NCBI RefSeq assembly: GCF_963664075.1
Contig: NZ_OY760916.1
Span: 4,250,710 to 4,314,709, forward strand
From: an uncultured Desulfobulbus sp.
GTDB lineage: Bacteria > Desulfobacterota > Desulfobulbia > Desulfobulbales > Desulfobulbaceae
Length of the DNA: 64,000 nucleotides
Direction of reading: 5' to 3'
In this document: piece after piece, positions 1-64,000 of the stretch
How positions within the stretch are numbered: position 1 is the first letter of the stretch
How the letters are laid out: every line of letters begins with the position of its first letter
The notes under the pieces: generated by a model
What the model was told of the DNA's origin: nothing
The model's database searches: none
What the model saw: the letters and a program-made list of their open reading frames with translations, nothing else
Program-made: the position numbers and the translations under genes

Positions 1-164
1 TTGAAGCTGGTGATCGTCTCGATCTTTTGGCACATCGTTACTACAACGATGCCCGACTCTGGTACCGCATTCTGGATGCCAACCCAGACCTGGCCAATGG
101 GGTGGAACTGTCGCTGGCTCAGCGGGTGGGGGAGGTTATTCTCATTCCCAAGGCCAAGGAGTAA
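1..164 (+). CDS. Tail protein X / LysM-like baseplate protein (3' end only)
   Basis: Only the last 53 codons are in the window, read in the frame starting at base 3 and ending in TAA at 162-164. The peptide contains GDRLDLLAHRYYNDARLWYR followed by ILDANPDL, the signature of phage tail protein X and of the LysM-type protein (Afp7-like) that sits between tail tube and hub in contractile injection systems. Such proteins help join the tube to the spike complex. The stop lies 3 bases before the ATG of the gpD-like gene, so the two are probably cotranscribed. A competing frame over the same bases (ATG-like start at base 1) gives a proline/arginine-rich peptide without family features and is rejected. 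Confidence 0.8.
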   Translation, partial: EAGDRLDLLAHRYYNDARLWYRILDANPDLANGVELSLAQRVGEVILIPKAKE

Positions 165-167
165 TCC

Positions 168-1319
168 ATGCCGCTTGATCTCTTTGCCCAACCGGATCGC
201 GATCCTGCCGAGTGTCTCATCACCGTTGATGGGGCCGAAATCAACGAGCTCTATCCTTTTTTGCTTGAGGTCCGGGTGGAGTGCAGCCGTACCGAGGCAG
301 CGATTGCCACCTTGAGTTTTGAGACCCGACGCAACGAGCTGGGGAGCTGGACAATCCAGGATGTCGGGATTCTTGAGCCCTGGAAGCGAATTGTGATCAC
401 AAGTGCTTTTGGTCACCGGGAAGAGGAGATCATGCGTGGCTACATTCGTGAGGTCCGTCTGGAAACTCCTGAGGATGCGGGCTCTGCCCAGGTGGTGGTG
501 GAGTGCCAGGATGACTCGTTACGTCTTGACCGTACCCACAGGCGAAGAACCTGGGGGACCTCCGAGCTGCCCACCAGCGATACGCTGCTGCTTTCTGAAA
601 TACTGGGGACCTACGGCATGCTGCCCCATGAGGACAATGAGCCTGGACAAAGTCGCCTGGTGGGAGTTGCTCAAGACGATACCGACATCAAATTTCTTAA
701 ATCCCGGGCCGAATTCAACGGTTATGAACTGATCTTTCGCCAAGGACGGATCTACTTCGGCCCCATGCGTCTCGAGGCCGATCCGCAGGCCACAATTATG
801 GTTTATGCAGGGGAAGCCACCAACTGTCTCTCGCTTTCAGTACGGGCGGATGGACATCAACCTGATGCGGTCAGCTACGATCTGCCCAGCGATGAAGGGG
901 ATAGTGTTGAGTCCTCTGAGCCTGTCCGCTCAAACCTCTTTTTACTGGGAACAAGCCGGGCGGACTCCATCCATGCCGGGCTGGAGGATTTTGTCTGGCG
1001 TATGTCGGCCGAGGCCAGCGCTGATGGCGAACGGATGCGGGCCCTGGCCCAGATGAAGGCCAATGATCTTGATATTCATCGCCTGCAGGGGGAAGGCGAA
1101 CTTGACGGCGCTCTCTACGGGCATGTGCTGCAACCCGGTTTACCGGTTCCGGTGGATGGCCTGGGTGAGCGCATGTCCGGAATCTACTATGTTGACAGTG
1201 TCAGCCACAGCTTTACCACCGCTGGTTACAGGCAGCAGTTTCGTCTGTTGCGCAATGGCTATGGCGATACCCTGGATGCGGTCACAGGGCTGTTACGATC
1301 CCTTGTAGGAGTCATCTGA
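168..1319 (+). CDS. Phage late control D (gpD)-like baseplate hub protein
   Basis: 383 residues. It matches the gpD/gp27-like hub family, which forms the trimeric base of the central spike in contractile tails and corresponds to the N-terminal half of VgrG or Afp8. Visible support is the opening strand pattern with ITVDGAEI, the motif GYIREVRLETPEDAG near residue 90, a segment of the form FLKSRAEFNGYELIFRQGRIYFGP around residue 170, and a C-terminal segment SGIYYVDSVSHSF typical of gpD proteins. The stop overlaps the ATG of the next gene (TGATG at 1317-1321), so hub and spike are translationally coupled. The hub is separate from the spike here, whereas VgrG and Afp8 fuse the two. Confidence 0.88.
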   Translation: MPLDLFAQPDRDPAECLITVDGAEINELYPFLLEVRVECSRTEAAIATLSFETRRNELGSWTIQDVGILEPWKRIVITSAFGHREEEIMRGYIREVRLETPEDAGSAQVVVECQDDSLRLDRTHRRRTWGTSELPTSDTLLLSEILGTYGMLPHEDNEPGQSRLVGVAQDDTDIKFLKSRAEFNGYELIFRQGRIYFGPMRLEADPQATIMVYAGEATNCLSLSVRADGHQPDAVSYDLPSDEGDSVESSEPVRSNLFLLGTSRADSIHAGLEDFVWRMSAEASADGERMRALAQMKANDLDIHRLQGEGELDGALYGHVLQPGLPVPVDGLGERMSGIYYVDSVSHSFTTAGYRQQFRLLRNGYGDTLDAVTGLLRSLVGVI

Positions 1320-2143
1320 TGCCCGATGATGTCATAGAACAACACCTTTCACAGATGCTGCGCGAACGCAGAGCCTACGGCAAGTACCGTGGTTTTGTGG
1401 TCGACAACAACGATCCCCAGCGGCTGGCCCGGGTGCGGGTCCGGGTGCCCAGCCTTTTAGGCGAGGCAGAGACCGACTGGGCCTTGCCCTGCCTGCCCTG
1501 TGGCGGTCTGGAAAATCAGGGGTTTTTTACGGTGCCCGATATTGGAGCCCAGGTCTGGGTGGAGTTTGAAGGGGGCAACCTTAACTATCCTATTTGGACA
1601 GGCACCTTCTGGCAGCAGGAGGCAGATATTCCCGAAGAGGTGAAAGCGGATCAAACCACCACCAAACTCTGGCGAACCCCCGGCGGTCATGTGTTTCTCC
1701 TGGAGGATTGTGGTGGTGAGGAAATCGTGCGCCTGGAGCACTCTGGGGGAGCCATGCTGGAGATGGACGCAGAGGGCAATGTGGAGCTGCACACCAATGG
1801 TGAGGAGAAGTTGGTGCTCAGTGCTGCGGAGCAGAGTTTGAGCCTGGAAGACCAGCACGGCAACACACTCACTATGAATAACCGGGGCATACAACTGGAG
1901 GATATGAACGGTAATCGCTTCACCATGGAGACTTCCGGTATCACGATTGAGTCTGGTGGAACGATTACGCTCAATGGAACCGTGGTCGCCCTGGGGGGGA
2001 GTGGTGGAGAGCCGATCATCAAAGGGCAAAGCCTGTTAACCCTTCTGGCCACACATGTGCACCCTACAGGCGTGGGCCCCAGTGGTCCTCCCGTTCCCCA
2101 GGGCGAAATGTCGACCCTCTCCCTCAAGGTTACCAGCGCATAA
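1319..2143 (+). CDS. gpV/gp5-like baseplate spike protein (VgrG C-terminal type)
   Basis: 274 residues. The N-terminal part holds an OB-fold segment with YRGFVVDNNDPQRLARVRVR and VPDIGAQVWVEFEGG, characteristic of phage baseplate assembly protein V and gp5. The middle (about residues 120-220) is a run of short beta repeats such as LEDQHGNTLTMNNRGIQLED and MNGNRFTMETSGITI, expected to form the triple-stranded beta-helical needle. The C-terminus has THVHPTGVGPSGPPVPQG, a His-rich tip motif found in gpV spikes. The protein pierces the target membrane on contraction. It overlaps the gpD gene by the TGATG junction and is followed 9 bp later by the gp25-like gene. Confidence 0.88.
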   Translation: MPDDVIEQHLSQMLRERRAYGKYRGFVVDNNDPQRLARVRVRVPSLLGEAETDWALPCLPCGGLENQGFFTVPDIGAQVWVEFEGGNLNYPIWTGTFWQQEADIPEEVKADQTTTKLWRTPGGHVFLLEDCGGEEIVRLEHSGGAMLEMDAEGNVELHTNGEEKLVLSAAEQSLSLEDQHGNTLTMNNRGIQLEDMNGNRFTMETSGITIESGGTITLNGTVVALGGSGGEPIIKGQSLLTLLATHVHPTGVGPSGPPVPQGEMSTLSLKVTSA

Positions 2144-2152
2144 GGAGCTGCC

Positions 2153-2539
2153 ATGGCGCGTCGACTGATTGACCCTCCCTACCTGAGTTTTCCCTTGCAA
2201 ATGAGCGCAGATGGCCCTCTTCTGGCCAGTCGTTCCGAACATATTCGGGGCCAGATCGAGCAGGTCCTTTTTACCCTGCCCGGTGAGCGTGTCTTTCGTC
2301 CGGACTTTGGGGCCGGGGTCAAGGCGCTGGTCTTTGAACCCAACAGCACCCCGCTGTGGCAGATCACCAAACGCCGTTTGCTCTCCAGCCTTGCCGATGC
2401 CCTTCAAGGGGAGGTTGACCCCAAAAGTATCGAGATTGAGATCTCAGGCGAGGAGGCAACCCTGACCATTACCATTGGCTATACCCTGGCCGCTGTTGGT
2501 GTGCAGGAGACCCAGACCTTTACCGTGGGAGGCAGCTGA
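2153..2539 (+). CDS. gp25-like baseplate wedge protein
   Basis: 128 residues, the normal length for the gp25/gpW-like family (Afp9-like). The diagnostic core is present: IRGQIEQVLFTLPGERVFRP, then DFGAGVKALVFEP near residues 40-60. In this family the aligned segments read GER...P.FG...L..L.F. The protein nucleates sheath polymerisation at the baseplate. A Shine-Dalgarno sequence AAGGAG lies just ahead of the ATG at 2153, and the TGATG junction at 2537-2541 couples it to the next gene. The old family name gene 25-like lysozyme does not imply enzyme activity. Confidence 0.9.
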   Translation: MARRLIDPPYLSFPLQMSADGPLLASRSEHIRGQIEQVLFTLPGERVFRPDFGAGVKALVFEPNSTPLWQITKRRLLSSLADALQGEVDPKSIEIEISGEEATLTITIGYTLAAVGVQETQTFTVGGS

Positions 2540-3738
2540 TGGCACAGGATCCTGTTGCAGACTTACTCTATGATGGAGGATGCCCGGATTGTGGGCGTCG
2601 GGTTATTGACCTGCCTGATATGCTTCCTGAAGTGGGGGATGATTTTGATTGGGATCAGCGCGATTATGATGGATTTCGTCTGTTTATGCTCCAGGAACTT
2701 GCGGCCCGATTTCCGGAGCGGCGACGTTGGACCCCAGCCGATGTAGAGGTCGCCCTGGTAGAGGTGTTGGCCTACGCGCTTGATCAAGTATCTGATGGCT
2801 TGGACCGTGCCCAGGCCGAACGATTTCTGGAAACTGCCAGACGACCGGAGTCATTACGGCGCCTGCTGCTTATGGTTGGTTATGATGTAGCTGGTCTGAC
2901 AAAACGGACCCTGGATGGGCCGTTTGCTCAACTCGATGCAGATCAGGCCGCCGCACCGCTTGATGCCTCAGATCGGCTTCTTTTTGATGACTGGTGGCTA
3001 GATCATCCCGAACAGATGGAGCTGGCCCGGTTAGATGGGCCACGTTCTATTCATGAGCAACACCGTATGGTGACTTTGGAGGATTTTCAGCTGCAGCTTG
3101 AGCGTCATCCCCTGGTGCTGCGGGCCCATGCCTGGGAGCGGTGGGACGGTTCCTGGTCAACCGTCCATGTGGCGGTGATTAACTGGCGCAGGCTTGATCT
3201 GGATACGCCCTGCAATGATTTCAGTGATGATATCTGGTCGCAGACGCAACATTTTCACGCCGAGCGCGGTGTTCATCTGCCGGAGCGTGCTGATGCGCCC
3301 AATGTCCGTTCTATCCTCTACCCCTATCTTGAAGCCTATCGCATGGTTGGTCAGGAGGTGGTGCTTGAAGAGGCGGTTGAGGTGGGGATCGTTATCGGTC
3401 TCTCCCTTCAGGTGAACAGCGAGTATTTCCAATCGGAGATTCGCCACGCCGTTGAACGAGCTCTGGGAACGGGACCAGGAGGCTTTTTTGCTCCCGGAAG
3501 GCTTCGCTTTGGAGAAGATCTCTATGCAAGTGATCTCTATGAGTTGCTCATGTCCCTGGCTGGAGTGGATAACGTCTGTCTCAACCGATTCAAGCGACTT
3601 GGGGATCGGTTTCGAGACCAGGCAGCCAGTGGACAGATCGTCCTTGAAGGCTTGGAGGTGGCTATCTGCGATAACGATCAGGCCCGGCCGGAGCGAGGAT
3701 ATTGCACGTTGAGCCTGCATGGAGGACGCAAAGGATGA
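2539..3738 (+). CDS. Baseplate J-like protein (shorter paralogue)
   Basis: 399 residues. The N-terminal half (WTPADVEVALVEVLAYALDQ, then AERFLETARRPESLRRLLLM) has the layout of gpJ/Afp11-type baseplate wedge proteins, in which a helical bundle with an LAYALD-like motif precedes a beta-rich region. The C-terminal half contains VEVGIVIGLSLQVNSEYFQ and LYASDLYELLMSLAGVDNVC, the usual ending of baseplate J proteins (start of an alpha-beta domain, then a Y-L-V pattern). An N-terminal CPDCGRR cysteine pair at residues 15-18 is unusual; only two cysteines are seen, so a zinc site would need partners elsewhere. The gene overlaps its neighbours on both sides by ATGA/TGATG junctions. Confidence 0.78.
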   Translation: MAQDPVADLLYDGGCPDCGRRVIDLPDMLPEVGDDFDWDQRDYDGFRLFMLQELAARFPERRRWTPADVEVALVEVLAYALDQVSDGLDRAQAERFLETARRPESLRRLLLMVGYDVAGLTKRTLDGPFAQLDADQAAAPLDASDRLLFDDWWLDHPEQMELARLDGPRSIHEQHRMVTLEDFQLQLERHPLVLRAHAWERWDGSWSTVHVAVINWRRLDLDTPCNDFSDDIWSQTQHFHAERGVHLPERADAPNVRSILYPYLEAYRMVGQEVVLEEAVEVGIVIGLSLQVNSEYFQSEIRHAVERALGTGPGGFFAPGRLRFGEDLYASDLYELLMSLAGVDNVCLNRFKRLGDRFRDQAASGQIVLEGLEVAICDNDQARPERGYCTLSLHGGRKG

Positions 3739-6704
3739 GTGATCTGACCCGCTGGAACCGTGCCGGTCTTGCCCGCTTTGAGTATGTAGACGGCAATGCA
3801 GCAGTCTACCTGGAACGGCTTCGTGCGGGACTGGCCAATCGTTTTCCCGGTTGGCAGCCTGTCGCCGGAGGGGCTCCACCAGTTGAGCTCGAAAGTGAAG
3901 TGGCCAAAAAAGAACGACTGGAAAACCTCTACACCGCAGACCCAAGCGATATGCTCTGGCAACTGACCCGACAGTTTGCCCGTTCCTGTCACGTGCTGGG
4001 GGCACACGTTGATGCCTTTGCCAATGAGGGAACCCTGGAGACAGCCAGCCAGTGGGAAAATCTTCGTCGCCTGGTGGCCCTGCTCAATTATGCGCCCCTG
4101 CCACCAGCCTCTGCCTCGGTCCCTCTGGCCCTTATGGTGAAGGAGGGGAAGAGCGGGGACGTGGCCAAAGGTTTCCAGGTGAAACATACCCCCAGAGAGG
4201 GCAAACCCGTTATCTTTGAAACACTTGAGGATTGTGCAGTCGATGCCGCCTGGAACGGATTACGCGCCCGGGGATACCAGGTGAGCCCGGTCCCACTCTA
4301 TGGGACAGAGCTGGTTGTTGTGGAAAGGCTTGAAAAGGTCCGAGTGGGGGACCCACTGATCCTGGAAAATGAGCGGAGCGGGAAACTGTCAGCGCACTTG
4401 GTGCAGGGGCTGGTGTTGGAAGCAACAAGCAGCAGGCTGACCCTGACCCCGGCCATACCGGCGGGGTTTACCTGCGGAACAACTCTGGTTCATTGCTGTC
4501 CCCAGGAAGCACTGAAACCGCTTGGTCCGCAAACGGGAGGAGTGAAGGCTGTGGGGCACAGTCTGCAGCTGGCGACTGCCAGCAAAGGGCTGGCCCCCGG
4601 TGATATTGTGGTTATCCGTTCAGAGGACAATAAGCCCCTGTATCGTCGAATTAAAGCGGTACATGACGATCGTCTGGTTTTGTATCATCCCATTGGCCAG
4701 TTGACCTTGCGAGGTGCCACTGTGGCCCGGCCGGTGAAGGTGCCCCTCTGTGAGCTGGCCAACCCTCCGCGAGGTCGTGAAATCCTTGATGCGGACAGTG
4801 GCGGACAGGCCAAGGGGACAGTGATTGATATCGTCTATGCCGCCGGTGACTGGTCACGGCTTGCAGGGCAGTGGTTAGCGGACCGCACTGATTGGGGTAA
4901 GGGCACTTCCAAACGCGAGTATTTCCCGGTCTATAACTGTATCCATGCCAAGTATGTCCCCGTGGAAACAGAGACATTTTCCGTGGAAAAGGGGGATCGT
5001 CCGGGCTACACCACCCTGAGCTTGAGTTATCATCCGGATACCGATGGTATTCCCGGAGCTGTGGATCTTCGCCTGAAAAATCCGCAAACCCTGTTGGCTC
5101 CCCCGGATGGTGCTGGTCCCTGGTCCGTGGATAGTTTTCTCAATAAGAGCGAAGAAGGGGGGCTCACCAAAGAGCTGGTGACAGAACCCTGTAAGAAAAC
5201 CACAGCCGGAGATCTGGCGGTGGTGGTCCGGGCAGGGCAGTTAGCCTGGAGCCGGCTTGCCACCGTGGCCCATAACCGGGAACATGAAGAAACCATCCTG
5301 AGTGGGGATCCCAAATGGCAGGATCGGGGCGGTGGCCCCTTTTTTTTGAGTCGCACCCGGGTCCACAGTCATTTCTCAGAGCAGGTTCGACCACGTGGCT
5401 GGCAGGAGAATACAACTCCGCTGAGTTCATCGCGGATTTATCTGCAGAAACCGCTCGTCGGGGTTAAGGAGGGCCGCCTGCTGCTGGTTTGCAACACGAC
5501 AGAGGTACTCCAGACTCGGATAGACGAGATAGCTGCAAATGGTTCTTGGCTGCGACTGACTGATCCCCCACCGGAGGGAACCACAGTTGGAAATCTGGAG
5601 ATTTTAGCCAACGTGGTGTTAGCGGGTCATGGCGAGTCTCGGCCCTGGCGGGTTCTGGGCAGTGGCGATGGTTCAAAAAATAATCAGTGCTTCACCCTCG
5701 AGATAGAAGAACTCAGCTTTGTTGCCGATACAACCATGGACAGTGGAGTCAGGGCGGCGCTCACCATCAAAGTGGGCAATGAAACCTGGACGCAGGTGGA
5801 TAATCTCAAGGATTCAACAGCGACAGCGGCCCATTATCAGGTTCGGATCAATGAAGACGGGTACGGAGTCATCGAGTTTGGAGATGGTCGTCATGGTAGG
5901 CGTCTTCCCTCGGGAACCAATAACGTGCGGGTTCAGCTGCGACAGGGGGGAGGGCTAGGGGGAAACCTCGTTGCCGGATCCCTGGTCAAACCGGTGCAGC
6001 AACATCCGTTGATCCAGGCCTTGCGTCAGCCTCTGGCCTCAAGCGGCGGCAATGATCGCGAAGGCAATGCAGATTTGCGCCAGAATGCCCCTGCCAGCTT
6101 GCTCGCCTTACATCGGGCGGTCTCCATCAAAGATGCCGCCCAGTTGGCACGCAGCCACCCCAGTGTCTGGCAGGCAGCCGCCTTTCGCCTGCGGCCGGGT
6201 CTGGGAAGACGGGAACGGATAGAAGTGGTGGTGATGGCCGCCGGTGGCGGTTTTCTTTCAACGGGGCTTAAACAGGCGGTACAAAGTTGGCTGGTCGCCC
6301 GTTGCCAACCGGGGATGCAGGTGGTTGTCACTGATTACCAGGGAGTGGCATTTGAGCTTGCTGTTACGGTTCGCATTCGTACTGGCATGGACCCGCAAAG
6401 TATGAAAGAACTGGTGGAAACAAGCCTCAAGAGTACGCTGGCATTGTCCCGACGAGAGCTGGGGCAGCCCCTGTATCGAGGGGAAATTTACAGCATTGTC
6501 GATGGAGTCAATGGGGTGGAAAACAGTTCGTGTGATCTTCGGTTTTCCTGGCCGCAGAGCGGTATTTCTGAGAACGATCGTCCTGAGTCGGTTTGTGCCA
6601 ATGGAACGCTTATGTCGATTCTTCCCTCGCCCCGGCAATGTCTGGTGCTTAATGCTTTGACCCTCAAGGTACGGGTTGAGTCTGCTGAGGAGGGGGGGAT
6701 ATGA
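3735..6704 (+). CDS. Large putative baseplate assembly protein (baseplate J type)
   Basis: About 989 residues from the ATG at 3735, which is preceded by GGAGGACGCAAAGG and overlaps the previous stop. An upstream in-frame ATG at 3702 lies inside the previous gene and lacks a ribosome site. The protein resembles the family of very large putative baseplate assembly proteins of eCIS loci (TIGR02243 type, Afp12-like). Features are an N-terminal helical part with LRRLVALLNYAPLPPASA, many beta segments in the middle, and a C-terminal third with the baseplate J core: GYGVIEFGDGRHGRRLPSGT followed by a glycine-rich loop, then an alpha/beta tail ending LYRGEIYSIVDGVNGVENS. It builds the outer wedge linking spike, sheath and fibres. 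It overlaps the next gene by 4 bp. Confidence 0.87.
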   Translation: MSDLTRWNRAGLARFEYVDGNAAVYLERLRAGLANRFPGWQPVAGGAPPVELESEVAKKERLENLYTADPSDMLWQLTRQFARSCHVLGAHVDAFANEGTLETASQWENLRRLVALLNYAPLPPASASVPLALMVKEGKSGDVAKGFQVKHTPREGKPVIFETLEDCAVDAAWNGLRARGYQVSPVPLYGTELVVVERLEKVRVGDPLILENERSGKLSAHLVQGLVLEATSSRLTLTPAIPAGFTCGTTLVHCCPQEALKPLGPQTGGVKAVGHSLQLATASKGLAPGDIVVIRSEDNKPLYRRIKAVHDDRLVLYHPIGQLTLRGATVARPVKVPLCELANPPRGREILDADSGGQAKGTVIDIVYAAGDWSRLAGQWLADRTDWGKGTSKREYFPVYNCIHAKYVPVETETFSVEKGDRPGYTTLSLSYHPDTDGIPGAVDLRLKNPQTLLAPPDGAGPWSVDSFLNKSEEGGLTKELVTEPCKKTTAGDLAVVVRAGQLAWSRLATVAHNREHEETILSGDPKWQDRGGGPFFLSRTRVHSHFSEQVRPRGWQENTTPLSSSRIYLQKPLVGVKEGRLLLVCNTTEVLQTRIDEIAANGSWLRLTDPPPEGTTVGNLEILANVVLAGHGESRPWRVLGSGDGSKNNQCFTLEIEELSFVADTTMDSGVRAALTIKVGNETWTQVDNLKDSTATAAHYQVRINEDGYGVIEFGDGRHGRRLPSGTNNVRVQLRQGGGLGGNLVAGSLVKPVQQHPLIQALRQPLASSGGNDREGNADLRQNAPASLLALHRAVSIKDAAQLARSHPSVWQAAAFRLRPGLGRRERIEVVVMAAGGGFLSTGLKQAVQSWLVARCQPGMQVVVTDYQGVAFELAVTVRIRTGMDPQSMKELVETSLKSTLALSRRELGQPLYRGEIYSIVDGVNGVENSSCDLRFSWPQSGISENDRPESVCANGTLMSILPSPRQCLVLNALTLKVRVESAEEGGI

Positions 6705-8368
6705 GTACAGGGTATCGTTCCCCGGATTATGCCACACGGCTGCTGGAATGGCTCCCCACACATTGGCGGGGGAGAGATCAAGGGGATCTCGTTGATCTGC
6801 TTGCGGTCTATGGTGAGTTGCTCGATGCCATGCACGCAACCATCCATCAGCATCTCTACGATGGGTTTCCAGACAAAGATCCCGGCGGTAACCATTGCCA
6901 GGACTGGCTTATTCCCTATTTTGCTCGCCTGCTGGATGTGCAGCTGGTCTCGCCCGATGGGGATGGGCGGCGGGAAGAGGTGGCAAAGGCCGTGTACTGG
7001 CGGCAGCGTAAGGGGACCCGGGTCAGTGTGGAGGGGATTGCCGAGGCGGTGGGGCAGTTCGAGGTGGAGGTGCAGGAAGGCTGGAAACGGGTGGCCATGA
7101 CCCCGCGGGTCGATCGCCCGTTGCTGCCGGAACAGGCCTATGGTGAGGAGCCGATTTCGGGTAAGAAGACACCTCCACAGCATGCCCGACATCCAGGACT
7201 GGTGGCCGCAACGGTTGATTTTCGCTACTGCTCGCGAGCGGTTCAATGCCCGATCAATAACGACGGTGCCCGCAGCACGCAGTTTCCCGGCGTTCAAGCT
7301 CCGCTGTACTGGCGCCAGGCCAATCGACACGGTGTCCCCTGTGTGGTGGATAGTTATCAGGATTCCTCTCGTCGAACCGTCGACCTGCGAACGCCTGATG
7401 ATCGACGGGGGCGGTATCACCCCAGACGATTACTGCTCCATCTGCCGCCCCCTGAAGGCTTTTTCTCCAAGGACCATGTAAGCGTACAGTGGTCGCAGAT
7501 TCACCCCCTGGTACAGGAGGCTTTAGAACATCACAAGGCAGCGGTATATAAAAATGTTCTTGGCATCACGGTAGAACCAATTCAATGGGGTGGAAGTGAA
7601 GTACCCTTGCTTACGCTCCAGGGGCTCCGCGACGTTCCGGTACGTATCCGAGGGATCGTCAACTTTGAGACCGAAGCAATCTACCGGCTCGCTAACCTCT
7701 GGTGCGATAATCGGGTAGATATTCGCAAAGGAGTCATACAACTTGCGGGCTGTGCCCTGCGCCATCTCCGCTCCACTGTAGCCGAGCGCCAGGAACCGGT
7801 GATCATTGCCCGTAATTCATTGTTTAAACGGCTTGAGGCTGCCCGCGGCCTGGTACGTTTGGAGTATGTCACCGTCCAGGAAACCCTGCTTGCGGAAGCC
7901 TTAGAGGCAAGCGACTGTATTATCCTTCCTACACTCCACAAAGATCGAGTGGATCAGGATGTTCCTGGGAGCGGTTGCCTCCGTTACAGCAGGATTCCAT
8001 TTTTTCCTAAGGATGCCAAGGGGCTGAGGCCGGTTGATCTGGCTGCTGGTCGCTATTCCGACTGGTTGCGACAGGGCAAGCACTCTCAGCTGCGTTGTTC
8101 CACCACTACCTGCACCACCGAGGTACCAATTTTTTGCAATGAGGTTTTTGGTGAACCCGGCTGCGGTGTACTTGCAAGTCGCTGCACAACCAGTATTGCC
8201 ACAGGTGCCGAGGATGGCGGTGAAATGGGAGCCTATCATGGCCATCGCTATGTCCTGCGCCGTATGGCTGTCGTTGAAAAGCTGCGTGAATTTTTACCCG
8301 TGGGCATGGAGCCGGTTTTGGTGATGGATGCAAGTCTTGGTTGTGTACCGGCAAAGGCAACTCGTTGA
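6701..8368 (+). CDS. gpI-like phage tail protein
   Basis: 555 residues. The N-terminal 150 residues match the tail protein I family (TIGR02242 type): an opening YATRLLEWLPTHWRG, a segment DLVDLLAVYGELLDAMHATI, and ARLLDVQL then YWRQRKGTRVSVEGIAEAVG. The last motif (remodelling around KGT..S..I..) is what usually identifies these proteins in eCIS and Mu-like tails. In baseplates gpI bridges the J wedges and the tail fibres. The remaining 400 residues are family-specific and beta-rich, with paired cysteines near the C-terminus. The ATG overlaps the preceding stop (GGGGGGATATGAG), so it is coupled to the J protein. Confidence 0.85.
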   Translation: MSTGYRSPDYATRLLEWLPTHWRGRDQGDLVDLLAVYGELLDAMHATIHQHLYDGFPDKDPGGNHCQDWLIPYFARLLDVQLVSPDGDGRREEVAKAVYWRQRKGTRVSVEGIAEAVGQFEVEVQEGWKRVAMTPRVDRPLLPEQAYGEEPISGKKTPPQHARHPGLVAATVDFRYCSRAVQCPINNDGARSTQFPGVQAPLYWRQANRHGVPCVVDSYQDSSRRTVDLRTPDDRRGRYHPRRLLLHLPPPEGFFSKDHVSVQWSQIHPLVQEALEHHKAAVYKNVLGITVEPIQWGGSEVPLLTLQGLRDVPVRIRGIVNFETEAIYRLANLWCDNRVDIRKGVIQLAGCALRHLRSTVAERQEPVIIARNSLFKRLEAARGLVRLEYVTVQETLLAEALEASDCIILPTLHKDRVDQDVPGSGCLRYSRIPFFPKDAKGLRPVDLAAGRYSDWLRQGKHSQLRCSTTTCTTEVPIFCNEVFGEPGCGVLASRCTTSIATGAEDGGEMGAYHGHRYVLRRMAVVEKLREFLPVGMEPVLVMDASLGCVPAKATR

Positions 8369-8420
8369 AAATATCTATTGGTGATTCAAAGGATAAATCT
8401 AACCTGACAAGGTCGATTGC

Positions 8421-11411
8421 ATGAAAACTCAAATATCGAACAATTCGTTTCAAGCAGATAAAAACTACTCTGGTGTCTATTTGCAGCAGGGCAGAATGAT
8501 CACCGATGCCGACTGGAACGAACTCACTGATATCGAGAAAACACGTTTGCATAGTGCCCTGGCTGATCTGGTTGCTGGAGGGGCTCCCCGAGGCAGTTAT
8601 GGTTTACGCATCATCGCAGATCCGGAAGGATCGACCAATGTGTACATTCAACCCGGGCGACTCTATGCCGAGGGCGTACCGGCCGAGTTGCGGGCAGATG
8701 CAAAACTGAGCATCGATAAACAGCCCGATTATCCCCTCCAGGCAGACTTCAGTGGGCAGAGTTTGCATCTCTATGCAGACATCTGGGAACGGAGTATGAC
8801 GGCGCTGGAAGACGAATCCCTGATGGATCCCGGACTGCACGGGGCGGACACTGCCACTCGAACTCAGACCATGCTCCAGGTGAAGTGGAGCCCCAGCAGC
8901 GGCAGTAATGCCCTTGATCCCAGGGATGCCAAGCTCAATCCCGCCCAGGGAAGCGGGGAGCTCAAATTGCGTCTTGCCCTCATCACAGGCTCAGCTGATA
9001 GTTGTGATCCCTGCGCCAGTCAGGCCAATGTGGATGAGCGTATCGGCAATTACCTCTTTCGGGTTGAGGTACATCACTATGATGCCTCTACAAATATTCT
9101 GACACTCAAGTGGTCGCGTGATAATGGCTCCGAAGCCTGTCGGCTTGATGGCATGCCCCCCGGGTTTAATCAGGGACCATGGGTCTGGGAGTTTTATAGC
9201 GATGAGACTGAGCAACTTTTAGGCAACCACTTTGCCCCGAATGCCAAAAATATGCGTGGGCTGTTGCGCGAGACCTTTACTGTGCCCACTGGGGCCAGTG
9301 AACCCAAAACCTATGTGCGCCAGTGGGATGGCTATCTTACTATTGATCTCAAGACATTGTCCAATCCTACCCACATCCTCAATGGTATGGATCGCGGTGT
9401 TCCTTTGGCCCAGGGAGCAGCCGCCTCCGCAAGTCATGGCAGGGTGAGTGTGAGCGACGGCATACTCAGTATAAATCTTGAACGCATGGAGCTGCACCTG
9501 CAGACTAAAGAGCGGCAATTTGTTCCCGGCGATTACTGGCTGGCCACTGTCCGTGAGTCTGTCCAGGTGTCCGGGCAATATGTCCTGCCAGCCATGGACG
9601 GCTTGACTGAACCTGCCACTGGGGCCACTCCCTGTGGCATACGCCATCATTACCTGTATCTGGGTGAGATTGGCATCAATAAACGTCTGATCGACCAAGG
9701 GGATGCTTTCATGCGGCGTATGTCCTTTCCGCCCCTGACCAACATTCAGGCAGAAGATATCGGTTTCAGTAACACCTGTTCTGGGCTGTATGGAAGTGCG
9801 GAGAACCTGCAGCAGGCTTTGGATACACTCTGCTCCATTGATGCGAGCGATATTGCCTACCCCATGCCGGTCTGTACGGGAGGAGAGGTGACCGTCCGCC
9901 AAAGATTGACTGCAGCTTTGGATCCCGATGACGATGGCAAGTTAAATGTGGGGCATGCCCTTGATACACTGCTCTGCAGACTGAAAGCGGATTCCCTGCC
10001 GGTGAACAAATTGGATTCTGATCTCTGCACAGACCTCAAAATTGACGAGGTGGTCACGGTGCAGGATGCGCTCAAAGTGTTATGCTCTAAATCATCTGAT
10101 GGGTGTGCTGTGGTGGTCCGGTCCTCTTCTCATTTTGTTTTGTTGTTGGAAGAGTTCAGCAAACAGGACGATGCCCAGGATCTCTGGCTTTGCCTGCCTG
10201 CTGGCACTTATGAACTGCCGGTATCGCTGACGATTAGTGGCAAACGGAGCCTCCGTATCAGCGGACAGGCACAAGAGGCGGTCCATGTGAGTTTTGGGGG
10301 CAGTCACCTTACGCTGGTGGCGGATGAGGTTGTCCTGGAAAATCTTACCCTCAACTTTACCAGTGGCAACGGGCAGCTGGTTCTCAGCACAGGCCTCTCG
10401 ACCACCAGGGGCTGCTCCTTTGGACGCACGAGCACTACAGAAAATGGTCCTGCCATGGTCACCCTGGGGGGGCAGGGGAGTTCCACCTGCCGCCTGCACT
10501 GGGAGCACAACACATTTGCGGCCACCGCTCGAAAGAGTACCGATTCCGGTGCAACCTGGCTTGATACCTTAGGGGCCGGCAACATTGCGATCAAAAAGGG
10601 GCTGGGCCTGCTGAGCAATGCAGCGTTGTTGGAGAACACTGTGGCCTATGACAAGGCGGTGCACGCTGTGGCCAAGGAAATTATCAAGCTGCCGCAGGCA
10701 GAACGGACAGTTTGGAAAAATAATCTTGTTACCGTATCAGCACCCCAACGACTGGCTCTTGCAGGGGTAAAGCGAGTGGGGGCTGCCAGCCTGATAGCAA
10801 CCCTGGGAAACGAAAAACCCTCAACGCTCGAGGTGGTCACAGCGGTGAAGGAATTGGTTGCCGTCTGGATTCAGTACCAACCGGCCTATGCGTTGCGTCT
10901 GGAAAGCGCCAAGGTGGGAGGACTGTTGAACAAAAATGAGTTCAGTGGCTGGCTCCTCCTCGCCAATGGGGTGAGCGGCTATCATCCTCCTCGAGTGGCG
11001 GTTGTCGGTTCCACGGTGGATGGTGATGTCGTCGAGAGTAGTGGAGAAGATTTGTACATAGAGGACAACAGTCTTGCGGGGATAAAAGCCAACCTTCCCA
11101 GCGGAAGTCTCAACGGGCAAAATCGGCTGACACAACAGGTGAGTGGCTATGGTCGAATTTTTTTCAAAGGCAATACCCTGGAACAGGGGCTCAATTCGCT
11201 TGTGGCAGCACATTTTCTCGGTGAAGGCAACACCTGGAATCGGGAAAATGAAGCGGAGCCGCTGGGGTCGGTGATCGGGCACCGGGGGGTGTTTAACGGC
11301 AACCTGGTCGAATTCGATGCAGACGCTCTTTGGGTAACCAGCACCATTCGCAAAGATCGGGTGATCTCAAGTGGGAATCTTGGGGTAAACCTGGCAAGTG
11401 GAAATAACTGA
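8421..11411 (+). CDS. DUF6519 protein with C-terminal parallel beta-helix, probable tail fibre
   Basis: 996 residues. The first 330 residues match the DUF6519 family common in eCIS loci: an opening with FQADKNYSGVYLQQGRMITD, then ADWNELTDI, and further on LHLYADIWERSMTALEDESL and a W-S-R-D-N-G segment near residue 235. Residues about 450-570 contain three degenerate units ending in ALDTLC, ALDTLLC and ALKVLC, each followed by a second cysteine. From about residue 580 short beta rungs appear (SLTISGKRSLRISGQAQEA, EVVLENLTLNFTSGNG), as in right-handed parallel beta-helices of fibres and polysaccharide-binding spikes. A receptor-binding or fibre role is inferred. AAGG 8 bp before ATG 8421 supports the start. 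A 52-bp gap separates it from gpI. Confidence 0.8.
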   Translation: MKTQISNNSFQADKNYSGVYLQQGRMITDADWNELTDIEKTRLHSALADLVAGGAPRGSYGLRIIADPEGSTNVYIQPGRLYAEGVPAELRADAKLSIDKQPDYPLQADFSGQSLHLYADIWERSMTALEDESLMDPGLHGADTATRTQTMLQVKWSPSSGSNALDPRDAKLNPAQGSGELKLRLALITGSADSCDPCASQANVDERIGNYLFRVEVHHYDASTNILTLKWSRDNGSEACRLDGMPPGFNQGPWVWEFYSDETEQLLGNHFAPNAKNMRGLLRETFTVPTGASEPKTYVRQWDGYLTIDLKTLSNPTHILNGMDRGVPLAQGAAASASHGRVSVSDGILSINLERMELHLQTKERQFVPGDYWLATVRESVQVSGQYVLPAMDGLTEPATGATPCGIRHHYLYLGEIGINKRLIDQGDAFMRRMSFPPLTNIQAEDIGFSNTCSGLYGSAENLQQALDTLCSIDASDIAYPMPVCTGGEVTVRQRLTAALDPDDDGKLNVGHALDTLLCRLKADSLPVNKLDSDLCTDLKIDEVVTVQDALKVLCSKSSDGCAVVVRSSSHFVLLLEEFSKQDDAQDLWLCLPAGTYELPVSLTISGKRSLRISGQAQEAVHVSFGGSHLTLVADEVVLENLTLNFTSGNGQLVLSTGLSTTRGCSFGRTSTTENGPAMVTLGGQGSSTCRLHWEHNTFAATARKSTDSGATWLDTLGAGNIAIKKGLGLLSNAALLENTVAYDKAVHAVAKEIIKLPQAERTVWKNNLVTVSAPQRLALAGVKRVGAASLIATLGNEKPSTLEVVTAVKELVAVWIQYQPAYALRLESAKVGGLLNKNEFSGWLLLANGVSGYHPPRVAVVGSTVDGDVVESSGEDLYIEDNSLAGIKANLPSGSLNGQNRLTQQVSGYGRIFFKGNTLEQGLNSLVAAHFLGEGNTWNRENEAEPLGSVIGHRGVFNGNLVEFDADALWVTSTIRKDRVISSGNLGVNLASGNN

Positions 11412-11512
11412 TTGCTCCGTATACTTTGTGAAGATTTCCTCAACCCGTGAGCATTCATCGGCAAGTTAGAGACAATGAAGGTGGCGTACTGATATTTTGA
11501 TAAGGAGGTTCC

Positions 11513-12676
11513 ATGAAAACTCTGCACCATTCTCGACGTTTGATGCGTGGGCGGCGGATCGCAGTGATCAAGCCCGCTTGCATGGAATCCAATCGTCTGG
11601 CACTGCGCGAGGTTTTGGGGGAGCCTGTGCAGACTAAACTGCGGGTTGGTGCGCCGGATGATGTGTATGAACGTGAGGCAGATCGCGTCGCCGATCAACT
11701 CATGGGCATGCCGGAAAAACAGCTACAGCGTCAGGAAGCGGAAGAGCCCTTGATTGAAGAAGAACATCCTCTGCAGGTGCGTGCATCAGATGAGGAGGAG
11801 GAAGAAGCGCAGCCCAAATTACAAGATTCGATCGTTCCCCAAGGGGCAGTTTCAATGGATCGAAACAGTCAAACAGAAGGCGTACCTCTGCCCCGTACAG
11901 AACGTAGCTTCTTTGAACCTCGGCTTGGTGCTGGGCTTGATGCTGTTCGGCTTCACACCGATACAGAGGCCAACCGTCTGGCCACTGGGCTTTCTGCCCG
12001 TGCATTCACCCTGGGCAGTGACATTTATTTTGGATCGGGGGAGTATGTTCACGGAAGCTGGGAGAGTCGCCATCTGCTCGGGCATGAGTTGGTCCATGTC
12101 CTTCAACAGGGGAGCGGTGATAAAAAGCTGCGGCGTAAGATAGATCGGATTTCCATTAAAAAGAAGGGGATTGATCTCTATTTTAGTCTTGGTATCTACG
12201 GTCCCAATGCCAGCACCTCGCTTGCCTCGACCTGGGCCTCCAATATTGAAAATAATTGGAACCAGAACTTGAAAATAAAAGACATGAACGTTGATGCCAA
12301 GATTCATGTCACCTACAAGGCCTATCCCACCCTGCCGGATGTTGATTTGATGCAGTTGGCAGTGAACGAATCCAATGCCGTCTACGTCGAAAAGAATGGT
12401 TTTCGCTCTTATGTCTCCTATTCCGGTTGGGGGCATGGAAAATGGAGTACCGGCCGTTGGGCCAAAGATGCCAAGCCCCTGGTTGTTGCCCACGAAGCAG
12501 GCCACATGATGGGACTGGAAGACAAGTATGTCGACATCCCCCTGTTAGGCAGCGTTGATTTACCGGGATATGAAAAAGATATCATGGCCAATTTCTGGAA
12601 TGATAACGGTAAAACCGAATTTACCCGGGGCTGGTACGGAATCCTTCTTTACCATTATTTTGGATATCGTTCCTAG
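11513..12676 (+). CDS. DUF4157 eCIS cargo with snapalysin-like zinc metalloprotease domain
   Basis: 387 residues behind a strong ribosome site (AAGGAGG, 5 bp before ATG). Residues 30-200 form a DUF4157 domain, the recognised marker of eCIS-associated proteins: VGAPDDVYEREADRVADQLM, an acidic linker (DEEEEEAQ), LGAGLDAVRLHTDTEANRLA, and HELVHVLQQ with its own HExxH at 191-195. Residues 215-387 are a second domain with HEAGHMMGLEDKY at 327-339, the HExxHxxGxxD pattern of snapalysin-type (M7) metzincins, and a downstream IMANFW with Met358 as Met-turn candidate. It is therefore probably a protease loaded into the injection system. No signal peptide is seen. Target and activity are unknown. Confidence 0.82.
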   Translation: MKTLHHSRRLMRGRRIAVIKPACMESNRLALREVLGEPVQTKLRVGAPDDVYEREADRVADQLMGMPEKQLQRQEAEEPLIEEEHPLQVRASDEEEEEAQPKLQDSIVPQGAVSMDRNSQTEGVPLPRTERSFFEPRLGAGLDAVRLHTDTEANRLATGLSARAFTLGSDIYFGSGEYVHGSWESRHLLGHELVHVLQQGSGDKKLRRKIDRISIKKKGIDLYFSLGIYGPNASTSLASTWASNIENNWNQNLKIKDMNVDAKIHVTYKAYPTLPDVDLMQLAVNESNAVYVEKNGFRSYVSYSGWGHGKWSTGRWAKDAKPLVVAHEAGHMMGLEDKYVDIPLLGSVDLPGYEKDIMANFWNDNGKTEFTRGWYGILLYHYFGYRS

Positions 12677-12693
12677 GTTTCCCCAGGCGTCCC

Positions 12694-15600
12694 ATGCAGA
12701 TCGCCACGCTCAGGCAGAAGCCACCTGTCAATCAAGCCAGAAGTCGATTGCAGGTTGTGCCCATTGTTCGGCCCAAGCTCAAACTTGGTGGGGCCCAGGA
12801 TGAAGCTGAGCGGCAGGCAGATCGCGTTGCCTCCGAGCTCCTCAAGCCCCAGGGGCCTTCCCTCGCAATTCCCCCCTCTTTTGCCTCATCTCCAGTAGCT
12901 GAAAACCGTTCAGCGCTCCGTTCTATTCTAGGGCCGCACGAATCCCAGCATGAGCTGCAACAGCCTGCCGAGGAGGAACAACTTCTTTCCGATACGCTTG
13001 AGAGGGAGGTGCGCACTCTGCAAGGCAGTGGGCATCCTTTGCCGCCTCCAGTTCGCGAGGACATGGAGCGTCGTTTGGGTATGGATCTTGGCTCAGTTCG
13101 TATCCACACCGATGCAAACGCAGCCAGGCTTAATCACATTCTCCATGCCCACGCCTTTACGGTGGGCGAGCATATTGCCTTTAACAGGTCCTGTTTTCAG
13201 CCGGAGACAGCCTCTGGTCGATTTTTGCTGGCCCACGAGCTGGCCCATGTGGCCCAAAATAGAGGCGAACTCAGCGAGCATGCCGCATTGCCTGTGCGGC
13301 GGGGATTTTGGAGCGATCTCTATGATTCAGTCACAGATACTTTGGGGGATATCGCCAACTGGGCCATGGATAAGGTGCGGGAGTATGGCTGGCGGTTGCT
13401 GGAATCCATTTCTCCCGAGTTTGCTCAAACGGTGCGTGCAATCGCGGATGAGGGGATTGTTCACTGGCTGGGGCGCCAGATATCCCATGCCTGGGATGGG
13501 TTTATGGCAACCCTGCGCGATCTGGTCCCCTTTGATGCCCCCCAGCAACTGATCGAATTTTTCGCAGGTCTTGTCGATCGGGCGACCACCATTGTCGGGG
13601 CCCTGGCTTCTGGGAATTGCGCACCGCTCATGGAGGCCATCGGCCAGCTTAAAACCTTTGTGGTTGAAACCGCAGGAGTTGCCTGGAATAAGCTCAGCGA
13701 ATTTTTACAACCCATTGGTGCATTTTTCAGTGATCTCTGGAGCCAGTTTGGGGCACCAGCCGTGCAATGGCTGCGCGACTTTGGCGGAGAGGTCTGGCAG
13801 GGAATTCAGCAGCTGGGGCAACGACTCTGGGGCTGGATTCTTCCGGTGCGTGAGGCTGCCTCACGGGTGTGGAACTGGTTTTCAGGTCTGCTTTTTGGCT
13901 CTTCCGGCGGGGATGGCTCCAGTCAGGGCGGCGTGCTGGGCTGGGTGACCACCAAGGCCGGTGAGGCGTGGGACTGGGTAAAAGAGCAGACACGTCCGGT
14001 CTGGCAGCCGGTGGCCAACCTGGCGGGACAGGTGGCAGAGCTTCTGCCTCCAGCGTTTGTCAGTGAGCTGGGGGAACAGGCCCAGCAGCTCGGAACAGAG
14101 CTGGAGACAACCACCAGCGCCATGGATGGCGGGGAAGGGGTGCCGCAGGCCCGCGAATCCCTGGCGAGAGCACTCCCATCGGTTCTCAACATCATCGGCA
14201 CTATCCGCCGGGTTATTGTTCATATTGGTCAATGGCTCTCATCGCGTATTGCACTGGTGGCCGGGGCCATCACCGGGATGATAGCTCGACTGCAAGCAAG
14301 CATCCTTTCCTGGCTTGCAAGCCCCTTTCGTACCCTGGAGCAGGCGGTCAATTTTCTCTATAACTGGGCAACAGGCGTGGTCACCAGCCTGTTTTCCACG
14401 TTGGTCCAGGTTTTTGATGCGCTCACCCCCTTTGTGCAACTGGTGCTGGCGACGGTGTGTAAGGTGATTACTATTTTCGGGGATCTCCTCCAGCTCCCGT
14501 TGTTGGTCTTGAACAGCATCTGGCAGCGGGTACCTGCCTGCATTCGGACGCCCATTGAGCATTTTATACAAAATCAGATCCTTGCCCGCATTCCCGTGTT
14601 TGGGCAATTTTTTTCAGATCCTGAACTCTGGCCCAGAGTGCAGCAGCGCGCCCTGGCAATCCTGCGCCGTATCTTTGTTGATGGAGATATTGCAGGTGCA
14701 GCCTGGTCATTTTTTCAGGCGGTCCTCTCCATCTTGAATATGCCAGCCCAGCTGGTGGTCCAGATACTTGCCAAAGCTGCCAGTGCTCTCGGAGATATTC
14801 TCACCAATCCCTTGGGATTTCTTGGGAATCTTCTTCGAGCTCTGGGGCGGGGCTTTACGCAGTTCTTTGCCAATATCGGCACGCATCTTCTCAGTGGGCT
14901 AACCAACTGGCTTTTTGCCACCGTACGGGAGGCTGGTATTCAGCCACCAGAGGATTTCTCGTCACGTTCCATATTGGGCTTTGTCCTTCAAGTTTTAGGG
15001 GTAAGTGCGGAGAATATATTTCGTCGCCTGGGACGGCGGATCTCTCCGGCGATTGTTCAGCGATTGCGCACCATGCTCCATGTTGCCACCGGGGTCTGGT
15101 CTTTTGTGGCCACACTGGTCACGGAGGGACCAGCAGGACTGTGGCAGGAGATCAGAGAGCGCCTTGCCAATCTTTGGGACAGTGTGGTGCAAGGGGTGAC
15201 TGGTTTTATTACAGAACGGGTGATCGGTTGGGCCTCACGTTGGCTGATTTCATTGCTGGATGTCACCGGAATTATGCCGGTGATCAATGCACTCATTGCC
15301 ATCTACCGGGCCATTGAATCGTTTATGCAGTATCTGCGACAGATGCTTGAGATTGTCTCGCGCGTGCTCGATGGCATTGGCGGTATTGCCCGTGGTGCCA
15401 CTGGTGAGGCTGCGGGGTTTGTCGAGCGGGCACTGGCCAGCTCTCTTCCCATTGCCATCGGTTTTTTGGCGAATCAGGCCGGTTTGGGACGTCTCTCCCG
15501 GCGTCTACGGGAAATTTTAGGTGGATTGCGCAGCAGGGTGAATAGGGCTATTGACTGGCTGATTGATCGGGCTATTCGCTTGGGGCGTGGGGTTCTCGAC

Positions 15601-16824
15601 CTGGTGCGTCGAGGGGCGGGGGCTGTACGACGGGGAGTGGGCAGAATTCGGGATTGGTGGCGTGCACGCCGCAATTTCCAGGCTGGTGGCTCGCAGCACA
15701 GCGTATATGTTCGAGGCAGTGGCCGCAGTGCACAGCTTATGATCGCTTCAACGCCTACACCCTATGCTGAATTTATTCGAGGGCTCCAGGTGCCCCCCGA
15801 TAAGGTAAGGGAGAAAAATGAGGCGGTGCAGATTGCCCGTGAGGTGGATACGGCCATTTCCACCGCCAGCCAGGACGATCCCGCTCCGGGACAGAGCGGT
15901 GGAGCAGCCTCGACAACCAACCATGCACAAATAATCGATGGTCTTCTGGCACGACTCGCCGACACAACCTCCCGCTTTATGCCCATGGATATCAGTCAGT
16001 CTACGCCGCCGGTCTATGGCAGTCCTGTTGACGGATTTGGCAGCGTTGCAAGCGTCCTCCGCTTAACGCCGCTGCACAATAACGGCAGCTCACCTTCCAG
16101 TGGCGGCGATATGGGCAGTGCGCACTGGCGCAAGCTCAGCAAAAGAAAACAGGGGCAGGGGGTCTACTACATAAAAGGGCACCTGCTTAATGATAACCTG
16201 GGAGGCCCCGGTAACACCTGGAATAACCTGACTCCGCTGACCCAGGCGGCGAACAGCGACCACAAAAACAGATTTGAGAAATTTGTCAAACTGGCAGTCA
16301 ACGGCACTGAGGGCGCCTACACCAGACCCACTGCGGACCAGGCCCGCCAGCAAGATCTCAAAACGGTGAATTTTGTAGTCACTGCCCGCTATGGGCGTCC
16401 CGCTCGTACCACGGATGTCGCCTATCTCCGAGCCCAGGGCAATCCTGATGCAAGTGATAAGGCCGATATTATCGAGGGAGAAGAGTTCGTTCCCCAGGCA
16501 TTGGACTGCCGGGCCCACGAGCTGCGATCAGATGGATCAGCAGGCAGGACGATAGCCAGCCATACGGTTGCAAATACTCTTGATACTGCACTTGATCATT
16601 ATGCAACCCGGCCCATTCCCAAGCAGATTGTCTACATCAATGAGATGTCGCGGGCGGAACTTCTAACCCTTAACGGTATTGGGGAAACGCTGGCAGATGC
16701 CATTATCCGCGAGCGTCCCTTTCGTTCTCGTCAGGAGATACAAACCCAGGTGCATATCGGATCGGGACGTTGGGAGCAAATGCAGAGCACTTCAGGCAAA
16801 GAGGTGCGCATTTATCGCCGTTGA
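12694..16824 (+). CDS. DUF4157 giant eCIS toxin: helical body, DNA/RNA non-specific nuclease, HhH tail
   Basis: 1376 residues. The N-terminus (to about residue 195) is DUF4157: GGAQDEAERQADRVASELL, LGMDLGSVRIHTDANAARLN and AHELAHVAQ with HExxH at 181-185. Residues about 200-1000 are tryptophan-rich amphipathic and hydrophobic helices (repeated W-x-x-F/L segments), ending in a very basic stretch with RRGAGAVRRGVGRIRDWWRA; these could insert in membranes or pack in the tube. Around residue 1155 the sequence YIKGHLLNDNLGGPG, then NNLTPLTQAANSDH, matches the DNA/RNA non-specific endonuclease family; His1163 is the likely general base. The last 60 residues (MSRAELLTLNGIGETLADAI) form a ComEA-like helix-hairpin-helix. 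No immunity gene follows: the next gene is convergent radA, 5 bp away. Confidence 0.85.
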   Translation: MQIATLRQKPPVNQARSRLQVVPIVRPKLKLGGAQDEAERQADRVASELLKPQGPSLAIPPSFASSPVAENRSALRSILGPHESQHELQQPAEEEQLLSDTLEREVRTLQGSGHPLPPPVREDMERRLGMDLGSVRIHTDANAARLNHILHAHAFTVGEHIAFNRSCFQPETASGRFLLAHELAHVAQNRGELSEHAALPVRRGFWSDLYDSVTDTLGDIANWAMDKVREYGWRLLESISPEFAQTVRAIADEGIVHWLGRQISHAWDGFMATLRDLVPFDAPQQLIEFFAGLVDRATTIVGALASGNCAPLMEAIGQLKTFVVETAGVAWNKLSEFLQPIGAFFSDLWSQFGAPAVQWLRDFGGEVWQGIQQLGQRLWGWILPVREAASRVWNWFSGLLFGSSGGDGSSQGGVLGWVTTKAGEAWDWVKEQTRPVWQPVANLAGQVAELLPPAFVSELGEQAQQLGTELETTTSAMDGGEGVPQARESLARALPSVLNIIGTIRRVIVHIGQWLSSRIALVAGAITGMIARLQASILSWLASPFRTLEQAVNFLYNWATGVVTSLFSTLVQVFDALTPFVQLVLATVCKVITIFGDLLQLPLLVLNSIWQRVPACIRTPIEHFIQNQILARIPVFGQFFSDPELWPRVQQRALAILRRIFVDGDIAGAAWSFFQAVLSILNMPAQLVVQILAKAASALGDILTNPLGFLGNLLRALGRGFTQFFANIGTHLLSGLTNWLFATVREAGIQPPEDFSSRSILGFVLQVLGVSAENIFRRLGRRISPAIVQRLRTMLHVATGVWSFVATLVTEGPAGLWQEIRERLANLWDSVVQGVTGFITERVIGWASRWLISLLDVTGIMPVINALIAIYRAIESFMQYLRQMLEIVSRVLDGIGGIARGATGEAAGFVERALASSLPIAIGFLANQAGLGRLSRRLREILGGLRSRVNRAIDWLIDRAIRLGRGVLDLVRRGAGAVRRGVGRIRDWWRARRNFQAGGSQHSVYVRGSGRSAQLMIASTPTPYAEFIRGLQVPPDKVREKNEAVQIAREVDTAISTASQDDPAPGQSGGAASTTNHAQIIDGLLARLADTTSRFMPMDISQSTPPVYGSPVDGFGSVASVLRLTPLHNNGSSPSSGGDMGSAHWRKLSKRKQGQGVYYIKGHLLNDNLGGPGNTWNNLTPLTQAANSDHKNRFEKFVKLAVNGTEGAYTRPTADQARQQDLKTVNFVVTARYGRPARTTDVAYLRAQGNPDASDKADIIEGEEFVPQALDCRAHELRSDGSAGRTIASHTVANTLDTALDHYATRPIPKQIVYINEMSRAELLTLNGIGETLADAIIRERPFRSRQEIQTQVHIGSGRWEQMQSTSGKEVRIYRR

Positions 16825-16829
16825 CAGCT

Positions 16830-18200
16830 TTATTGCGGTCCAAAGAGTCGCTCCGCGAGTTCAGAGACTGTTCGAACCGGAACGATCTGAATATCATTGT
16901 TGTCTTTTTGCTGCAGCTGTTTGCTCGAGGATTCGGGCATGAGAAAGGTGGTAAAACCAAGACGGCTCGCCTCGCGGAGTCGAAGCTCCATCTGGCCAAC
17001 CGCCCGAACTTCTCCCGCTAGCCCTACCTCACCACAGAGCACGGTTGAAGGATCAAGCGGGCGCTCAAAAAAACTGGAGAGCAGGGCGGCTATGATGCCC
17101 AGATCCAGGGCCGGTTCCACAATGCGAACACCTCCTGCAACATTCAAAAAGATATCGTGATCAAAAAGGGTGACCCCGAGTTTTTTCTCAAGCACCGCAG
17201 TCAGCAGGGCCAGCCGTTGGGGATCGGCCCCAATGGCTGTTCTGCGAGCTGTTCCTAGGCTGGATCGGCTGACCAGGGCCTGCACTTCAACCAGAATCGG
17301 ACGAGTTCCCTCGACGCTTGGCATAACCACTGACCCCGGCACATTGACCGGGCGTTCAGCCAGAAACAGGGCCGATGGATTATCCACCTCAGCCAGCCCG
17401 CTTTCTTTCATCTCAAACACACCGATCTCATTGGTCGAGCCAAATCGGTTTTTTACCGTCCGCAGAATACGAAAGACCTGTCCTCGATCACCTTCAAAGT
17501 AGAGTACCGTATCCACCATATGTTCCAGCACCCGAGGACCAGCAATAGCTCCATCCTTGGTGACATGCCCAACCAGGAGAATGGGGATGTGATTCTCCTT
17601 GGCCAGACGCAGCAGGCGGGCAGTCGACTCACGAACCTGGGTGACTGAACCCGGGGCCGAGCTGATCTCTTCGCTGTACACGGTCTGAATAGAATCCACC
17701 GCCAGCAGAGCGGGGCGTGTCTGCGTGGCCAGGTCGATAATAGCCTCGACGCAGTTTTCGGTGGAGACCGCAATGGCTGATTCATGGATATGTAAGCGGT
17801 CTGCACGCATGCGAATCTGGCGCGCTGATTCTTCACCGGTGACATAGAGTGTAGGACAGGATTGCTGAGCAAGGGAGGCCAGAAGCTGGAGAATCAGGGT
17901 TGATTTACCAATGCCAGGATCACCCCCGATCAGGACCAGAGAGCCGGGGACAATGCCTCCCCCCAGGACCCGATCCATCTCCTTTATTTGGGTAAGGAGT
18001 CGTGCCTGCTCTTCTGCCACAGCCTGGGTGAGTGGCTGTGCTGTTGCGGCCTTACGCCCCGGACGCGCAGGAGATTTGGGCTGCTGTTCGCCCAGGCTGT
18101 CCCAGCTTCCGCAGTCCGGGCAGCGGCCAAGCCATTTTCTGCTCTCATACCCGCATTGACTGCAAACAAATATGTGCTGTTGTTTTTTTGCCGGTTGCAT
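16830..18200 (-). CDS. radA: DNA repair protein RadA (Sms)
   Basis: 456 residues, the normal length. The N-terminal zinc finger has CxxC pairs at 13/16 and 27/30 (CSQCGY, CPDCGSW). The RecA-like ATPase has Walker A GGDPGIGKST around residues 92-101 and the RadA-specific KNRFGSTNEIG motif. The C-terminal third is the Lon-like domain with VNVAGG-type sequence (IFLNVAGGVRIVEPALDLGI). RadA acts as a hexameric helicase in homologous recombination, extending strand exchange at D-loops. The gene is convergent with the eCIS toxin gene and divergent from the thioesterase gene. It is a housekeeping gene and marks the right boundary of the injection-system locus. Confidence 0.97.
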   Translation of the reverse strand: MQPAKKQQHIFVCSQCGYESRKWLGRCPDCGSWDSLGEQQPKSPARPGRKAATAQPLTQAVAEEQARLLTQIKEMDRVLGGGIVPGSLVLIGGDPGIGKSTLILQLLASLAQQSCPTLYVTGEESARQIRMRADRLHIHESAIAVSTENCVEAIIDLATQTRPALLAVDSIQTVYSEEISSAPGSVTQVRESTARLLRLAKENHIPILLVGHVTKDGAIAGPRVLEHMVDTVLYFEGDRGQVFRILRTVKNRFGSTNEIGVFEMKESGLAEVDNPSALFLAERPVNVPGSVVMPSVEGTRPILVEVQALVSRSSLGTARRTAIGADPQRLALLTAVLEKKLGVTLFDHDIFLNVAGGVRIVEPALDLGIIAALLSSFFERPLDPSTVLCGEVGLAGEVRAVGQMELRLREASRLGFTTFLMPESSSKQLQQKDNNDIQIVPVRTVSELAERLFGPQ

Positions 18201-18351
18201 ATTGGTTAAAAGTGAGAATCTTTTTTAAGAAGTAGGTGAGAATTCTGCGTGTACCGTAGGGCTCGCAGGATCGATGATTTGGTTATACTCAAGAGATCGG
18301 GGCAGCGCAACAGGGCCTTCCCAGGGCTTTACCGACTTCTTTCTGAACGTT

Positions 18352-18369
18352 TTTTGATCAAAATACAAT
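18352..18369 (+). promoter_or_regulatory. Palindrome plus possible -10 upstream of the thioesterase gene
   Basis: In the 235-bp divergent gap between radA and the thioesterase gene there is a perfect 12-bp palindrome TTTTGATCAAAA (18352-18363) followed at once by TACAAT (18364-18369), a good -10 hexamer. The matching -35 position reads TTCTGA, which is weak. The arrangement could be an operator overlapping a promoter. The assignment is tentative. Confidence 0.25.
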
Positions 18370-18435
18370 CAATTCCCAATAACCAGCAGATAGACTTTTC
18401 TACTGGCATAATTTGAGCAGATGGAGACTCTCCCC

Positions 18436-18849
18436 ATGCACTACGTGGCCACAAAAATATGTCGAACCAGTGAAATAGGAATAAACGGCAACCTGTTTGG
18501 TGGGACCATGCTTTCCTGGCTTGATGAGGCGGGAGCTGCCTACGCAGGGTATCTTTGCCGGGATCCCAATATAGTGACGCTCAAGATGGAAGAGGTGCTC
18601 TTCAAACGGCCTGTTAAGATCAGTCACCATGTGCGCATTTATGCCCGGGTGTACAAGATGGGAAAATCTTCGATTACCCTGGATGTGGAGGCGAGGCGGT
18701 TTGATTTTGAAAAAGAGCTGGAGGAGAGCGTCTGCTCGACCCGCATGGTCTATGTCAAGATTGATCCCCAGGGAAATCCCACCCCTATTGATGCACGTTT
18801 ACGGGAAAATATGGATCAATCCATCAGTGCATTGATGCAGCGATTATAG
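18436..18849 (+). CDS. Acyl-CoA thioesterase (hotdog fold, YciA-like)
   Basis: 137 residues from the ATG at 18436, which has GGAG nine bases upstream; an in-frame ATG at 18421 would add five residues but has no ribosome site. The sequence carries the hotdog acyl-CoA hydrolase signature GNLFGGTMLSWLDEAGAAYA (NxxGGxxxxxxDExxxxxA), with the Asp of LDEAG as catalytic candidate, then VTLKMEEVLFKRPVKI on the central helix and strand. It hydrolyses acyl-CoA to free acid and CoA in the cytoplasm; chain-length preference cannot be read from sequence. It lies 45 bp upstream of pyk and may be cotranscribed with it. Confidence 0.87.
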   Translation: MHYVATKICRTSEIGINGNLFGGTMLSWLDEAGAAYAGYLCRDPNIVTLKMEEVLFKRPVKISHHVRIYARVYKMGKSSITLDVEARRFDFEKELEESVCSTRMVYVKIDPQGNPTPIDARLRENMDQSISALMQRL

Positions 18850-18893
18850 GTTTTTTTTATCAGTTTTCTGTAAAAAGTCATAATGGTGTTTGT

Positions 18894-20354
18894 ATGTATA
18901 CTCCCCCTGTTCTTCCCCAGTGTAAAACCAAGATAGTCTGCACCATAGGTCCGGCAACCGACTCCCTGGAGATGCTGACCCAGATGTTGGAAGCGGGGAT
19001 GACCATTGCCCGGCTTAATTTTTCCCACGGTGATTTTCGCGATCATGGCGTGGTTATTGGCCGGATTCGTCAGGCCGCAGAGCAGGTAGGGCGGCCGGTG
19101 GCTATCATGGCAGACTTGCCGGGGCCCAAAATTCGTATTGGTACCCTTGCCGAAGAGCCCATTGAGCTAAAAATTGGGGATCCTTTTACCTTGACCACCG
19201 AGGAACTCATCGGCAATGGGGAGCTGGTGTCTGTGACCCTGAAGGAGCTGCCCCAGGCTGTACAGCCTGGAGATTTGATCTTTATCAATGATGGCCTCAT
19301 TCAGGTGAAGGTGGAGCGGATTGAAGGCGAGCAGGTTCACTGCCATGTGGTGGTAGGGGGCCGTCTGCGTTCGAAGAAAGGGTTGAATCTCCCGGGGATC
19401 GATCTGGGGATATCGGCCTTTACCGCCCATGATCGGGAGTGCATGCAGTTTGCCCTGAATCAAGGGGTTGACGCGATCAGTCAATCCTTTGTCAACAGTG
19501 CAGCCGACATTCAGGCTGTCCGTGCGGCAGCCCGTGAGATGGGCTTTGACCCCTTTATCATCGCCAAAATAGAACGCGCTTCTATTCTCAGCCGTATCGA
19601 TGAGGTCATGGAAGCTGCCGATGGAGTTATGGTGGCCCGTGGAGATCTGGGCGTGGAATTGCCCATTGAAGAGATCGCGGTGATGCAAAAGATGATCACA
19701 GCTCGGGCTAACATCTTTGGCAAGCCGGTGATTACAGCAACCCAAATGCTGGAATCCATGATTAACAACCGAAGGCCTACCCGTGCCGAAGCCACGGATG
19801 TTGCCAATGCCATTCTCGATGGAACAGACGCGGTGATGCTTTCCGAAGAATCAGCCTTGGGACGTTATCCGCTGGAGGCTGTCCGCATGCTGGTACAGAT
19901 TGCCCTGGCAACAGAACCGCACCGTACCAAAAAGAGTTACACCAAGCAGCCCGAACACCCAATTTTTTGTGAAATTCGTGAGGTCGATTACATCGCCTCC
20001 AGTGTGAACTCCATTGTTGGTCAGAATGACACCGTGGCAGCCATCCTCACTCCCACCGACAGTGGATTGACCGCGCGGCGGTTGGCACGATTCAAACTGC
20101 CGACCTGGATTATCGCGGTGAGTTCCAACAAACAGACCTGCCGGGAATTACTCTTTTCTGCGGGGGTGTTTCCGCTCTATGAGACAACGCATCCTGGAGA
20201 TTGGACGACTATCGCCCGTGATTATGCCAACCGTTTTGCCCTGAAAGGGAGCTGTATCATTCAGACGGAAGGCCCGTCACCGGAAAACCCACATAGAAAC
20301 CATAAAATGGAGATCATTGATCTGCGTGAAATCGGGCCTAAAGCTTGCGGGTAA
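18894..20354 (+). CDS. pyk: Pyruvate kinase
   Basis: 486 residues. It catalyses PEP + ADP to pyruvate + ATP. The start KTKIVCTIGPATDS is the universal pyruvate kinase N-terminus (substrate-binding region); MARLNFSHG appears here as IARLNFSHGD; the active-site strand is DPFIIAKIERASILSRIDEV and the metal-binding motif is GVMVARGDLGVELP. The regulatory C-terminal domain (NDTVAAILTPTDSGLTARRL) is present and has the usual T-x-S/T-G-x-T loop. No swivelling PEP-utiliser domain is appended. It is followed by an inverted repeat and by pckG, which runs the opposing gluconeogenic flux. Confidence 0.96.
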   Translation: MYTPPVLPQCKTKIVCTIGPATDSLEMLTQMLEAGMTIARLNFSHGDFRDHGVVIGRIRQAAEQVGRPVAIMADLPGPKIRIGTLAEEPIELKIGDPFTLTTEELIGNGELVSVTLKELPQAVQPGDLIFINDGLIQVKVERIEGEQVHCHVVVGGRLRSKKGLNLPGIDLGISAFTAHDRECMQFALNQGVDAISQSFVNSAADIQAVRAAAREMGFDPFIIAKIERASILSRIDEVMEAADGVMVARGDLGVELPIEEIAVMQKMITARANIFGKPVITATQMLESMINNRRPTRAEATDVANAILDGTDAVMLSEESALGRYPLEAVRMLVQIALATEPHRTKKSYTKQPEHPIFCEIREVDYIASSVNSIVGQNDTVAAILTPTDSGLTARRLARFKLPTWIIAVSSNKQTCRELLFSAGVFPLYETTHPGDWTTIARDYANRFALKGSCIIQTEGPSPENPHRNHKMEIIDLREIGPKACG

Positions 20355-20708
20355 AGAAGGTCGAAAATCTCTCTCCCTTGCGTTTTCAAGCCGCTGCATT
20401 GCTTCAGCGGCTTGGGACGTTTTCCGGGCTGAATTCTTTGTTCCACCGTTCAATTTTTTCGCAGCTCGTTATGGTCGCTTGGTGCGCTCAATTTTTTACC
20501 TGCGGTGGTAAAATATCCTCTTGTCCTTCCTTGATTTTTTCCTTTATTGTGCTCTAATCGAGAAAAAAATGGATATTTGTTCATTCCTGTTTGCGAATTC
20601 TTGCAAATCGAGCTACATATCTCCCTTTACAAACTTGTAAATAGCTGTCTGGGGGCAGTTAAACTTAAAAAATTTCGAGCGCAGAGAGAGTATTTCCACG
20701 GAGGCAGG
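20355..20708 (+). other. Intergenic region between pyk and pckG with a perfect stem-loop
   Basis: This 354-bp gap contains a perfect 10-bp inverted repeat, CAAGCCGCTG at 20387-20396 and CAGCGGCTTG at 20405-20414 with an 8-base loop, followed by GGACGTTTT. It probably terminates pyk transcription, although the T-run is short and offset. The rest is A+T-rich leader for pckG, with no coding sequence that I can support. An in-frame extension of pckG back to 20547 exists but has no ribosome site and lacks family similarity. Confidence 0.5.
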
Positions 20709-22643
20709 ATGTTGGAGTATAAGAAGGGCGTTGATATTTTATCAGCGGTTGGCGGGGTTACGACCATTGGCGAGGCAAAACAGCTGTTTGCACAGCAACT
20801 TGATGAGAAACATTTAGCGCGCCTGGCTAAAATCACCAACGAAGAGGCGCTGCTTAAAGTTGCAAACGCCATCGCCATGTGTGAACCCAAAGCGGTCTAC
20901 ATTCACACCGGCAGCGAGGAAGACAGAGCTTTTGTCCGTCAGTTGAGCCTGGAGAAAAAAGAAGAAAAATCATTGGCCATCGAAGGACATACAGTGCATT
21001 TTGATCTTCCTGAAGATCAGGGCCGTATGGTCAATCAGACCCTCTATATTGCCAACGAAGGAGAGCAGGTTTCTTCTTTGGCGAAAAAGGAGTTGCGTGA
21101 TGAATCCCATGCTTACATGAAAGAGCATATGCGGGGCATCATGCAGGGGATGACCATGTTCGTTGGCTTTTACAGCCGCGGTCCGGTTGGAGCCAAGGCA
21201 GCTATTCCCGCCATCGAGATTTCCAGCTCCACCTATGTCATGCATTCCGCTGAGTTGCTGTACCGCAACTGCTATGCTGACTTTGACGCCGAGGTTACTC
21301 GCCGTGGTGAGTTTTTCACCAATGTCCACTCCGAAGGAACCAATCGCTCCGAAGATATTCCCAAGGCGCGTATCTACATGGATCGCAGTTGGCAGACCAC
21401 CTTTTCCACCTTTTGTACCTACGCGGGCAACACCCTGCTGATGAAGAAGGGCAATCATCGTTTTGCCTCAGACTGTGCCATGTACAAATACAACGGCGTA
21501 GAGCTTTCCGAGCACATGTTCATCACCGGCATGACTGGCCCTGGTGGTCGTAAAACCTTCTTTGCAGGTGCAGCGCCTTCCGGTTGCGGCAAGACCACCA
21601 CCGCCATGGTCGGGAGCGACTTTGTCGGCGACGATCTGGCTCAGATGTGGATCGAAGAAGACGGAACCCTGCGTGCGGTCAACCCTGAGATTGGTATCTT
21701 TGGCATCATCGAAGATGTGAATCAGGAGGGCGATCCCCACCTGATGAAGTGTTTGCGTAAGCCTGGGGCGGAGGTTATTTTTTCTAACGTCCTGATCGAT
21801 GCGCAGGATAAACCTCGCTGGGTTGGCGATGGTGAGCCCGCTCCGGAGCAAGGCGTCAATTTCCAGGGCGAGTGGACCCCGTCCATGGAAAAGGTGCCCA
21901 TGTCCCATCCCAATTCACGCTGCACCCTGCGTGCGGATAACATTGCCAACCATAACAAGGCCGCCAATGCGGATCCCGCAGGCTTGGTTGTTGAGGTCGT
22001 GACCTATTCCGGTCGTGACAGCAACACCATGCCCCCCATCTGGGTTGCCAAAACTATGGATGCTGGTGTCGCAATCGGTGCTTCCATTGTTTCCAAGGCA
22101 ACAGCAGCTGAGATTGGTGCGACTGGCGTGAACCGTCAGCCTTGGGCCAACACCCCCTTTGTGGCCGGCAATCTGGCAGACTACCTGGATGCGCAGTTCA
22201 ATTTCTACGGCAATCCCAAGATGAGCCGTAAGCCGATCATGTCGGGTCTCAACTACTTCCTGACCCACGAGGCGCGTGGTAGTGAGGGGAATGGACTGCT
22301 GGGGGAGAAGCGCGATGTTCATGTCTGGCTGGGATGGCTTGAACTCTACACCCACGGTGATGTGGAAGCCATCGAGACCCCCATCGGTATGATTCCCAAA
22401 TACGAGGATTTGAAAAAGCTCTTTTCCGAGAAGATCAATAAAGAGTACCCGGAATCACTCTACACCATGCAGTTCTCCCTCTATGTCGACAATGTCATTG
22501 CACGTATCGACCTGCAGGAAGAGGCTTGGCGGAAAGAAGAGGGGGCCTCTGAGCGATTGTTTGCCGTCTATGCCGAGCAGAAGGCAGCCTTGCTCAAACT
22601 GAAATCTGAGAAAGGCGAGATCGTCAAACCTCAGGATCTGTAA
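20709..22643 (+). CDS. pckG: Phosphoenolpyruvate carboxykinase (GTP)
   Basis: 644 residues from the ATG at 20709, chosen because CGGAGGCAGG lies directly upstream. The sequence has the kinase-1 loop APSGCGKTTTA, the kinase-2 region FVGDDLAQMWIEEDG, the Mn/GTP-binding segment FGIIEDVNQEGDPHLM and a GTP-type C-terminus. The enzyme converts oxaloacetate + GTP to PEP + CO2 for gluconeogenesis. It stands alone between an upstream stem-loop and a bidirectional terminator shared with convergent transketolase. The start region reads GGAGGCAGGATGTTGGAG, with three closely spaced GGA/AGGA motifs overlapping the start codon; this could be a CsrA-type target but is only suggestive. Confidence 0.93.
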   Translation: MLEYKKGVDILSAVGGVTTIGEAKQLFAQQLDEKHLARLAKITNEEALLKVANAIAMCEPKAVYIHTGSEEDRAFVRQLSLEKKEEKSLAIEGHTVHFDLPEDQGRMVNQTLYIANEGEQVSSLAKKELRDESHAYMKEHMRGIMQGMTMFVGFYSRGPVGAKAAIPAIEISSSTYVMHSAELLYRNCYADFDAEVTRRGEFFTNVHSEGTNRSEDIPKARIYMDRSWQTTFSTFCTYAGNTLLMKKGNHRFASDCAMYKYNGVELSEHMFITGMTGPGGRKTFFAGAAPSGCGKTTTAMVGSDFVGDDLAQMWIEEDGTLRAVNPEIGIFGIIEDVNQEGDPHLMKCLRKPGAEVIFSNVLIDAQDKPRWVGDGEPAPEQGVNFQGEWTPSMEKVPMSHPNSRCTLRADNIANHNKAANADPAGLVVEVVTYSGRDSNTMPPIWVAKTMDAGVAIGASIVSKATAAEIGATGVNRQPWANTPFVAGNLADYLDAQFNFYGNPKMSRKPIMSGLNYFLTHEARGSEGNGLLGEKRDVHVWLGWLELYTHGDVEAIETPIGMIPKYEDLKKLFSEKINKEYPESLYTMQFSLYVDNVIARIDLQEEAWRKEEGASERLFAVYAEQKAALLKLKSEKGEIVKPQDL

Positions 22644-22697
22644 GAGAATTCCTTTGCTCTCACCTCTCAAGGCTGAGAGTGGGATCGAGTAAGTGAT

Positions 22698-22738
22698 AAA
22701 AAAAACCGGAGCTGCTTGAGCGGCTCCGGTTTTTTTTA
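22698..22738. terminator. Bidirectional rho-independent terminator between pckG and tkt
   Basis: Perfect 9-bp stem AACCGGAGC (22704-22712) and GCTCCGGTT (22723-22731) with a 10-base loop, flanked by an A-run on the left and a run of seven or more T on the right. It serves pckG on the + strand and the convergent transketolase gene on the - strand. Confidence 0.92.
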
Positions 22739-22758
22739 TTGTCCAGACTGATGAAAAA

Positions 22759-24651
22759 TTATTTTCCCAGAAGTTGTTTCACCTTCTCCTGAATATCGGC
22801 AGTGCCCAGTCCCTGGTAGGGGATCTGCTCGGAAAGCCCGCCCATACCATCTTTCCAGGTACCCATGGCGCCAAATTTAGGCGCGAATCCGCGCTCCAGT
22901 AACCAGCTGCCGTAGCGGCTGCCCAGTCCTGTTTTGGTGTTCTGGGTCTCGACGATCAGTGCCATCGGGCTTGCACCTACCTTGGCCAGCATCGCCTCAT
23001 CAATCACGTTGAGGACCGGTTTGTTGATCAGGCCGATATTGATCCCTTCTGCTTTGAGTTCCTCAACCACATGCAGACAGCGGTAAAGCATCTCTCCGTA
23101 GGAGATGATGTAACCGTCCTTACCTTCACGAATGACCTCGTCCTTATCTGCCTGGAACTCGTAGCCTTCGCCGTAGAATTTTTCTCCCTGTTCATTGAGA
23201 ATGAAGGGGGTCGCTGACCGGGTGGAGAAAACAAAACGCAGTCCTTGATCGTAAAAGACCTTCCCCAGCAGTGCTTCAAGTTGGAGGGCATCCGCCGGAA
23301 AGTAGAGGCGGGTCTGGTCGTTCTCGGCCAGGCCGTTGTCGGCAAAGAAGTTGTTGATGCCAAAGTGACAGGTGTTGTCTGCCATGTCATCCACACCGGA
23401 GTGGGAAAAGTGGGCCAGGACATTGGCCTGGTTGAGGCGAGCCATGGTGATTTCAGAGATCACCATTTCCTGGAAGGCGGCAAAGGTTCCGAAGATACCC
23501 TGTTTATCCGGGGTGGATCCAAAACCGGCGGCGACGGAAAAGTTATTGCGCTCCATGATGCCACCGTGGACGTAGACATCCGGACAGTTTTTGCGAATAT
23601 GGTGCAGACCGCAGGAACCTTCCAGGTCAGAGTCAACAACAATGACCTTTGCTTTGGGGTTGTCCATTTTGGCCAGGTGATCACAGATGATTTTACCAAA
23701 GGCGTCACGGTTTTTGCCCTGCTCAGGGGTGCTTCCCTTGTATTCTGCCTTGGGGCCTTTTTCCGGTTTTTGCTCGAGCATGGCTACAGCGGCAGTGTGC
23801 CCTTTGGCATTTAAGTAATCAACCGCCAGATTGACCGGAATAACATCATGCCCTTTGGGAAGCCCTTCAATGCCCGCAACACCCACAGCCATTTTACGGC
23901 GGATGACAACGGCTGCCGGACCTTGGGTGGTAATGGCCTGGCGAATGTGCTGATAGAGTGTATCAATGTCTTCGCCATCGCAGGTGGTCACGGCCAGCCC
24001 CTGACCAGAGAGGGTATTGACCAGATCATAGCCCTGCATGTACTCGGTGGGATGACCGGCAATGGTCACGTCGTTATCATCGAGCAGCAGAGTCTGATTG
24101 AGTTTACGGGCAACGGCATAACGGGCCGCCTCGGCATCATCACCTTCCTGTTGGGAACCGTCACTGCCAAACATGAACACGGTTTTTCCGGGATTGGCTT
24201 CAGTAACACCGTTGACATGGCTCCACATGTGACCCAGGCGACCGGAGCTAAAGAAGATGCCCTCTTCCTCGTGACGTTCAGGATGACCGTAGAGTCCCTG
24301 TTTAAACTCGCGGTAATGGAGCAGAGCTTCGGGTTTTTTGTAGCCGTTCAGCACAGCCATGATGTACTGGATAGCAACACGATGGCCCGCCTCGTCAAAG
24401 TAGACCGGGTAGCAGGAGTCGCCCCCCTTCATGAACCCATCGGCGATGAGAAGCTCGGGCACGATGTCATAGGCACCACCGGTGTGTCCACCAAGCCCTT
24501 TGGTGTTGGCCAGCGCGGTGAAAAAAACGATGGCATCACGAACGAGGTTAATGTTTTTCTGGAGGGTGGCCTTCTGGTCGTTATCCAGGCTCTCCTGGCT
24601 GAGGGAGAACTTCAAAGGCTGGTAAGCCGTGAGATCAATCGGAAAAATCAT
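22759..24651 (-). CDS. tkt: Transketolase
   Basis: About 630 residues from the ATG at 24651 (AAGGTAAC upstream); an upstream in-frame start at 24717 adds 22 residues without a ribosome site. It is a thiamine diphosphate enzyme transferring two-carbon ketol units in the pentose phosphate pathway. Support: the N-terminal GLGGHTGGAYDIVPELL, the ThDP-binding block FMFGSDGSQQEGDDAEA ending in DDNDVTIAGHPTEY, and the pyrimidine-domain segment with VDSDLEGSCGLHHI. The sequence resembles the unusual transketolases of anaerobes and differs noticeably from the E. coli TktA pattern, so 1-deoxyxylulose or dihydroxyacetone synthase-type specificity cannot be fully excluded. It is monocistronic. Confidence 0.88.
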   Translation of the reverse strand: MIFPIDLTAYQPLKFSLSQESLDNDQKATLQKNINLVRDAIVFFTALANTKGLGGHTGGAYDIVPELLIADGFMKGGDSCYPVYFDEAGHRVAIQYIMAVLNGYKKPEALLHYREFKQGLYGHPERHEEEGIFFSSGRLGHMWSHVNGVTEANPGKTVFMFGSDGSQQEGDDAEAARYAVARKLNQTLLLDDNDVTIAGHPTEYMQGYDLVNTLSGQGLAVTTCDGEDIDTLYQHIRQAITTQGPAAVVIRRKMAVGVAGIEGLPKGHDVIPVNLAVDYLNAKGHTAAVAMLEQKPEKGPKAEYKGSTPEQGKNRDAFGKIICDHLAKMDNPKAKVIVVDSDLEGSCGLHHIRKNCPDVYVHGGIMERNNFSVAAGFGSTPDKQGIFGTFAAFQEMVISEITMARLNQANVLAHFSHSGVDDMADNTCHFGINNFFADNGLAENDQTRLYFPADALQLEALLGKVFYDQGLRFVFSTRSATPFILNEQGEKFYGEGYEFQADKDEVIREGKDGYIISYGEMLYRCLHVVEELKAEGINIGLINKPVLNVIDEAMLAKVGASPMALIVETQNTKTGLGSRYGSWLLERGFAPKFGAMGTWKDGMGGLSEQIPYQGLGTADIQEKVKQLLGK

Positions 24652-24989
24652 AAAGTTACCTTGTATGGAAAAGTTTATCCTGAATCCCTGACAGCGAGTG
24701 GCCGCTGAACAACGCATTCGTATTAAAGAATGCTCGTGGTTTCAAGTTTATAAAAACGGTACGAGCAACGTGTTGAAAACCCGTTCTTTAAGGATCAAAA
24801 AAGTAACAGCACTGATACCAGAATCTTCAAATTCTGCAAGTATGATCTGGTTAATATGCTGTTGTTGTTTGCTGCTTTGAGAGGATCACTTGCGTGGGAA
24901 AGCGATCAACGGTAAAAGGTCGGAGGTATTCAATAAAGTTCAATTGTCACACTAGGCAAAGTGGAGTAACCACCCTAGAGGAGTTAGCT
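24652..24989. other. Divergent intergenic region upstream of tkt and the DUF7352-like gene
   Basis: 338 bp without a supportable gene. It holds a perfect inverted repeat GCATTC (24714-24719) / GAATGC (24728-24733) with an 8-base A+T spacer, 63 bp upstream of the tkt start, a possible operator. Near the other end AGAGGAG (24977-24983) is the ribosome site of the small gene. No clear -35/-10 pair was identified. Confidence 0.4.
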
Positions 24990-25301
24990 ATGAAAACTAT
25001 CTGGAAGTTTGAACTCACCCCTAATCGCCTACAATCGGTGCCTATTCCTTTTGGAGGCCAGATTCTCACAGTCAAGGTTAAGGACGATAAATCCCCCATG
25101 CTCTGGGTGCTTGTTGACCCAGAAATGCCGCCCAGAGACAGGTATCTGGGTATTTATACCACAAATACGGAGTTACCAAATGATCCAGGACGCTATATCG
25201 ACAGTTTTCTAATTTTCGAGGGTAGCTTGGAATTTCACCTTTTTGAACTGGAAAATCCCTCAGAAGAGGCTGTCGAGGGAGAAATGCAAGAAGATAGCTG
25301 A
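24990..25301 (+). CDS. Small DUF7352-like protein of unknown function
   Basis: 103 residues from the ATG at 24990, with AGAGGAG seven bases upstream; a longer in-frame version from 24894 lacks a ribosome site. The pattern MKTIWKFEL, a hydrophobic pair of strands with GGQILTVKV, then LWVLVDP and finally FLIFEGSLEFHLFEL matches, from memory, the DUF7352 family, found in phage and plasmid genes as well as chromosomes. It is expected to be a small beta-rich cytoplasmic protein. No catalytic residues are apparent. It is convergent with purU, with three bases between the stops. Function unknown. Confidence 0.65.
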   Translation: MKTIWKFELTPNRLQSVPIPFGGQILTVKVKDDKSPMLWVLVDPEMPPRDRYLGIYTTNTELPNDPGRYIDSFLIFEGSLEFHLFELENPSEEAVEGEMQEDS

Positions 25302-25304
25302 TCT

Positions 25305-26186
25305 TCAGGTAAAGACGATGGTGCGATTTTGAAAAACCAGGAGCTGTCTTTGCAAATGATGCCAGATCGATCGTGAGAGAATCACCTTTTCGAGATCCCG
25401 CCCTTTTCGGACCAGGTCATCAATAGAATCGGCATGGCTAACGCGGATGATGTCCTGGGCGATAATGGGGCCAGCATCAAGATCTGCAGTCACATAGTGT
25501 GAGGTGGCTCCAATGACCTTTACCCCACGTTCAAAGGCTGAGTGGTAGGGCTTGGCACCGGGAAAGGCGGGAAGGAAAGAGTGGTGAATGTTGATGATAT
25601 TGTTGCGGTAGTGTTCGATAAAATCGGCTGTGAGAATCTGCATATACCTGGCCAGCACGATAAATTCGATATTGTGTTCGGCCAGGAGAGCAAGCTGCGC
25701 CTGTTCCTGTTCCTCTTTGTTGTGCTTGTTGATCTCAAAGTGATAAAAATCGATACCGAATTGTTGCGCGACAGGTTCCAGGTCACGGTGATTGCTGATA
25801 ATCAGCGGGATATCGACTTCCATCTCTTTGGATTTCCAGCGAGAGAGGATATCGTAGAGGCAGTGGGGCATTTTTGAGACAAAAATTGCCATGCGAGGCA
25901 GTTCATGTGAAAAATGGAGTTGCCATTTCATCTCATATTTTTGAGCTATAAGAAGATCAAAGTATTCACCGATCTTGTCATCAGGAATGATAAAATCAGA
26001 AAGTTCCCATTCTATGCGCATGAAAAATACCTTGAGATGTGTGTCAACATGCTGATCAAGGTAAGTGATGTTGCCGTTATTTTTGAAAATGAATTCGCTG
26101 ATTGTGGCAACGATACCTTTGTTGTCGGGGCAATGGATCAGCAGGGTGGCAGAGGCGCTATTGGATTGGGAAATGGGTGTACTCAT
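25305..26186 (-). CDS. purU: Formyltetrahydrofolate deformylase
   Basis: 293 residues, normal length. It hydrolyses 10-formyl-THF to formate and THF. The N-terminal ACT-like domain opens LLIHCPDNKGIVATISEFIF; the C-terminal formyltransferase domain has NIHHSFLPAFPGAKPYHSAF with the catalytic histidine and the ATSHYVTADLDAGPII block containing the conserved Asp. In anaerobes using C1 metabolism it balances folate pools and supplies formate for PurT. It stands alone, facing a 650-bp gap. Confidence 0.95.
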   Translation of the reverse strand: MSTPISQSNSASATLLIHCPDNKGIVATISEFIFKNNGNITYLDQHVDTHLKVFFMRIEWELSDFIIPDDKIGEYFDLLIAQKYEMKWQLHFSHELPRMAIFVSKMPHCLYDILSRWKSKEMEVDIPLIISNHRDLEPVAQQFGIDFYHFEINKHNKEEQEQAQLALLAEHNIEFIVLARYMQILTADFIEHYRNNIINIHHSFLPAFPGAKPYHSAFERGVKVIGATSHYVTADLDAGPIIAQDIIRVSHADSIDDLVRKGRDLEKVILSRSIWHHLQRQLLVFQNRTIVFT

Positions 26187-26836
26187 AAGATACAGTCAGT
26201 GAAAATGACCCAGTAACAGGTCGAAAAATTAGTAATCTCGTCAGGTGTGCTGAGCATGCTACGAAGCTCGCAACGTCGATCTGATGGCTCTTAAACGAGA
26301 ACAACAGGTAAACAAATGAAAATTGAGGCCGATAAAGATGAACAATCGCCGGTTTCTACCTGTTTTGATGTTTTTTGGCAAGAATGGAAAGGCGCTGAAG
26401 CCCACTATTTAGCCGTTTGGCGTTAAAAATTATCGTCACTCAAAAAAAATCCACCGCAAGAAACTCTCTGGATCTGTGAGGTTCAAAAAATTTAACAGGA
26501 GTACAAAAAATACCATTTTTCTTCTCGGGACACATGTGGGATACTTCAGATACGATGCTGCTTACAATAAGATCTTGATACGTTAGTTTTTTTTTAAAAT
26601 TGGACGTAAGTGACGTAAGGATAGGCTTATACGAAAGATAAGAGGGGGGAAATGTCAGAGTTGTGAGTAGGTTTTCGAGGGGGGAGCCGATAAGATGATA
26701 AATATCAGGGGAAAACAGTTCGTAACTTGACAAAGAGTTTAATTTATGTGCTTAATAATAGCCAGGTGGAAAAAATTGTATAATTTTTACTAGTTCCCCT
26801 TCATTACCGCCCTTTACCCCCCCAAATAGACGAACT
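26187..26836. other. A+T-rich intergenic region between purU and pilM
   Basis: 650 bp upstream of the pilus operon. It holds no gene that I can support with confidence. A 36-codon reading frame at 26316-26426 is listed separately. Possible promoter elements for pilM are TTGACA (26727-26732) and TATAAT (26779-26784), but their spacing (46 bp) is wrong for one promoter, so each would need another partner. A reverse-strand 97-codon frame (26440-26733) has no ribosome site or family features. Confidence 0.45.
26316..26426 (+). CDS. Possible 36-residue small protein
   Basis: A short frame preceded by ACAGGTAAACAA, giving a weak AGG ribosome site seven bases before the ATG. The product ends with DVFWQEWKGAEAHYLAVWR, an aromatic-rich amphipathic segment that is less random-looking than most short frames. 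There is no family match. It is reported as a candidate only. Confidence 0.2.
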   Translation: MKIEADKDEQSPVSTCFDVFWQEWKGAEAHYLAVWR

Positions 26837-27880
26837 ATGGCTAAAAAAGATAATCTCATTGTCGGCGTTGACATCGGTTCTCACGCCGTAAAGATCTGTC
26901 AGCTTCAGCATACAAGCTCAGGATATAAGCTTTTGTCTTTAGGAAGTGCCAATATTCCTGCTGGATCCGTGGAGGATGGCGTGCTCCAGGAACCTGATGA
27001 AGTGGGAAAAGCCATATCAGGACTGCTGAAAAATTTAAAAATTAAAAATTCAAAAATTGGTATCTCCATTTCCGGGTACTCAGTTATTGTGAAAAAAGTA
27101 AACCTGGAGAAAATGGATAGTGATACCCTTGATGAGTACATAAAATCGGAGGCAGAGCAATATATTCCATTTGATATCGATGATGTATATCTAGACTATC
27201 AGCAGGTACGTTCCAGAGATGAGTCCAGCGATCGAGTAGAGATAATGCTTGTTGCTGCTAAGAAGGAGGTGGTCAATGACTACCTTAATATGCTCTCTGA
27301 ATTAAAATTAAAAACAGTGCTCGTTGATGTTGATGGTTTTGCTTTAGAGAACATTTGGGAAACAATATCTGGGGGGCATGAAAATGTTGCTCTAGTTGAT
27401 ATTGGTGCCTCTAAGATGAACATAAATATTATATCAGAAGGCGTATCAGTACTTGCTCGAGATATTGTCGTTGGGAGTGAGCAGCTCACTGAACAGTTAT
27501 CTAATACACTTGATGTCGATATTGAATCTGCTGAAAGAATCAAAATTGGAGCAGAGGTAGCTTCTGATAATGATGAGGTTACCCGAATATTCAACCAGAC
27601 ATGTACCCAGTGGGTCCTGGAAATAAAAAAGGCAATTGATCTTTATTTTGCAAATAATCCTGATAAACCTTTAGAATCTCTTGTTCTGAGTGGAGGTGGT
27701 TCCAAGGTGAGCGGTCTTCTGGATTTTATCCATCAGGAAACAGGTTTGAAAGTATATGCTTTTAATCCATTTGAAAAGATGATCTACGATCAAAACAAAT
27801 TTGATCCAACGTATATACAACTGATTGGCCCTGAAATGGCGATCGCAGCCGGGCTAGCTATCCGTCAATCATCTATTTGA
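26837..27880 (+). CDS. pilM: Type IV pilus assembly ATPase-like protein PilM
   Basis: 347 residues with the actin-like (FtsA/PilM) fold: VGVDIGSHAVKICQL phosphate-1 loop at the N-terminus, SEAEQYIPFDIDDVYLDYQ (the PilM-specific stretch), VALVDIGASKMNINI phosphate-2, and SLVLSGGGSKVSGL adenosine motif. PilM forms a cytoplasmic ring that recruits PilN through the latter's N-terminal peptide. It is the first gene of a pilM-N-O-P-secretin operon. The region is visibly richer in A+T than the flanking housekeeping genes. Confidence 0.95.
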   Translation: MAKKDNLIVGVDIGSHAVKICQLQHTSSGYKLLSLGSANIPAGSVEDGVLQEPDEVGKAISGLLKNLKIKNSKIGISISGYSVIVKKVNLEKMDSDTLDEYIKSEAEQYIPFDIDDVYLDYQQVRSRDESSDRVEIMLVAAKKEVVNDYLNMLSELKLKTVLVDVDGFALENIWETISGGHENVALVDIGASKMNINIISEGVSVLARDIVVGSEQLTEQLSNTLDVDIESAERIKIGAEVASDNDEVTRIFNQTCTQWVLEIKKAIDLYFANNPDKPLESLVLSGGGSKVSGLLDFIHQETGLKVYAFNPFEKMIYDQNKFDPTYIQLIGPEMAIAAGLAIRQSSI

Positions 27881-27887
27881 CACGAAT

Positions 27888-28463
27888 ATGATACATATCA
27901 ATTTACTTCCCATACGGGAAATAAAAAGAAGGGCCCGAGCTAAAAGCCAGATAATTTTATCGTTGGTTTCTTTTCTTGGTATTTTGGTTCTTCTGGCTCT
28001 CGTCGCCTGGTATCAGGGGACTATTATTGCAGAGTTGAATAATCAACATACCAATCTTCAGAATGAAAAGAAAAAATATCAGAAAATTGTCAATCAGATT
28101 AAACAGATAGATAAAGAGAAAGATTTGTTGAGTAAACGAATTGATGTTATCAAGCAGCTCAAACAAGACTCATCTTTAACAGTTCACGTATTGGATGAAG
28201 TTGCTTCCTTGACCCCAACTCGTCGAATCTGGCTCAAATCACTTAATCAATCGTTATCTAACCTATCAGTTAACGGGATGGCACTTGATGATCAGACTAT
28301 TGCACAATATATGGATGATCTGGAGGCTTCTAGCTACATAAAAAACGTGCATCTTGCAAATACGAAGATGGATAGATATGCTGATAGAGATTTAAAATCA
28401 TTTAGTATATCATGTACTGTTGGTTTTGAAAAAAATTCAGTTTCTACCCCTGACAAAAAGTGA
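27888..28463 (+). CDS. pilN: Type IV pilus assembly protein PilN
   Basis: 191 residues. The N-terminus MIHINLLPIREIKRR is the conserved INLLP motif that docks into PilM. One transmembrane helix follows (about residues 22-43), then a coiled coil rich in K/Q/N, then a ferredoxin-like periplasmic domain (WLKSLNQSLSNLSVNGMALD). With PilO it makes the inner-membrane alignment complex. It starts 7 bp after pilM. Confidence 0.93.
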   Translation: MIHINLLPIREIKRRARAKSQIILSLVSFLGILVLLALVAWYQGTIIAELNNQHTNLQNEKKKYQKIVNQIKQIDKEKDLLSKRIDVIKQLKQDSSLTVHVLDEVASLTPTRRIWLKSLNQSLSNLSVNGMALDDQTIAQYMDDLEASSYIKNVHLANTKMDRYADRDLKSFSISCTVGFEKNSVSTPDKK

Positions 28464-28480
28464 TTTAAAAGGTTTTCATC

Positions 28481-29125
28481 ATGGTTGCAGGAGTGAAGAA
28501 GTCAAAATTTGATACCTTTATTGATGATAAATATATTCCGTTTGACAAAAGGAATAAGCTTATCATTCTCGCCTTAGTCTTTATTCTTCCTGTATTATTG
28601 TGTTACTTTCTAATCTATAGCCCCAATATGAAAGAAAGTAAAAACTTGGAAAAGAAAATTCAGGATACCTCTCTAGAGCTTAAAAGGGTACGAAGGGTAG
28701 CTCGCGAGCTCCCCGTGCACCAGGAAGAGCTTAAAAAAACAAAAGAGGCGTTTGAGCTGACAACGGTCTTGCTCCCGAAGAGCCAAGAAATTCCAGATCT
28801 TCTAAGGAACATATCCGATCTTGGGAAGCATTCCGGGCTGGATTTTCTTTCCTTTGTTCCTGGAGGGGAGGTTCCTAAAGACTTTTATGCCGAGATTCCA
28901 ATTGATATCAAAATTCGAGGACCTTACCATAATCTTGGATTATTTCTGGATAGGGTAAGCAAGCTGGAGCGCATTGTTACAGTCAACAATATTAGGACGG
29001 AAAATGTTGCCCTTGACGGGAATGAGATTCTTCTGACTTCCTCCTGCCGTCTTCTGACCTATCGATTTACAAACCAGCAGCTCGCGCCACCTAAAAATAA
29101 TAAGAAAAATAAGAAAAGAAGATAA
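28481..29125 (+). CDS. pilO: Type IV pilus assembly protein PilO
   Basis: 214 residues: short cytoplasmic N-terminus, transmembrane helix at about 27-46 (LIILALVFILPVLLCYFLIY), coiled coil, then a periplasmic ferredoxin-like domain with LPKSQEIPDLLRNISDLG, the PilO hallmark, and IDIKIRGPYHNLGLFLDRVS. It heterodimerises with PilN and contacts PilP. The C-terminus is lysine/asparagine-rich. The gene is 17 bp from pilN. Confidence 0.93.
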   Translation: MVAGVKKSKFDTFIDDKYIPFDKRNKLIILALVFILPVLLCYFLIYSPNMKESKNLEKKIQDTSLELKRVRRVARELPVHQEELKKTKEAFELTTVLLPKSQEIPDLLRNISDLGKHSGLDFLSFVPGGEVPKDFYAEIPIDIKIRGPYHNLGLFLDRVSKLERIVTVNNIRTENVALDGNEILLTSSCRLLTYRFTNQQLAPPKNNKKNKKRR

Positions 29126-29277
29126 GCCCCGGTAGAGCAAGTGATTCTCTTGTAGACGGGGATCTCGTAATGAAGAACAGAAGCGAAAAATCGGTGTCTC
29201 AAAGGTTATACTCTCCTTGCATGTGATGATCTTTTTTGAGCTAAAGAGTTTTTCAATAAATCATCATTTATCAGGCT
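29126..29277 (+). other. Intercistronic region pilO-pilP with inverted repeats
   Basis: 152 bp inside an otherwise tight operon. Two dyads are visible: CCCCG...CGGGG around 29127-29161 with an inner CAAG/CTTG pair, and TGATGAT (29224-29230) against ATCATCA (29260-29266) with a long loop. They might be an RNA processing or attenuation element. No U-tract follows either, so a terminator is unlikely. Confidence 0.3.
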
Positions 29278-29784
29278 ATGCGGAACAACTTTATGAATAA
29301 ATATCTCCTTGTTCTCGCCTGGGGAAGCCTCTGTTTGGCAGGATCAAGCATGGCGGCTGAACTCACGGACACTGAGCGTCTTATAGAAGCTGGCATTCTT
29401 GAACGCTCGGACACTTATTCGTATGAGATTGAAGGACGTGCGGATCCATTCAAACCGTTTATAAGCAAGCAGGCGGTGGCTGTTGGTCCTGATCCAAATG
29501 AAATTATAGATGATAACACTGGATTATCAGGTATGCAGCTTTTTGAACCCGGGCAGCTAAATCTTGTCGGGGTGATGCTCTCCCCCCAGGGAGAGTTGGC
29601 TTTTGTGGAGGATCAGGCAAGAAAAGGGTACGTCATCAAGGTGGGTACTCTTATTGGTAAACGTGGAATTGTTACAGAGATTACACCCGATGCGGTTCTC
29701 GTTGAGGAAACTGCTCGAACCAGATCGGGTAAGGAAATTACGTCAACTGTGGCCATGAGATTGAATAAAGAGGGGGACAGGTAA
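29278..29784 (+). CDS. pilP: Pilus assembly protein PilP
   Basis: 168 residues. An N-terminal signal-like helix (YLLVLAWGSLCLAGSSMAAE) ends in a signal peptidase I type A-x-A site and has no lipobox cysteine, whereas the usual PilP is a lipoprotein. The rest has the PilP hallmarks: YEIEGRADPFKPF, then LNLVGVMLSPQGELAFVEDQ, YVIKVGTLIG and a conserved beta-sandwich end with MRLNKEG. PilP links the PilN/PilO inner-membrane complex to the secretin. Two in-frame starts (29278 and 29293) are possible; neither has a strong ribosome site. Confidence 0.88.
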   Translation: MRNNFMNKYLLVLAWGSLCLAGSSMAAELTDTERLIEAGILERSDTYSYEIEGRADPFKPFISKQAVAVGPDPNEIIDDNTGLSGMQLFEPGQLNLVGVMLSPQGELAFVEDQARKGYVIKVGTLIGKRGIVTEITPDAVLVEETARTRSGKEITSTVAMRLNKEGDR

Positions 29785-29786
29785 CT

Positions 29787-31649
29787 ATGCTTCATCCTTT
29801 TTCCAAGACTGTTACAAAGACATTGCGAGGAGTGCTCGGCGCTCTTTTGCTCCTTGTCGCCTGTTTGATTACACCTCATGCAGCGCAAACCGCAGAAGAC
29901 CTGCATAAGATTCTGTCCTTACAGTCCAAGGTGACCGGAAATGAAACCGAAATTCGGCTGCAAGGTGATAGCCCATTTGTTTCGTCTGTGTACGAGTTGC
30001 CTAAACCGGTTCGAGTGGTTGTCGACGTTGCCAACGCAGTTCTGGCAGAGAACTTCATTCTTCCTGGAGATACCCCCTTTCGAGTAGCCACGACTAAGGT
30101 GGCTGGAACCAATCCTGTCATTACCCGTTTTGAGATTTATGTTCCAGAATTGGTCTCTTTTGCCTCCCGGCAAGAGGGGAAAGATACGATTCTCACGATA
30201 GAGAGCAAAGACTCTCCCCAGGCTGCACAGCAGGCAGACTTTGGTGTTGTTGAGTTGCCAAAGACCACCTTTACAGGTTTGAGTGTTGAGACGGGGAAAG
30301 GTGAAACCCGAATTCATCTCGATTTTGATGGGCAGGTTCTTCGTTATCAAAAAGACATCACGCCAAAAAATCCACTGCAGAACCCACAGCTTATTCTTGA
30401 TATCGATCAGGTTCAGGTCGATGACAAGCTGCTCGCTTCCAAAATGGTTAATACCTCTGTCGAAAAAATAGTTACTGTTAAGCGGGGCTCTGGTCTGCGG
30501 GTTAATTTGGTTTCATCTTCGAATACCCTGTTTCCCTACACTATAACCAAGACAGAAAAGGGAATTGAGGTTGTGGTTAAGGAAGCTGAGGGGAAAGACC
30601 AGGTATCCACTATTATCGGTCAACATCGCAATATAGAGAGTCAACTTCCAACGATCAATCCCCTTGAGGCAAAACTTTCGCCCCAGGCACGCGAGCAGCA
30701 GATGCAAGATGCCTTTAATTTTTCGGGATATAACAAAGAACGAATTTCTGTTGAGTTTCAAAAGATGGATCTGCACAATGTCTTTAATTTTTTGAGGCAG
30801 GTCAGTGGCATCAATATTGTGGTCGATGAATCTGTCAATGGGTCTCTGACCCTCGTGCTTGATGATGTCCCATGGGATTTTGCTTTGGATATTATCCTGA
30901 ACTTGAAGGGGTTGGAAAAAGAAGAACGGTTTAACACTTTAGTTATTTACCCGAAAGGTAAGGGGTTTAAATGGCCGGAACAGGCAGAGAATAATCTGAG
31001 TTTTGAAGCGGATTCTGCTGTGATCGAAAAAGAGGCGCTTGTTATTCAACAGCAAGAGCGACAGTCAGAAGAGGTTGTAGAGGCAAAACAGATCATTGCC
31101 CGAGGCTTGAAGGCTGAAAAACGCAAGGATTTTGAAACTGCAGTTGGTATCTATGAGCAAGCTCTTGAAAAATGGCGGAAAAATGTGGAGTTAGCTAATA
31201 AGATTTCAGCGATTTACCTTGTTCAACTGCAACAAAATGCTAAAGCTATGTATTTTTCCCAACAGGCACTCAAAATTGATCCTAAGAATGAAATCGCTTT
31301 GTTGCACGCTGGTATTGCCTGCGCCAATATGCTTGATACTTCAAAGGCTGATCAATACTTTGCACGCAGTGTTCAGGCAAAGAAACCCATGCGCGAATCT
31401 TTACTCAATTATGCAGCTTTTAAAGAAGAGCACAACGCATACACTCCAGCGCTCTCTTTGCTGGAGCGTCATGACCTGCTCTACGGGAAAAGTCTCGACT
31501 CTATGATCGCAGCAGCAAGGATAAGTGATAAGATGGGAAACACCCGTAAGGCAAACAAGCTCTATCAGGGGATCTTGACCTCGGGTTTTCGCCTGCCACC
31601 GGACCTAGCCAAATACATTCAAGGACGAGTTGCACAGCAAGCAAATTAA
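29787..31649 (+). CDS. AMIN/STN/TPR protein (detached N-terminal half of PilQ type)
   Basis: 620 residues with a signal peptide (ALLLLVACLITPHAA). Two AMIN-like domains occur at about 40-145 and 165-265 (SPFVSSVYELPKPVRVVVDV, then GETRIHLDFDGQVLRYQKD); in PilQ these bind peptidoglycan. A secretin-N/STN domain follows near 330-400 (ISVEFQKMDLHNVFNFLRQV, SGINIVVDE). Where a normal PilQ continues into N1 and the secretin barrel, this protein has TPR-like helices (about 430-600, FETAVGIYEQALEKWRKN) and stops. It is therefore an AMIN-STN-TPR protein likely to anchor or assemble the secretin encoded next. It starts 2 bp after pilP. Confidence 0.82.
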   Translation: MLHPFSKTVTKTLRGVLGALLLLVACLITPHAAQTAEDLHKILSLQSKVTGNETEIRLQGDSPFVSSVYELPKPVRVVVDVANAVLAENFILPGDTPFRVATTKVAGTNPVITRFEIYVPELVSFASRQEGKDTILTIESKDSPQAAQQADFGVVELPKTTFTGLSVETGKGETRIHLDFDGQVLRYQKDITPKNPLQNPQLILDIDQVQVDDKLLASKMVNTSVEKIVTVKRGSGLRVNLVSSSNTLFPYTITKTEKGIEVVVKEAEGKDQVSTIIGQHRNIESQLPTINPLEAKLSPQAREQQMQDAFNFSGYNKERISVEFQKMDLHNVFNFLRQVSGINIVVDESVNGSLTLVLDDVPWDFALDIILNLKGLEKEERFNTLVIYPKGKGFKWPEQAENNLSFEADSAVIEKEALVIQQQERQSEEVVEAKQIIARGLKAEKRKDFETAVGIYEQALEKWRKNVELANKISAIYLVQLQQNAKAMYFSQQALKIDPKNEIALLHAGIACANMLDTSKADQYFARSVQAKKPMRESLLNYAAFKEEHNAYTPALSLLERHDLLYGKSLDSMIAAARISDKMGNTRKANKLYQGILTSGFRLPPDLAKYIQGRVAQQAN

Positions 31650-31688
31650 TATTTTTATGCTCTAAAGAACCGGTTGAGGAAACAGTAT

Positions 31689-33401
31689 ATGAGAATGAAT
31701 AAGTTTTTTGGAGTCATCTGTCTCGCCCTGGCGGTGCCTGCTCTCGTTTCTTGTAGCGGCCAAAAGGTTGGAGACGAAAGCGTAGATTCCACCGATACAT
31801 CGGCCAAAGCATCGCTGGCAGCAGCTCCACCGGTACGACCTGCGCAGTTACCGGTACGTTTTCAATCGCCGAGCTATATTGCAGCCTTGGATACTTCAAG
31901 TTCCTCTCTCTTGGGAGAAGAGGGAGAGGAATACCAGATTAGGGTAGGTGCGACTATTCGGTCGACAGGGGGGAATCAACCTCTTTGGCAGGTCATGAAG
32001 CGTCTGGCCAATTTGAAAGGCATGACGGTCAGTTGGGCAAGTGATGTTGTAAACAATGTCAACGTTGATGTTGATATTGCCGCTGATGACAAATTTTTTG
32101 ATGCCATTGGTAACTTACTTCGACAAGTTGATTACTTCTATGAGGTAAAAGGGAAGAATATCATAGTTCGAAATAAGGCAACTAAAGTGTACCAGATAGG
32201 CATACCTGCTATGAGTGGAGGTTACTCTACCAATGTGGGGGGGAATTTTCTGGCCAATAAAGATGCAGCATCTGGTGCTGAGGGGACTGTAAAAATTACA
32301 AGCCCTGAAAATAATTTCAATGTTTGGGAAAGTATTGAGCTTAACCTTAAGAAAATTTTAGAAATAGCCAAAGAAGAGCAGCAGGAAGTTGCAGCGGCTG
32401 TCTCAGCTGCTAATGACGCAACTCAAAATAATGCTGGCATTGATAATAAGAAAACTCAAACAGTAAAAACAAAAGAAGTCAAGACGACAACTGCTAACTA
32501 TTCAAAAGGTGGCGGTTACTTCGTCATTGATAAAAATGTTGGCTTGATCACTGTAACAGCCAAACCCAGCTTGCTGAAAACCGTTGATGATTACATTGAG
32601 AACCTGCGTAATTCCATGTATCAGCAGGTAAATATCGAAGCGAAAATCATTGAAGTCTATCTGCAGGACAACTCTCGGATCGGGCTTAACTGGGATGATC
32701 TCCTAGGGGGAAGTACCGCGCTAGGCACCACATTTTCTTTTGGCAATAATGGCCAGGTGTACCCGCATACGAACGATCCCGGAACCTATGCCTCGACCTT
32801 TGTCAGTCGTATCACCATGGGCGATTTGGGCTTTGATGTCTTTCTCAATGCGCTCAAACAACAGGGCGATACCCATGTGTTGGCAAATCCCAAAATTACA
32901 GTGCTGAATGGTCAACCGGCCCTTATCAGCGTGGGCAAGGATGTGGCGTACATCAAATCTGTGACTCGGGAAAAAGACGGAGACACAGGTGATGTTACCT
33001 ATACCGCGGAAACCGGTAATGTGGTCCAGGGGATTGCTCTGGGAGTCATGGCCTCTGTACTTGATGATCAACGCGTTATTTTACATCTCACCCCTATTAC
33101 CACGGATCTTGAAAATCTGGATAGTGACGGCGATATCCCCCTGACTACAATTGGATCGGGAGATACAGCCATGTCTCTTGGACTTCCCAAAGTTAAAGTT
33201 CGCGAGATGTCAACCATGGTCGAAGTCCAGAATGGTGAGATGTTAATTATTGGTGGCTTGATTGACAGTACAGAAGGGCAGACGGGAAGTTTTGCCCCGG
33301 GCGTTGGCGATATTCCAGTTTTGAAGTATCTCTTTGGGTATGAGGAGAAAACTGTACAGAAACGTGAGCTGGTTATCCTGCTTACCCCAAGAATTATTTG
33401 A
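31689..33401 (+). CDS. Pilus secretin, MshL/PilQ-type lipoprotein
   Basis: About 570 residues from the ATG at 31689 (GAGGA eight bases upstream, preferred over a TTG at 31674). It has a lipoprotein signal with lipobox LVSC, an N-terminal low-complexity linker, an STN-like domain (WQVMKRLANLKGMTVSWASD), an N1-like domain (YFVIDKNVGLITVTAKPS) with the hinge DDYIENLRNSMYQQVNIEAK, and a complete secretin domain ending VQNGEMLIIGGLID and PVLKYLFGYEEK, then VILLTPRII. It forms the outer-membrane pore for the pilus. It lacks AMIN domains, which are on the preceding protein. Confidence 0.92.
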   Translation: MRMNKFFGVICLALAVPALVSCSGQKVGDESVDSTDTSAKASLAAAPPVRPAQLPVRFQSPSYIAALDTSSSSLLGEEGEEYQIRVGATIRSTGGNQPLWQVMKRLANLKGMTVSWASDVVNNVNVDVDIAADDKFFDAIGNLLRQVDYFYEVKGKNIIVRNKATKVYQIGIPAMSGGYSTNVGGNFLANKDAASGAEGTVKITSPENNFNVWESIELNLKKILEIAKEEQQEVAAAVSAANDATQNNAGIDNKKTQTVKTKEVKTTTANYSKGGGYFVIDKNVGLITVTAKPSLLKTVDDYIENLRNSMYQQVNIEAKIIEVYLQDNSRIGLNWDDLLGGSTALGTTFSFGNNGQVYPHTNDPGTYASTFVSRITMGDLGFDVFLNALKQQGDTHVLANPKITVLNGQPALISVGKDVAYIKSVTREKDGDTGDVTYTAETGNVVQGIALGVMASVLDDQRVILHLTPITTDLENLDSDGDIPLTTIGSGDTAMSLGLPKVKVREMSTMVEVQNGEMLIIGGLIDSTEGQTGSFAPGVGDIPVLKYLFGYEEKTVQKRELVILLTPRII

Positions 33402-33540
33402 AATATGTGATAGGTTTTGTCTCACCACAAAATTAATGTGTTGAACTTTGTTCACTGTTGCTCTTGTAATGCGCGACCTTCACAGTGTGATCTATTAGAA
33501 ACCGTCAATCATTACGCGGACAAATTCAGGAGAAAGAGTA

Positions 33541-34460
33541 TGAAATTCTGGCGCCATTTACTGATTTGCGCATTAGCTGTTACTTTCAGTGGATGTGGAA
33601 CGACGGTTAATCAGTCGCTGAAGGTATCACCTGCATCTCGCACTCAGATAGGACAGGATAAAACAGCAGTCATCTTGCCCTTTGCCGACTACACCCATGC
33701 AAACAATATCGAATTGGCTTTTCGTAGGAATATGTTTGTGAGTGAGAATATTACTGATCAGTTTGTTCGATTAGGTTTCAGCTTACCTGTTCAAGAAGAC
33801 GTGTTTAAATTTCTTGCTCAGCAAAATATTATTCATGTCACTGCCTATAATCCTCAAAAAACGAAGTCCCTTGAGTATGAAATGGGTAAAGACTGGTCTC
33901 CTGCAATGAAAGATACCCTGCAGGAGTATATTGATTATGCCCAGCAGATTGATGTGAGCAGCGAAGAGGGAAATGATGCCTTGACCCATGGTCTTGACGG
34001 CCAAGAGATCGTAAAAATTGGTCGTCATTTTTCAGCGGATTACATTGTTCGAGGGAGAATCATTCAATATAATGATCGTTTAGAGGCTTCCGGAGCAAAG
34101 TTTTGGAAAACCGGCGTTTTACCATTTTTTGTAGGTGGGACCAAAAACATTCTTGTAGGGAAGGCGTTGCCTCAAAGTTACGATTCCTTAAGTTATCTTG
34201 ATTCTGATAGGGAGAGTCTTCTCTCTTTTGGCGATGTTCCACAGGCTGTTGTCCAGTTGCGTATGTGGGTACAGGATGCCTATACCGGGAATGTGGTCTG
34301 GACAAATCGAACTAATGTTCAGGTTTCTCCTCAGTCTTTTTTTGCTGATTACCAGTATGACCAACTCTTTGAGACGGCTGTGGAACAGGCTGTAATCACC
34401 TTGATGGATGATTTTGCCTACACAGTGTATAATTCCCCTGCAGTAGGGTGGATACAATAG
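33541..34460 (+). CDS. Lipoprotein of the pilus operon, unknown function
   Basis: 306 residues from the ATG at 33541 with AGGAG nine bases upstream. A longer frame from 33417 is unlikely. The N-terminus is a lipoprotein signal (LLICALAVTFSGC). The mature part starts with KTAVILPFADYTHANNIELA, which recalls the first strand and helix of CsgG/TolB-N-like folds, and contains SADYIVRGRIIQYND, LRMWVQDAYTGNVVWTN and a C-terminal DQLFETAVEQAVITLMDDF. This order (strand, D-Y-I-V-x-G, V-x-D-x-x-T-G-x-V-x-W) is shared with outer-membrane lipoproteins of the CsgG class. A periplasmic role with the secretin is inferred from position. It is followed by a terminator. Confidence 0.7.
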
Positions 34461-34491
34461 AAGACATAAAAACAGGCAGATAGGTTGTACG

Positions 34492-34524
34492 TAAAACCTC
34501 CTGAGTTTTTCTCGGGAGGTTTTA
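34492..34524. terminator. Terminator at the end of the pilus operon
   Basis: A 14-bp stem TAAAACCTCCTGAG / CTCGGGAGGTTTTA (one T-G wobble), loop TTTTT, followed by TTTTGCC and eight T. The right arm reaches the stop codon (34522-34524) of the convergent EamA gene, so the hairpin can act on both strands. Confidence 0.88.
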
Positions 34525-35409
34525 TTTTGCCTTTTTTTTGGGCGTTGCTTGATAGAGCAGTGAACCAATAATCAGGGAAAGCCCCCAAAAAGTTGCCTGG
34601 TGGATTCTTTCTCCCACGATTAGGTGCAGGCAGAGCAGGGAGAGAAAGGGCGTAAGGTACATGAGGTTGCCGATCTTGGCTGTTGAGGAGGTGCGCTGGA
34701 GTGCAGTCAGCCAAAGAATAAAGGTCAGGCTCATCTCAAAAAGAGCAATATAGCCAAGGGGGATCCAGGCTTGGGGAGCAGGTAAGGTGATCCCGCTGTT
34801 CAGTGTGCAGTAGATCAGAATACACAACAATCCCGAGCAAAAACTGATAAAGATTTTCAGGATGGGATCCTGCCCGTCCTGCGCGTTGCAGAGCCAGTAC
34901 AATGCCCATATTAGGGTGGAAACAATTGCCAGCGTGACCCCCTGAGGACTAAGGTGACCAATGTGGATCATCTGCCCCTGGGTTGCTATCATCACCGCCC
35001 CGAAAAAACTGATGAGGATGGCGAAAATTTGCCTGCTGCTCAGGCGTTGGCCGAGCAGGGGGACGGAAAGCAGGGTCAGGACCAGAGGCCAGCCATAGTT
35101 GAGCGCCATGGCTATTTGCCCGGGGAGCAGGTCGTAGGCCTTAAAAAGGACCAGATAGTATAAAAAAGGGTTGAGTATGCCCAGAAGAACACAGCGGGTG
35201 AGACTTTTGGCAGGCATCTGGCCGATAGAGCGCAGTCTTCCCCGGATGGCAAGAATGAGGAAAAGCACCAGGGTTGAAAGCGCGGTGGTATAACAGAGAA
35301 CGGCTTGTGGTGGGGTCGTCTTCAGGGCCAGCTTGAAGGCGGAGGCGGCTGTGCTCCAGAACAGCACCGCAAGCAAAGTGAGGAGGTAGGCCTGAGTTTG
35401 GTTGTGCAT
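34522..35409 (-). CDS. EamA/DMT-family transporter
   Basis: 295 residues, about ten hydrophobic segments in two five-helix repeats, as in the drug/metabolite transporter superfamily. Typical EamA segments are YLLTLLAVLFWSTAASAFKL at the N-terminus, ALNYGWPLVLTLLSVPLLGQ in the middle, and the C-terminal LGYIALFEMSLTFILWLTAL followed by LMYLTPFLSLLCLHLIVGER. Substrate is unpredictable (amino acids, nucleosides or sugars). It ends in a lysine-rich tail that reads through the shared terminator. The gene is convergent with the pilus operon. Confidence 0.9.
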   Translation of the reverse strand: MHNQTQAYLLTLLAVLFWSTAASAFKLALKTTPPQAVLCYTTALSTLVLFLILAIRGRLRSIGQMPAKSLTRCVLLGILNPFLYYLVLFKAYDLLPGQIAMALNYGWPLVLTLLSVPLLGQRLSSRQIFAILISFFGAVMIATQGQMIHIGHLSPQGVTLAIVSTLIWALYWLCNAQDGQDPILKIFISFCSGLLCILIYCTLNSGITLPAPQAWIPLGYIALFEMSLTFILWLTALQRTSSTAKIGNLMYLTPFLSLLCLHLIVGERIHQATFWGLSLIIGSLLYQATPKKKAK

Positions 35410-35472
35410 GGTCTTCGCTCGTTGCCCAGCTTTTCCCCAGCTTGCGGTGTTTGCAGACAGCTGCTTCCTGGT

Positions 35473-38400
35473 TCAGGGGATATCCTGAGCGCGTTTTCCT
35501 AAATTTCCATATCGATGATAGTTGCAGCAGATTGCCTGTTGCCGCAAATAGTGGATCAACTCCAGTCGGCCTTCCATATACACCGGACTTCGCAGAAGTG
35601 TGACTCCTTTTTCGCCAGCCATTCTACAAAGTGGTTGGGAAGCACTCCCTGGACCAGCTAAACGAATTCTGTGGTTCAGGCCGATTCGCCCACCAAGTGT
35701 TTGTTCGTCTTCTTCAACAATGACGCTTTCACCTAAAAACTGGAGCCCTTTGTGGCTTCCCAGAAATTGCCGGGCCGGACTCTTCAAAGAAGGATCAAGG
35801 GAAACCACCGGTGTGCAGCCTGCCAGTGTTGCCGCGGCTATGCGAGCTAGGGTTGCAAAGACACCATCCTCTTTGGTGACGCGTATAATCATGCCAGCAA
35901 CCGGAAGGAAACGGATTTGGTTATCCTGCCCCCGAAGATGAAAATAATCCTGATACACTCCAAAGTAGGTTTCCATCTGGTGGAGGTAACTGGAAGTTGC
36001 AGCGATAAGTTTGTCTATATCTGCATACAGCTCAATGCCCAGATCCTCTGGAGCAAGCAGGCGCCATTCCTGAAGTAGACTCAGCATACGGTGTGATGAC
36101 TTCCGCGGCGGCAGTGGTGGCGGGGAGAGTTCATCCGCGTTCATGAACTGCGTCACGTATTCCGGGCTCCCGGCTTTGATGCCTGAACCCAGCGCGGATT
36201 TGCCAAAGCCACCAAAGGGCTGGCGCAGCACGATGGCACCGGTGGTGCCACGGTTGATATAGAGGTTCCCGGCAAAGATTGTATCCTGCCACTGGCGCTG
36301 TTCCCGCTCGTCTAAACTTTCCAATCCACTGGTCAGGCCGTAGCCGGACTGGTTGACCAGTTTCATGGCTTCCTCCAGGTTTTTTGCCGACATGACGCCC
36401 AGTAGCGGTCCAAAAAATTCTGTGAGATGGGTATAGCCTACCGGCTGGACGCCGTATTTGATACCCGGTGACCAGCATGAAGGATTGTGAGCACTGGCCT
36501 GTGGCTGCAGAGCCCATTCTTCTCCCGGTTCGAGCGTGGTCAGGGCGTGCAGAAGATCCCCACTTGGCGGGCGAATGAGCGGACCGATTTTACTGCTGAA
36601 ATCCCAGGCCGAACCCACACGCAGACTTTTTGCTGCATCCACCAGTTGGCGCCTGAACTGTTGATCCTGATACACGGGTTCCTCGAGGATGAGGAGCGAG
36701 GTGGCGCTGCATTTTTGCCCGCAGTTGCTGAAAGCGGAATGGAGAATATTTTTGATCGCCAGGTCACGGTCAGCCATTTCCGTAACAATGGTCGCGTTTT
36801 TGCCCCCGGTTTCAGCCGCTAGGAAGACCCCTGGTGACTGCTGCAAAATTTGTAGTCCTGTCTCTGTGCCTCCGGTGAGTATGACATTATTCACCAGGGG
36901 GCTGGTGGTCAGCAGCGGTCCTATTTCACTTCCGGAGCCCGGAACAAATTGGAGGGTTTTACGAGAAATACCCGCTCGCCAGAAGCATTGGCAGAGGATC
37001 CACCCGCACAAGACCGCATCAGTGGCTGGTTTGAAAATGACCGTGTTGCCCGCGGCAAGGGCTGCCGCAATGCCACCGCAGGGAATGGCGATGGGAAAAT
37101 TCCAGGGGGCAATAACCACAACCACCCCACGTCCCTTGACCTCCAGGTGAGGCATGTGTCCATACTGGCGTACAGCCAGGGGGTAAAATTCGGTAAAATC
37201 AATGGCCTCGGAAACCTCGGGATCAGCCTCGGTAAAGACTTTGCCGGTACTGGCCGCAGCCGCTCCGATGAGTTCTCCGCGTGAGTGACGTATTTCCATG
37301 GCCGCGCGGGCCAGAAGCTCGTGTCGCTGTATATGAGTTTTTTCCCGCCAGCCGTCTGGATCAGCAGATGCTGTTTGCAGAGCCAACTCAGCATCTTCTT
37401 TTGCGGCCAGGGCAAAATGGGCAACCGTGACCTTATTCCGGTTGGGATCTTTGCAGGTGGAGATTGTGCGGTCCTGAAAAATTTCTTTACCGTTAATAAC
37501 AAGGGGGATCTGAAGGGGAATTGCCTCTTCAGATTTCATCCAGCGTTCTCGGATGAATTCTGCCCAGTGACGATTCGCGGCAAGAGACCAATCTGTGTCC
37601 GGTTCGTTGGTGAAGCTGTTGCTGAACAAGGGGGAGACTGAAGGGGGAAAGCTCTCTTTGCTGCGGTCCTGCTGGCGATGGGAGTGGCTGCTCAGCCTCT
37701 CCTGACGAGCACAGGAGCGAAGAAAGCCCTCTTTGAGCATGGTCCATTGGCTTGAGCCCACTTCAAGCTCCGGAGCATAGCGCAGGAAATTTTCCGGAGC
37801 CGTGTTTTCATCAAGTCGGCGAATGAGATAGGCAATGGCGTTGATAAACTCGCTCTTTCCGGCCACCGGAGCATAGAGGAGAATATCACCCGCATCCTCC
37901 TGGAGAGCCCGGCGGATATGATCAGCCATCCCCTCAAGCATCTCAAAGCAAAAATAGGGGGTAACCCCCCGTTTTTTTGCCAGCGTAGCTGCATAAGCGA
38001 GTTCAAAGAGGTTATGAGAGGCAATACCTAGGTGGACGGCTTGGATATTTTCTGGCCGCATGCCATATTCCACCATCCGTTTGTAGTTGGCATCCACCGC
38101 CTCCTTGGTATCAAAGGGGGCAAGGGGCCAGTTATTCAAGGAGGATTCCAGTTTCTCCATCTCCATGTTGGCCCCTTTGACGATGCGCAACTTGATGGGG
38201 GCACCACCAGCAGCGACCCTCTCCCTGGCCCACTGGGTCAACTGTTGTTGGATGGCGAAACTGTCCGGGAGATAGGCCTGGAGGACAATACCTGCCGAGC
38301 AGGCTGCAAATTCCTGCTCATTGAGTGTCTCGACAAAGACCTGGTAGGTAATGGCCAGATCTCGATATTCCTCCATATCCAGGTTGATAAATTTGGCGAC

Positions 38401-39072
38401 CTGCTCACCGTCTGCCCGTTGAAAAGAGTGTTCCTGTGCGACTCTGTAGAGAACAGAGAGGCGTTCTTTCAGAAGAGCAATGGTCTGCTCAAAGGCCAGA
38501 GAAGATATCTGGGAATAGAGCGTCGAAATTTTGATGGAGATATGCTCGATATCGGGATCTTTGAGATCAGCGACATAGGTCGCGAGTCGGTGCTGAGCTT
38601 CCTCTTCACCGAGTACCGCTTCCCCCAGGTGATTGATATTAACCCGGACATTTTCCTGTCGCCGCTGTTGCAGGTACTGATGTAGGGGCTCGGTTTCTCC
38701 GGCGATGATCAGCCGTGCAGACTGTTTTCGCATCTGTTCTACCAGCAATGGCATAAGGGGAGCAAGCAGGCTTGGGCTGAGGTTGGTAAACATGCCCAGG
38801 AGGCCTCGTTCAACAATCCGGAGAAATTCAGGTACCCCATAGTCCTGTAACAGGGTCTGCATCTGATCGGCTATACGATGATTATTTGCCGCTCGAAAAC
38901 TCTGATCGATGAGTTGGCTCAGCAGCACCTTATCCTGGGGATGATCGAGCAATCGCTGGAGCTGTGCCTGAAGGCGTTTTTCCTGACCTGTACGGATACT
39001 GTTGGCACGATTCTGCCATCTTTCGGCAAGAGCAATGGCCTCATTGATGATTTCCTGGTGCTGGTGTTCCAT
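35473..39072 (-). CDS. putA: Bifunctional proline dehydrogenase / L-glutamate gamma-semialdehyde dehydrogenase
   Basis: 1199 residues from the ATG at 39072 (AGGAGG eight bases upstream); an earlier in-frame start at 39168 has no ribosome site. The N-terminal half is the FAD-dependent PRODH barrel (IKLRIVKGANMEMEKLESSL, IASHNLFELAYA, YFCFEMLEGMADHIRRAL). The P5C dehydrogenase half has WNFPIAIPCGGIAAALAAGN, the general base region LAAETGGKNA and the nucleophile in SNCGQKCSATS. There is no N-terminal ribbon-helix-helix, so it is not the self-regulating type. About 200 extra C-terminal residues resemble the ALDH-like C-terminal domain of long PutAs. It oxidises proline to glutamate. Confidence 0.93.
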   Translation of the reverse strand: MEHQHQEIINEAIALAERWQNRANSIRTGQEKRLQAQLQRLLDHPQDKVLLSQLIDQSFRAANNHRIADQMQTLLQDYGVPEFLRIVERGLLGMFTNLSPSLLAPLMPLLVEQMRKQSARLIIAGETEPLHQYLQQRRQENVRVNINHLGEAVLGEEEAQHRLATYVADLKDPDIEHISIKISTLYSQISSLAFEQTIALLKERLSVLYRVAQEHSFQRADGEQVAKFINLDMEEYRDLAITYQVFVETLNEQEFAACSAGIVLQAYLPDSFAIQQQLTQWARERVAAGGAPIKLRIVKGANMEMEKLESSLNNWPLAPFDTKEAVDANYKRMVEYGMRPENIQAVHLGIASHNLFELAYAATLAKKRGVTPYFCFEMLEGMADHIRRALQEDAGDILLYAPVAGKSEFINAIAYLIRRLDENTAPENFLRYAPELEVGSSQWTMLKEGFLRSCARQERLSSHSHRQQDRSKESFPPSVSPLFSNSFTNEPDTDWSLAANRHWAEFIRERWMKSEEAIPLQIPLVINGKEIFQDRTISTCKDPNRNKVTVAHFALAAKEDAELALQTASADPDGWREKTHIQRHELLARAAMEIRHSRGELIGAAAASTGKVFTEADPEVSEAIDFTEFYPLAVRQYGHMPHLEVKGRGVVVVIAPWNFPIAIPCGGIAAALAAGNTVIFKPATDAVLCGWILCQCFWRAGISRKTLQFVPGSGSEIGPLLTTSPLVNNVILTGGTETGLQILQQSPGVFLAAETGGKNATIVTEMADRDLAIKNILHSAFSNCGQKCSATSLLILEEPVYQDQQFRRQLVDAAKSLRVGSAWDFSSKIGPLIRPPSGDLLHALTTLEPGEEWALQPQASAHNPSCWSPGIKYGVQPVGYTHLTEFFGPLLGVMSAKNLEEAMKLVNQSGYGLTSGLESLDEREQRQWQDTIFAGNLYINRGTTGAIVLRQPFGGFGKSALGSGIKAGSPEYVTQFMNADELSPPPLPPRKSSHRMLSLLQEWRLLAPEDLGIELYADIDKLIAATSSYLHQMETYFGVYQDYFHLRGQDNQIRFLPVAGMIIRVTKEDGVFATLARIAAATLAGCTPVVSLDPSLKSPARQFLGSHKGLQFLGESVIVEEDEQTLGGRIGLNHRIRLAGPGSASQPLCRMAGEKGVTLLRSPVYMEGRLELIHYLRQQAICCNYHRYGNLGKRAQDIP

Positions 39073-39183
39073 ATCGATTGCCTCCTGCACAGTGGAAAGG
39101 GGGAGCGAAGAGAAGCGTGGGGTGATGGGAGTGTTTGTATTGTACGGTATCGCTGAGTATCGGTCCACTTTCTTACGATTCGT

Positions 39184-39217
39184 ATAAAAAAAGCCGCGCC
39201 AGGATCCCCGACGCGGC
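39184..39217 (-). terminator. Terminator downstream of the TauE operon
   Basis: On the - strand: GCCGCG (complement of 39212-39217), a 13-base loop, CGCGGC (complement of 39193-39198), then a T-run (complement of the A-run before 39193). It lies 27 bp beyond the stop of the membrane-protein gene and 110 bp ahead of putA, so it separates the two transcription units. Confidence 0.85.
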
Positions 39218-39243
39218 AGTATTCATGATTAAGGAAAAGGTGA

Positions 39244-39948
39244 TCAGTGTTCGAGGCGAATCCCTATCCCCTCAAAGAAGAAGAGAACCCCAAACCCATA
39301 CCAGACCGTGTAGAGTACATAGAAGGTCAGGGCAAAGACCAGCAGCAGCACCTCATCTTTGACCGGTTTTGCCAAGACCCCATAGTAATTGTAGGCGGGC
39401 TCAATGGCCTTGGTCATGGCGCTTTTCACGGCCTTGGCTTTTTCAAATTCTTTGGCCTTATTCAGTGCTTTTTCCATGGCTCCCAACGATGTGTACCAGC
39501 TACTTAAAGCTTTGCGTTCATTGATGCCGTATTTCTTGTTAATGGCGGCGCCGTCGTTGGCATACATCAGATCGGCATCATCCAGCATGACAGTGAGCAT
39601 GGCACCAAAATCCCCCTGAACTGCAACCTTGATCCCATCCACCGTTGCGGCAATAGCGTTCGTGGTAAACAGTTTGGCGGTAACGGCTGCCTCATCAGCC
39701 GAATGCATGGTGAGGGTGGTGGAAAATTCCTGGCCGGCATACTTGGCGACTTTTTCTTTTTGTCGGTCCACGTAGTAGGCTGAACCTTTGGAGAGTTCGT
39801 TAAAAAAGTTATCCAGATAATCCAGGCCGTTGACCTTGCCGCCTTTGGCTCCGGGGTACCAGGGCATAAAGATGGCGGCAAAGACCAGGAAAAAAGGAAT
39901 GAGCAAAAGAAACGCGCGGATGCGGTATTGTGCGGATGTAGGTGCCAT
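39244..39948 (-). CDS. Membrane protein partner of the TauE-type permease
   Basis: 234 residues; not a family that I can name. One transmembrane helix lies near the N-terminus (AFLLLIPFFLVFAAIFMPW) and one or two near the C-terminus (EVLLLVFALTFYVLYTVWYG, then FGVLFFFEGIGIR). The 170 residues between them are predicted extracytoplasmic, rich in A and K, with helices at KALNKAKEFEKAKAVKSAMT. The start codon lies one base after the TauE stop, so the two proteins are translationally coupled and may form one complex, the loop domain perhaps binding the substrate. A terminator follows. Confidence 0.82.
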   Translation of the reverse strand: MAPTSAQYRIRAFLLLIPFFLVFAAIFMPWYPGAKGGKVNGLDYLDNFFNELSKGSAYYVDRQKEKVAKYAGQEFSTTLTMHSADEAAVTAKLFTTNAIAATVDGIKVAVQGDFGAMLTVMLDDADLMYANDGAAINKKYGINERKALSSWYTSLGAMEKALNKAKEFEKAKAVKSAMTKAIEPAYNYYGVLAKPVKDEVLLLVFALTFYVLYTVWYGFGVLFFFEGIGIRLEH

Positions 39949-39949
39949 A

Positions 39950-41236
39950 TCAGTGTGCCTCCTCTGTACGCAGAACGTTGAGGTTGGAGAAAAAACTGTA
40001 GAAAACCCAGGTCGCGAAGATGATGATGATCACAAAGAAACCAACCGTGCCAATGGTATCCAGGAGTTTCAGGGTACCGGGGCTTACATGGAGGTAATCC
40101 ATCTTGGTCAGTTTTCCCGGCAGGGCACAGGCCCGGTTAAAGAAACCGGCACTGACGGTCACCGCATAAAAGGCGCGAATGGTGGTTCCATGCACGACTT
40201 TGGTGACGATGGAGCCGATCTGAATACCAATCAGGGACCCCAGGAGCATACCCATGGCCAGGGTGTAAAAAATAAAACCGTAGATGGCATACTGGCTGAT
40301 TGAGGCATAGCCTGCGGTGAACACGATCTGGAAAATATCGGTTCCCACCGTGGTCATGGAGGAAACGCCCAGGCCGTAGACGAACATGGGGAAGGTGAGG
40401 AAGCCACCGCCAACGCCCATGATAGCTGCAGTCAGACCAACGATGAATCCACAGAGAACGAGAAAGATGGCGGAGATACGGCGACCACCGGGAGTGACAC
40501 CCTCATCGAAGGTGAGCATCGGCGGAATATTGACTTTTTGCAGGGCCTGGCCCACGGGAGGAATTTCCTCAGCCTCTCGGCCAGCACCGGCGGCTTTGCC
40601 AGCGCCTGTGTGTTTGCGAGCAGTTTTTGCCCAGTCCGCCAGCGCGTAGAAGGCGAGAAAACCGAGCATGAAAACATAGATGGTGGTGATGAAGGCATCG
40701 CTGAGCACCGGGTTTTTATCGTAGAGGGCACGGTTGATATAGCCGCCCACTGTGGAACCCGAAATGGCGCCGATCAGGAAGGTCACTGCAAGCCCGACCG
40801 AGATGTTGCCCATCTTGCGGTGGAGCACTGAGCCCATGATCGCCTTGGCAAAGATATGAAAGAGATCCGTGCCCACGGCAAGAATACCTTTCACCCCGAT
40901 ACTCATCAACGCCGGCGCGATGATAAAGCCGCCACCAGCCCCGATACAACCGGTGATCAGTCCCGCGCAGAGCCCCACCAGAATAGAGGCGAGAAAGACC
41001 ATGGTGGAGTAATGCGAGGGCCCATAGGCCGATTTCCCACCCAGGAAGCTGGGCAGGGCATTGCCGATATCCTCGGCAAAGCAGATGCCACCAATGAGGG
41101 CTGGCAGAAGCAGCAGGCCAAGAACCAGCAACCGTTTACGACTCTTGAGGATATTGGTCGACATCTCCAACTCCCACTGTGCATGGGCCCTGGCCCCCGC
41201 GACCATAAAATGGTTGAGATAACGGAAAAATTGCAT
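39950..41236 (-). CDS. TauE/SafE-family sulfite or organosulfonate exporter
   Basis: 428 residues, larger than the usual 250-300. The start at 41236 has AGGAG eight bases upstream. The two repeats carry the family signatures GLCAGLITGCIGAGGGFIIA (about 85-105) and GLTAAIMGVGGGFLTFPMFV (about 275-295). Other features are an N-terminal signal-anchor, at least eight helices and a long cytoplasmic linker (KHTGAGKAAGAGREAEEIPP) between the halves. In sulfur-cycling bacteria such proteins export sulfite, sulfoacetate or related anions. It is translationally coupled to the membrane protein after it and lies directly downstream of a two-component module, which may regulate it. Confidence 0.88.
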   Translation of the reverse strand: MQFFRYLNHFMVAGARAHAQWELEMSTNILKSRKRLLVLGLLLLPALIGGICFAEDIGNALPSFLGGKSAYGPSHYSTMVFLASILVGLCAGLITGCIGAGGGFIIAPALMSIGVKGILAVGTDLFHIFAKAIMGSVLHRKMGNISVGLAVTFLIGAISGSTVGGYINRALYDKNPVLSDAFITTIYVFMLGFLAFYALADWAKTARKHTGAGKAAGAGREAEEIPPVGQALQKVNIPPMLTFDEGVTPGGRRISAIFLVLCGFIVGLTAAIMGVGGGFLTFPMFVYGLGVSSMTTVGTDIFQIVFTAGYASISQYAIYGFIFYTLAMGMLLGSLIGIQIGSIVTKVVHGTTIRAFYAVTVSAGFFNRACALPGKLTKMDYLHVSPGTLKLLDTIGTVGFFVIIIIFATWVFYSFFSNLNVLRTEEAH

Positions 41237-41364
41237 TGTGATCTCCTTGTGTAAGGTATGTGACGTTGTTTAAAATTTAGCTGTTTTAGCAAAAGCTCGA
41301 TTTTTTCATCATGACCGGAGGTGAGCATTTGGGACAAAATGACCATGAGAAATTCGAGCTACTG

Positions 41365-41507
41365 AGTTTCCGTCCAGAAATGAGGATTTTTGTTCAAGTT
41401 CAAGGCATGTGAAAAATTTTACCGGAGGCATATAATTGATATTCCGAGGATAAAATTTTGAGCATAACGCCGAAATTGGGCAAAAAGACCGTTTCTGGAT
41501 GGAAACT
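41365..41507. repeat. 143-bp element bounded by 16-bp inverted repeats
   Basis: The arms are AGTTTCCGTCCAGAAA (41365-41380) and TTTCTGGATGGAAACT (41492-41507). The right arm matches the reverse complement of the left at 15 of 16 positions. The enclosed 111 bp are A+T-rich and contain no gene. The right arm overlaps the stop codon of the receiver-protein gene (TAG, complement of 41506-41508) by two bases. This looks like a small miniature inverted-repeat element or other interspersed repeat; no target duplication was recognised. Confidence 0.5.
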
Positions 41508-41934
41508 AACTTGGTAACTTCATGTCTCGTTTAACCTGCGCCATCTCAATTTTTTCCTGTTGGATTCGTTTGCGCTCATAGGCGGCATCCAGTTTTTCCA
41601 TCAATGGATCCATATCAATGGGTTTCATCAGGTAATCAAAGGCCCCAAACTTGATCCCATTGATTCCAGATTCGACCGAGGCATGGCCGGTGAGCATCAC
41701 CACCTCGGTGAGGGGCGCCAGTTTTTTTATTTCCCGCAGGGTGGCGATGCCATCCATGCCGGGCATCTTGACGTCTAAAAGGACAACGTCGTAGTTCTTG
41801 GTTCGAACCATCTCCAGGGCGGTGGCCCCGTCTGCGGCACTTTCACAGTTGAGCTCTCGTTTCCCGAGTTTCTTGGTCATGATGTCGCGAAAGTCCTGTT
41901 CGTCATCCACGAGCAAAATGTCATAACGAGTCAT
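41506..41934 (-). CDS. Single-domain response regulator (receiver only)
   Basis: 142 residues, a CheY-like receiver with no output domain. Phosphoacceptor Asp lies in YDVVLLDVKMPGMDG, the acidic pair in ILLVDDEQD, the T/S in VVMLTGHAS, and the Lys in YLMKPID. The tail after the receiver (EKLDAAYERKRIQQEKIEMA) is a short helix. AAGGAG seven bases ahead of the ATG. It starts 11 bp after the histidine kinase gene and is its probable partner. Its likely role is phosphorelay or protein-protein signalling. Confidence 0.93.
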   Translation of the reverse strand: MTRYDILLVDDEQDFRDIMTKKLGKRELNCESAADGATALEMVRTKNYDVVLLDVKMPGMDGIATLREIKKLAPLTEVVMLTGHASVESGINGIKFGAFDYLMKPIDMDPLMEKLDAAYERKRIQQEKIEMAQVKRDMKLPS

Positions 41935-41945
41935 GTTTCTTCTCC

Positions 41946-43601
41946 TTAACCTTCCTGTTGGACTGAGCGAATGGGCAGGGTCACGGTGAAGACTGTGCCT
42001 CCCCCTTCACGATTTTGGGCTGTCAGTGTTCCTCCCAGGGTGCGAATTATGTTTTGGCTGATGGACAGGCCCAGGCCTGTACCTTTGCCTTGTTCCTTGG
42101 TGGTGAAAAAGGGATCCCAGATCTTGGCCATGACCTCAGGGGGAATTCCCGGACCATTATCGGCAAGGTCGATATGGATTTCCTGCGCAGTGCTTGTCGT
42201 ACTGATTTCCAGTTTGCCGTCGTGGCCAATGGCATCCAGCGCGTTATCAATGAGATTGAGCAAGATCTGTTGCAGTCTGTGCGCTTCAGTCATGGTGACC
42301 GGCAACTGGGGATCGAGCTTCAGGGCAACGGAAATGTTGTTGTGCTCGGCTTCTTTTTCCAGGAAGGAGAGGGCCTCCTGAATGATGTCGTTGATCTGTA
42401 CCTGTTCCTGCTCCGCACTGATTTTGCGGGCAAAGCCGAGAAGTCGATGGGTGATGGTGGCGGCCCGTTCCACGTGGTGTTTTATTTTTTTGATAGTCTG
42501 CTGATATTCTTTGAAATTTTTTACTGTTGACGGATCTTCTTCGGGCAATAATTCCTCGATCCATCCGGCCTGGGCCAGGATCATCTGCAGGGGGTTGTTA
42601 ATCTCATGGGCCACACCCGCAGCCAAACGCCCGATGTTGGCCATCTTTTCGATATGGGCCATCTGTTGATCCATGGTGGCTGCTTCACGATCGGCCTTGG
42701 CCACATGGGCAACGATGAATTGGCTGAGGAAGATGGCGATGATAAAGAAGATGGTGGCTGTGATGCCGATGATCACCAGGGTGCGGTTCAGGTGCTGGTA
42801 GTAGGGGCCGAGCATGTCGGGAATACGCACCTTGAGCATCAGCATCCAGGTCCCGTTGTTAAGCCAGGTGGTGGCGTAGAGGGTATCACCCTGTTGAATA
42901 ATCTCGGGAGCACTGTGATGACGGACCAGATAGAGTTCGTACTTTGGTAAAATGCGAAGGTTCCCCTGCAGGCTTGGTGTCTGGAGTTCACCTGCTTTGT
43001 TGACGATAAAGACGTCACCGCCGGTCCCAATCTGGGCACTGTGTAAGAGTGAATTGAACACACTGGAATTAATGGTGGTGCGCAGCACGTAACGTTTGAG
43101 CGGGTCGGTCAGAGCCACCACGAAGTGGGGGAGTTTGCGGTAGCCGCTGAAGAGGTCGCTGACGTGTGCGCCGCGCACCAACACCTGGGAAAACCAGGGC
43201 TGATCCTGGTAGTTTTTTCCGGTTACCTGTTCCCGGTAGGGGCCGACATAGGCCATCTGCTGGCCGTTAGTATCGATCAGCTGTAAATCGACCATGCCGC
43301 CGGAGCCGCTGATCGCGAGGAATAACTGATCCAGATGGGCCTGACTCTTCAGGTATTCCTGGGGATAGAGGCTGATCAGAGTGGTGAGGAGATCGAGCTG
43401 ATGCTTGAGAAAGTTATTGATCACATCCTGGCGATGCTGCGCTACCTGACTGGTGGTCAACTTCAAATCCTTGATTGCCACCTGTTTGGAGTTATAGATC
43501 GAGGTGGTGGCAATGATGAGAATGGGGATGATGCCGCAGGTAAAAAAACCAACGGCAAGCAACTTGGTGAGATTTTGGTAGTGGTGTTGTTTATCCGCCA
43601 T
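41946..43601 (-). CDS. Membrane histidine kinase with dCache-type sensor
   Basis: 551 residues: transmembrane helix about 12-34, extracytoplasmic sensor of about 240 residues (YLKSQAHLDQLFLAIS, MVDLQLIDTNGQQMAYVGPY, RTTINSSVFNSLL) with a Cache-like pattern, second transmembrane helix about 275-297, then HisKA with H-box GVAHEINNPLQ and HATPase_c with N-box LLNLIDNALDAIG, DNGPGIPPEVM and GTGLGLSI. It phosphorylates itself and the receiver encoded 11 bp downstream. It follows the HTH gene by 11 bp (43613) and forms a three-gene module. The ligand is unknown, but small anions or carboxylates are usual for Cache sensors. Confidence 0.92.
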   Translation of the reverse strand: MADKQHHYQNLTKLLAVGFFTCGIIPILIIATTSIYNSKQVAIKDLKLTTSQVAQHRQDVINNFLKHQLDLLTTLISLYPQEYLKSQAHLDQLFLAISGSGGMVDLQLIDTNGQQMAYVGPYREQVTGKNYQDQPWFSQVLVRGAHVSDLFSGYRKLPHFVVALTDPLKRYVLRTTINSSVFNSLLHSAQIGTGGDVFIVNKAGELQTPSLQGNLRILPKYELYLVRHHSAPEIIQQGDTLYATTWLNNGTWMLMLKVRIPDMLGPYYQHLNRTLVIIGITATIFFIIAIFLSQFIVAHVAKADREAATMDQQMAHIEKMANIGRLAAGVAHEINNPLQMILAQAGWIEELLPEEDPSTVKNFKEYQQTIKKIKHHVERAATITHRLLGFARKISAEQEQVQINDIIQEALSFLEKEAEHNNISVALKLDPQLPVTMTEAHRLQQILLNLIDNALDAIGHDGKLEISTTSTAQEIHIDLADNGPGIPPEVMAKIWDPFFTTKEQGKGTGLGLSISQNIIRTLGGTLTAQNREGGGTVFTVTLPIRSVQQEG

Positions 43602-43612
43602 GATGCTCCTCC

Positions 43613-44149
43613 TCAGCTGGCCAGCAGGGTATCGATGTCAACGACCTGATCCACGGGAAAGGTAAAGATCGGAGTTTTTCGTCCCAGGATGGCGTTGACG
43701 TTCAGCGGGAGGGGGCTTGCCGGGAGATCCTTGCTCGTGAGCAGAAAAATCGCATCAGGGGCAAAGGTAATGATCTTTAATTCTGTGTTTTCATCATGCT
43801 GGATAAAATCGAAGATGTAGCGGCCCTGCTCTTTCTGGCGGTAGAGGGCCCAGATGATATCCCGGGTCATCTCGGAGGAGATGACGGCCTGCATCAGAAT
43901 AAAGAGAATTTTTTTGGTCGATCCCTGGAGCAGGCGTGCTGGAATGCGAATATTGTGACGGATGAGGTGTTGAATCAGGTCTTGGGAGCGGATCAATTGC
44001 TGCTCGTTGCAGGTTATAACCGGAAGCATCCCTTTGCTCACCCAGCGGGTTAATCGTTCCTGGGAAATGGAGCAGATGGCAGCTACCTGGGCAAAGCTCA
44101 GGTATTCCAGATCATCGGGGTGCAGATGGTGTTTCAGCTCGTTATCCAT
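43613..44149 (-). CDS. HTH protein (MerR/excisionase-like) with alpha-beta C-terminal domain
   Basis: 178 residues from the ATG at 44149, which has GGAGG five bases upstream; a GTG start 12 bases earlier is weaker. Residues about 15-65 (LEYLSFAQVAAICSISQERL, TRWVSKGMLPVITCNEQQLI) form a MerR/excisionase-like helix-turn-helix. Residues 75-178 look like a degenerate receiver: a first strand KKILFILMQAV, then two more strands (LKIITFA, AIFLLTSK), but no acidic pair or phospho-Asp in its usual place. It would be a transcription regulator feeding on the adjacent histidine kinase. Promoter evidence is the sigma54-like site at 44200-44215. Confidence 0.72.
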   Translation of the reverse strand: MDNELKHHLHPDDLEYLSFAQVAAICSISQERLTRWVSKGMLPVITCNEQQLIRSQDLIQHLIRHNIRIPARLLQGSTKKILFILMQAVISSEMTRDIIWALYRQKEQGRYIFDFIQHDENTELKIITFAPDAIFLLTSKDLPASPLPLNVNAILGRKTPIFTFPVDQVVDIDTLLAS

Positions 44150-44199
44150 GGTTGCCTCCACAGCAAGCGAAGAGATCGCATCGTCTTTGCTGATAGAAA

Positions 44200-44215
44200 G
44201 GCAAGAACAGGCCCT
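44200..44215 (-). promoter_or_regulatory. Possible sigma54 promoter of the HTH-kinase-receiver operon
   Basis: On the - strand AGGGCCTGTTCTTGCC: GG and GC are 12 bp apart as in -24/-12 promoters and the -12 block TTGC is perfect, but the -24 block AGGGCC fits TGGCAC only at three positions. It lies 51 bp upstream of the ATG at 44149. It is weaker than the site at 47651-47666. Confidence 0.35.
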
Positions 44216-44502
44216 CTTTGTTGGTAGAGGTGAATGTTTTTAATATTTCATTCTATTTCAGTATTTTATCTTAGGTGTGTTTGATTGGCGACGAGCGGAA
44301 GAGGAGTCTTTCTGGAGAAAGATTGTAGAGTTTGGGTGACGAATAACGTCTGTCTTGCTATGTAACTGTCTGATAATACGCAAGAGTGAAGTGAAGGTGA
44401 CACTGAGAAAGAGCTGTGTGTAGCAGAGGAAACAGAAAGAGGGATCGTGGGCGTATAATAGGGGGGAGTAAATGGTGTTGTTTGTCAACCGATCTATCGA
44501 AC

Positions 44503-44538
44503 ATGTTGGGGTTCGTACCTCACCACCAACCCCAACAT
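44503..44538. repeat. Perfect 11-bp inverted repeat (stem-loop) downstream of the receiver gene
   Basis: ATGTTGGGGTT (44503-44513) and AACCCCAACAT (44528-44538) with a 14-base loop. It lies 82 bp beyond the stop of the second receiver gene on the - strand. No T-run follows on either strand, so it is not a classical terminator. It may be an RNA 3'-end stabiliser or protein-binding dyad. Confidence 0.5.
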
Positions 44539-44620
44539 AACAAGTGGAGCACATTGATTATTATTGAGCTTCAGGTGAAAAAGAGGCAGGGGGGTGGATT
44601 CTGCTTATTCTTTTCCAGCC

Positions 44621-45046
44621 TTATTCAACGCACCCCTGGTTAATCAGAGCCTTTTGCGCGGCCAGTTCAACCTTTTCCAGCAGTTCCAGCACATCGATGG
44701 GTTTAAGACAGTAATCAAAGGCGCCCCCCTGCATTCCCTCTATGCCGGATTTCACCGAGGCATGGCCGGTGAGGATGATCACTTCCATCTCTGGCCATCG
44801 TTGTTTTACCTTTTTCAGGCACTCTATCCCATCAACCTCGGGCATACTCACATCCATGATAATGACATCCGCTGGTTGGGTCTCCAGGGACTGGAGGGCG
44901 GCCCGACAGCAATTGGCCAGGCTGAGCCGCACCCCCATTCGTGTCATGCGTTTGTGAATAATTTCCTGGAAATCCGGCTCATCGTCGACAAGCAGCAGAT
45001 GGATTTTCAGGGCCGCATCAAGTCGAAAATTTCGTTCATTTGTCAT
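44621..45046 (-). CDS. Single-domain response regulator coupled to the dikinase-like gene
   Basis: 141 residues from the ATG at 45046, which overlaps the last codons of the preceding gene. CheY-like receiver: LLLVDDEPDF acidic pair, ADVIIMDVSMPEVDG phospho-Asp, VIILTGHAS, and CLKPID Lys. No output domain. Like the other receiver of this island it contains the LTGHASV..G motif, so the two may be paralogues. Translational coupling to the pyruvate-phosphate-dikinase-like gene suggests that the receiver acts with that protein. Confidence 0.92.
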   Translation of the reverse strand: MTNERNFRLDAALKIHLLLVDDEPDFQEIIHKRMTRMGVRLSLANCCRAALQSLETQPADVIIMDVSMPEVDGIECLKKVKQRWPEMEVIILTGHASVKSGIEGMQGGAFDYCLKPIDVLELLEKVELAAQKALINQGCVE

Positions 45047-47576
45047 CGCCCAGCATCTCCTCAATTTCGGCTATAAATTTGTGTCGATACCGTTGGCATT
45101 CCCGGGTATCGGCCATCACCATGTCAATCTGGCGGGTATGGATCGTCAGGTATCCCAGCACCTGTAGGCGGCTAAAGAGAAACTTTCGGGTTCGTTTCTC
45201 TACCCGCGCGGTTAATGCATCGCCTCTCCGTTCCACCCGAAAGTTGAAGCGGGTCAGGATCTCGTCTAAGAGCTGAATACGGCCCATGCGCCGGGTTTCG
45301 TCCGCTGCTCCTCCCTTGAAACGAAAGGTGACATAGCGTTCGGTGCGCAGGCTGCTGATATAGGCCTCAATCATGGCGTAATGATAGCCAAGGCGGACAC
45401 TTAAGTTGCAGTAATTGCGGGAGACGAGGAAGTAATTCTTTTGATTGAGTTTCGAGGCCACCGCCGGGTCGAGAGCCGGATTCATTGCCGATTGAAAGAC
45501 GATCGCTCCCATCCCCCGGACGCTCACCGAGGGCGGCCCCTGCCAGGGAAAGGCATGCATCCCCTGCCAAAGGGCAAGCATCGGGGCAGAGGTGATATCG
45601 CTGATGTTGATAAAATCAGCAGTCGCTTCAAATTCGGGCGAAAAACCGTCAGAAAGATTAATCACCCACCACTCCAGGGGCATATTATCGACCAAACGCT
45701 TTGCCGCCCCTTTGGCGAACCGGTACTTCCTGCCAAAATCAAACATCTCTATCACCGACTTCTCGTGACAGAATCGGGTGATATCGTGCATGGTGACACA
45801 GTGGGAGGCGCGAAAGTAGACCGAGTCAGGATCGGTCAGGGTAAGAGGAGCGATACGTTCAAGGACGTTGCGCAGAATCTTCTGGACCGGACTACCCTCC
45901 ATGGGGTTGATCGGTTTATTGCTCGAGGCAGACTCGAGCAAAACGTCGATTCGTCCCCGGTAAAGAGCCCGATGAGACACGTCCACAGTGACTGTTTCTC
46001 CGTTTTGTAAAACTGTGGTGGCTTTGTCGAGCGCAAGCAGGGCAGGCAGGCCAAACTCACGGCAGAGGGTCGCCAGGTGGCCAGCCTCGCTTCCTGTCTC
46101 TGCAACCAGGGCAACCGCACGCTTTAATAAGGGGGCCCACTCGGGGAGTGGATGTTCCACTACCAGAACTGCCTTTTTGGGGAAATGAACCATGTCTTTC
46201 TGGGTGCGCACGATGGCGATCGGGCCGGCAGCTACTCCACGGGAGCCAGGGACGCCTCCCTGCAGCAGGATGCGATCATCGGTCACCCGTGGTGAGGTTT
46301 CGACCTTACCAGCAAAGAGATGGACAGAGATGGGCCGGCTTTGCAGGACATAGATGGTTCCCGCTGCATCAATGGACCACTCGATATCCTGGGGAGAGCC
46401 AAAATGGACCTCCAACTGGAGACTGATCGCAGCCAAGGCCGCCATCTGCTCCTTGGAAAGCAGTGTATGCTCTGTTAGCCCACCGTTTGCTTCAACAAGC
46501 TGATGGGGCGCCTGACGTTCAACAAGTGCGTGGTGGGTTCCTTTGGTCCCATCGACAATGGATTTGGCAATGCCATCGGCAAAAAAGATATCCAGCGTAC
46601 CAGGCTGTCCGCTCAGGGATTGGGAGTAACAGATGCCGCTGATTGCCGCGGGAATCATGGCCAGGCAGCCTACGCACATGACAATATCTTCATGACGGAA
46701 CCCTTTGGCCAAACGGTAGGACATGGCCTGGGGCGAGTATTTGGAGGCAAGGACCATTTTGTAGGCGCTGATGAGATCTTTGCGCTTTACAAAAAGTTCC
46801 GTATGGTAGAGTCCGGCAAAGGAAGCCCGTGCCAGATCTTCCCCCAGTGCACTGGAGCGCACCGCTACGGTGTACGTCCCTCCCAGTTTCTCCATCAATT
46901 GATCAAATCCTTGATAGAGTTGCGCTTCAAGCTCCGGCGGTAAAGGACTCGTCTGAATCAGTTGCTGCACAGTTTGACTTTTTTGGAGCATATCTTCCAT
47001 ATCCCTGGCATCGGTTTGCTGGAAGAGACGGTTTATTTCCCGGTAAAGGTCGTTATCCAGGTAGAACTGACGACTGGCAGCGGAGGTAATGGAAAATCCA
47101 GGTGGGATCGAGATACCGGCAAGAGCACCTGCTTCCCCCAGATTGGCTATCTTCTCGCCGGTGAGTTCAGCCAGGCTGCGGTTCACCTGTTCCATGGGGA
47201 TGATCCACTCGCCCTGGGGCAGTGTGATTTCCTTATCAATGATGGCGTCAATTGCTTGTTGAATGCGGGTAAAGGAAGTTTCCAGGTTTGCATAGCCGCC
47301 ATCTGCGAGGCTCCTGAGATTTTGCACCATCTTATAGATATTGACGGTGACCACAGTCGACTTGGAACGAACAAAGCCCATGGAAAAGGTGTGACCATCG
47401 TGCAGGGTGGTTTCCAGCTCAGCCATGGCCTCAAGTGCATTGTTATTGGCGGTGAGGAGTTCCCGAAAACACCGGTACTTGCTGGTAAAGAGCTTTTGTA
47501 CTTCCTCTGCACTCAGCGTGGGAAGGCTGGAGATCCCCAGGAGATGTTTGATACGGGTCAAGAGAGATGTATTCAT
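45036..47576 (-). CDS. PEP/pyruvate-dikinase-like protein without the PEP-binding barrel
   Basis: About 846 residues from the ATG at 47576. After a unique 130-residue N-terminus, the ATP-grasp region has the PpsA/PPDK pattern (AVRSSALGEDLARASFAG) and SPQDIEWSIDAAGTIYVLQS. The swivelling phosphohistidine domain follows (GSRGVAAGPIAIV, ETGSEAGHLATLCREFGLPA) with His500 as phosphoacceptor. The C-terminal 280 residues, where PPDK has its PEP TIM barrel, are unrelated (IARF-type helices, VSRNYCNLSVRLGYHYAMIE) and lack the barrel motifs. The enzyme could thus make phosphohistidine but probably not PEP. It is coupled to a receiver and driven by a sigma54 promoter. A signalling or phosphotransfer role is inferred; water dikinase activity remains possible. 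Confidence 0.82.
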   Translation of the reverse strand: MNTSLLTRIKHLLGISSLPTLSAEEVQKLFTSKYRCFRELLTANNNALEAMAELETTLHDGHTFSMGFVRSKSTVVTVNIYKMVQNLRSLADGGYANLETSFTRIQQAIDAIIDKEITLPQGEWIIPMEQVNRSLAELTGEKIANLGEAGALAGISIPPGFSITSAASRQFYLDNDLYREINRLFQQTDARDMEDMLQKSQTVQQLIQTSPLPPELEAQLYQGFDQLMEKLGGTYTVAVRSSALGEDLARASFAGLYHTELFVKRKDLISAYKMVLASKYSPQAMSYRLAKGFRHEDIVMCVGCLAMIPAAISGICYSQSLSGQPGTLDIFFADGIAKSIVDGTKGTHHALVERQAPHQLVEANGGLTEHTLLSKEQMAALAAISLQLEVHFGSPQDIEWSIDAAGTIYVLQSRPISVHLFAGKVETSPRVTDDRILLQGGVPGSRGVAAGPIAIVRTQKDMVHFPKKAVLVVEHPLPEWAPLLKRAVALVAETGSEAGHLATLCREFGLPALLALDKATTVLQNGETVTVDVSHRALYRGRIDVLLESASSNKPINPMEGSPVQKILRNVLERIAPLTLTDPDSVYFRASHCVTMHDITRFCHEKSVIEMFDFGRKYRFAKGAAKRLVDNMPLEWWVINLSDGFSPEFEATADFINISDITSAPMLALWQGMHAFPWQGPPSVSVRGMGAIVFQSAMNPALDPAVASKLNQKNYFLVSRNYCNLSVRLGYHYAMIEAYISSLRTERYVTFRFKGGAADETRRMGRIQLLDEILTRFNFRVERRGDALTARVEKRTRKFLFSRLQVLGYLTIHTRQIDMVMADTRECQRYRHKFIAEIEEMLGDDK

Positions 47577-47899
47577 GGTTTGTGCCCCGAATCTGTGACA
47601 GTGAAGGTCGATAGGCTGCTGAACGGGCATCTGTTTTGCTGTCTATCTAAAGCAGATAGAGTGCCAGCCAAAACAATGTATGTTTTTTGCTGAAAAAGAC
47701 ACTCATTTTCAATGAGTTACCTCGTAAATGTAAAGGCCTCTATTTGGGGAACTTATGAGAGGGTGTGTACCTTTGGTGACATTCGAACCATACGTATGAT
47801 GTAACTTGCTGAAGTTCAGTGTATTGTTGTATGTGTAAAAAAGGTGACATGGTGAGAAACACTTTGCTTGCTGTGTAGAATTAGTGACGGGGGACCGCG
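47577..47899. other. Divergent regulatory region between the dikinase-like and PAS-kinase genes
   Basis: 323 bp. It holds the sigma54 promoter for the - strand unit (47651-47666), a dyad CTATCT/AGATAG (47643-47648 and 47654-47659) overlapping its -12 side, a 10-bp palindrome CATACGTATG (47789-47798), and direct repeats GGTGACAT at 47775-47782 and 47843-47850. The last two lie 110-200 bp upstream of the promoter, where activator sites are expected. No gene is present. Confidence 0.55.
47651..47666 (-). promoter_or_regulatory. Sigma54 (-24/-12) promoter of the dikinase-like operon
   Basis: On the - strand TGGCACTCTATCTGCT: a perfect -24 block TGGCAC, then five bases and CTGCT in place of TTGCT, with GG and GC exactly 12 bp apart. 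The start of transcription would be near 47639, about 63 bases upstream of the ATG. An NtrC-type, GAFTGA-containing activator is encoded 1.5 kb away in the divergent operon, the obvious candidate partner. Confidence 0.72.
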
Positions 47900-49117
47900 A
47901 TGGAGCAGAAAACGATACAGATACTGGAACAGCAACGCCAGGATCTGGTGACTCGTGTGTTGAAAAAACATGAGGAGATCGAGGCAACGCGTTTTTTCAC
48001 CGAGCGCATTCTCGCCGGACTCAGTGAATTTTTTCTCCTGCTTGATAAGGATTTCCAGGTCATTCAAACCAATCGGGAATTCCTTGAGCGTACCGGTTAT
48101 GCCCCCTTGGATGCAGAACCCCTGTGGTTACATCAACTGTTGAGTGAGGAAACAACAGCAAAGATTACCAAGGTGCTGAAGCGCGACGAGTTCGCGGAAA
48201 TGGAGGCACAACTCAAAACCCGGTCCGGTGAGCTTTTGCCGGTAAAGATGCGTGGCTCGACCCATGTTACCCAAAACGGTCGCATCCTGCATATGCTCAT
48301 CTGTACGGATTGCAGTGATTTTTTTGAACTCATGGCCCAGATGCAGGAAGGGCAAAAGCAGCTGATGCACTCCAGTCGTCTGGCGAGCCTGGGGGAAATG
48401 GCTGCAGGAATTGGCCATGAATTGACTCAACCCCTCAACGCCATCCTCCTTTTTTCGAGAAACTGTCTCAAGGCCCTGGATACTCCAGGAGACCACAGCG
48501 AGATGCTCAAGGAAAACCTTCAGATTATCATCGATCGAGTCAATAAGGCCTCCTCCATTATCACCACCATGCGTAGTTTTGGGCGTAAGGTGGATGAAAA
48601 GCGCAGCCCAGTTGATCTCAATGAGGTTCTGAAGAAAATAATAAAATTTCTCGATGCCCAGTTAATGCTCAGCGAAATCAAGCTTGATCTGCGCCTGGGA
48701 CCGGAACCCTGCGAGGTCTTAGGCGTGGAAGTGCGTCTGGAACAGGTTTTTCTCAATCTTCTCCAGAACGCGATTCAGGCCATGGGACGAGTCGTCCTGC
48801 CAAAACTCACCGTCACCAGCCGTTTGACTGATTGCCTCAATTTGAACACCATGTGCAAGGAACCGTATATACTGGTGACGGTGGAGGATAACGGTGAAGG
48901 TATTGCTGATGAGCTGTTGAAAAAAATTTTTGATCCGTTTTTCACCACGCGCGAGGTGGGCACCGGTATGGGGTTGGGACTTTCCATCGTCGATCGTATT
49001 GTCCGGGGGATTTCCGGTCACATTGAGGTGGAAAGTGAACCAGGGAAGGGAACCTGTTTTTCCGTCTATATCCCGCGATATCAGCAGGCGCAAATGGAGC
49101 AGGAGACAAAACCATGA
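47900..49117 (+). CDS. Cytoplasmic PAS histidine kinase
   Basis: 405 residues, no transmembrane helix. Order: short coiled-coil N-terminus, PAS domain about 35-145 (LLDKDFQVIQTNREFLERTG), HisKA with LASLGEMAAGIGHELTQPLN, and HATPase_c with NLLQNAIQAMG, DNGEGIADEL and GTGMGLGLSI. The H-box reads GHELTQPLNAI, the NtrB/DctB-like type. The stop overlaps the ATG of the NtrC-type regulator by 4 bp, so kinase and regulator form a two-component pair. It is divergent from the dikinase-like operon. Confidence 0.93.
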   Translation: MEQKTIQILEQQRQDLVTRVLKKHEEIEATRFFTERILAGLSEFFLLLDKDFQVIQTNREFLERTGYAPLDAEPLWLHQLLSEETTAKITKVLKRDEFAEMEAQLKTRSGELLPVKMRGSTHVTQNGRILHMLICTDCSDFFELMAQMQEGQKQLMHSSRLASLGEMAAGIGHELTQPLNAILLFSRNCLKALDTPGDHSEMLKENLQIIIDRVNKASSIITTMRSFGRKVDEKRSPVDLNEVLKKIIKFLDAQLMLSEIKLDLRLGPEPCEVLGVEVRLEQVFLNLLQNAIQAMGRVVLPKLTVTSRLTDCLNLNTMCKEPYILVTVEDNGEGIADELLKKIFDPFFTTREVGTGMGLGLSIVDRIVRGISGHIEVESEPGKGTCFSVYIPRYQQAQMEQETKP

Positions 49118-50529
49118 ACAGCGAAAGAGGCGAGCATCGTGAGGTACTGGTGGTCGATGATGACCACTATCTGCTCGCGGCCATTCAACAGACCCTGGCA
49201 CTCAATGGCTACACCGCCAAGACCTACACCAATCCGGTGGAGGCACTGGCAGGAGTCACCGCGCAGGATTTTGCCGCGGTAATAGCCGACATTCGAATGC
49301 CGGAGATGAACGGCATGGAGTTGCTGGCTCGTATTCGCGCTCATGATGCGGACCTACCGGTTATTCTCATTACAGGACACGGCGATATTTCCATGGCTGT
49401 GGAGGCGGTGAAACAGGGAGCCTATCATTTTTTGCAAAAGCCTGTTGATGAGGAGATGATCCTGGCAACGCTGGCTCGGGCCATAGAACGTCGGCAACTG
49501 GTATTGGACAAGCGGCATCTGGAAGAGCAGCTGCAGGCCAGCCGCGCAGGACGATCACGCTTTTACGGCATCATCGGCAGCCATCCACTCATGCGTGGAC
49601 TCTATACCCTTATCGAGGCTGTGGCAGATGAGCCGGACCCCGTGCTCATCTCTGGGGAGACAGGAACAGGTAAGGAGTTAGTGGCGCGGGCGATTCATGA
49701 GAGCGGAGAGCGACGGACCCGACCCTATGTGGCCGTCAATATGGGAGCGATTCCCTCGGAGATGATTGAGTCGGAACTCTTTGGCCATGAACGCGGGGCC
49801 TTTACCGGTGCCATCCAGCGCAAGGTCGGGAAGTTTGAATTTGCCGGCGAGGGTACGCTTTTTCTTGATGAGATCTGTTCCATGCCCGCCTCCCTGCAGT
49901 CCAAGCTGTTGCGTGTGATTGAAGATCGAACTTTTTCACGTGTGGGCAGCAATGCAGTGCTCCCGTTGAAGGCCAGGATCATCGCCGCCACCAATCGTGA
50001 TCTGAAGGTGGAGATCGAGCGGGGGAGCTTTCGCCAGGATCTCTTCTTTCGTCTCAATGTTCTGCCGGTGCATCTCCCCGCGCTGAGGGAACGCAAGGAG
50101 GATATTCCCCAGCTGGTCGAATTTTTCTGGAAGGAGTACTGTGGTGGGGCCCAGGGCGAGGAAGTCGGCGCCTGTCCTGGAGAGTTGATCGATCAGTTGG
50201 TACGGCGGGATTGGCCGGGCAATATTCGAGAATTGCGCAATGTGGTGCGTCGCACCTGTGTACTGGGTGACGCCCAGCCAGTGCTTGAGCAAGGGGACGC
50301 AAAGGAAGACTCCACTCCCCTGCAGGGAGCGCATTGTTCGTTACGAGCTTTCATGGAGCAGCAGGAGAAGCGCTATCTCGAACAGATTTTAGCCCAGACC
50401 GGAGGGCAGATCACCCTGGCCCATAAGATTTTAAAGATCTCCCGCAAAAGTTTGTACGACAAAATCAACAAATACCGCCTGGATTTAGACAAATTGCGCA
50501 AAGGACGTTCTGGCTCATTAGGAGAGTAA
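49114..50529 (+). CDS. Sigma54-dependent NtrC-family response regulator
   Basis: 471 residues: receiver (phospho-Asp in [13 protein letters not shown], Lys in [10 protein letters not shown]), AAA+ domain about 145-375 (Walker [15 protein letters not shown], sigma54-contacting GAFTGAIQ, Walker [11 protein letters not shown]-finger region [14 protein letters not shown]), and a C-terminal Fis-type HTH ([19 protein letters not shown]). It activates transcription from -24/-12 promoters with ATP hydrolysis. The nearest such promoter is in front of the dikinase-like gene. The stop overlaps the convergent flagellin gene by 12 bp. Confidence 0.95.
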
Positions 50530-52278
50530 ACGAAGGGCAATTTCCGGGGCAGTGGTTGCCTGGGTCAAAATAGAGGCTGCTGCCTGTTGCATGATTGTCC
50601 CTCGGGTCAGGGCAGCGGATTCGGAAACGATATCGGCATCCTGAATACGGGAACGAGCCGCGCTCAGATTTTCTGCTGCGTTGGCGGCATTGGCGATTGC
50701 CGATTCCATCCTATTCATCAAGGCCCCTAGAGTACCACGGGTCTCATCGATGAGGGAAAGCGCACGATCGAATTTGACCATTGCCAGGTCTGGTTTGGAC
50801 CGTATGTCGATATCAGCAAGATCAAGAGAACCGGTGGAAATCCCCTGCAAGGTGACGCTCATGTCATCACCACTGTTGGCCCCAATTTGAAAATTGAGTG
50901 TTTCGGACTGTGCCAGAGACACGGAAAGTTCTTCCCAAAGCGTGTTGAACCCAATCAGGGGAGATTCGTCATAGGGCGCCCCATTGGGGACAACTGTTTC
51001 GGCTGTTTTGATCTCGCCCCCGTCGGCATCGAGGCCGCCAATGGCACCTGTGTCAGTGTTGGCGAGATCACCGCTGGTGTACATCGTTTCCAGGTACGCG
51101 GCGCCAGTTGCTCCTGTAAAAGCGGTTAAAAAAGAGGCCTCATCACTGTAGGCAAAGGAACTGTGTGATGTTTGCAATTCTGCCAGGGCCTGATCAAGCA
51201 GGTAGCTATTATCTTCTTTGTTGGAACTGAGGAGCCCCATCAATTCATCAATACCCGTGCCACCGGAATTTTTAATCTCATCGTGGAGAAAGCGCGCTGC
51301 AGTATAGGCTGCAGCATACTGTTCATTGAGGAGAGTGGGGTTGCTTGGTCCACTCCAGGGAGAACTTAATGAGCTCACAACCCCAGCTGTGGCTACGCTG
51401 ACTGATTCGCCGTTGGTGAAACGGGTTTGTAATACGCCACTTAAGCGTTCATCGGCTCCTTGAATGAGCTCTGCCGATCCTTCCTGGAACCAGGTTGGGA
51501 GCCCTAGCGTATTCATGGTTACCCCCATCACCGCATGCACCATCTCGTGGGCAATAATGCGATCGTTATAATAAGGGGCTGTTCCGCCATCTTCACTATC
51601 AACCGGAACAAAATCAGAGAGGTCAATATGGAGTTCCTGGTTGACCGCTTCTTTTGTGGTTGGGTTATACGAGTTGGTCACCCAGGCCACATAGTCGTTT
51701 CCTGAGTTTTCTTCATAGATAACGGTTATGTCGCCACCGATACCGGTGAGTCCATAGCCGTCAATAATGATCTGTTCAGCGTTACGAAGCCAACCTGATC
51801 GCAGCCCATCTTGAACATCAATTTTATCTTGAAGTGCAGCATCGCCAGAGCCACCGCTTGTGTCACGAAGCAGGTATTGGCCATTGAATGAGGTTGTATT
51901 CCCTATTCGATTAATTTCAGCTTTAATTTGATTAACTTCAGCCTGGAGAGATTCACGATCACTTGCACTGTTTGTATCATTTGCAGCTTGAACTGCTAAT
52001 TCACGTCCACGCTGGATGAGATTGACCACCTCCTGCATGGCCCCCTCAGCGGTTTGTAACATGGAGATGCCGTCATTAATATTGCGTGAGGCCTGGTTCA
52101 TCCCACGTATTTGAGCTGTCATGCGATCGGAGATGGCAAGGCCTGAGGCATCATCGGATGCGGAGTTGATGCGGAGACCTGAAGAAAGGCGCTTCATGCT
52201 GTTTGCCAGTTGAGACTGCTGTGACCACAGCATTCGGGAGGCAAACTGGGCATTGGTGTTGGTGTTGATCGTGAGCAT
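50518..52278 (-). CDS. Flagellin with internal metalloprotease domain (flagellinolysin type)
   Basis: 586 residues; usual flagellins of this class are 270-500. The N-terminal D0/D1 ([36 protein letters not shown]) and C-terminal D1/D0 (about 465-586, [18 protein letters not shown], then [17 protein letters not shown]) are intact and should polymerise. Between about 145 and 455 is an insert carrying [10 protein letters not shown] with HExxH at 244-248 and [12 protein letters not shown] with Glu266 as third zinc ligand, the EGxAE arrangement of the flagellinolysin/M9-like gluzincins. The filament would display active protease along its length. The leader carries two GGA-loop hairpins suggesting CsrA control. 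Confidence 0.92.
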
Positions 52279-52279
52279 A

Positions 52280-52319
52280 TTACCATCCTGGTAAATAGAG
52301 AACGGTCATTCCCTGACCG
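52280..52319 (-). promoter_or_regulatory. Flagellin leader with two GGA-loop hairpins (candidate CsrA sites)
   Basis: Read as mRNA, hairpin 1 is CGGUCA-GGGAA-UGACCG (52303-52319) and hairpin 2 is UUACCA-GGA-UGGUAA (52280-52294). Both have perfect 6-bp stems with a GGA in the loop. Hairpin 2 contains the Shine-Dalgarno AGGA, seven bases from the AUG, and fits the CsrA consensus RUACARGGAUGU at 9 of 12 positions. This is the two-site layout known for flagellin mRNAs controlled by CsrA (for example hag of Bacillus subtilis). Confidence 0.68.
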
Positions 52320-52363
52320 AAGATCACAACAAACTTCTGAAGAGCATGAGAGAATATTTTATT

Positions 52364-52371
52364 ATATCGGT
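52364..52371 (-). promoter_or_regulatory. Possible sigma28-type -10 element for flagellin
   Basis: On the - strand ACCGATAT resembles the FliA -10 consensus GCCGATAA at six of eight positions and lies 86 bp upstream of the start codon. The -35 block (TAAAGTTT) is not recognisable at the expected distance (the sequence there is AATTTTAT), so the assignment is weak. Confidence 0.3.
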
Positions 52372-52871
52372 AAAAGAGTGGATAAAATTAACCTTTTTTT
52401 AGTGCGTTAGTCGAAAAAAATCTTAGAAACCAATAAACACTTTTTTTTTACAAGTAAAACCAGACTGTTGTAAAATTGTCTCACGGTGTAGCAGGTGCAT
52501 GAGGGGGGCGTGAAATATCCAATGGCGACTAACGCTGTTGATAGGGGGCGCAAGCTGTACCTCTTGTTCAATAAGGGCTGCATCCAGGCCAACTGATTCT
52601 TCACGTCCACTACCGCAATGGGGAATTTCCCCTAAGAGCTGGTAGGCGGCCCTCTCCATCGTACTCAGGTCCCCCCCTGCTGGGACCTGATCAATTCTAC
52701 ACTTCTCCTGGACTGTAGCGTTCCTGGCAGAGCAGGCGAAAAAGCGTCATCCATATTCCTCCCAGATTTCGCACCCAGCTCGGTGCATGCAGGCGACCAA
52801 AGCGGTGCCTGGAAAAATCCTCTCAAAGATGGAGGATTACCGATGCCAGGTTGGGGGCATAGTTGACTGAT

Positions 52872-52900
52872 TTGCACAGGATTTTTTGAGCCGCTACAAT
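52872..52900 (+). promoter_or_regulatory. Possible sigma70 promoter of the vWA lipoprotein gene
   Basis: TTGCAC (52872-52877), a 17-base spacer, then TACAAT (52895-52900). The -10 fits five of six positions; the -35 fits three. The leader would be about 100 bases. Confidence 0.35.
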
Positions 52901-53007
52901 AAACGAAGTTTTTCGCGACACATTCGAGAAGGAAAACCGTCAAAAAATATAAAGGATCATGGACGTACGTGATGAATCATTTTTTATAGCATAAAGGAGT
53001 TCCTACC

Positions 53008-54717
53008 ATGAAGAAACAAACGCTTGTAGTGTTGTGTTCCCTGGCTCTTGTTGCCGGTTGTACTGAATCACTGCCCACCGGAGAAAAGGCGGAGAGCCAT
53101 CCCCAGGAGCAAGAGGTTGCACTCACCGAGGTCCAACCTCTGGTTGACGCTAAAATGAAGTATATGGCAGCGCAGAGGTCTAAATCGTTGGCTGCTGCTC
53201 CCATGGCAACCGGTTCGGGGGCTGCCATCCTAAATTTTTTAGATCCCTGGCCACAAAAATCACCCGAGTGGAATCGAGAATCCTATGATGCCCGTCAGGA
53301 AAACGGCTTTATCAATGTGGCCGGTGATCCCCTTTCAACCTTCAGTATAGATGTGGATACGGCAAGCTATGCCAATGTTCGCCGTTTTGTCAATGGTGGT
53401 CATTTACCCCCGGTGGGAGCAGTTCGCATTGAGGAGCTGATCAACTATTTTTCCTACGACTATCCCGAGCCAGAGGGAAAAAACCCTTTTACCTTGACGG
53501 CTGAGGTGGGAGCCAGCCCCTATCATTCGGATTACCTGCTGGCCCGTATCGGACTGAAAGCAAAAGCCCTGGCCAAAGAGCAGTTACCCGCATCCAATCT
53601 GGTTTTTTTGCTGGATGTGTCGGGTTCCATGCATGCCGACAACAAGCTACCTCTCTTACAGCGGGCTCTGCCACTTTTGGTCCAACAGCTGGACAGAAAA
53701 GATCGGGTTACCCTGGTCGTGTACGCTGGTGCCGATCAGGTCGTTTTGGAGCCGACAGCTGGTGATCGTCGGCAAGAGATTTTAAAGGCCATTGAGCAGC
53801 TCCGAGCCGGTGGATCGACTCACGCGTCCAGTGGTATTCGCACCGCCTATGAGCTGGCGCGAAAATCGTTTATTCCCGGCGGCAACAACCGAGTAATTTT
53901 AGCCTCAGACGGGGATTTTAATGTCGGGGTCACCAGCCGTGATGAGTTGACCCGCCTCATTGAAAAAGAGCGTGAAGGTGGTATTTATTTAACGGTGCTT
54001 GGCCTTGGTATGGGGAACTACCATGATGATACCATGGAGGTGCTGGCAGATAAAGGCAATGGCAACTATGCCTACATCGACAGCCTGCTCGAGGCGAAAA
54101 AAGTTTTGGTCAAAGAGATGAGCGGTACCCTTTTCGCCTTGGCTAATGATGTCAAAATTCAGGTCGAATTCAATCCATCCAAAGTGGGGGCCTATCGGTT
54201 GATTGGCTATGAGAACCGAATGTTGGCCGATGAGGATTTTAAAGATGACAGCAAGGACGCCGGGGAAATCGGGGTGGGGCACAGGGTGACAGCACTCTAC
54301 GAGTTGATTCCTGCCGATCATAAGGCAGTTCCGCAGCTTGATCCCCTGAAATACCAGAAGGTCGAGGCGAAACAGTATTCAACCAGTGATGAGTTGATGA
54401 CCGTAAAACTCCGCTACAAACCGCAAGGCAAAAAGGATTCGCGGCAGATCTCCCGTGCCGTCAAGGCAAGCCCCCAGCAGGTGTCTGCCGATTTTCAATT
54501 TGCCTCGGCAGTGGCTGGATACGGTATGCTCCTCACCCATTCAAAATATCTGGGCAATTTTACCTGGAAAGAATGTTTGCAACTGGCCCGGGATGGCCGC
54601 GGACCAGATGTTGAAGGGTATCGGGCTGAGTTTTATCGGCTAGTTGAGGCCAGTGAGCTGCTCGCAAATGAACAACGAAAAAATAAAACCCCTGAACCTC
54701 AGCCGATACTCAGGTAA
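53008..54717 (+). CDS. YfbK-like vWA-domain lipoprotein
   Basis: 569 residues. Lipoprotein signal: LVVLCSLALVAGC with lipobox LVAGC; AAGGAG upstream of ATG. The order is the YfbK pattern: an N-terminal vWA-associated domain (FINVAGDPLSTFSIDVDTAS, RIEELINYFSYDYP), a vWA domain around 190-370 with MIDAS motif FLLDVSGSM, then RLIGYENRMLADEDF and a C-terminal DUF3520-type domain (KYQKVEAKQYSTSDELMTVK). It is expected on the outer membrane or in the periplasm and binds a divalent metal. Function in bacteria is not settled. It overlaps the convergent hydrolase gene by 8 bp. Confidence 0.92.
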   Translation: MKKQTLVVLCSLALVAGCTESLPTGEKAESHPQEQEVALTEVQPLVDAKMKYMAAQRSKSLAAAPMATGSGAAILNFLDPWPQKSPEWNRESYDARQENGFINVAGDPLSTFSIDVDTASYANVRRFVNGGHLPPVGAVRIEELINYFSYDYPEPEGKNPFTLTAEVGASPYHSDYLLARIGLKAKALAKEQLPASNLVFLLDVSGSMHADNKLPLLQRALPLLVQQLDRKDRVTLVVYAGADQVVLEPTAGDRRQEILKAIEQLRAGGSTHASSGIRTAYELARKSFIPGGNNRVILASDGDFNVGVTSRDELTRLIEKEREGGIYLTVLGLGMGNYHDDTMEVLADKGNGNYAYIDSLLEAKKVLVKEMSGTLFALANDVKIQVEFNPSKVGAYRLIGYENRMLADEDFKDDSKDAGEIGVGHRVTALYELIPADHKAVPQLDPLKYQKVEAKQYSTSDELMTVKLRYKPQGKKDSRQISRAVKASPQQVSADFQFASAVAGYGMLLTHSKYLGNFTWKECLQLARDGRGPDVEGYRAEFYRLVEASELLANEQRKNKTPEPQPILR

Positions 54718-55210
54718 GGAGCGCAGGCCAATCCAGCCTGGGGAAGATATCGTGAAGCATATGATCATCTTCTTCCAGGCGAATTTCCAGATTGTTGAAT
54801 GTCGCCTGGGCTTTTGGTTGGACCAGGGCCGGGGGACAGACCGTATCGTGCCGCCCCATGATCAGTAGGGTCGGCACATCTATTTTTACCTCTGGGGGCT
54901 TATATCCCTCAAAGTTGAGGGCTGGTGCCAGCATCACCAGCCGCAGGCACTGGTGGGGCTGCTCGATTGCAAAGCAGGTTGCCATGAGTCCTCCAAAACT
55001 CGACCCAACTAGAATAAGCCTTTCCATGGAAGCCACCTGCGTTTTGAGTTGGCTCAGGCGTTTTTCCAGTGGTCCATCGTAATTTTGCATCCGCATTTGC
55101 GGAAAATTTTGACGAAACCATTTGGCTTTCGTGCCTTCGATCGACGAATCGAGCCCATGGAGAAAAAGTGGAATCACGGTGTCAAGCGTAGCTGTCTGTG
55201 TCATGGTCAT
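54710..55210 (-). CDS. Small alpha/beta hydrolase (YqiA-like)
   Basis: 166 residues, an unusually small alpha/beta hydrolase. The oxyanion region is IPLFLHGLDSS, the nucleophile elbow is LVGSSFGGLMA, the acid lies in LLIMGRHDTVCPP and the histidine in LEEDDHMLHDIF. These four motifs give a full Ser-Asp-His triad. Size and motif order fit the UPF0227/YqiA esterase group; substrate unknown. Two in-frame ATG codons (55210, 55204) are equally possible. Confidence 0.85.
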   Translation of the reverse strand: MTMTQTATLDTVIPLFLHGLDSSIEGTKAKWFRQNFPQMRMQNYDGPLEKRLSQLKTQVASMERLILVGSSFGGLMATCFAIEQPHQCLRLVMLAPALNFEGYKPPEVKIDVPTLLIMGRHDTVCPPALVQPKAQATFNNLEIRLEEDDHMLHDIFPRLDWPALLT

Positions 55211-55459
55211 TTAATGGATGAAAAATAAGAGAGAATTCGATAGGGTGGGCACTTAAAGTATGATCTTGCGGTATCGCATTGCTGGTATCTACTAGTGATT
55301 GAAGCTTTCTTTGGCCACCATTTTTTTTATAGTATTGAACCAGAGAGGAGAGGCTGCACAAAGAAAGACGCTGTTTTTTCGGAAAATTAAAGTATAATCG
55401 CAAGTCAATTTCACTGCAATGAGCCAAAGCCGTATGTATACGGTTACGTCACTCTGAAC

Positions 55460-55485
55460 CCGTGAATCTTGATCAGCTTTCACGG
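55460..55485. promoter_or_regulatory. Large interrupted palindrome upstream of the PKS gene, possible operator
   Basis: Arms CCGTGAA and TTCACGG around a centre TGATCA; 20 of 26 positions are symmetric. It lies 75 bp upstream of the PKS start codon. Such dyads are typical of TetR- or LysR-type operators. No regulator gene is adjacent within the window. Confidence 0.4.
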
Positions 55486-55514
55486 ATCCAGGGATCACTC
55501 AATCTTTTTTCTAG

Positions 55515-55534
55515 CTGGCAGGCACCTATGCCAG
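55515..55534. repeat. Inverted repeat close to the PKS start
   Basis: CTGGCA (55515-55520) and TGCCAG (55529-55534) with an 8-base spacer. It could be an operator or a leader hairpin. It is not a sigma54 site: the GG to GC distance is 13 bp instead of 12. Confidence 0.35.
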
Positions 55535-55559
55535 TTTCTCACCATATATCGTAAATTTC

Positions 55560-58500
55560 ATGACACGTCGCGTTGCTGTAATCAGTTACGCCTTTCGTTT
55601 TCCAGGCACCGACAAAGAGTGTTTTTGGAAAGATCTGCTTGATGGACGTAATCTCATTACCGAGGTTCAAGCTGAACGATGGGCGCAGGAATCATTTCTT
55701 CATCCTAAGAAAAATCATCCAGGTACCAGTTACACCTTTGCCGCAGGCTCCATTGGCGATGTAAGTGGCTTTGATGCCCATTTTTTCGGCATATCGCCTC
55801 GGGAAGCCACCGTAATGGATCCCCAGCAGCGTTTACTTTTGGAGATGTCCTGGGAGGCTCTGGAAAATGGTGGAATCTGCCCATCCTCGCTTAAAGGCAG
55901 TAAGTGCGGAGTATTTATCGGTATTGCCAGTGCCGATTATTCCTACCGTTTATCTGACGATCTCAACAGTATCGACGCGTCGGTGGCCACAGGGAATACA
56001 GCCAGTATCGCGGCCAACCGTCTATCGTACGTCTTCGATCTCTGTGGACCGAGTATGGCCATCGACACCGCCTGCTCCTCCTCGTTGGTCGCCTTTCATC
56101 AGGCCTGTCGTTCGATTCTTTCTGGAGAAAGTGATCAGGCTCTCACCGGTGGCGTGAGTCTTCACCTCCATCCGTACGGATTTTTGACTTTTTCTAAGGC
56201 GTCCATGCTCTCTCCCCGGGGGATGTGCAGTGTATTTGATGCGGATGCCGATGGCTACGTGCGCTCTGAGGGGGGAGGCATCTTTTTTCTCAAGGAGTAT
56301 GAACAGGCCAAGGCAGATGGTGACCCAATTGTGGCAGTGGTGGGGGCAAGTGCCGTCAATGCTGATGGGCGCAAGACTGGCCTGACCGTGCCCAGTCCTA
56401 AGCGGCAGGCGGAGTTATTGCGTTTTGTCTATGCTCAGGCGGCTATTGAGCCAGAGAAACTAGATTATATCGAGGCCCACGGAACAGGAACGGCTGTTGG
56501 CGACCCTGTGGAGGTACGGGCAATTGGTGAAGCCCTGGGAGCTTGCCGTTCTTCCGGTCCGCTGCCGATCGGCTCGGTTAAGGGGAATCTAGGCCACCTG
56601 GAAGCCGCCTCAGGTGTGGCTGGTCTGGTGAAAGCTCTGCATTGTTTACGCCACCGATCCATTCCCGCATCTGTGGGGATGGATACACCGAACCCTAATA
56701 TTGATTTTGCTGCGCTCAATATCGACATTGTTACCAAGACGCGTTCGCTTAAGGCGAAAGGACCATTAACGGTCGGAATCAACTCCTTCGGTTTTGGTGG
56801 TGCAAACGCCCATGTTATTTTACAGACCCCTGGGGAGGCAGAAGGCTGTATTGCAGAGGAGAGTGCACGTATCGCTCCTTTGATTCTCTCTGCCCGCGAT
56901 AAAGACGCGCTCCCCGCCATGGCAAAAGCGTATGGGGAGTTGGTTCAGCTCAATACCGACTCGTACCCAACTATTGCCTATAATGCGTCTTTTCGGCGTG
57001 ATCGTTTGCCCCATGGGCTTGTTTGTTGGCCACAGAATGCAGCTCAGGCAGTCGCCATGCTTACCCAGGCTGCAGAAGAGGAAAATACACCGGGTCTTTT
57101 CAGTGCGACCGCGCTGGATGCTCCTTCCGGGTCGGCATTGATCTATTCCGGCAATGGATCGCAATGGGCCGGTATGGGGCAAGGGCTGTTTGTTGATCCA
57201 ATTTTTGCCGAGACAGTCGCAGAGATCGATACCTACTTTGAGCCGCTTGCCGGCTTTGCTCTTGGCGATGTGTTGGCACAGGCAAGTGAGGAAGATCGGT
57301 ATCAGTCCACTGAAATTGCGCAGCCCGCCCTCTTTGCGGTGCAGGTTGGGATCACCCGCATGCTTAAACATGCGGGAATAGTCCCGGTGGCGGTTGCCGG
57401 GCACAGTGTCGGTGAGGTGGCAGCGGCCTGGGCAGCCGGTATTCTTGATCTTAAGTCAGCAGTCTTTGTTATCTATCATCGCAGTCGCCTGCAGGGAACA
57501 ACCAAGGGACAGGGGCAGATGACGGCAGTGGGCATGAGTGGAGACGAGACCCAGGAGCTGCTGACATCGTTGGGACTTGCGCAAAAACTCGCTCTGGCCG
57601 GAAGTAATAGCTACCGAGGAGCGACCCTGGCCGGAGATCCTGATTCACTTGAGATCGTGGAAGCAGAGCTTGCCCGGCGGGAACTTTTTTATCGTCGTCT
57701 GGATCTGGATTACGCTTTTCACAGTCCTGTGATGGATCCCACCGAAGCGGGGGTCTATGAAGCTTTGGCTGATCTGCGTCCGCAGAAGGGCACTCTCCCC
57801 ATGTACTCCACGGTAACGGGGAAATGTATTGAGGGGACCGAACTTGGAGCAGAGTACTGGTGGTGGAATATTCGTCAACCGGTCCTCTTCCAGCGGGCGG
57901 TTGAAGCGATGCAGGCAGATGGTATCAACATTTTTATGGAGATTGGTCCACATCCTGTCCTGCGTAGTTATCTCAATGATTGTATCAGAGCCTCGAATGC
58001 AGAGGGAAGGGTAATCCCTACTCTAAAACGTGAGGATGACACCCCACTGCGGGTGATTGAGGCCTGCAGCCAGGCCCTGCTTGCCGGTGCGCCACTTGAC
58101 TGGTCGTGCTATTTTTCCGGTCCCCACCCTTTCATGCCGCTTCCCAACTATCCCTGGATGCGGGAGCGTTACTGGCACAGCCAGACGACAGAGGCTTATG
58201 GCACCCTGGATCGGCATAAGTTGCACCCGCTCTTGGGGTATTCGCTCCGTCAGCACAGACTCACCTGGGAAAATCAACTGGACACCCAATTGCTGCCCAG
58301 CCTGGCTGACCATGTGGTGGGCGATGCCACGGTTTTCCCCGGGACCGGTTATGCCGAGCTGGGGCTTGCCGCCGCCTTCGCATGGCAAGGACAGGAACTG
58401 ATTGAGATTGAGGATCTGGAAATCCGTTCACCGCTTCTTTTGGAAAGTGAGCGCTCGCAGCTTATCCAGGTGCAGATTCAGGAGAAGGATGGTAGCACCA

Positions 58501-61500
58501 TCATACAAGGACGGGGGCTGGGAGGAGAAGAACCCTGGACTGTACATGGCGTCTGTCGGATTCTGCAGGAACCCGGCGATCTGTTGTTGCGTGTGTCGGC
58601 CCCGACATTGCCCATTCGCCAACCTGACTTCAGCGGAGCCAGCCACCTGGGACTCACCAAGGTCGTGGGGTTGGACTACGGCCCAGCCTTTCAGTGTATC
58701 GATCACGGCTGGATCATAGATCATGAATCTGTGCTGGCGGTTTTACAGTTACCAGAGCATCTGGAGCAGGAAAATCAGCAGATGCACCTTCATCCGGCGT
58801 TGCTCGACTGCTCATTTCAGTTGATCATCCAACTCATGCGAGAACGGGTAGCCCTCAATGAAGGGGTAACCTTTATTCCTGTTCGCATGGGGCGTATTGC
58901 CTATCGTCAAGATACCGATCAAGCGGTGCTTGCACAGGTGAGGCTGCGCCGGTGGACCGAGCAATCTATCAGTGCCGATTTTACGTTGTTTGATGGGGAA
59001 GGTCAGGTCGTGGCCGTGATTCAGGAGGCTCGTTTTCGCAGAATCCGTTTACGCAAAGGAGCTGCAGATCGGTTACAACTGCTGAAAGAAGAGTGGGAGC
59101 CCATGCCCCTTGCTGGCAACATCTATGAGTCTCCCTTACTCTCTTTTAAACGGATTGAAGGGATCCTGAGTGAAGTTGCTGCCCGCATAGGTTTATCAGG
59201 CTCATCTCGCCGTTTCACCCAGGAGGTCGATCCGCTGTTGGATGTTCTCTGCGGAGCCTGGATCGGAGAGGCGTGTGGCCAGTTGGCTGGAAACGATGGG
59301 CTGATCAGCCAGGAAAAGATTGGAGAGTGGTGTGCAACTCAGCCTGCATTAACGCACTACATCAAGTATATACTGGAGCAGGGGCTTGAGGATCAGGGGC
59401 TGATTCAAACCTCTGATGGATATATCGTCCAAAGAGAGGAAGAGGACGCGGTTGCTGCTACCGATATCTGGAATAGTATGGTTGCTGATTATCCAGACTC
59501 CTTTTCTCTCGTCCATGGTGTTGGACAGATTGGTATGCACCTGGCGGAAATTGTCGAAGGAAGGCTGCTTTCCGGCGATATTTTTCCCCAGCGCACTTCT
59601 ATGGCAGCTCTTATTTGCCAGGTGTTGGGAGGCGAAGGAAAGCAGCGTTTAGGCCAGGCACTGCGTCAACTCGTTGAGCATGCTCTTAGGAAACTTCCCC
59701 AAGGGGCCCGTTTGGGAGTGGTTGAAATCGGTCGGGAAATCCCTACCCATGGGGCCGATATCTTGGCAGTTATGGATCCTCATTGCTGTGATTTTAGTTT
59801 TATAGGGACTGCTCCTGATTTTGCAGCTAAGACGCCTCTCTTGGAAGAGCGCTACCCGCATATGCGGGTTATAGCGCTCGAAGAGGAAGGGGAGCTGGTA
59901 ACGTCTCTCCCGCAAGGTTCGCTTGTGTTAGTGACGCTTGATTTTGTTACCTTGGCCGAGGCAACACAGGTGCTGACCCAGGCTCGTGCCTGTCTGCTCC
60001 CAGGAGGATCCCTGGTTGTCACAGGTATGCATCCAGCCAGGTGGATAGACTTTCTTTATGGTGGCCAGCCGGAGCACTGGCAGTTTTTCGGCAGCGATTC
60101 CAGCGGATCACGTCAAAACTCTGCACAATTCTGGATGCAGCAGTTGCAGAATCAGCAGCTGGCAAATTTGACGCAAGTAAATTTTTCTTCTGATACACTT
60201 TCAGGCCCCTATATGCTTGTAGGGCAGGCCACAGAGGGAATATTGCCGCCTCTCCAGAGTCCAGTTCAGGCAGGCCCGCGCTCGTGGATAATTTTGGCTG
60301 ATGAGCAAGGCATTTCCGCTTCTTTGGCGGACAAGCTCGCCACCGAATTACAGCGAAAAGGGGATATGGTGGTTGTTTCTCAGGCCGCAGGGGTAGAGGC
60401 ATTAAAGGGATTACTTAGGGAAACAACCCGTCGCTATGGAGAGCTTGACGGACTTCTTCTTCTTGCTGGTCTTTCTCAAGAGAGTGAACAAGAGGCCGTG
60501 GTCGAAGTCGAGCGGCAAACCAGACGTTGTGCAATGGCGGCACAGATTCTTCAGGCCTGCGAACAATGCAGTATTTCGACAACATGCTGGCTGGTGAGTG
60601 CTGGCGCTAGTGTACCGGGTACCCAGGCAAGCAATGTGCAGCGTCTTGGCTATGGTGATGCCCCCCTTTGGGGATTTGGGCGAACCCTGATCAACGAGGC
60701 GCTTGATCTTCGCGTACACTTGCTTGATCTCGCGCAGGTGGAAACTGCTGCAAGTATAGCTGCGCTTGTTCGCGAGCTTGATTGTCCCGATTCTGAGCAG
60801 GAGGTCTGCCTGACAGGTGAAGGAGCCCGCTATGTGCCCCGTTTACAGAGTGCCCCTCGCCAGGTAGAGCCTGCCATGGGAGACAGGGACCAGCAGGGGA
60901 TTATCCGTTTAGGTTTTTCTTTTGCTGGAAAGCTTGGGAATCTCTGCTGGCAGGAGCAACCGGTTGTTAGGCTGGGAGAGGATGAAGTTGAAGTTGAGGT
61001 GCATGCAACCGGCCTGAACTTCCGTGATCTGATGTTCACCTTGGGGCTGCTTTCCGAGGAGGCTATAGAAAATGGGTTTGCCGGTCCGACACTTGGTTTG
61101 GAGTTCTCCGGCGAGGTCGTTCGCGTTGGTTCGAGCGTGAACCATTGTGTTCCCGGTGATAAGGTGGTGGGTTTCGGCCCCTCCTGTTTTGCCGACCGAG
61201 TCATCACCAAGGCAACCGCAATTACTCATTTACCCCAGGGAATCTCCTTTGAGGCGGCTGCCACCATCCCCTGTACTTTTTTTACCGTGTACTATGCGCT
61301 TCATTATCTGGCTCAGTTGGAACCCGGTGAGCGGCTGTTGATTCACTGTGCTGCCGGTGGTGTTGGTATTGCAGCTGTCCAGATAGCCAAATGGATGGGG
61401 GCAGAAATTTATGTGACAGCTGGTTCTCGAGAAAAACGCGATTTTCTGCGATTACTGGGAGTTGAGCATATTTTTGATTCACGCAGCCTGGCTTATGCCG

Positions 61501-63188
61501 ATGATATTATGGAGGCCACAGGAGGGCAGGGAGTTGATGTGGTTCTCAATTCGCTGGCAGGTGAGGCGGTAAACCGTAATTTTCGTCTCTTGAAGCCTTT
61601 TGGCCGTTTTCTGGAGCTGGGGAAGCGTGATTTTTATGAAAACACGAAGATTGGACTGCGTCCATTTCGCAATAATATCAGTTATTTTGGTATTGATACC
61701 GATCAACTGATGTATGCTCGCCCCGAACTGACCCGACGTCTTTTTGCCGAGGTGATGGATTTGTTCAGTAATGGTATCCTCCACCCCTTGCCGTACAAGA
61801 CTTTTGAGGCGGAAGAAATTGTCGATGCCTTTCGCTACATGCAGCAGGCACGGCATATCGGAAAAATCGTGGTCACCTACCGCAATGGAATCAGGGAAGT
61901 TGTCCAGCCTGTTCCTGCTCAGCAAGAAAGTTTATGCTTTCCGGAAGAAGCGAGTTTTCTCGTGACGGGTGGTTTAGGAGGCTTTGGTCTAAGAACCGCT
62001 CGCTGGTTAGTTGAAAAAGGTGCCCGCCACCTGGTGCTGATCAGCCGAAGTGGACCTGTTTCCGATGAGGCTCAGGTCGCCCTGGAGGAATTCAGACAGG
62101 GAAAGGTGGAGGTGTTGGCCCAAGCCTGTGATGTCACCGATCGAGCAGGGATGAAGCTGCTTCTTGAAAAAATTGATGCGACGATGCCACCTCTGGCGGG
62201 GATTGTTCATGCCGCCACTGTGATTGATGATGGTCTGATTCGCACCATGGATGAAGCGCAGATTCAAAAAGTGATGGGGCCCAAGGTTCTCGGTGCCTAT
62301 AATCTCCATCAGTTGACCCTGGAGCAGGCCCTGGATTTCTTTATTCTTTTTTCCTCGGCTACAACGCTTTTCGGTAATCCCGGCCAAGGCAATTACGTGG
62401 CAGCCAACTCCGCCCTGGAAGCTCTGGCCCACGAGCGAAGAGAAGCCGGTCTTGCCGCAACCTGTGTGCGCTGGGGGGCCATTGAGGATGTTGGCTTTCT
62501 TGCCCGCAATACAGAAATCCGTGATGCCCTTCAAGGAAGAATGGGTGGTTCCACCATAGAATCCACAGCAGCGTTGGAAATCCTTGAGAATTTATTGCTG
62601 ACCAATCGGTCAGGATTTGGGGTGATGGAGATTGACTGGCGGGCGCTCTCCCGTTTTCTCCCCAGTGCATCCAGTCCTAAATTCATGGAGCTGGCCCGCA
62701 CCAGTGGCAAGGGAGATGCGGATGATGGCGATGCCGATGCCCTCCAGCGGATGTTGGAAGAACTCTCTGAAGAAGAGTTGCTACAAGTCTGTATTGATAT
62801 GCTCAGGAGTGAGGTTGCGGAAATTCTGCGCATGGCTCCAGACAAGCTTGACCCGACTCGATCAATGTATGACATGGGGCTTGATTCACTGATGGGAGTG
62901 GAATTGGTAGGGGCCCTGGAATCCCGTTTTGGCATTCGCTTGCCAGTCTTGATTCTGAGTCAGAATCCGACCATTACCAAATTGGCAGAATATATAATCT
63001 CACAGCTTCGAGGGACAGATGGAGAAGATGAAACAGGCGGAGAACAGGAGTCACTGGCTCAGCAGGTACAACATCTTTCCGATCAACATGGTACAGAGAC
63101 CAACATCAATGTTGAGGAACTGACCAAAAATCTCCAGGATAACGGGGCAGGAACAACTTCACGGATAATTCAATCTGATGTCGAATAG
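55560..63188 (+). CDS. Fully reducing iterative-type type I polyketide synthase
   Basis: 2542 residues, order KS-AT-DH-pseudoMT-ER-KR-ACP. KS: DTACSSSLVAFH with Cys172, EAHGTGT with His307 and His346 of GNLGHLEAAS. AT: GHSVGEVAAAW with Ser616 and a YAFHSP specificity motif (malonyl more likely than methylmalonyl). DH: His918 in DHVVGDATVFPG and Asp1083 of LLDCSFQ. A degenerate methyltransferase-like region at about 1190-1560 has lost the SAM glycine loop (VEIGREIP near 1389). ER: AAGGVGIAAVQIAK at 1931. KR: TGGLGGFG at 2136, Ser2266 and Tyr2279. ACP: DSL with Ser2443. No thioesterase; release is probably by the PLP enzyme encoded next, whose ATG overlaps. A saturated chain is expected. Confidence 0.95.
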   Translation: MTRRVAVISYAFRFPGTDKECFWKDLLDGRNLITEVQAERWAQESFLHPKKNHPGTSYTFAAGSIGDVSGFDAHFFGISPREATVMDPQQRLLLEMSWEALENGGICPSSLKGSKCGVFIGIASADYSYRLSDDLNSIDASVATGNTASIAANRLSYVFDLCGPSMAIDTACSSSLVAFHQACRSILSGESDQALTGGVSLHLHPYGFLTFSKASMLSPRGMCSVFDADADGYVRSEGGGIFFLKEYEQAKADGDPIVAVVGASAVNADGRKTGLTVPSPKRQAELLRFVYAQAAIEPEKLDYIEAHGTGTAVGDPVEVRAIGEALGACRSSGPLPIGSVKGNLGHLEAASGVAGLVKALHCLRHRSIPASVGMDTPNPNIDFAALNIDIVTKTRSLKAKGPLTVGINSFGFGGANAHVILQTPGEAEGCIAEESARIAPLILSARDKDALPAMAKAYGELVQLNTDSYPTIAYNASFRRDRLPHGLVCWPQNAAQAVAMLTQAAEEENTPGLFSATALDAPSGSALIYSGNGSQWAGMGQGLFVDPIFAETVAEIDTYFEPLAGFALGDVLAQASEEDRYQSTEIAQPALFAVQVGITRMLKHAGIVPVAVAGHSVGEVAAAWAAGILDLKSAVFVIYHRSRLQGTTKGQGQMTAVGMSGDETQELLTSLGLAQKLALAGSNSYRGATLAGDPDSLEIVEAELARRELFYRRLDLDYAFHSPVMDPTEAGVYEALADLRPQKGTLPMYSTVTGKCIEGTELGAEYWWWNIRQPVLFQRAVEAMQADGINIFMEIGPHPVLRSYLNDCIRASNAEGRVIPTLKREDDTPLRVIEACSQALLAGAPLDWSCYFSGPHPFMPLPNYPWMRERYWHSQTTEAYGTLDRHKLHPLLGYSLRQHRLTWENQLDTQLLPSLADHVVGDATVFPGTGYAELGLAAAFAWQGQELIEIEDLEIRSPLLLESERSQLIQVQIQEKDGSTIIQGRGLGGEEPWTVHGVCRILQEPGDLLLRVSAPTLPIRQPDFSGASHLGLTKVVGLDYGPAFQCIDHGWIIDHESVLAVLQLPEHLEQENQQMHLHPALLDCSFQLIIQLMRERVALNEGVTFIPVRMGRIAYRQDTDQAVLAQVRLRRWTEQSISADFTLFDGEGQVVAVIQEARFRRIRLRKGAADRLQLLKEEWEPMPLAGNIYESPLLSFKRIEGILSEVAARIGLSGSSRRFTQEVDPLLDVLCGAWIGEACGQLAGNDGLISQEKIGEWCATQPALTHYIKYILEQGLEDQGLIQTSDGYIVQREEEDAVAATDIWNSMVADYPDSFSLVHGVGQIGMHLAEIVEGRLLSGDIFPQRTSMAALICQVLGGEGKQRLGQALRQLVEHALRKLPQGARLGVVEIGREIPTHGADILAVMDPHCCDFSFIGTAPDFAAKTPLLEERYPHMRVIALEEEGELVTSLPQGSLVLVTLDFVTLAEATQVLTQARACLLPGGSLVVTGMHPARWIDFLYGGQPEHWQFFGSDSSGSRQNSAQFWMQQLQNQQLANLTQVNFSSDTLSGPYMLVGQATEGILPPLQSPVQAGPRSWIILADEQGISASLADKLATELQRKGDMVVVSQAAGVEALKGLLRETTRRYGELDGLLLLAGLSQESEQEAVVEVERQTRRCAMAAQILQACEQCSISTTCWLVSAGASVPGTQASNVQRLGYGDAPLWGFGRTLINEALDLRVHLLDLAQVETAASIAALVRELDCPDSEQEVCLTGEGARYVPRLQSAPRQVEPAMGDRDQQGIIRLGFSFAGKLGNLCWQEQPVVRLGEDEVEVEVHATGLNFRDLMFTLGLLSEEAIENGFAGPTLGLEFSGEVVRVGSSVNHCVPGDKVVGFGPSCFADRVITKATAITHLPQGISFEAAATIPCTFFTVYYALHYLAQLEPGERLLIHCAAGGVGIAAVQIAKWMGAEIYVTAGSREKRDFLRLLGVEHIFDSRSLAYADDIMEATGGQGVDVVLNSLAGEAVNRNFRLLKPFGRFLELGKRDFYENTKIGLRPFRNNISYFGIDTDQLMYARPELTRRLFAEVMDLFSNGILHPLPYKTFEAEEIVDAFRYMQQARHIGKIVVTYRNGIREVVQPVPAQQESLCFPEEASFLVTGGLGGFGLRTARWLVEKGARHLVLISRSGPVSDEAQVALEEFRQGKVEVLAQACDVTDRAGMKLLLEKIDATMPPLAGIVHAATVIDDGLIRTMDEAQIQKVMGPKVLGAYNLHQLTLEQALDFFILFSSATTLFGNPGQGNYVAANSALEALAHERREAGLAATCVRWGAIEDVGFLARNTEIRDALQGRMGGSTIESTAALEILENLLLTNRSGFGVMEIDWRALSRFLPSASSPKFMELARTSGKGDADDGDADALQRMLEELSEEELLQVCIDMLRSEVAEILRMAPDKLDPTRSMYDMGLDSLMGVELVGALESRFGIRLPVLILSQNPTITKLAEYIISQLRGTDGEDETGGEQESLAQQVQHLSDQHGTETNINVEELTKNLQDNGAGTTSRIIQSDVE

Positions 63189-64000
63189 AAAACAGCCCGG
63201 GCTGACAGCCCAACTGAAAGATAAACTCATTCAACAGGCGCTTGAGAAAAAACTCAAGCGTGCTGAAAAGAGCGATATCGTCGCCTCTCCCACGAGGCGA
63301 TCCGGTGCTGCTCTGGAAAATATTTCGGAACAGTTCTGTTCATTCAGTCTCCATCCTGGTTATCAACAGATCCGCATTATTAATGGCGGAGCTGAGCGTA
63401 TGGGCATTGAAAATCCCTTTTTTCGCCCCCATGGGGGGGCGGCTGGGGCAACTACGATTATTAAAGGCAAACAGTACCTCAACTACGCCAGTTATAATTA
63501 TCTGGACTGTTCCGGGGATCCGCAGGTTAACAGGGCGGCCAAAGAGGCGATTGACCTGTATGGTACCTCTGTGTCTGCCAGCCGTCTTGTCTCCGGTGAA
63601 CGACCTGTGCACCGCCAGCTGGAGAAAGCACTGGCTCAATTTTACGAGGTGGATGAGGCCATTGTTCTGGTCAGCGGCCATGCAACCAATGTCACCACCA
63701 TTGGCTATCTTTTCGGGCCACGAGATCTGGTCCTCCATGATGATCTGATTCATAACTCCATCCTCCAGGGGATCAGTCTTTCAGGCGCGCGGAGACTGCC
63801 TTTTGCCCATAACGATTGGGAGGCCCTGGAGACGATTCTCGCCGAGCAGCGGCACCATTTTGAGCGCGTCTTGATAGTGGTGGAGGGGTTGTACAGTATG
63901 GATGGGGATTACCCCGAGCTCCCCCGCTACATCGAGTTGAAGAAGAAATATAAAGCTTTTCTTATGGTGGATGAGGCGCATTCACTGGGAGTTATGGGAA
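63178..64000 (+). CDS. Alpha-oxoamine synthase (PLP-dependent, 5' part only)
   Basis: 274 codons to the window edge, with no stop. The ATG overlaps the PKS stop region (ATGTCGAATAG), giving translational coupling. A unique N-terminal extension of about 90 residues precedes the fold: YLNYASYNYLDCSGDPQVNR, GTSVSASRLVSGERPVHRQL, ALAQFYEVDEAIVLVSGHA and VVEGLYSMDGDYPELPRY, then MVDEAHSLGVMG with the PLP-pyridine Asp. These are the marks of the KBL/BioF/SPT alpha-oxoamine synthases. The catalytic lysine lies beyond the edge. It should condense an amino acid with the acyl-ACP of the PKS with loss of CO2, releasing a 2-amino ketone. The amino acid cannot be predicted. A BioF role is less likely given the coupling. 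Confidence 0.88.
   Translation, partial: MSNRKQPGLTAQLKDKLIQQALEKKLKRAEKSDIVASPTRRSGAALENISEQFCSFSLHPGYQQIRIINGGAERMGIENPFFRPHGGAAGATTIIKGKQYLNYASYNYLDCSGDPQVNRAAKEAIDLYGTSVSASRLVSGERPVHRQLEKALAQFYEVDEAIVLVSGHATNVTTIGYLFGPRDLVLHDDLIHNSILQGISLSGARRLPFAHNDWEALETILAEQRHHFERVLIVVEGLYSMDGDYPELPRYIELKKKYKAFLMVDEAHSLGVMG

Follow-up and report, generated by a model that had tools for sequence, protein, structure and literature searches.

The window (the whole 64,000-nucleotide stretch that was analysed, contig C1 4250710-4314709) comes from a Desulfobulbus-like bacterium and closes with two genes on the forward strand. The first of them (55560..63188, +; ATG start, 2542 aa) encodes a single-module, fully reducing type I polyketide synthase (PKS), SgaA/RkpA/WcbR-like, in which the Pfam families follow one another as KS, AT, two DH halves, ER (ADH_N, ADH_zinc_N), KR and ACP. 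All on the forward strand, the KS domain occupies 55566..56678 (PF00109/PF02801; DTACSSS at residue 169, EAHGTGT at 305, GNLGHLE at 342), the AT domain 57141..58061 (Pfam; GHSVGE at 614, YAFH at 718), both halves of DH 58224..59048 (PF21089, PF14765), ER 60975..61874 (PF08240/PF00107/PF13602; AAGGVG), KR 61950..62486 (PF08659; GGLGGFG, GQGNYVAAN) and ACP 62802..62996 (PF00550; GLDSL at residue 2440). YAFH together with GHSVGE presumably marks a malonyl-type AT, and the names given to the other active-site motifs are likewise our assumption. The PKS has no match to the strict DH pattern HxxxGxxxxP; its site reads HVVGDATVFP, with the His kept, the Gly shifted and an Asp motif, HPALLD, further on. 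Pfam detected no thioesterase in this protein and gave no score for a methyltransferase family, in agreement with an earlier note, made from the sequence alone, that had described a 2542-residue reducing PKS lacking a thioesterase.

The second gene (63178..64000, +) encodes an SgaB/RkpG-like alpha-oxoamine synthase (AOS), of which the window holds the first 274 of 450 residues; the complete gene lies at C1:4313887-4315239 in the genome and ends at the window-equivalent position 64530. Its ATG (63178-63180) precedes the TAG stop of the PKS gene (63186-63188), giving the overlap that the note had pointed out, which amounts to 11 bases (63178..63188, +) and suggests translational coupling. Both the PLP lysine K300 (GTLSK) and the DEAHS motif are preserved in the AOS, and an alignment of five sequences, the AOS itself included, shows no difference at either site. 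Among 77 PKS-AOS pairs in related loci, 17 overlap, 54 are separated by 0-30 bases and 6 by 31-150 bases, with start codons chosen by script and the overlaps in L011 and L066 probably due to misread frames; the closeness of the two genes across relatives exceeds chance. The PKS tail (62997..63185 in the window, +) is acidic in 75/77 related PKSs, the tails of L011 and L066 being apparent wrong-frame reads by the script, and the AOS N-terminus is basic in 76/77. From these charge counts one may guess that the tail docks on the AOS.

The AOS might be taken for a BioF-like biotin enzyme standing beside an unrelated PKS, since bioF gives its best NCBIfam score. That score (322.9 bits) nevertheless lies below the curated equivalog cut-off of 426.45, and a better match (426.0 bits, marginally short of that value) is found elsewhere, at C1:4022060-4023151; this other gene groups with E. 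coli BioF, adjoins a BioG-like ORF recognised by eye and is likely the BioF of this genome. A profile scan of the PKS, the AOS and the eight genes past the AOS found no biotin gene neighbours, and relatives include ACP-AOS and PKS-AOS fusions. Scores against the NCBIfam models of serine palmitoyltransferase (SPT) are likewise below cut-off (NF047600, 291.9 against 640; NF047599, 249.7 against 500; NF047603, 190.1 against 670). In a rapidly built tree, in which the references sit on long branches, 42 PKS-linked AOS rows, including RkpG and the Pseudomonas orthologues, stand apart from five BioF, Kbl and SPT references (SH-aLRT 97). On score, context and tree placement we reject the BioF reading, and count it as already contradicted.

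In fumonisin (Fum1/Fum8) and prodiginine-type pathways, an AOS releases the polyketide through its decarboxylative condensation with an amino acid; these systems, likened here by description, share the release chemistry but belong to other organisms and another context. AOS families differ in their choice of amino acid, and alanine or glycine would yield a deoxy-sphingoid amino ketone with no place for phosphoglycerol at C1. We regard such an outcome as highly unlikely in the present case, because a phosphoglycerol transferase requires the serine-derived hydroxyl and because SgaB, the orthologue from Pseudomonas fluorescens MYb115, uses L-serine and hardly any alanine or glycine (PMC12134224). 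According to the same 2025 article in Nat Commun, SgaA-SgaB forms C24-C28 sphinganines by serine condensation, and Pseudomonas cells contain free sphinganines together with probable phosphoglycerol-sphinganines, whose headgroup is called 'most likely' from mass only (PMC12134224). AOS chemistry and sphinganine products are thus established in published work on orthologues, and serine use and chain length in the Desulfobulbus host are inferred by analogy. Most likely the window AOS, which groups with PKS-linked AOSs, off-loads the polyketide in this way to give a sphingoid base, as the note had supposed, and the pair probably makes a sphingosine-like lipid of the Pseudomonas kind.

Beyond the window, the AOS gene is directly followed by that of an E2-like acyltransferase, and the neighbourhood further comprises an LtaS/GacH-type transferase, an SDR, KpsS, KpsC and an ABC capsule exporter, the LtaS-SDR-KpsS genes being convergent to PKS-AOS. 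A ketoreductase or an acyltransferase had been suggested as genes to look for downstream, and both the SDR and the E2-like protein are present; no thioesterase occurs among the proteins scanned past the window. The KpsS/KpsC-type genes match Pfam Capsule_synth PF05159 (1.1e-76, 6.6e-43 and 2.1e-84), the Kdo transferase family that in E. coli K5 places Kdo on (lyso)phosphatidylglycerol, the lipid terminus being kept on the capsule (PMC7694667). We use the name 'KpsS-like' because the window-genome KpsS scores 302.7 bits on the strict NCBIfam equivalog NF050054, short of its cut-off of 600, a value that six of eight KpsS proteins from the other clade described below also miss (381-450 bits). Sequence comparison found no solved relative of KpsS. 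The SDR has general SDR matches among solved structures, and its role as a 3-ketosphinganine reductase therefore rests on the Pseudomonas work (PMC12134224).

The LtaS-like protein has both the sequence profile and the fold of the LtaS/GacH type, including LtaP, as judged from a structure model of the orthologue from Desulfobulbus rhabdoformis, which shares 77% identity with the window-genome protein. The locus of D. rhabdoformis DSM 8777 (L009) shows matches to PKS, AOS, E2-like, LtaS-like, SDR, KpsS and KpsC. GacH, LtaP and LtaS act in Gram-positive cell walls, whereas the acceptor proposed here would be sphinganine or the capsule terminus. Residues E231, T273, D454 and H455, which we take to be the LtaS catalytic Glu, Thr and Asp-His set, are invariant in 28 LtaS-like sequences. 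The same fold occurs in phosphoethanolamine transferases (rank 7 in Foldseek for the model) and in sulfatases, so that it does not settle the headgroup; phosphoglycerol transfer from phosphatidylglycerol is predicted.

The note knew of no described pathway with this exact pair, but the pair is in print as SgaAB, rkpA/rkpG and wcbR, and by sequence the window genes match the first two. In the rkp-1 region of Sinorhizobium meliloti (rkpA, G, H, I, J), PKS, AOS, SDR (RkpH), LtaS-like (RkpI) and KpsS-like (RkpJ) genes are all clustered, the same set as in the window genome, and PKS and AOS overlap there as well. Identities to the counterparts in the window genome range from 29 to 50% (34% over 98% of the PKS for RkpA, 50% for RkpG). 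In MYb115, SgaA and SgaB, with SgaC, likewise place the AOS directly after the PKS, the SDR lying five locus tags on, and PhyH and GNAT genes stand where the Desulfobulbus-like host has its E2-like acyltransferase. Pseudomonas loci orthologous to SgaAB (the relatives include SgaA orthologues, by primer match) carry LtaS-like, KpsS and KpsC genes, as does the window genome. The gene wcbR/rkpA is described as a type I PKS (PMC3908369), and wcbR-type genes of Burkholderia set a PKS inside a capsule cluster, a likeness by description in which the sequence comparison covers a Paraburkholderia dioscoreae plasmid only; a further common point is a WcbI-family protein (PF18588) encoded by the Desulfobulbus-like host. 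The Swf-type sponge PKS (PMC3908369) was rejected as a parallel, having other partners, namely a reductase-sulphotransferase and a radical SAM protein.

Gene content, orthology, fold and co-occurrence are what the present comparisons show. Of 80 related loci collected, 78 have a PKS match, the others being L018 (a short contig) and L068. After 26 loci with less than 9 kb downstream were set aside, KpsS/KpsC matches were present anywhere in the fetched stretch in 44/54, and nine of the ten remaining genomes have KpsS elsewhere; no KpsS was found in the genomes of L032 and L037. Among 329 sampled genomes, one KpsS clade is accompanied by a strong LtaS-like match in 8/8 cases and by an AOS in 7/8, and the other KpsS clade has an AOS or LtaS-like match in 0/8; the Fisher values for this co-occurrence take no account of shared descent, and the boundary between strong and weak LtaS-like matches was set after the list was seen. 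One genome, G595, has KpsS and the LtaS-like protein but only BioF. LtaS-like matches are weaker in G560 (1.3e-49) and G636 (2.6e-43), and both of these genomes lack KpsS as well as an AOS. The KpsS that goes with these genes forms a clade of its own in a tree where the 43 other KpsS were enriched by the locus-finding route, two rows are second copies, E. coli KpsS was left out and L009, L016, L020 and L021 were dropped with no usable KpsS row.

That the gene pair opens a capsule gene cluster suggests that its lipid tethers the capsular polysaccharide to the cell, and the neighbouring genes point to a capsule lipid instead of the novel free membrane lipid or signal envisaged in the note. We put at roughly 55% the probability that the cluster makes a (phosphoglycerol-)sphinganine that takes over from phosphatidylglycerol as the lipid terminus of the capsule. 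The ACP-bound product of the PKS would be a very-long, saturated acyl chain, which the AOS would join to serine as 3-ketosphinganine; the downstream SDR would reduce this to sphinganine, and the LtaS/GacH-like membrane enzyme would transfer phosphoglycerol from phosphatidylglycerol to sphinganine. The product would then replace the (lyso)phosphatidylglycerol of E. coli and receive its first Kdo residues from KpsS and KpsC, encoded next door; we infer both the headgroup step and the anchor role. Because LtaS-like enzymes act outside the inner membrane and KpsS inside, two variants are conceivable: either phosphoglycerol-sphinganine flips in and is then primed by KpsS, or the chain starts on phosphatidylglycerol and is later transferred, as glycerophosphate-Kdo-capsule, to sphinganine by the LtaS-like enzyme. 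The expected placement of these enzymes on opposite membrane faces counts against the anchor proposal, as does the fact that it assigns no role to the E2-like or GNAT acyltransferase. A 2005 paper reportedly names in its title the phospholipid anchor of the S. meliloti 1021 K-polysaccharide. Such an anchor, also stated for this polysaccharide in another article (PMC7902896), speaks against a sphinganine anchor, although rkp-1 is reported to be active in that strain (PMC4881576).

Two other roles for the lipid have to be weighed. It could be a free sphingoid membrane lipid or a host-active secondary metabolite, with its place in a capsule locus reflecting shared inheritance or regulation only. 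This follows the published reading, in which SgaAB is a secondary-metabolite cluster that serves interaction with the host (PMC12134224), and agrees with the free sphinganines and probable phosphoglycerol-sphingolipids of Pseudomonas cells; moreover, 5/12 AOS genomes in the 329-genome sample lack KpsS, so the link between the sphingoid module and capsules is not universal, and one of them (L152) has PKS, AOS and SDR with no capsule matches in a 20 kb stretch. We nevertheless consider it unlikely, as AOS and KpsS co-occur even when unlinked (contigs 13 and 5 in G609, 7 and 4 in G477), KpsS falls in a separate clade, and rkp-1 is reported to be needed for K-antigen (PMC4881576). Alternatively, capsule assembly or export might use the lipid only transiently, as a carrier that substitutes for undecaprenol and is removed before or at the surface. 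Rhizobial articles do mention a 'lipid carrier' with a part in secretion (PMC4881576) or a 'lipid carrier or anchor' (PMC3557214), in passages that give no identity for the rkp-1 lipid. A carrier is quite improbable, though, given the lipid terminus retained by the KpsS/KpsC capsule of E. coli K5 and an LtaS-like transferase that fits a permanent headgroup.

That rkp-1 provides a lipid carrier has long been suggested, and the SgaAB sphinganines are already known; full-text searching (titles, beginnings of abstracts and passages) found no literature joining PKS-AOS sphinganines with capsule anchoring. The sphinganine paper assigns the lipids a host role, its consulted passages state none for the bacterium's own envelope, and words starting with 'capsul' are absent from its main text (PMC12134224). 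The common gene neighbourhood joins the rkp-1 lipid to the SgaAB sphinganines, and both are therefore testable in laboratory strains. A wider proposition, which we hold tentatively and at somewhat less than even odds, is that Gram-negative ABC-transporter capsules have two anchor types, namely phosphatidylglycerol and a polyketide-derived phosphoglycerol-sphinganine (PKS, AOS, SDR, LtaS-like), the second with its own KpsS clade and found in Pseudomonas, rhizobia, methanotrophs, Burkholderiales, Thiothrix and Desulfobulbus. If true, sphingolipid-anchored capsules would be borne by many bacteria that are not regarded as sphingolipid producers, and ideas on the attachment of a large share of Gram-negative capsules, and on where bacterial sphingolipids occur, would change.

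The 2542-aa reducing polyketide synthase (PKS; window 55560-63188) and the alpha-oxoamine synthase (AOS) overlapping it are both genuine and both intact. The window (C1:4250710-4314709) belongs to a 4.78 Mb host genome in a single contig, and the AOS shares 94% identity with that of Desulfobulbus rhabdoformis (L009), which makes the host a Desulfobulbus or a near relative. A genome-collection scan with an AOS alignment gave 484 relatives in 552 matched stretches; among the best 80 of the 484, which were retained, 78 loci contain a PKS match, and 71 of the 77 PKS–AOS pairs measured overlap or lie within 30 bases of each other. Primer matching places SgaAB, a published PKS–AOS pair, among the Pseudomonas members: the sgaA-start cloning primer matches the PKS start of L026 and L056 with 0 mismatches, the sgaA end primer has one mismatch in L056, and the sgaB end primer matches in L038 only, with four. 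SgaB uses L-serine in vitro, C24–C28 sphinganines disappear in both sgaA and sgaB deletions, and species heavier by 154 Da were proposed, from mass, to be phosphoglycerol-sphinganines (PMC12134224). The earlier note expected a sphingoid-base-like lipid from the pair, and this chemistry is probably right; its statement that no described pathway has such a pair is wrong, as both SgaAB (PMC12134224) and the Sinorhizobium meliloti rkp-1 region are known.

A hand-over from ACP to AOS is supported by AOS fusions in relatives. In three host relatives, L006 (G009), L007 (G024; frame of 925 aa) and L008 (G019; 810 aa), an AOS of 54–56% identity is embedded in a longer frame; in L006, an acyl-ligase and an ACP, recognised by eye, precede it. 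In Planktothrix, a 7.6-kb gene with a PKS annotation ends in the AOS match. The acidic PKS tail, the basic AOS N-terminus and a short end motif of the PKS tail may together form a docking element, judging from the PKS C-termini of the window and relatives. This motif, resembling R-[LMI]-I-[HDNEQT], closes many tails (uncounted; window 62997-63185 and relatives). The L006 fusion adjoins an apparent radical SAM gene (by eye). Near the fused PKS–AOS gene on Planktothrix agardhii plasmid p3 (L171:5608-13206) are a fatty acyl-AMP ligase and glycosyltransferases, and the 25-kb stretch holds no capsule-annotated gene.

The locus runs past the window edge, and the sequence beyond was read too. Just past the window, the AOS is followed by a 280-aa E2-like protein (L003:2247-3089; PF00198, catalytic domain of 2-oxoacid dehydrogenase acyltransferases). 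Convergent to it runs a series encoding a 508-aa sulfatase-superfamily membrane protein (LtaS-like, a putative phosphoglycerol transferase), a 258-aa SDR, a 425-aa KpsS-like protein, a half-size KpsC-like protein of 345 aa (L003:6596-7633), an APS kinase (L003:7655-8257), UDP-glucose dehydrogenase, a full-length KpsC-like protein of 680 aa and glycosyltransferases; farther along are a WcbI-family protein, a cytidylyltransferase, a Poly_export protein and an ABC transporter pair. By its gene content, this is an ABC-transporter-type capsule locus, and the APS kinase possibly indicates a sulfated capsule. The half-size KpsC-like protein adjoins KpsS and comes on top of the full-length KpsC; at the same place in several relatives (L010, L021, L060), KpsC is likewise matched over just 40–47%. 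Three transposase-like genes lie within the host capsule locus (L183:8763-15394), two of them weakly matched.

Of the related loci, 54 extend 9 kb or more beyond the AOS; KpsS or KpsC occurs in the stretch in 44 of these, an LtaS-like gene in 42 and the SDR in 40. The genomes of the other ten loci encode KpsS elsewhere in nine cases, two at just 34% identity; the genome search found none in the tenth, Accumulibacter (L032), nor in the Acidobacteriaceae genome of L037, outside the 54. All five families are present in rkp-1 (L089), with identities of 34% (PKS), 50% (AOS), 29% (SDR), 30% (LtaS-like) and 38% (KpsS). The SgaAB report takes as probable 3-ketosphinganine reductase an SDR whose locus tag is the fifth from that of the AOS (PMC12134224); in Pseudomonas L090 and L056, the fifth gene from the AOS is an SDR flanked by an LtaS-like gene and KpsS.

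Co-occurrence was followed in an even sample of 329 genomes from the class to which a Collimonas relative belongs. Of these, 12 contain AOS (E<=1e-90) and 16 contain KpsS (E<=1e-20). The LtaS-like protein is matched in 10 (E<=1e-40), eight of the ten at 1.4e-99 or better, a line set after the list was inspected (next match 1.3e-49). These eight all have KpsS and seven have AOS; the exception, G595, has BioF only, beside BioB. KpsS and AOS are both missing from the two genomes with weaker LtaS-like matches (G560, G636), AOS and LtaS-like matches from the other eight KpsS genomes, and KpsS and LtaS-like matches from five of the 12 AOS genomes. Strong LtaS-like matches go with KpsS, not with AOS alone (7/7 AOS+KpsS genomes versus 0/5 AOS-only genomes); Fisher values for LtaS-like versus KpsS in all 329, which ignore shared descent, are 4e-12 (eight strong) and 2e-10 (all ten). 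AOS and KpsS are on separate contigs in G609 and G477, both among the positive genomes. L152 (G641), L153 (G352) and L155 (G579) have AOS and SDR, partly with PKS, in genomes without a KpsS or LtaS-like match, and seem to be sphingoid-like clusters free of capsule.

The KpsS tree (51 rows, 49 distinct) has a branch (SH-aLRT 100) parting eight KpsS without AOS or LtaS-like protein from 43 of AOS genomes or G595, most of the 43 having entered via AOS. The split holds within the even 329-genome sample alone (8 versus 8; Fisher 1.6e-4 for KpsS clade versus LtaS-like protein, ignoring shared descent). With the NCBIfam KpsS model, six members of the first group score 381–450 bits and five of the second, the host's KpsS included, 258–303 bits, all below the cut-off of 600.

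The capsule link is the part of the subject that merits testing. In E. coli K5, KpsS puts the first Kdo on the glycerol of (lyso)PG and KpsC extends it (PMC7694667, PMC12220298); phosphoglycerol-sphinganine would offer the same glycerol phosphate on a different lipid. On the simplest reading, the host locus would produce phosphoglycerol-sphinganine, and this lipid would be the capsule terminus. Topology is its weak point, as the LtaS-like transferase, by analogy with LtaS, is expected to act outside and KpsS inside. Either phosphoglycerol-sphinganine would flip across the membrane, or, after export, the transferase would shift glycerophosphate-Kdo-capsule from diacylglycerol to sphinganine; that the strong LtaS-like matches follow KpsS rather than AOS alone fits both variants. 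Against the link stand the phospholipid anchor stated for S. meliloti 1021 (PMC7902896), genomes that have the AOS yet lack capsule genes, and the acyltransferases, to which this reading assigns no role. A full-text literature search returned no paper joining the rkp-1 lipid carrier or anchor with the SgaAB sphinganines, although papers beyond its reach may do so.

The acyltransferase gene near the AOS differs in kind among loci (for example L003:2247-3089, L056:14629-15312 and L091:15363-16046). E2-like matches occur in three of the 80 loci (Desulfobulbus, Collimonas and a betaproteobacterial MAG). Another 21, Pseudomonas without exception, have a GNAT match, and a different GNAT lies near the AOS in a Paraburkholderia locus. 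One guess is that the acyltransferase would N-acylate the sphingoid amine.
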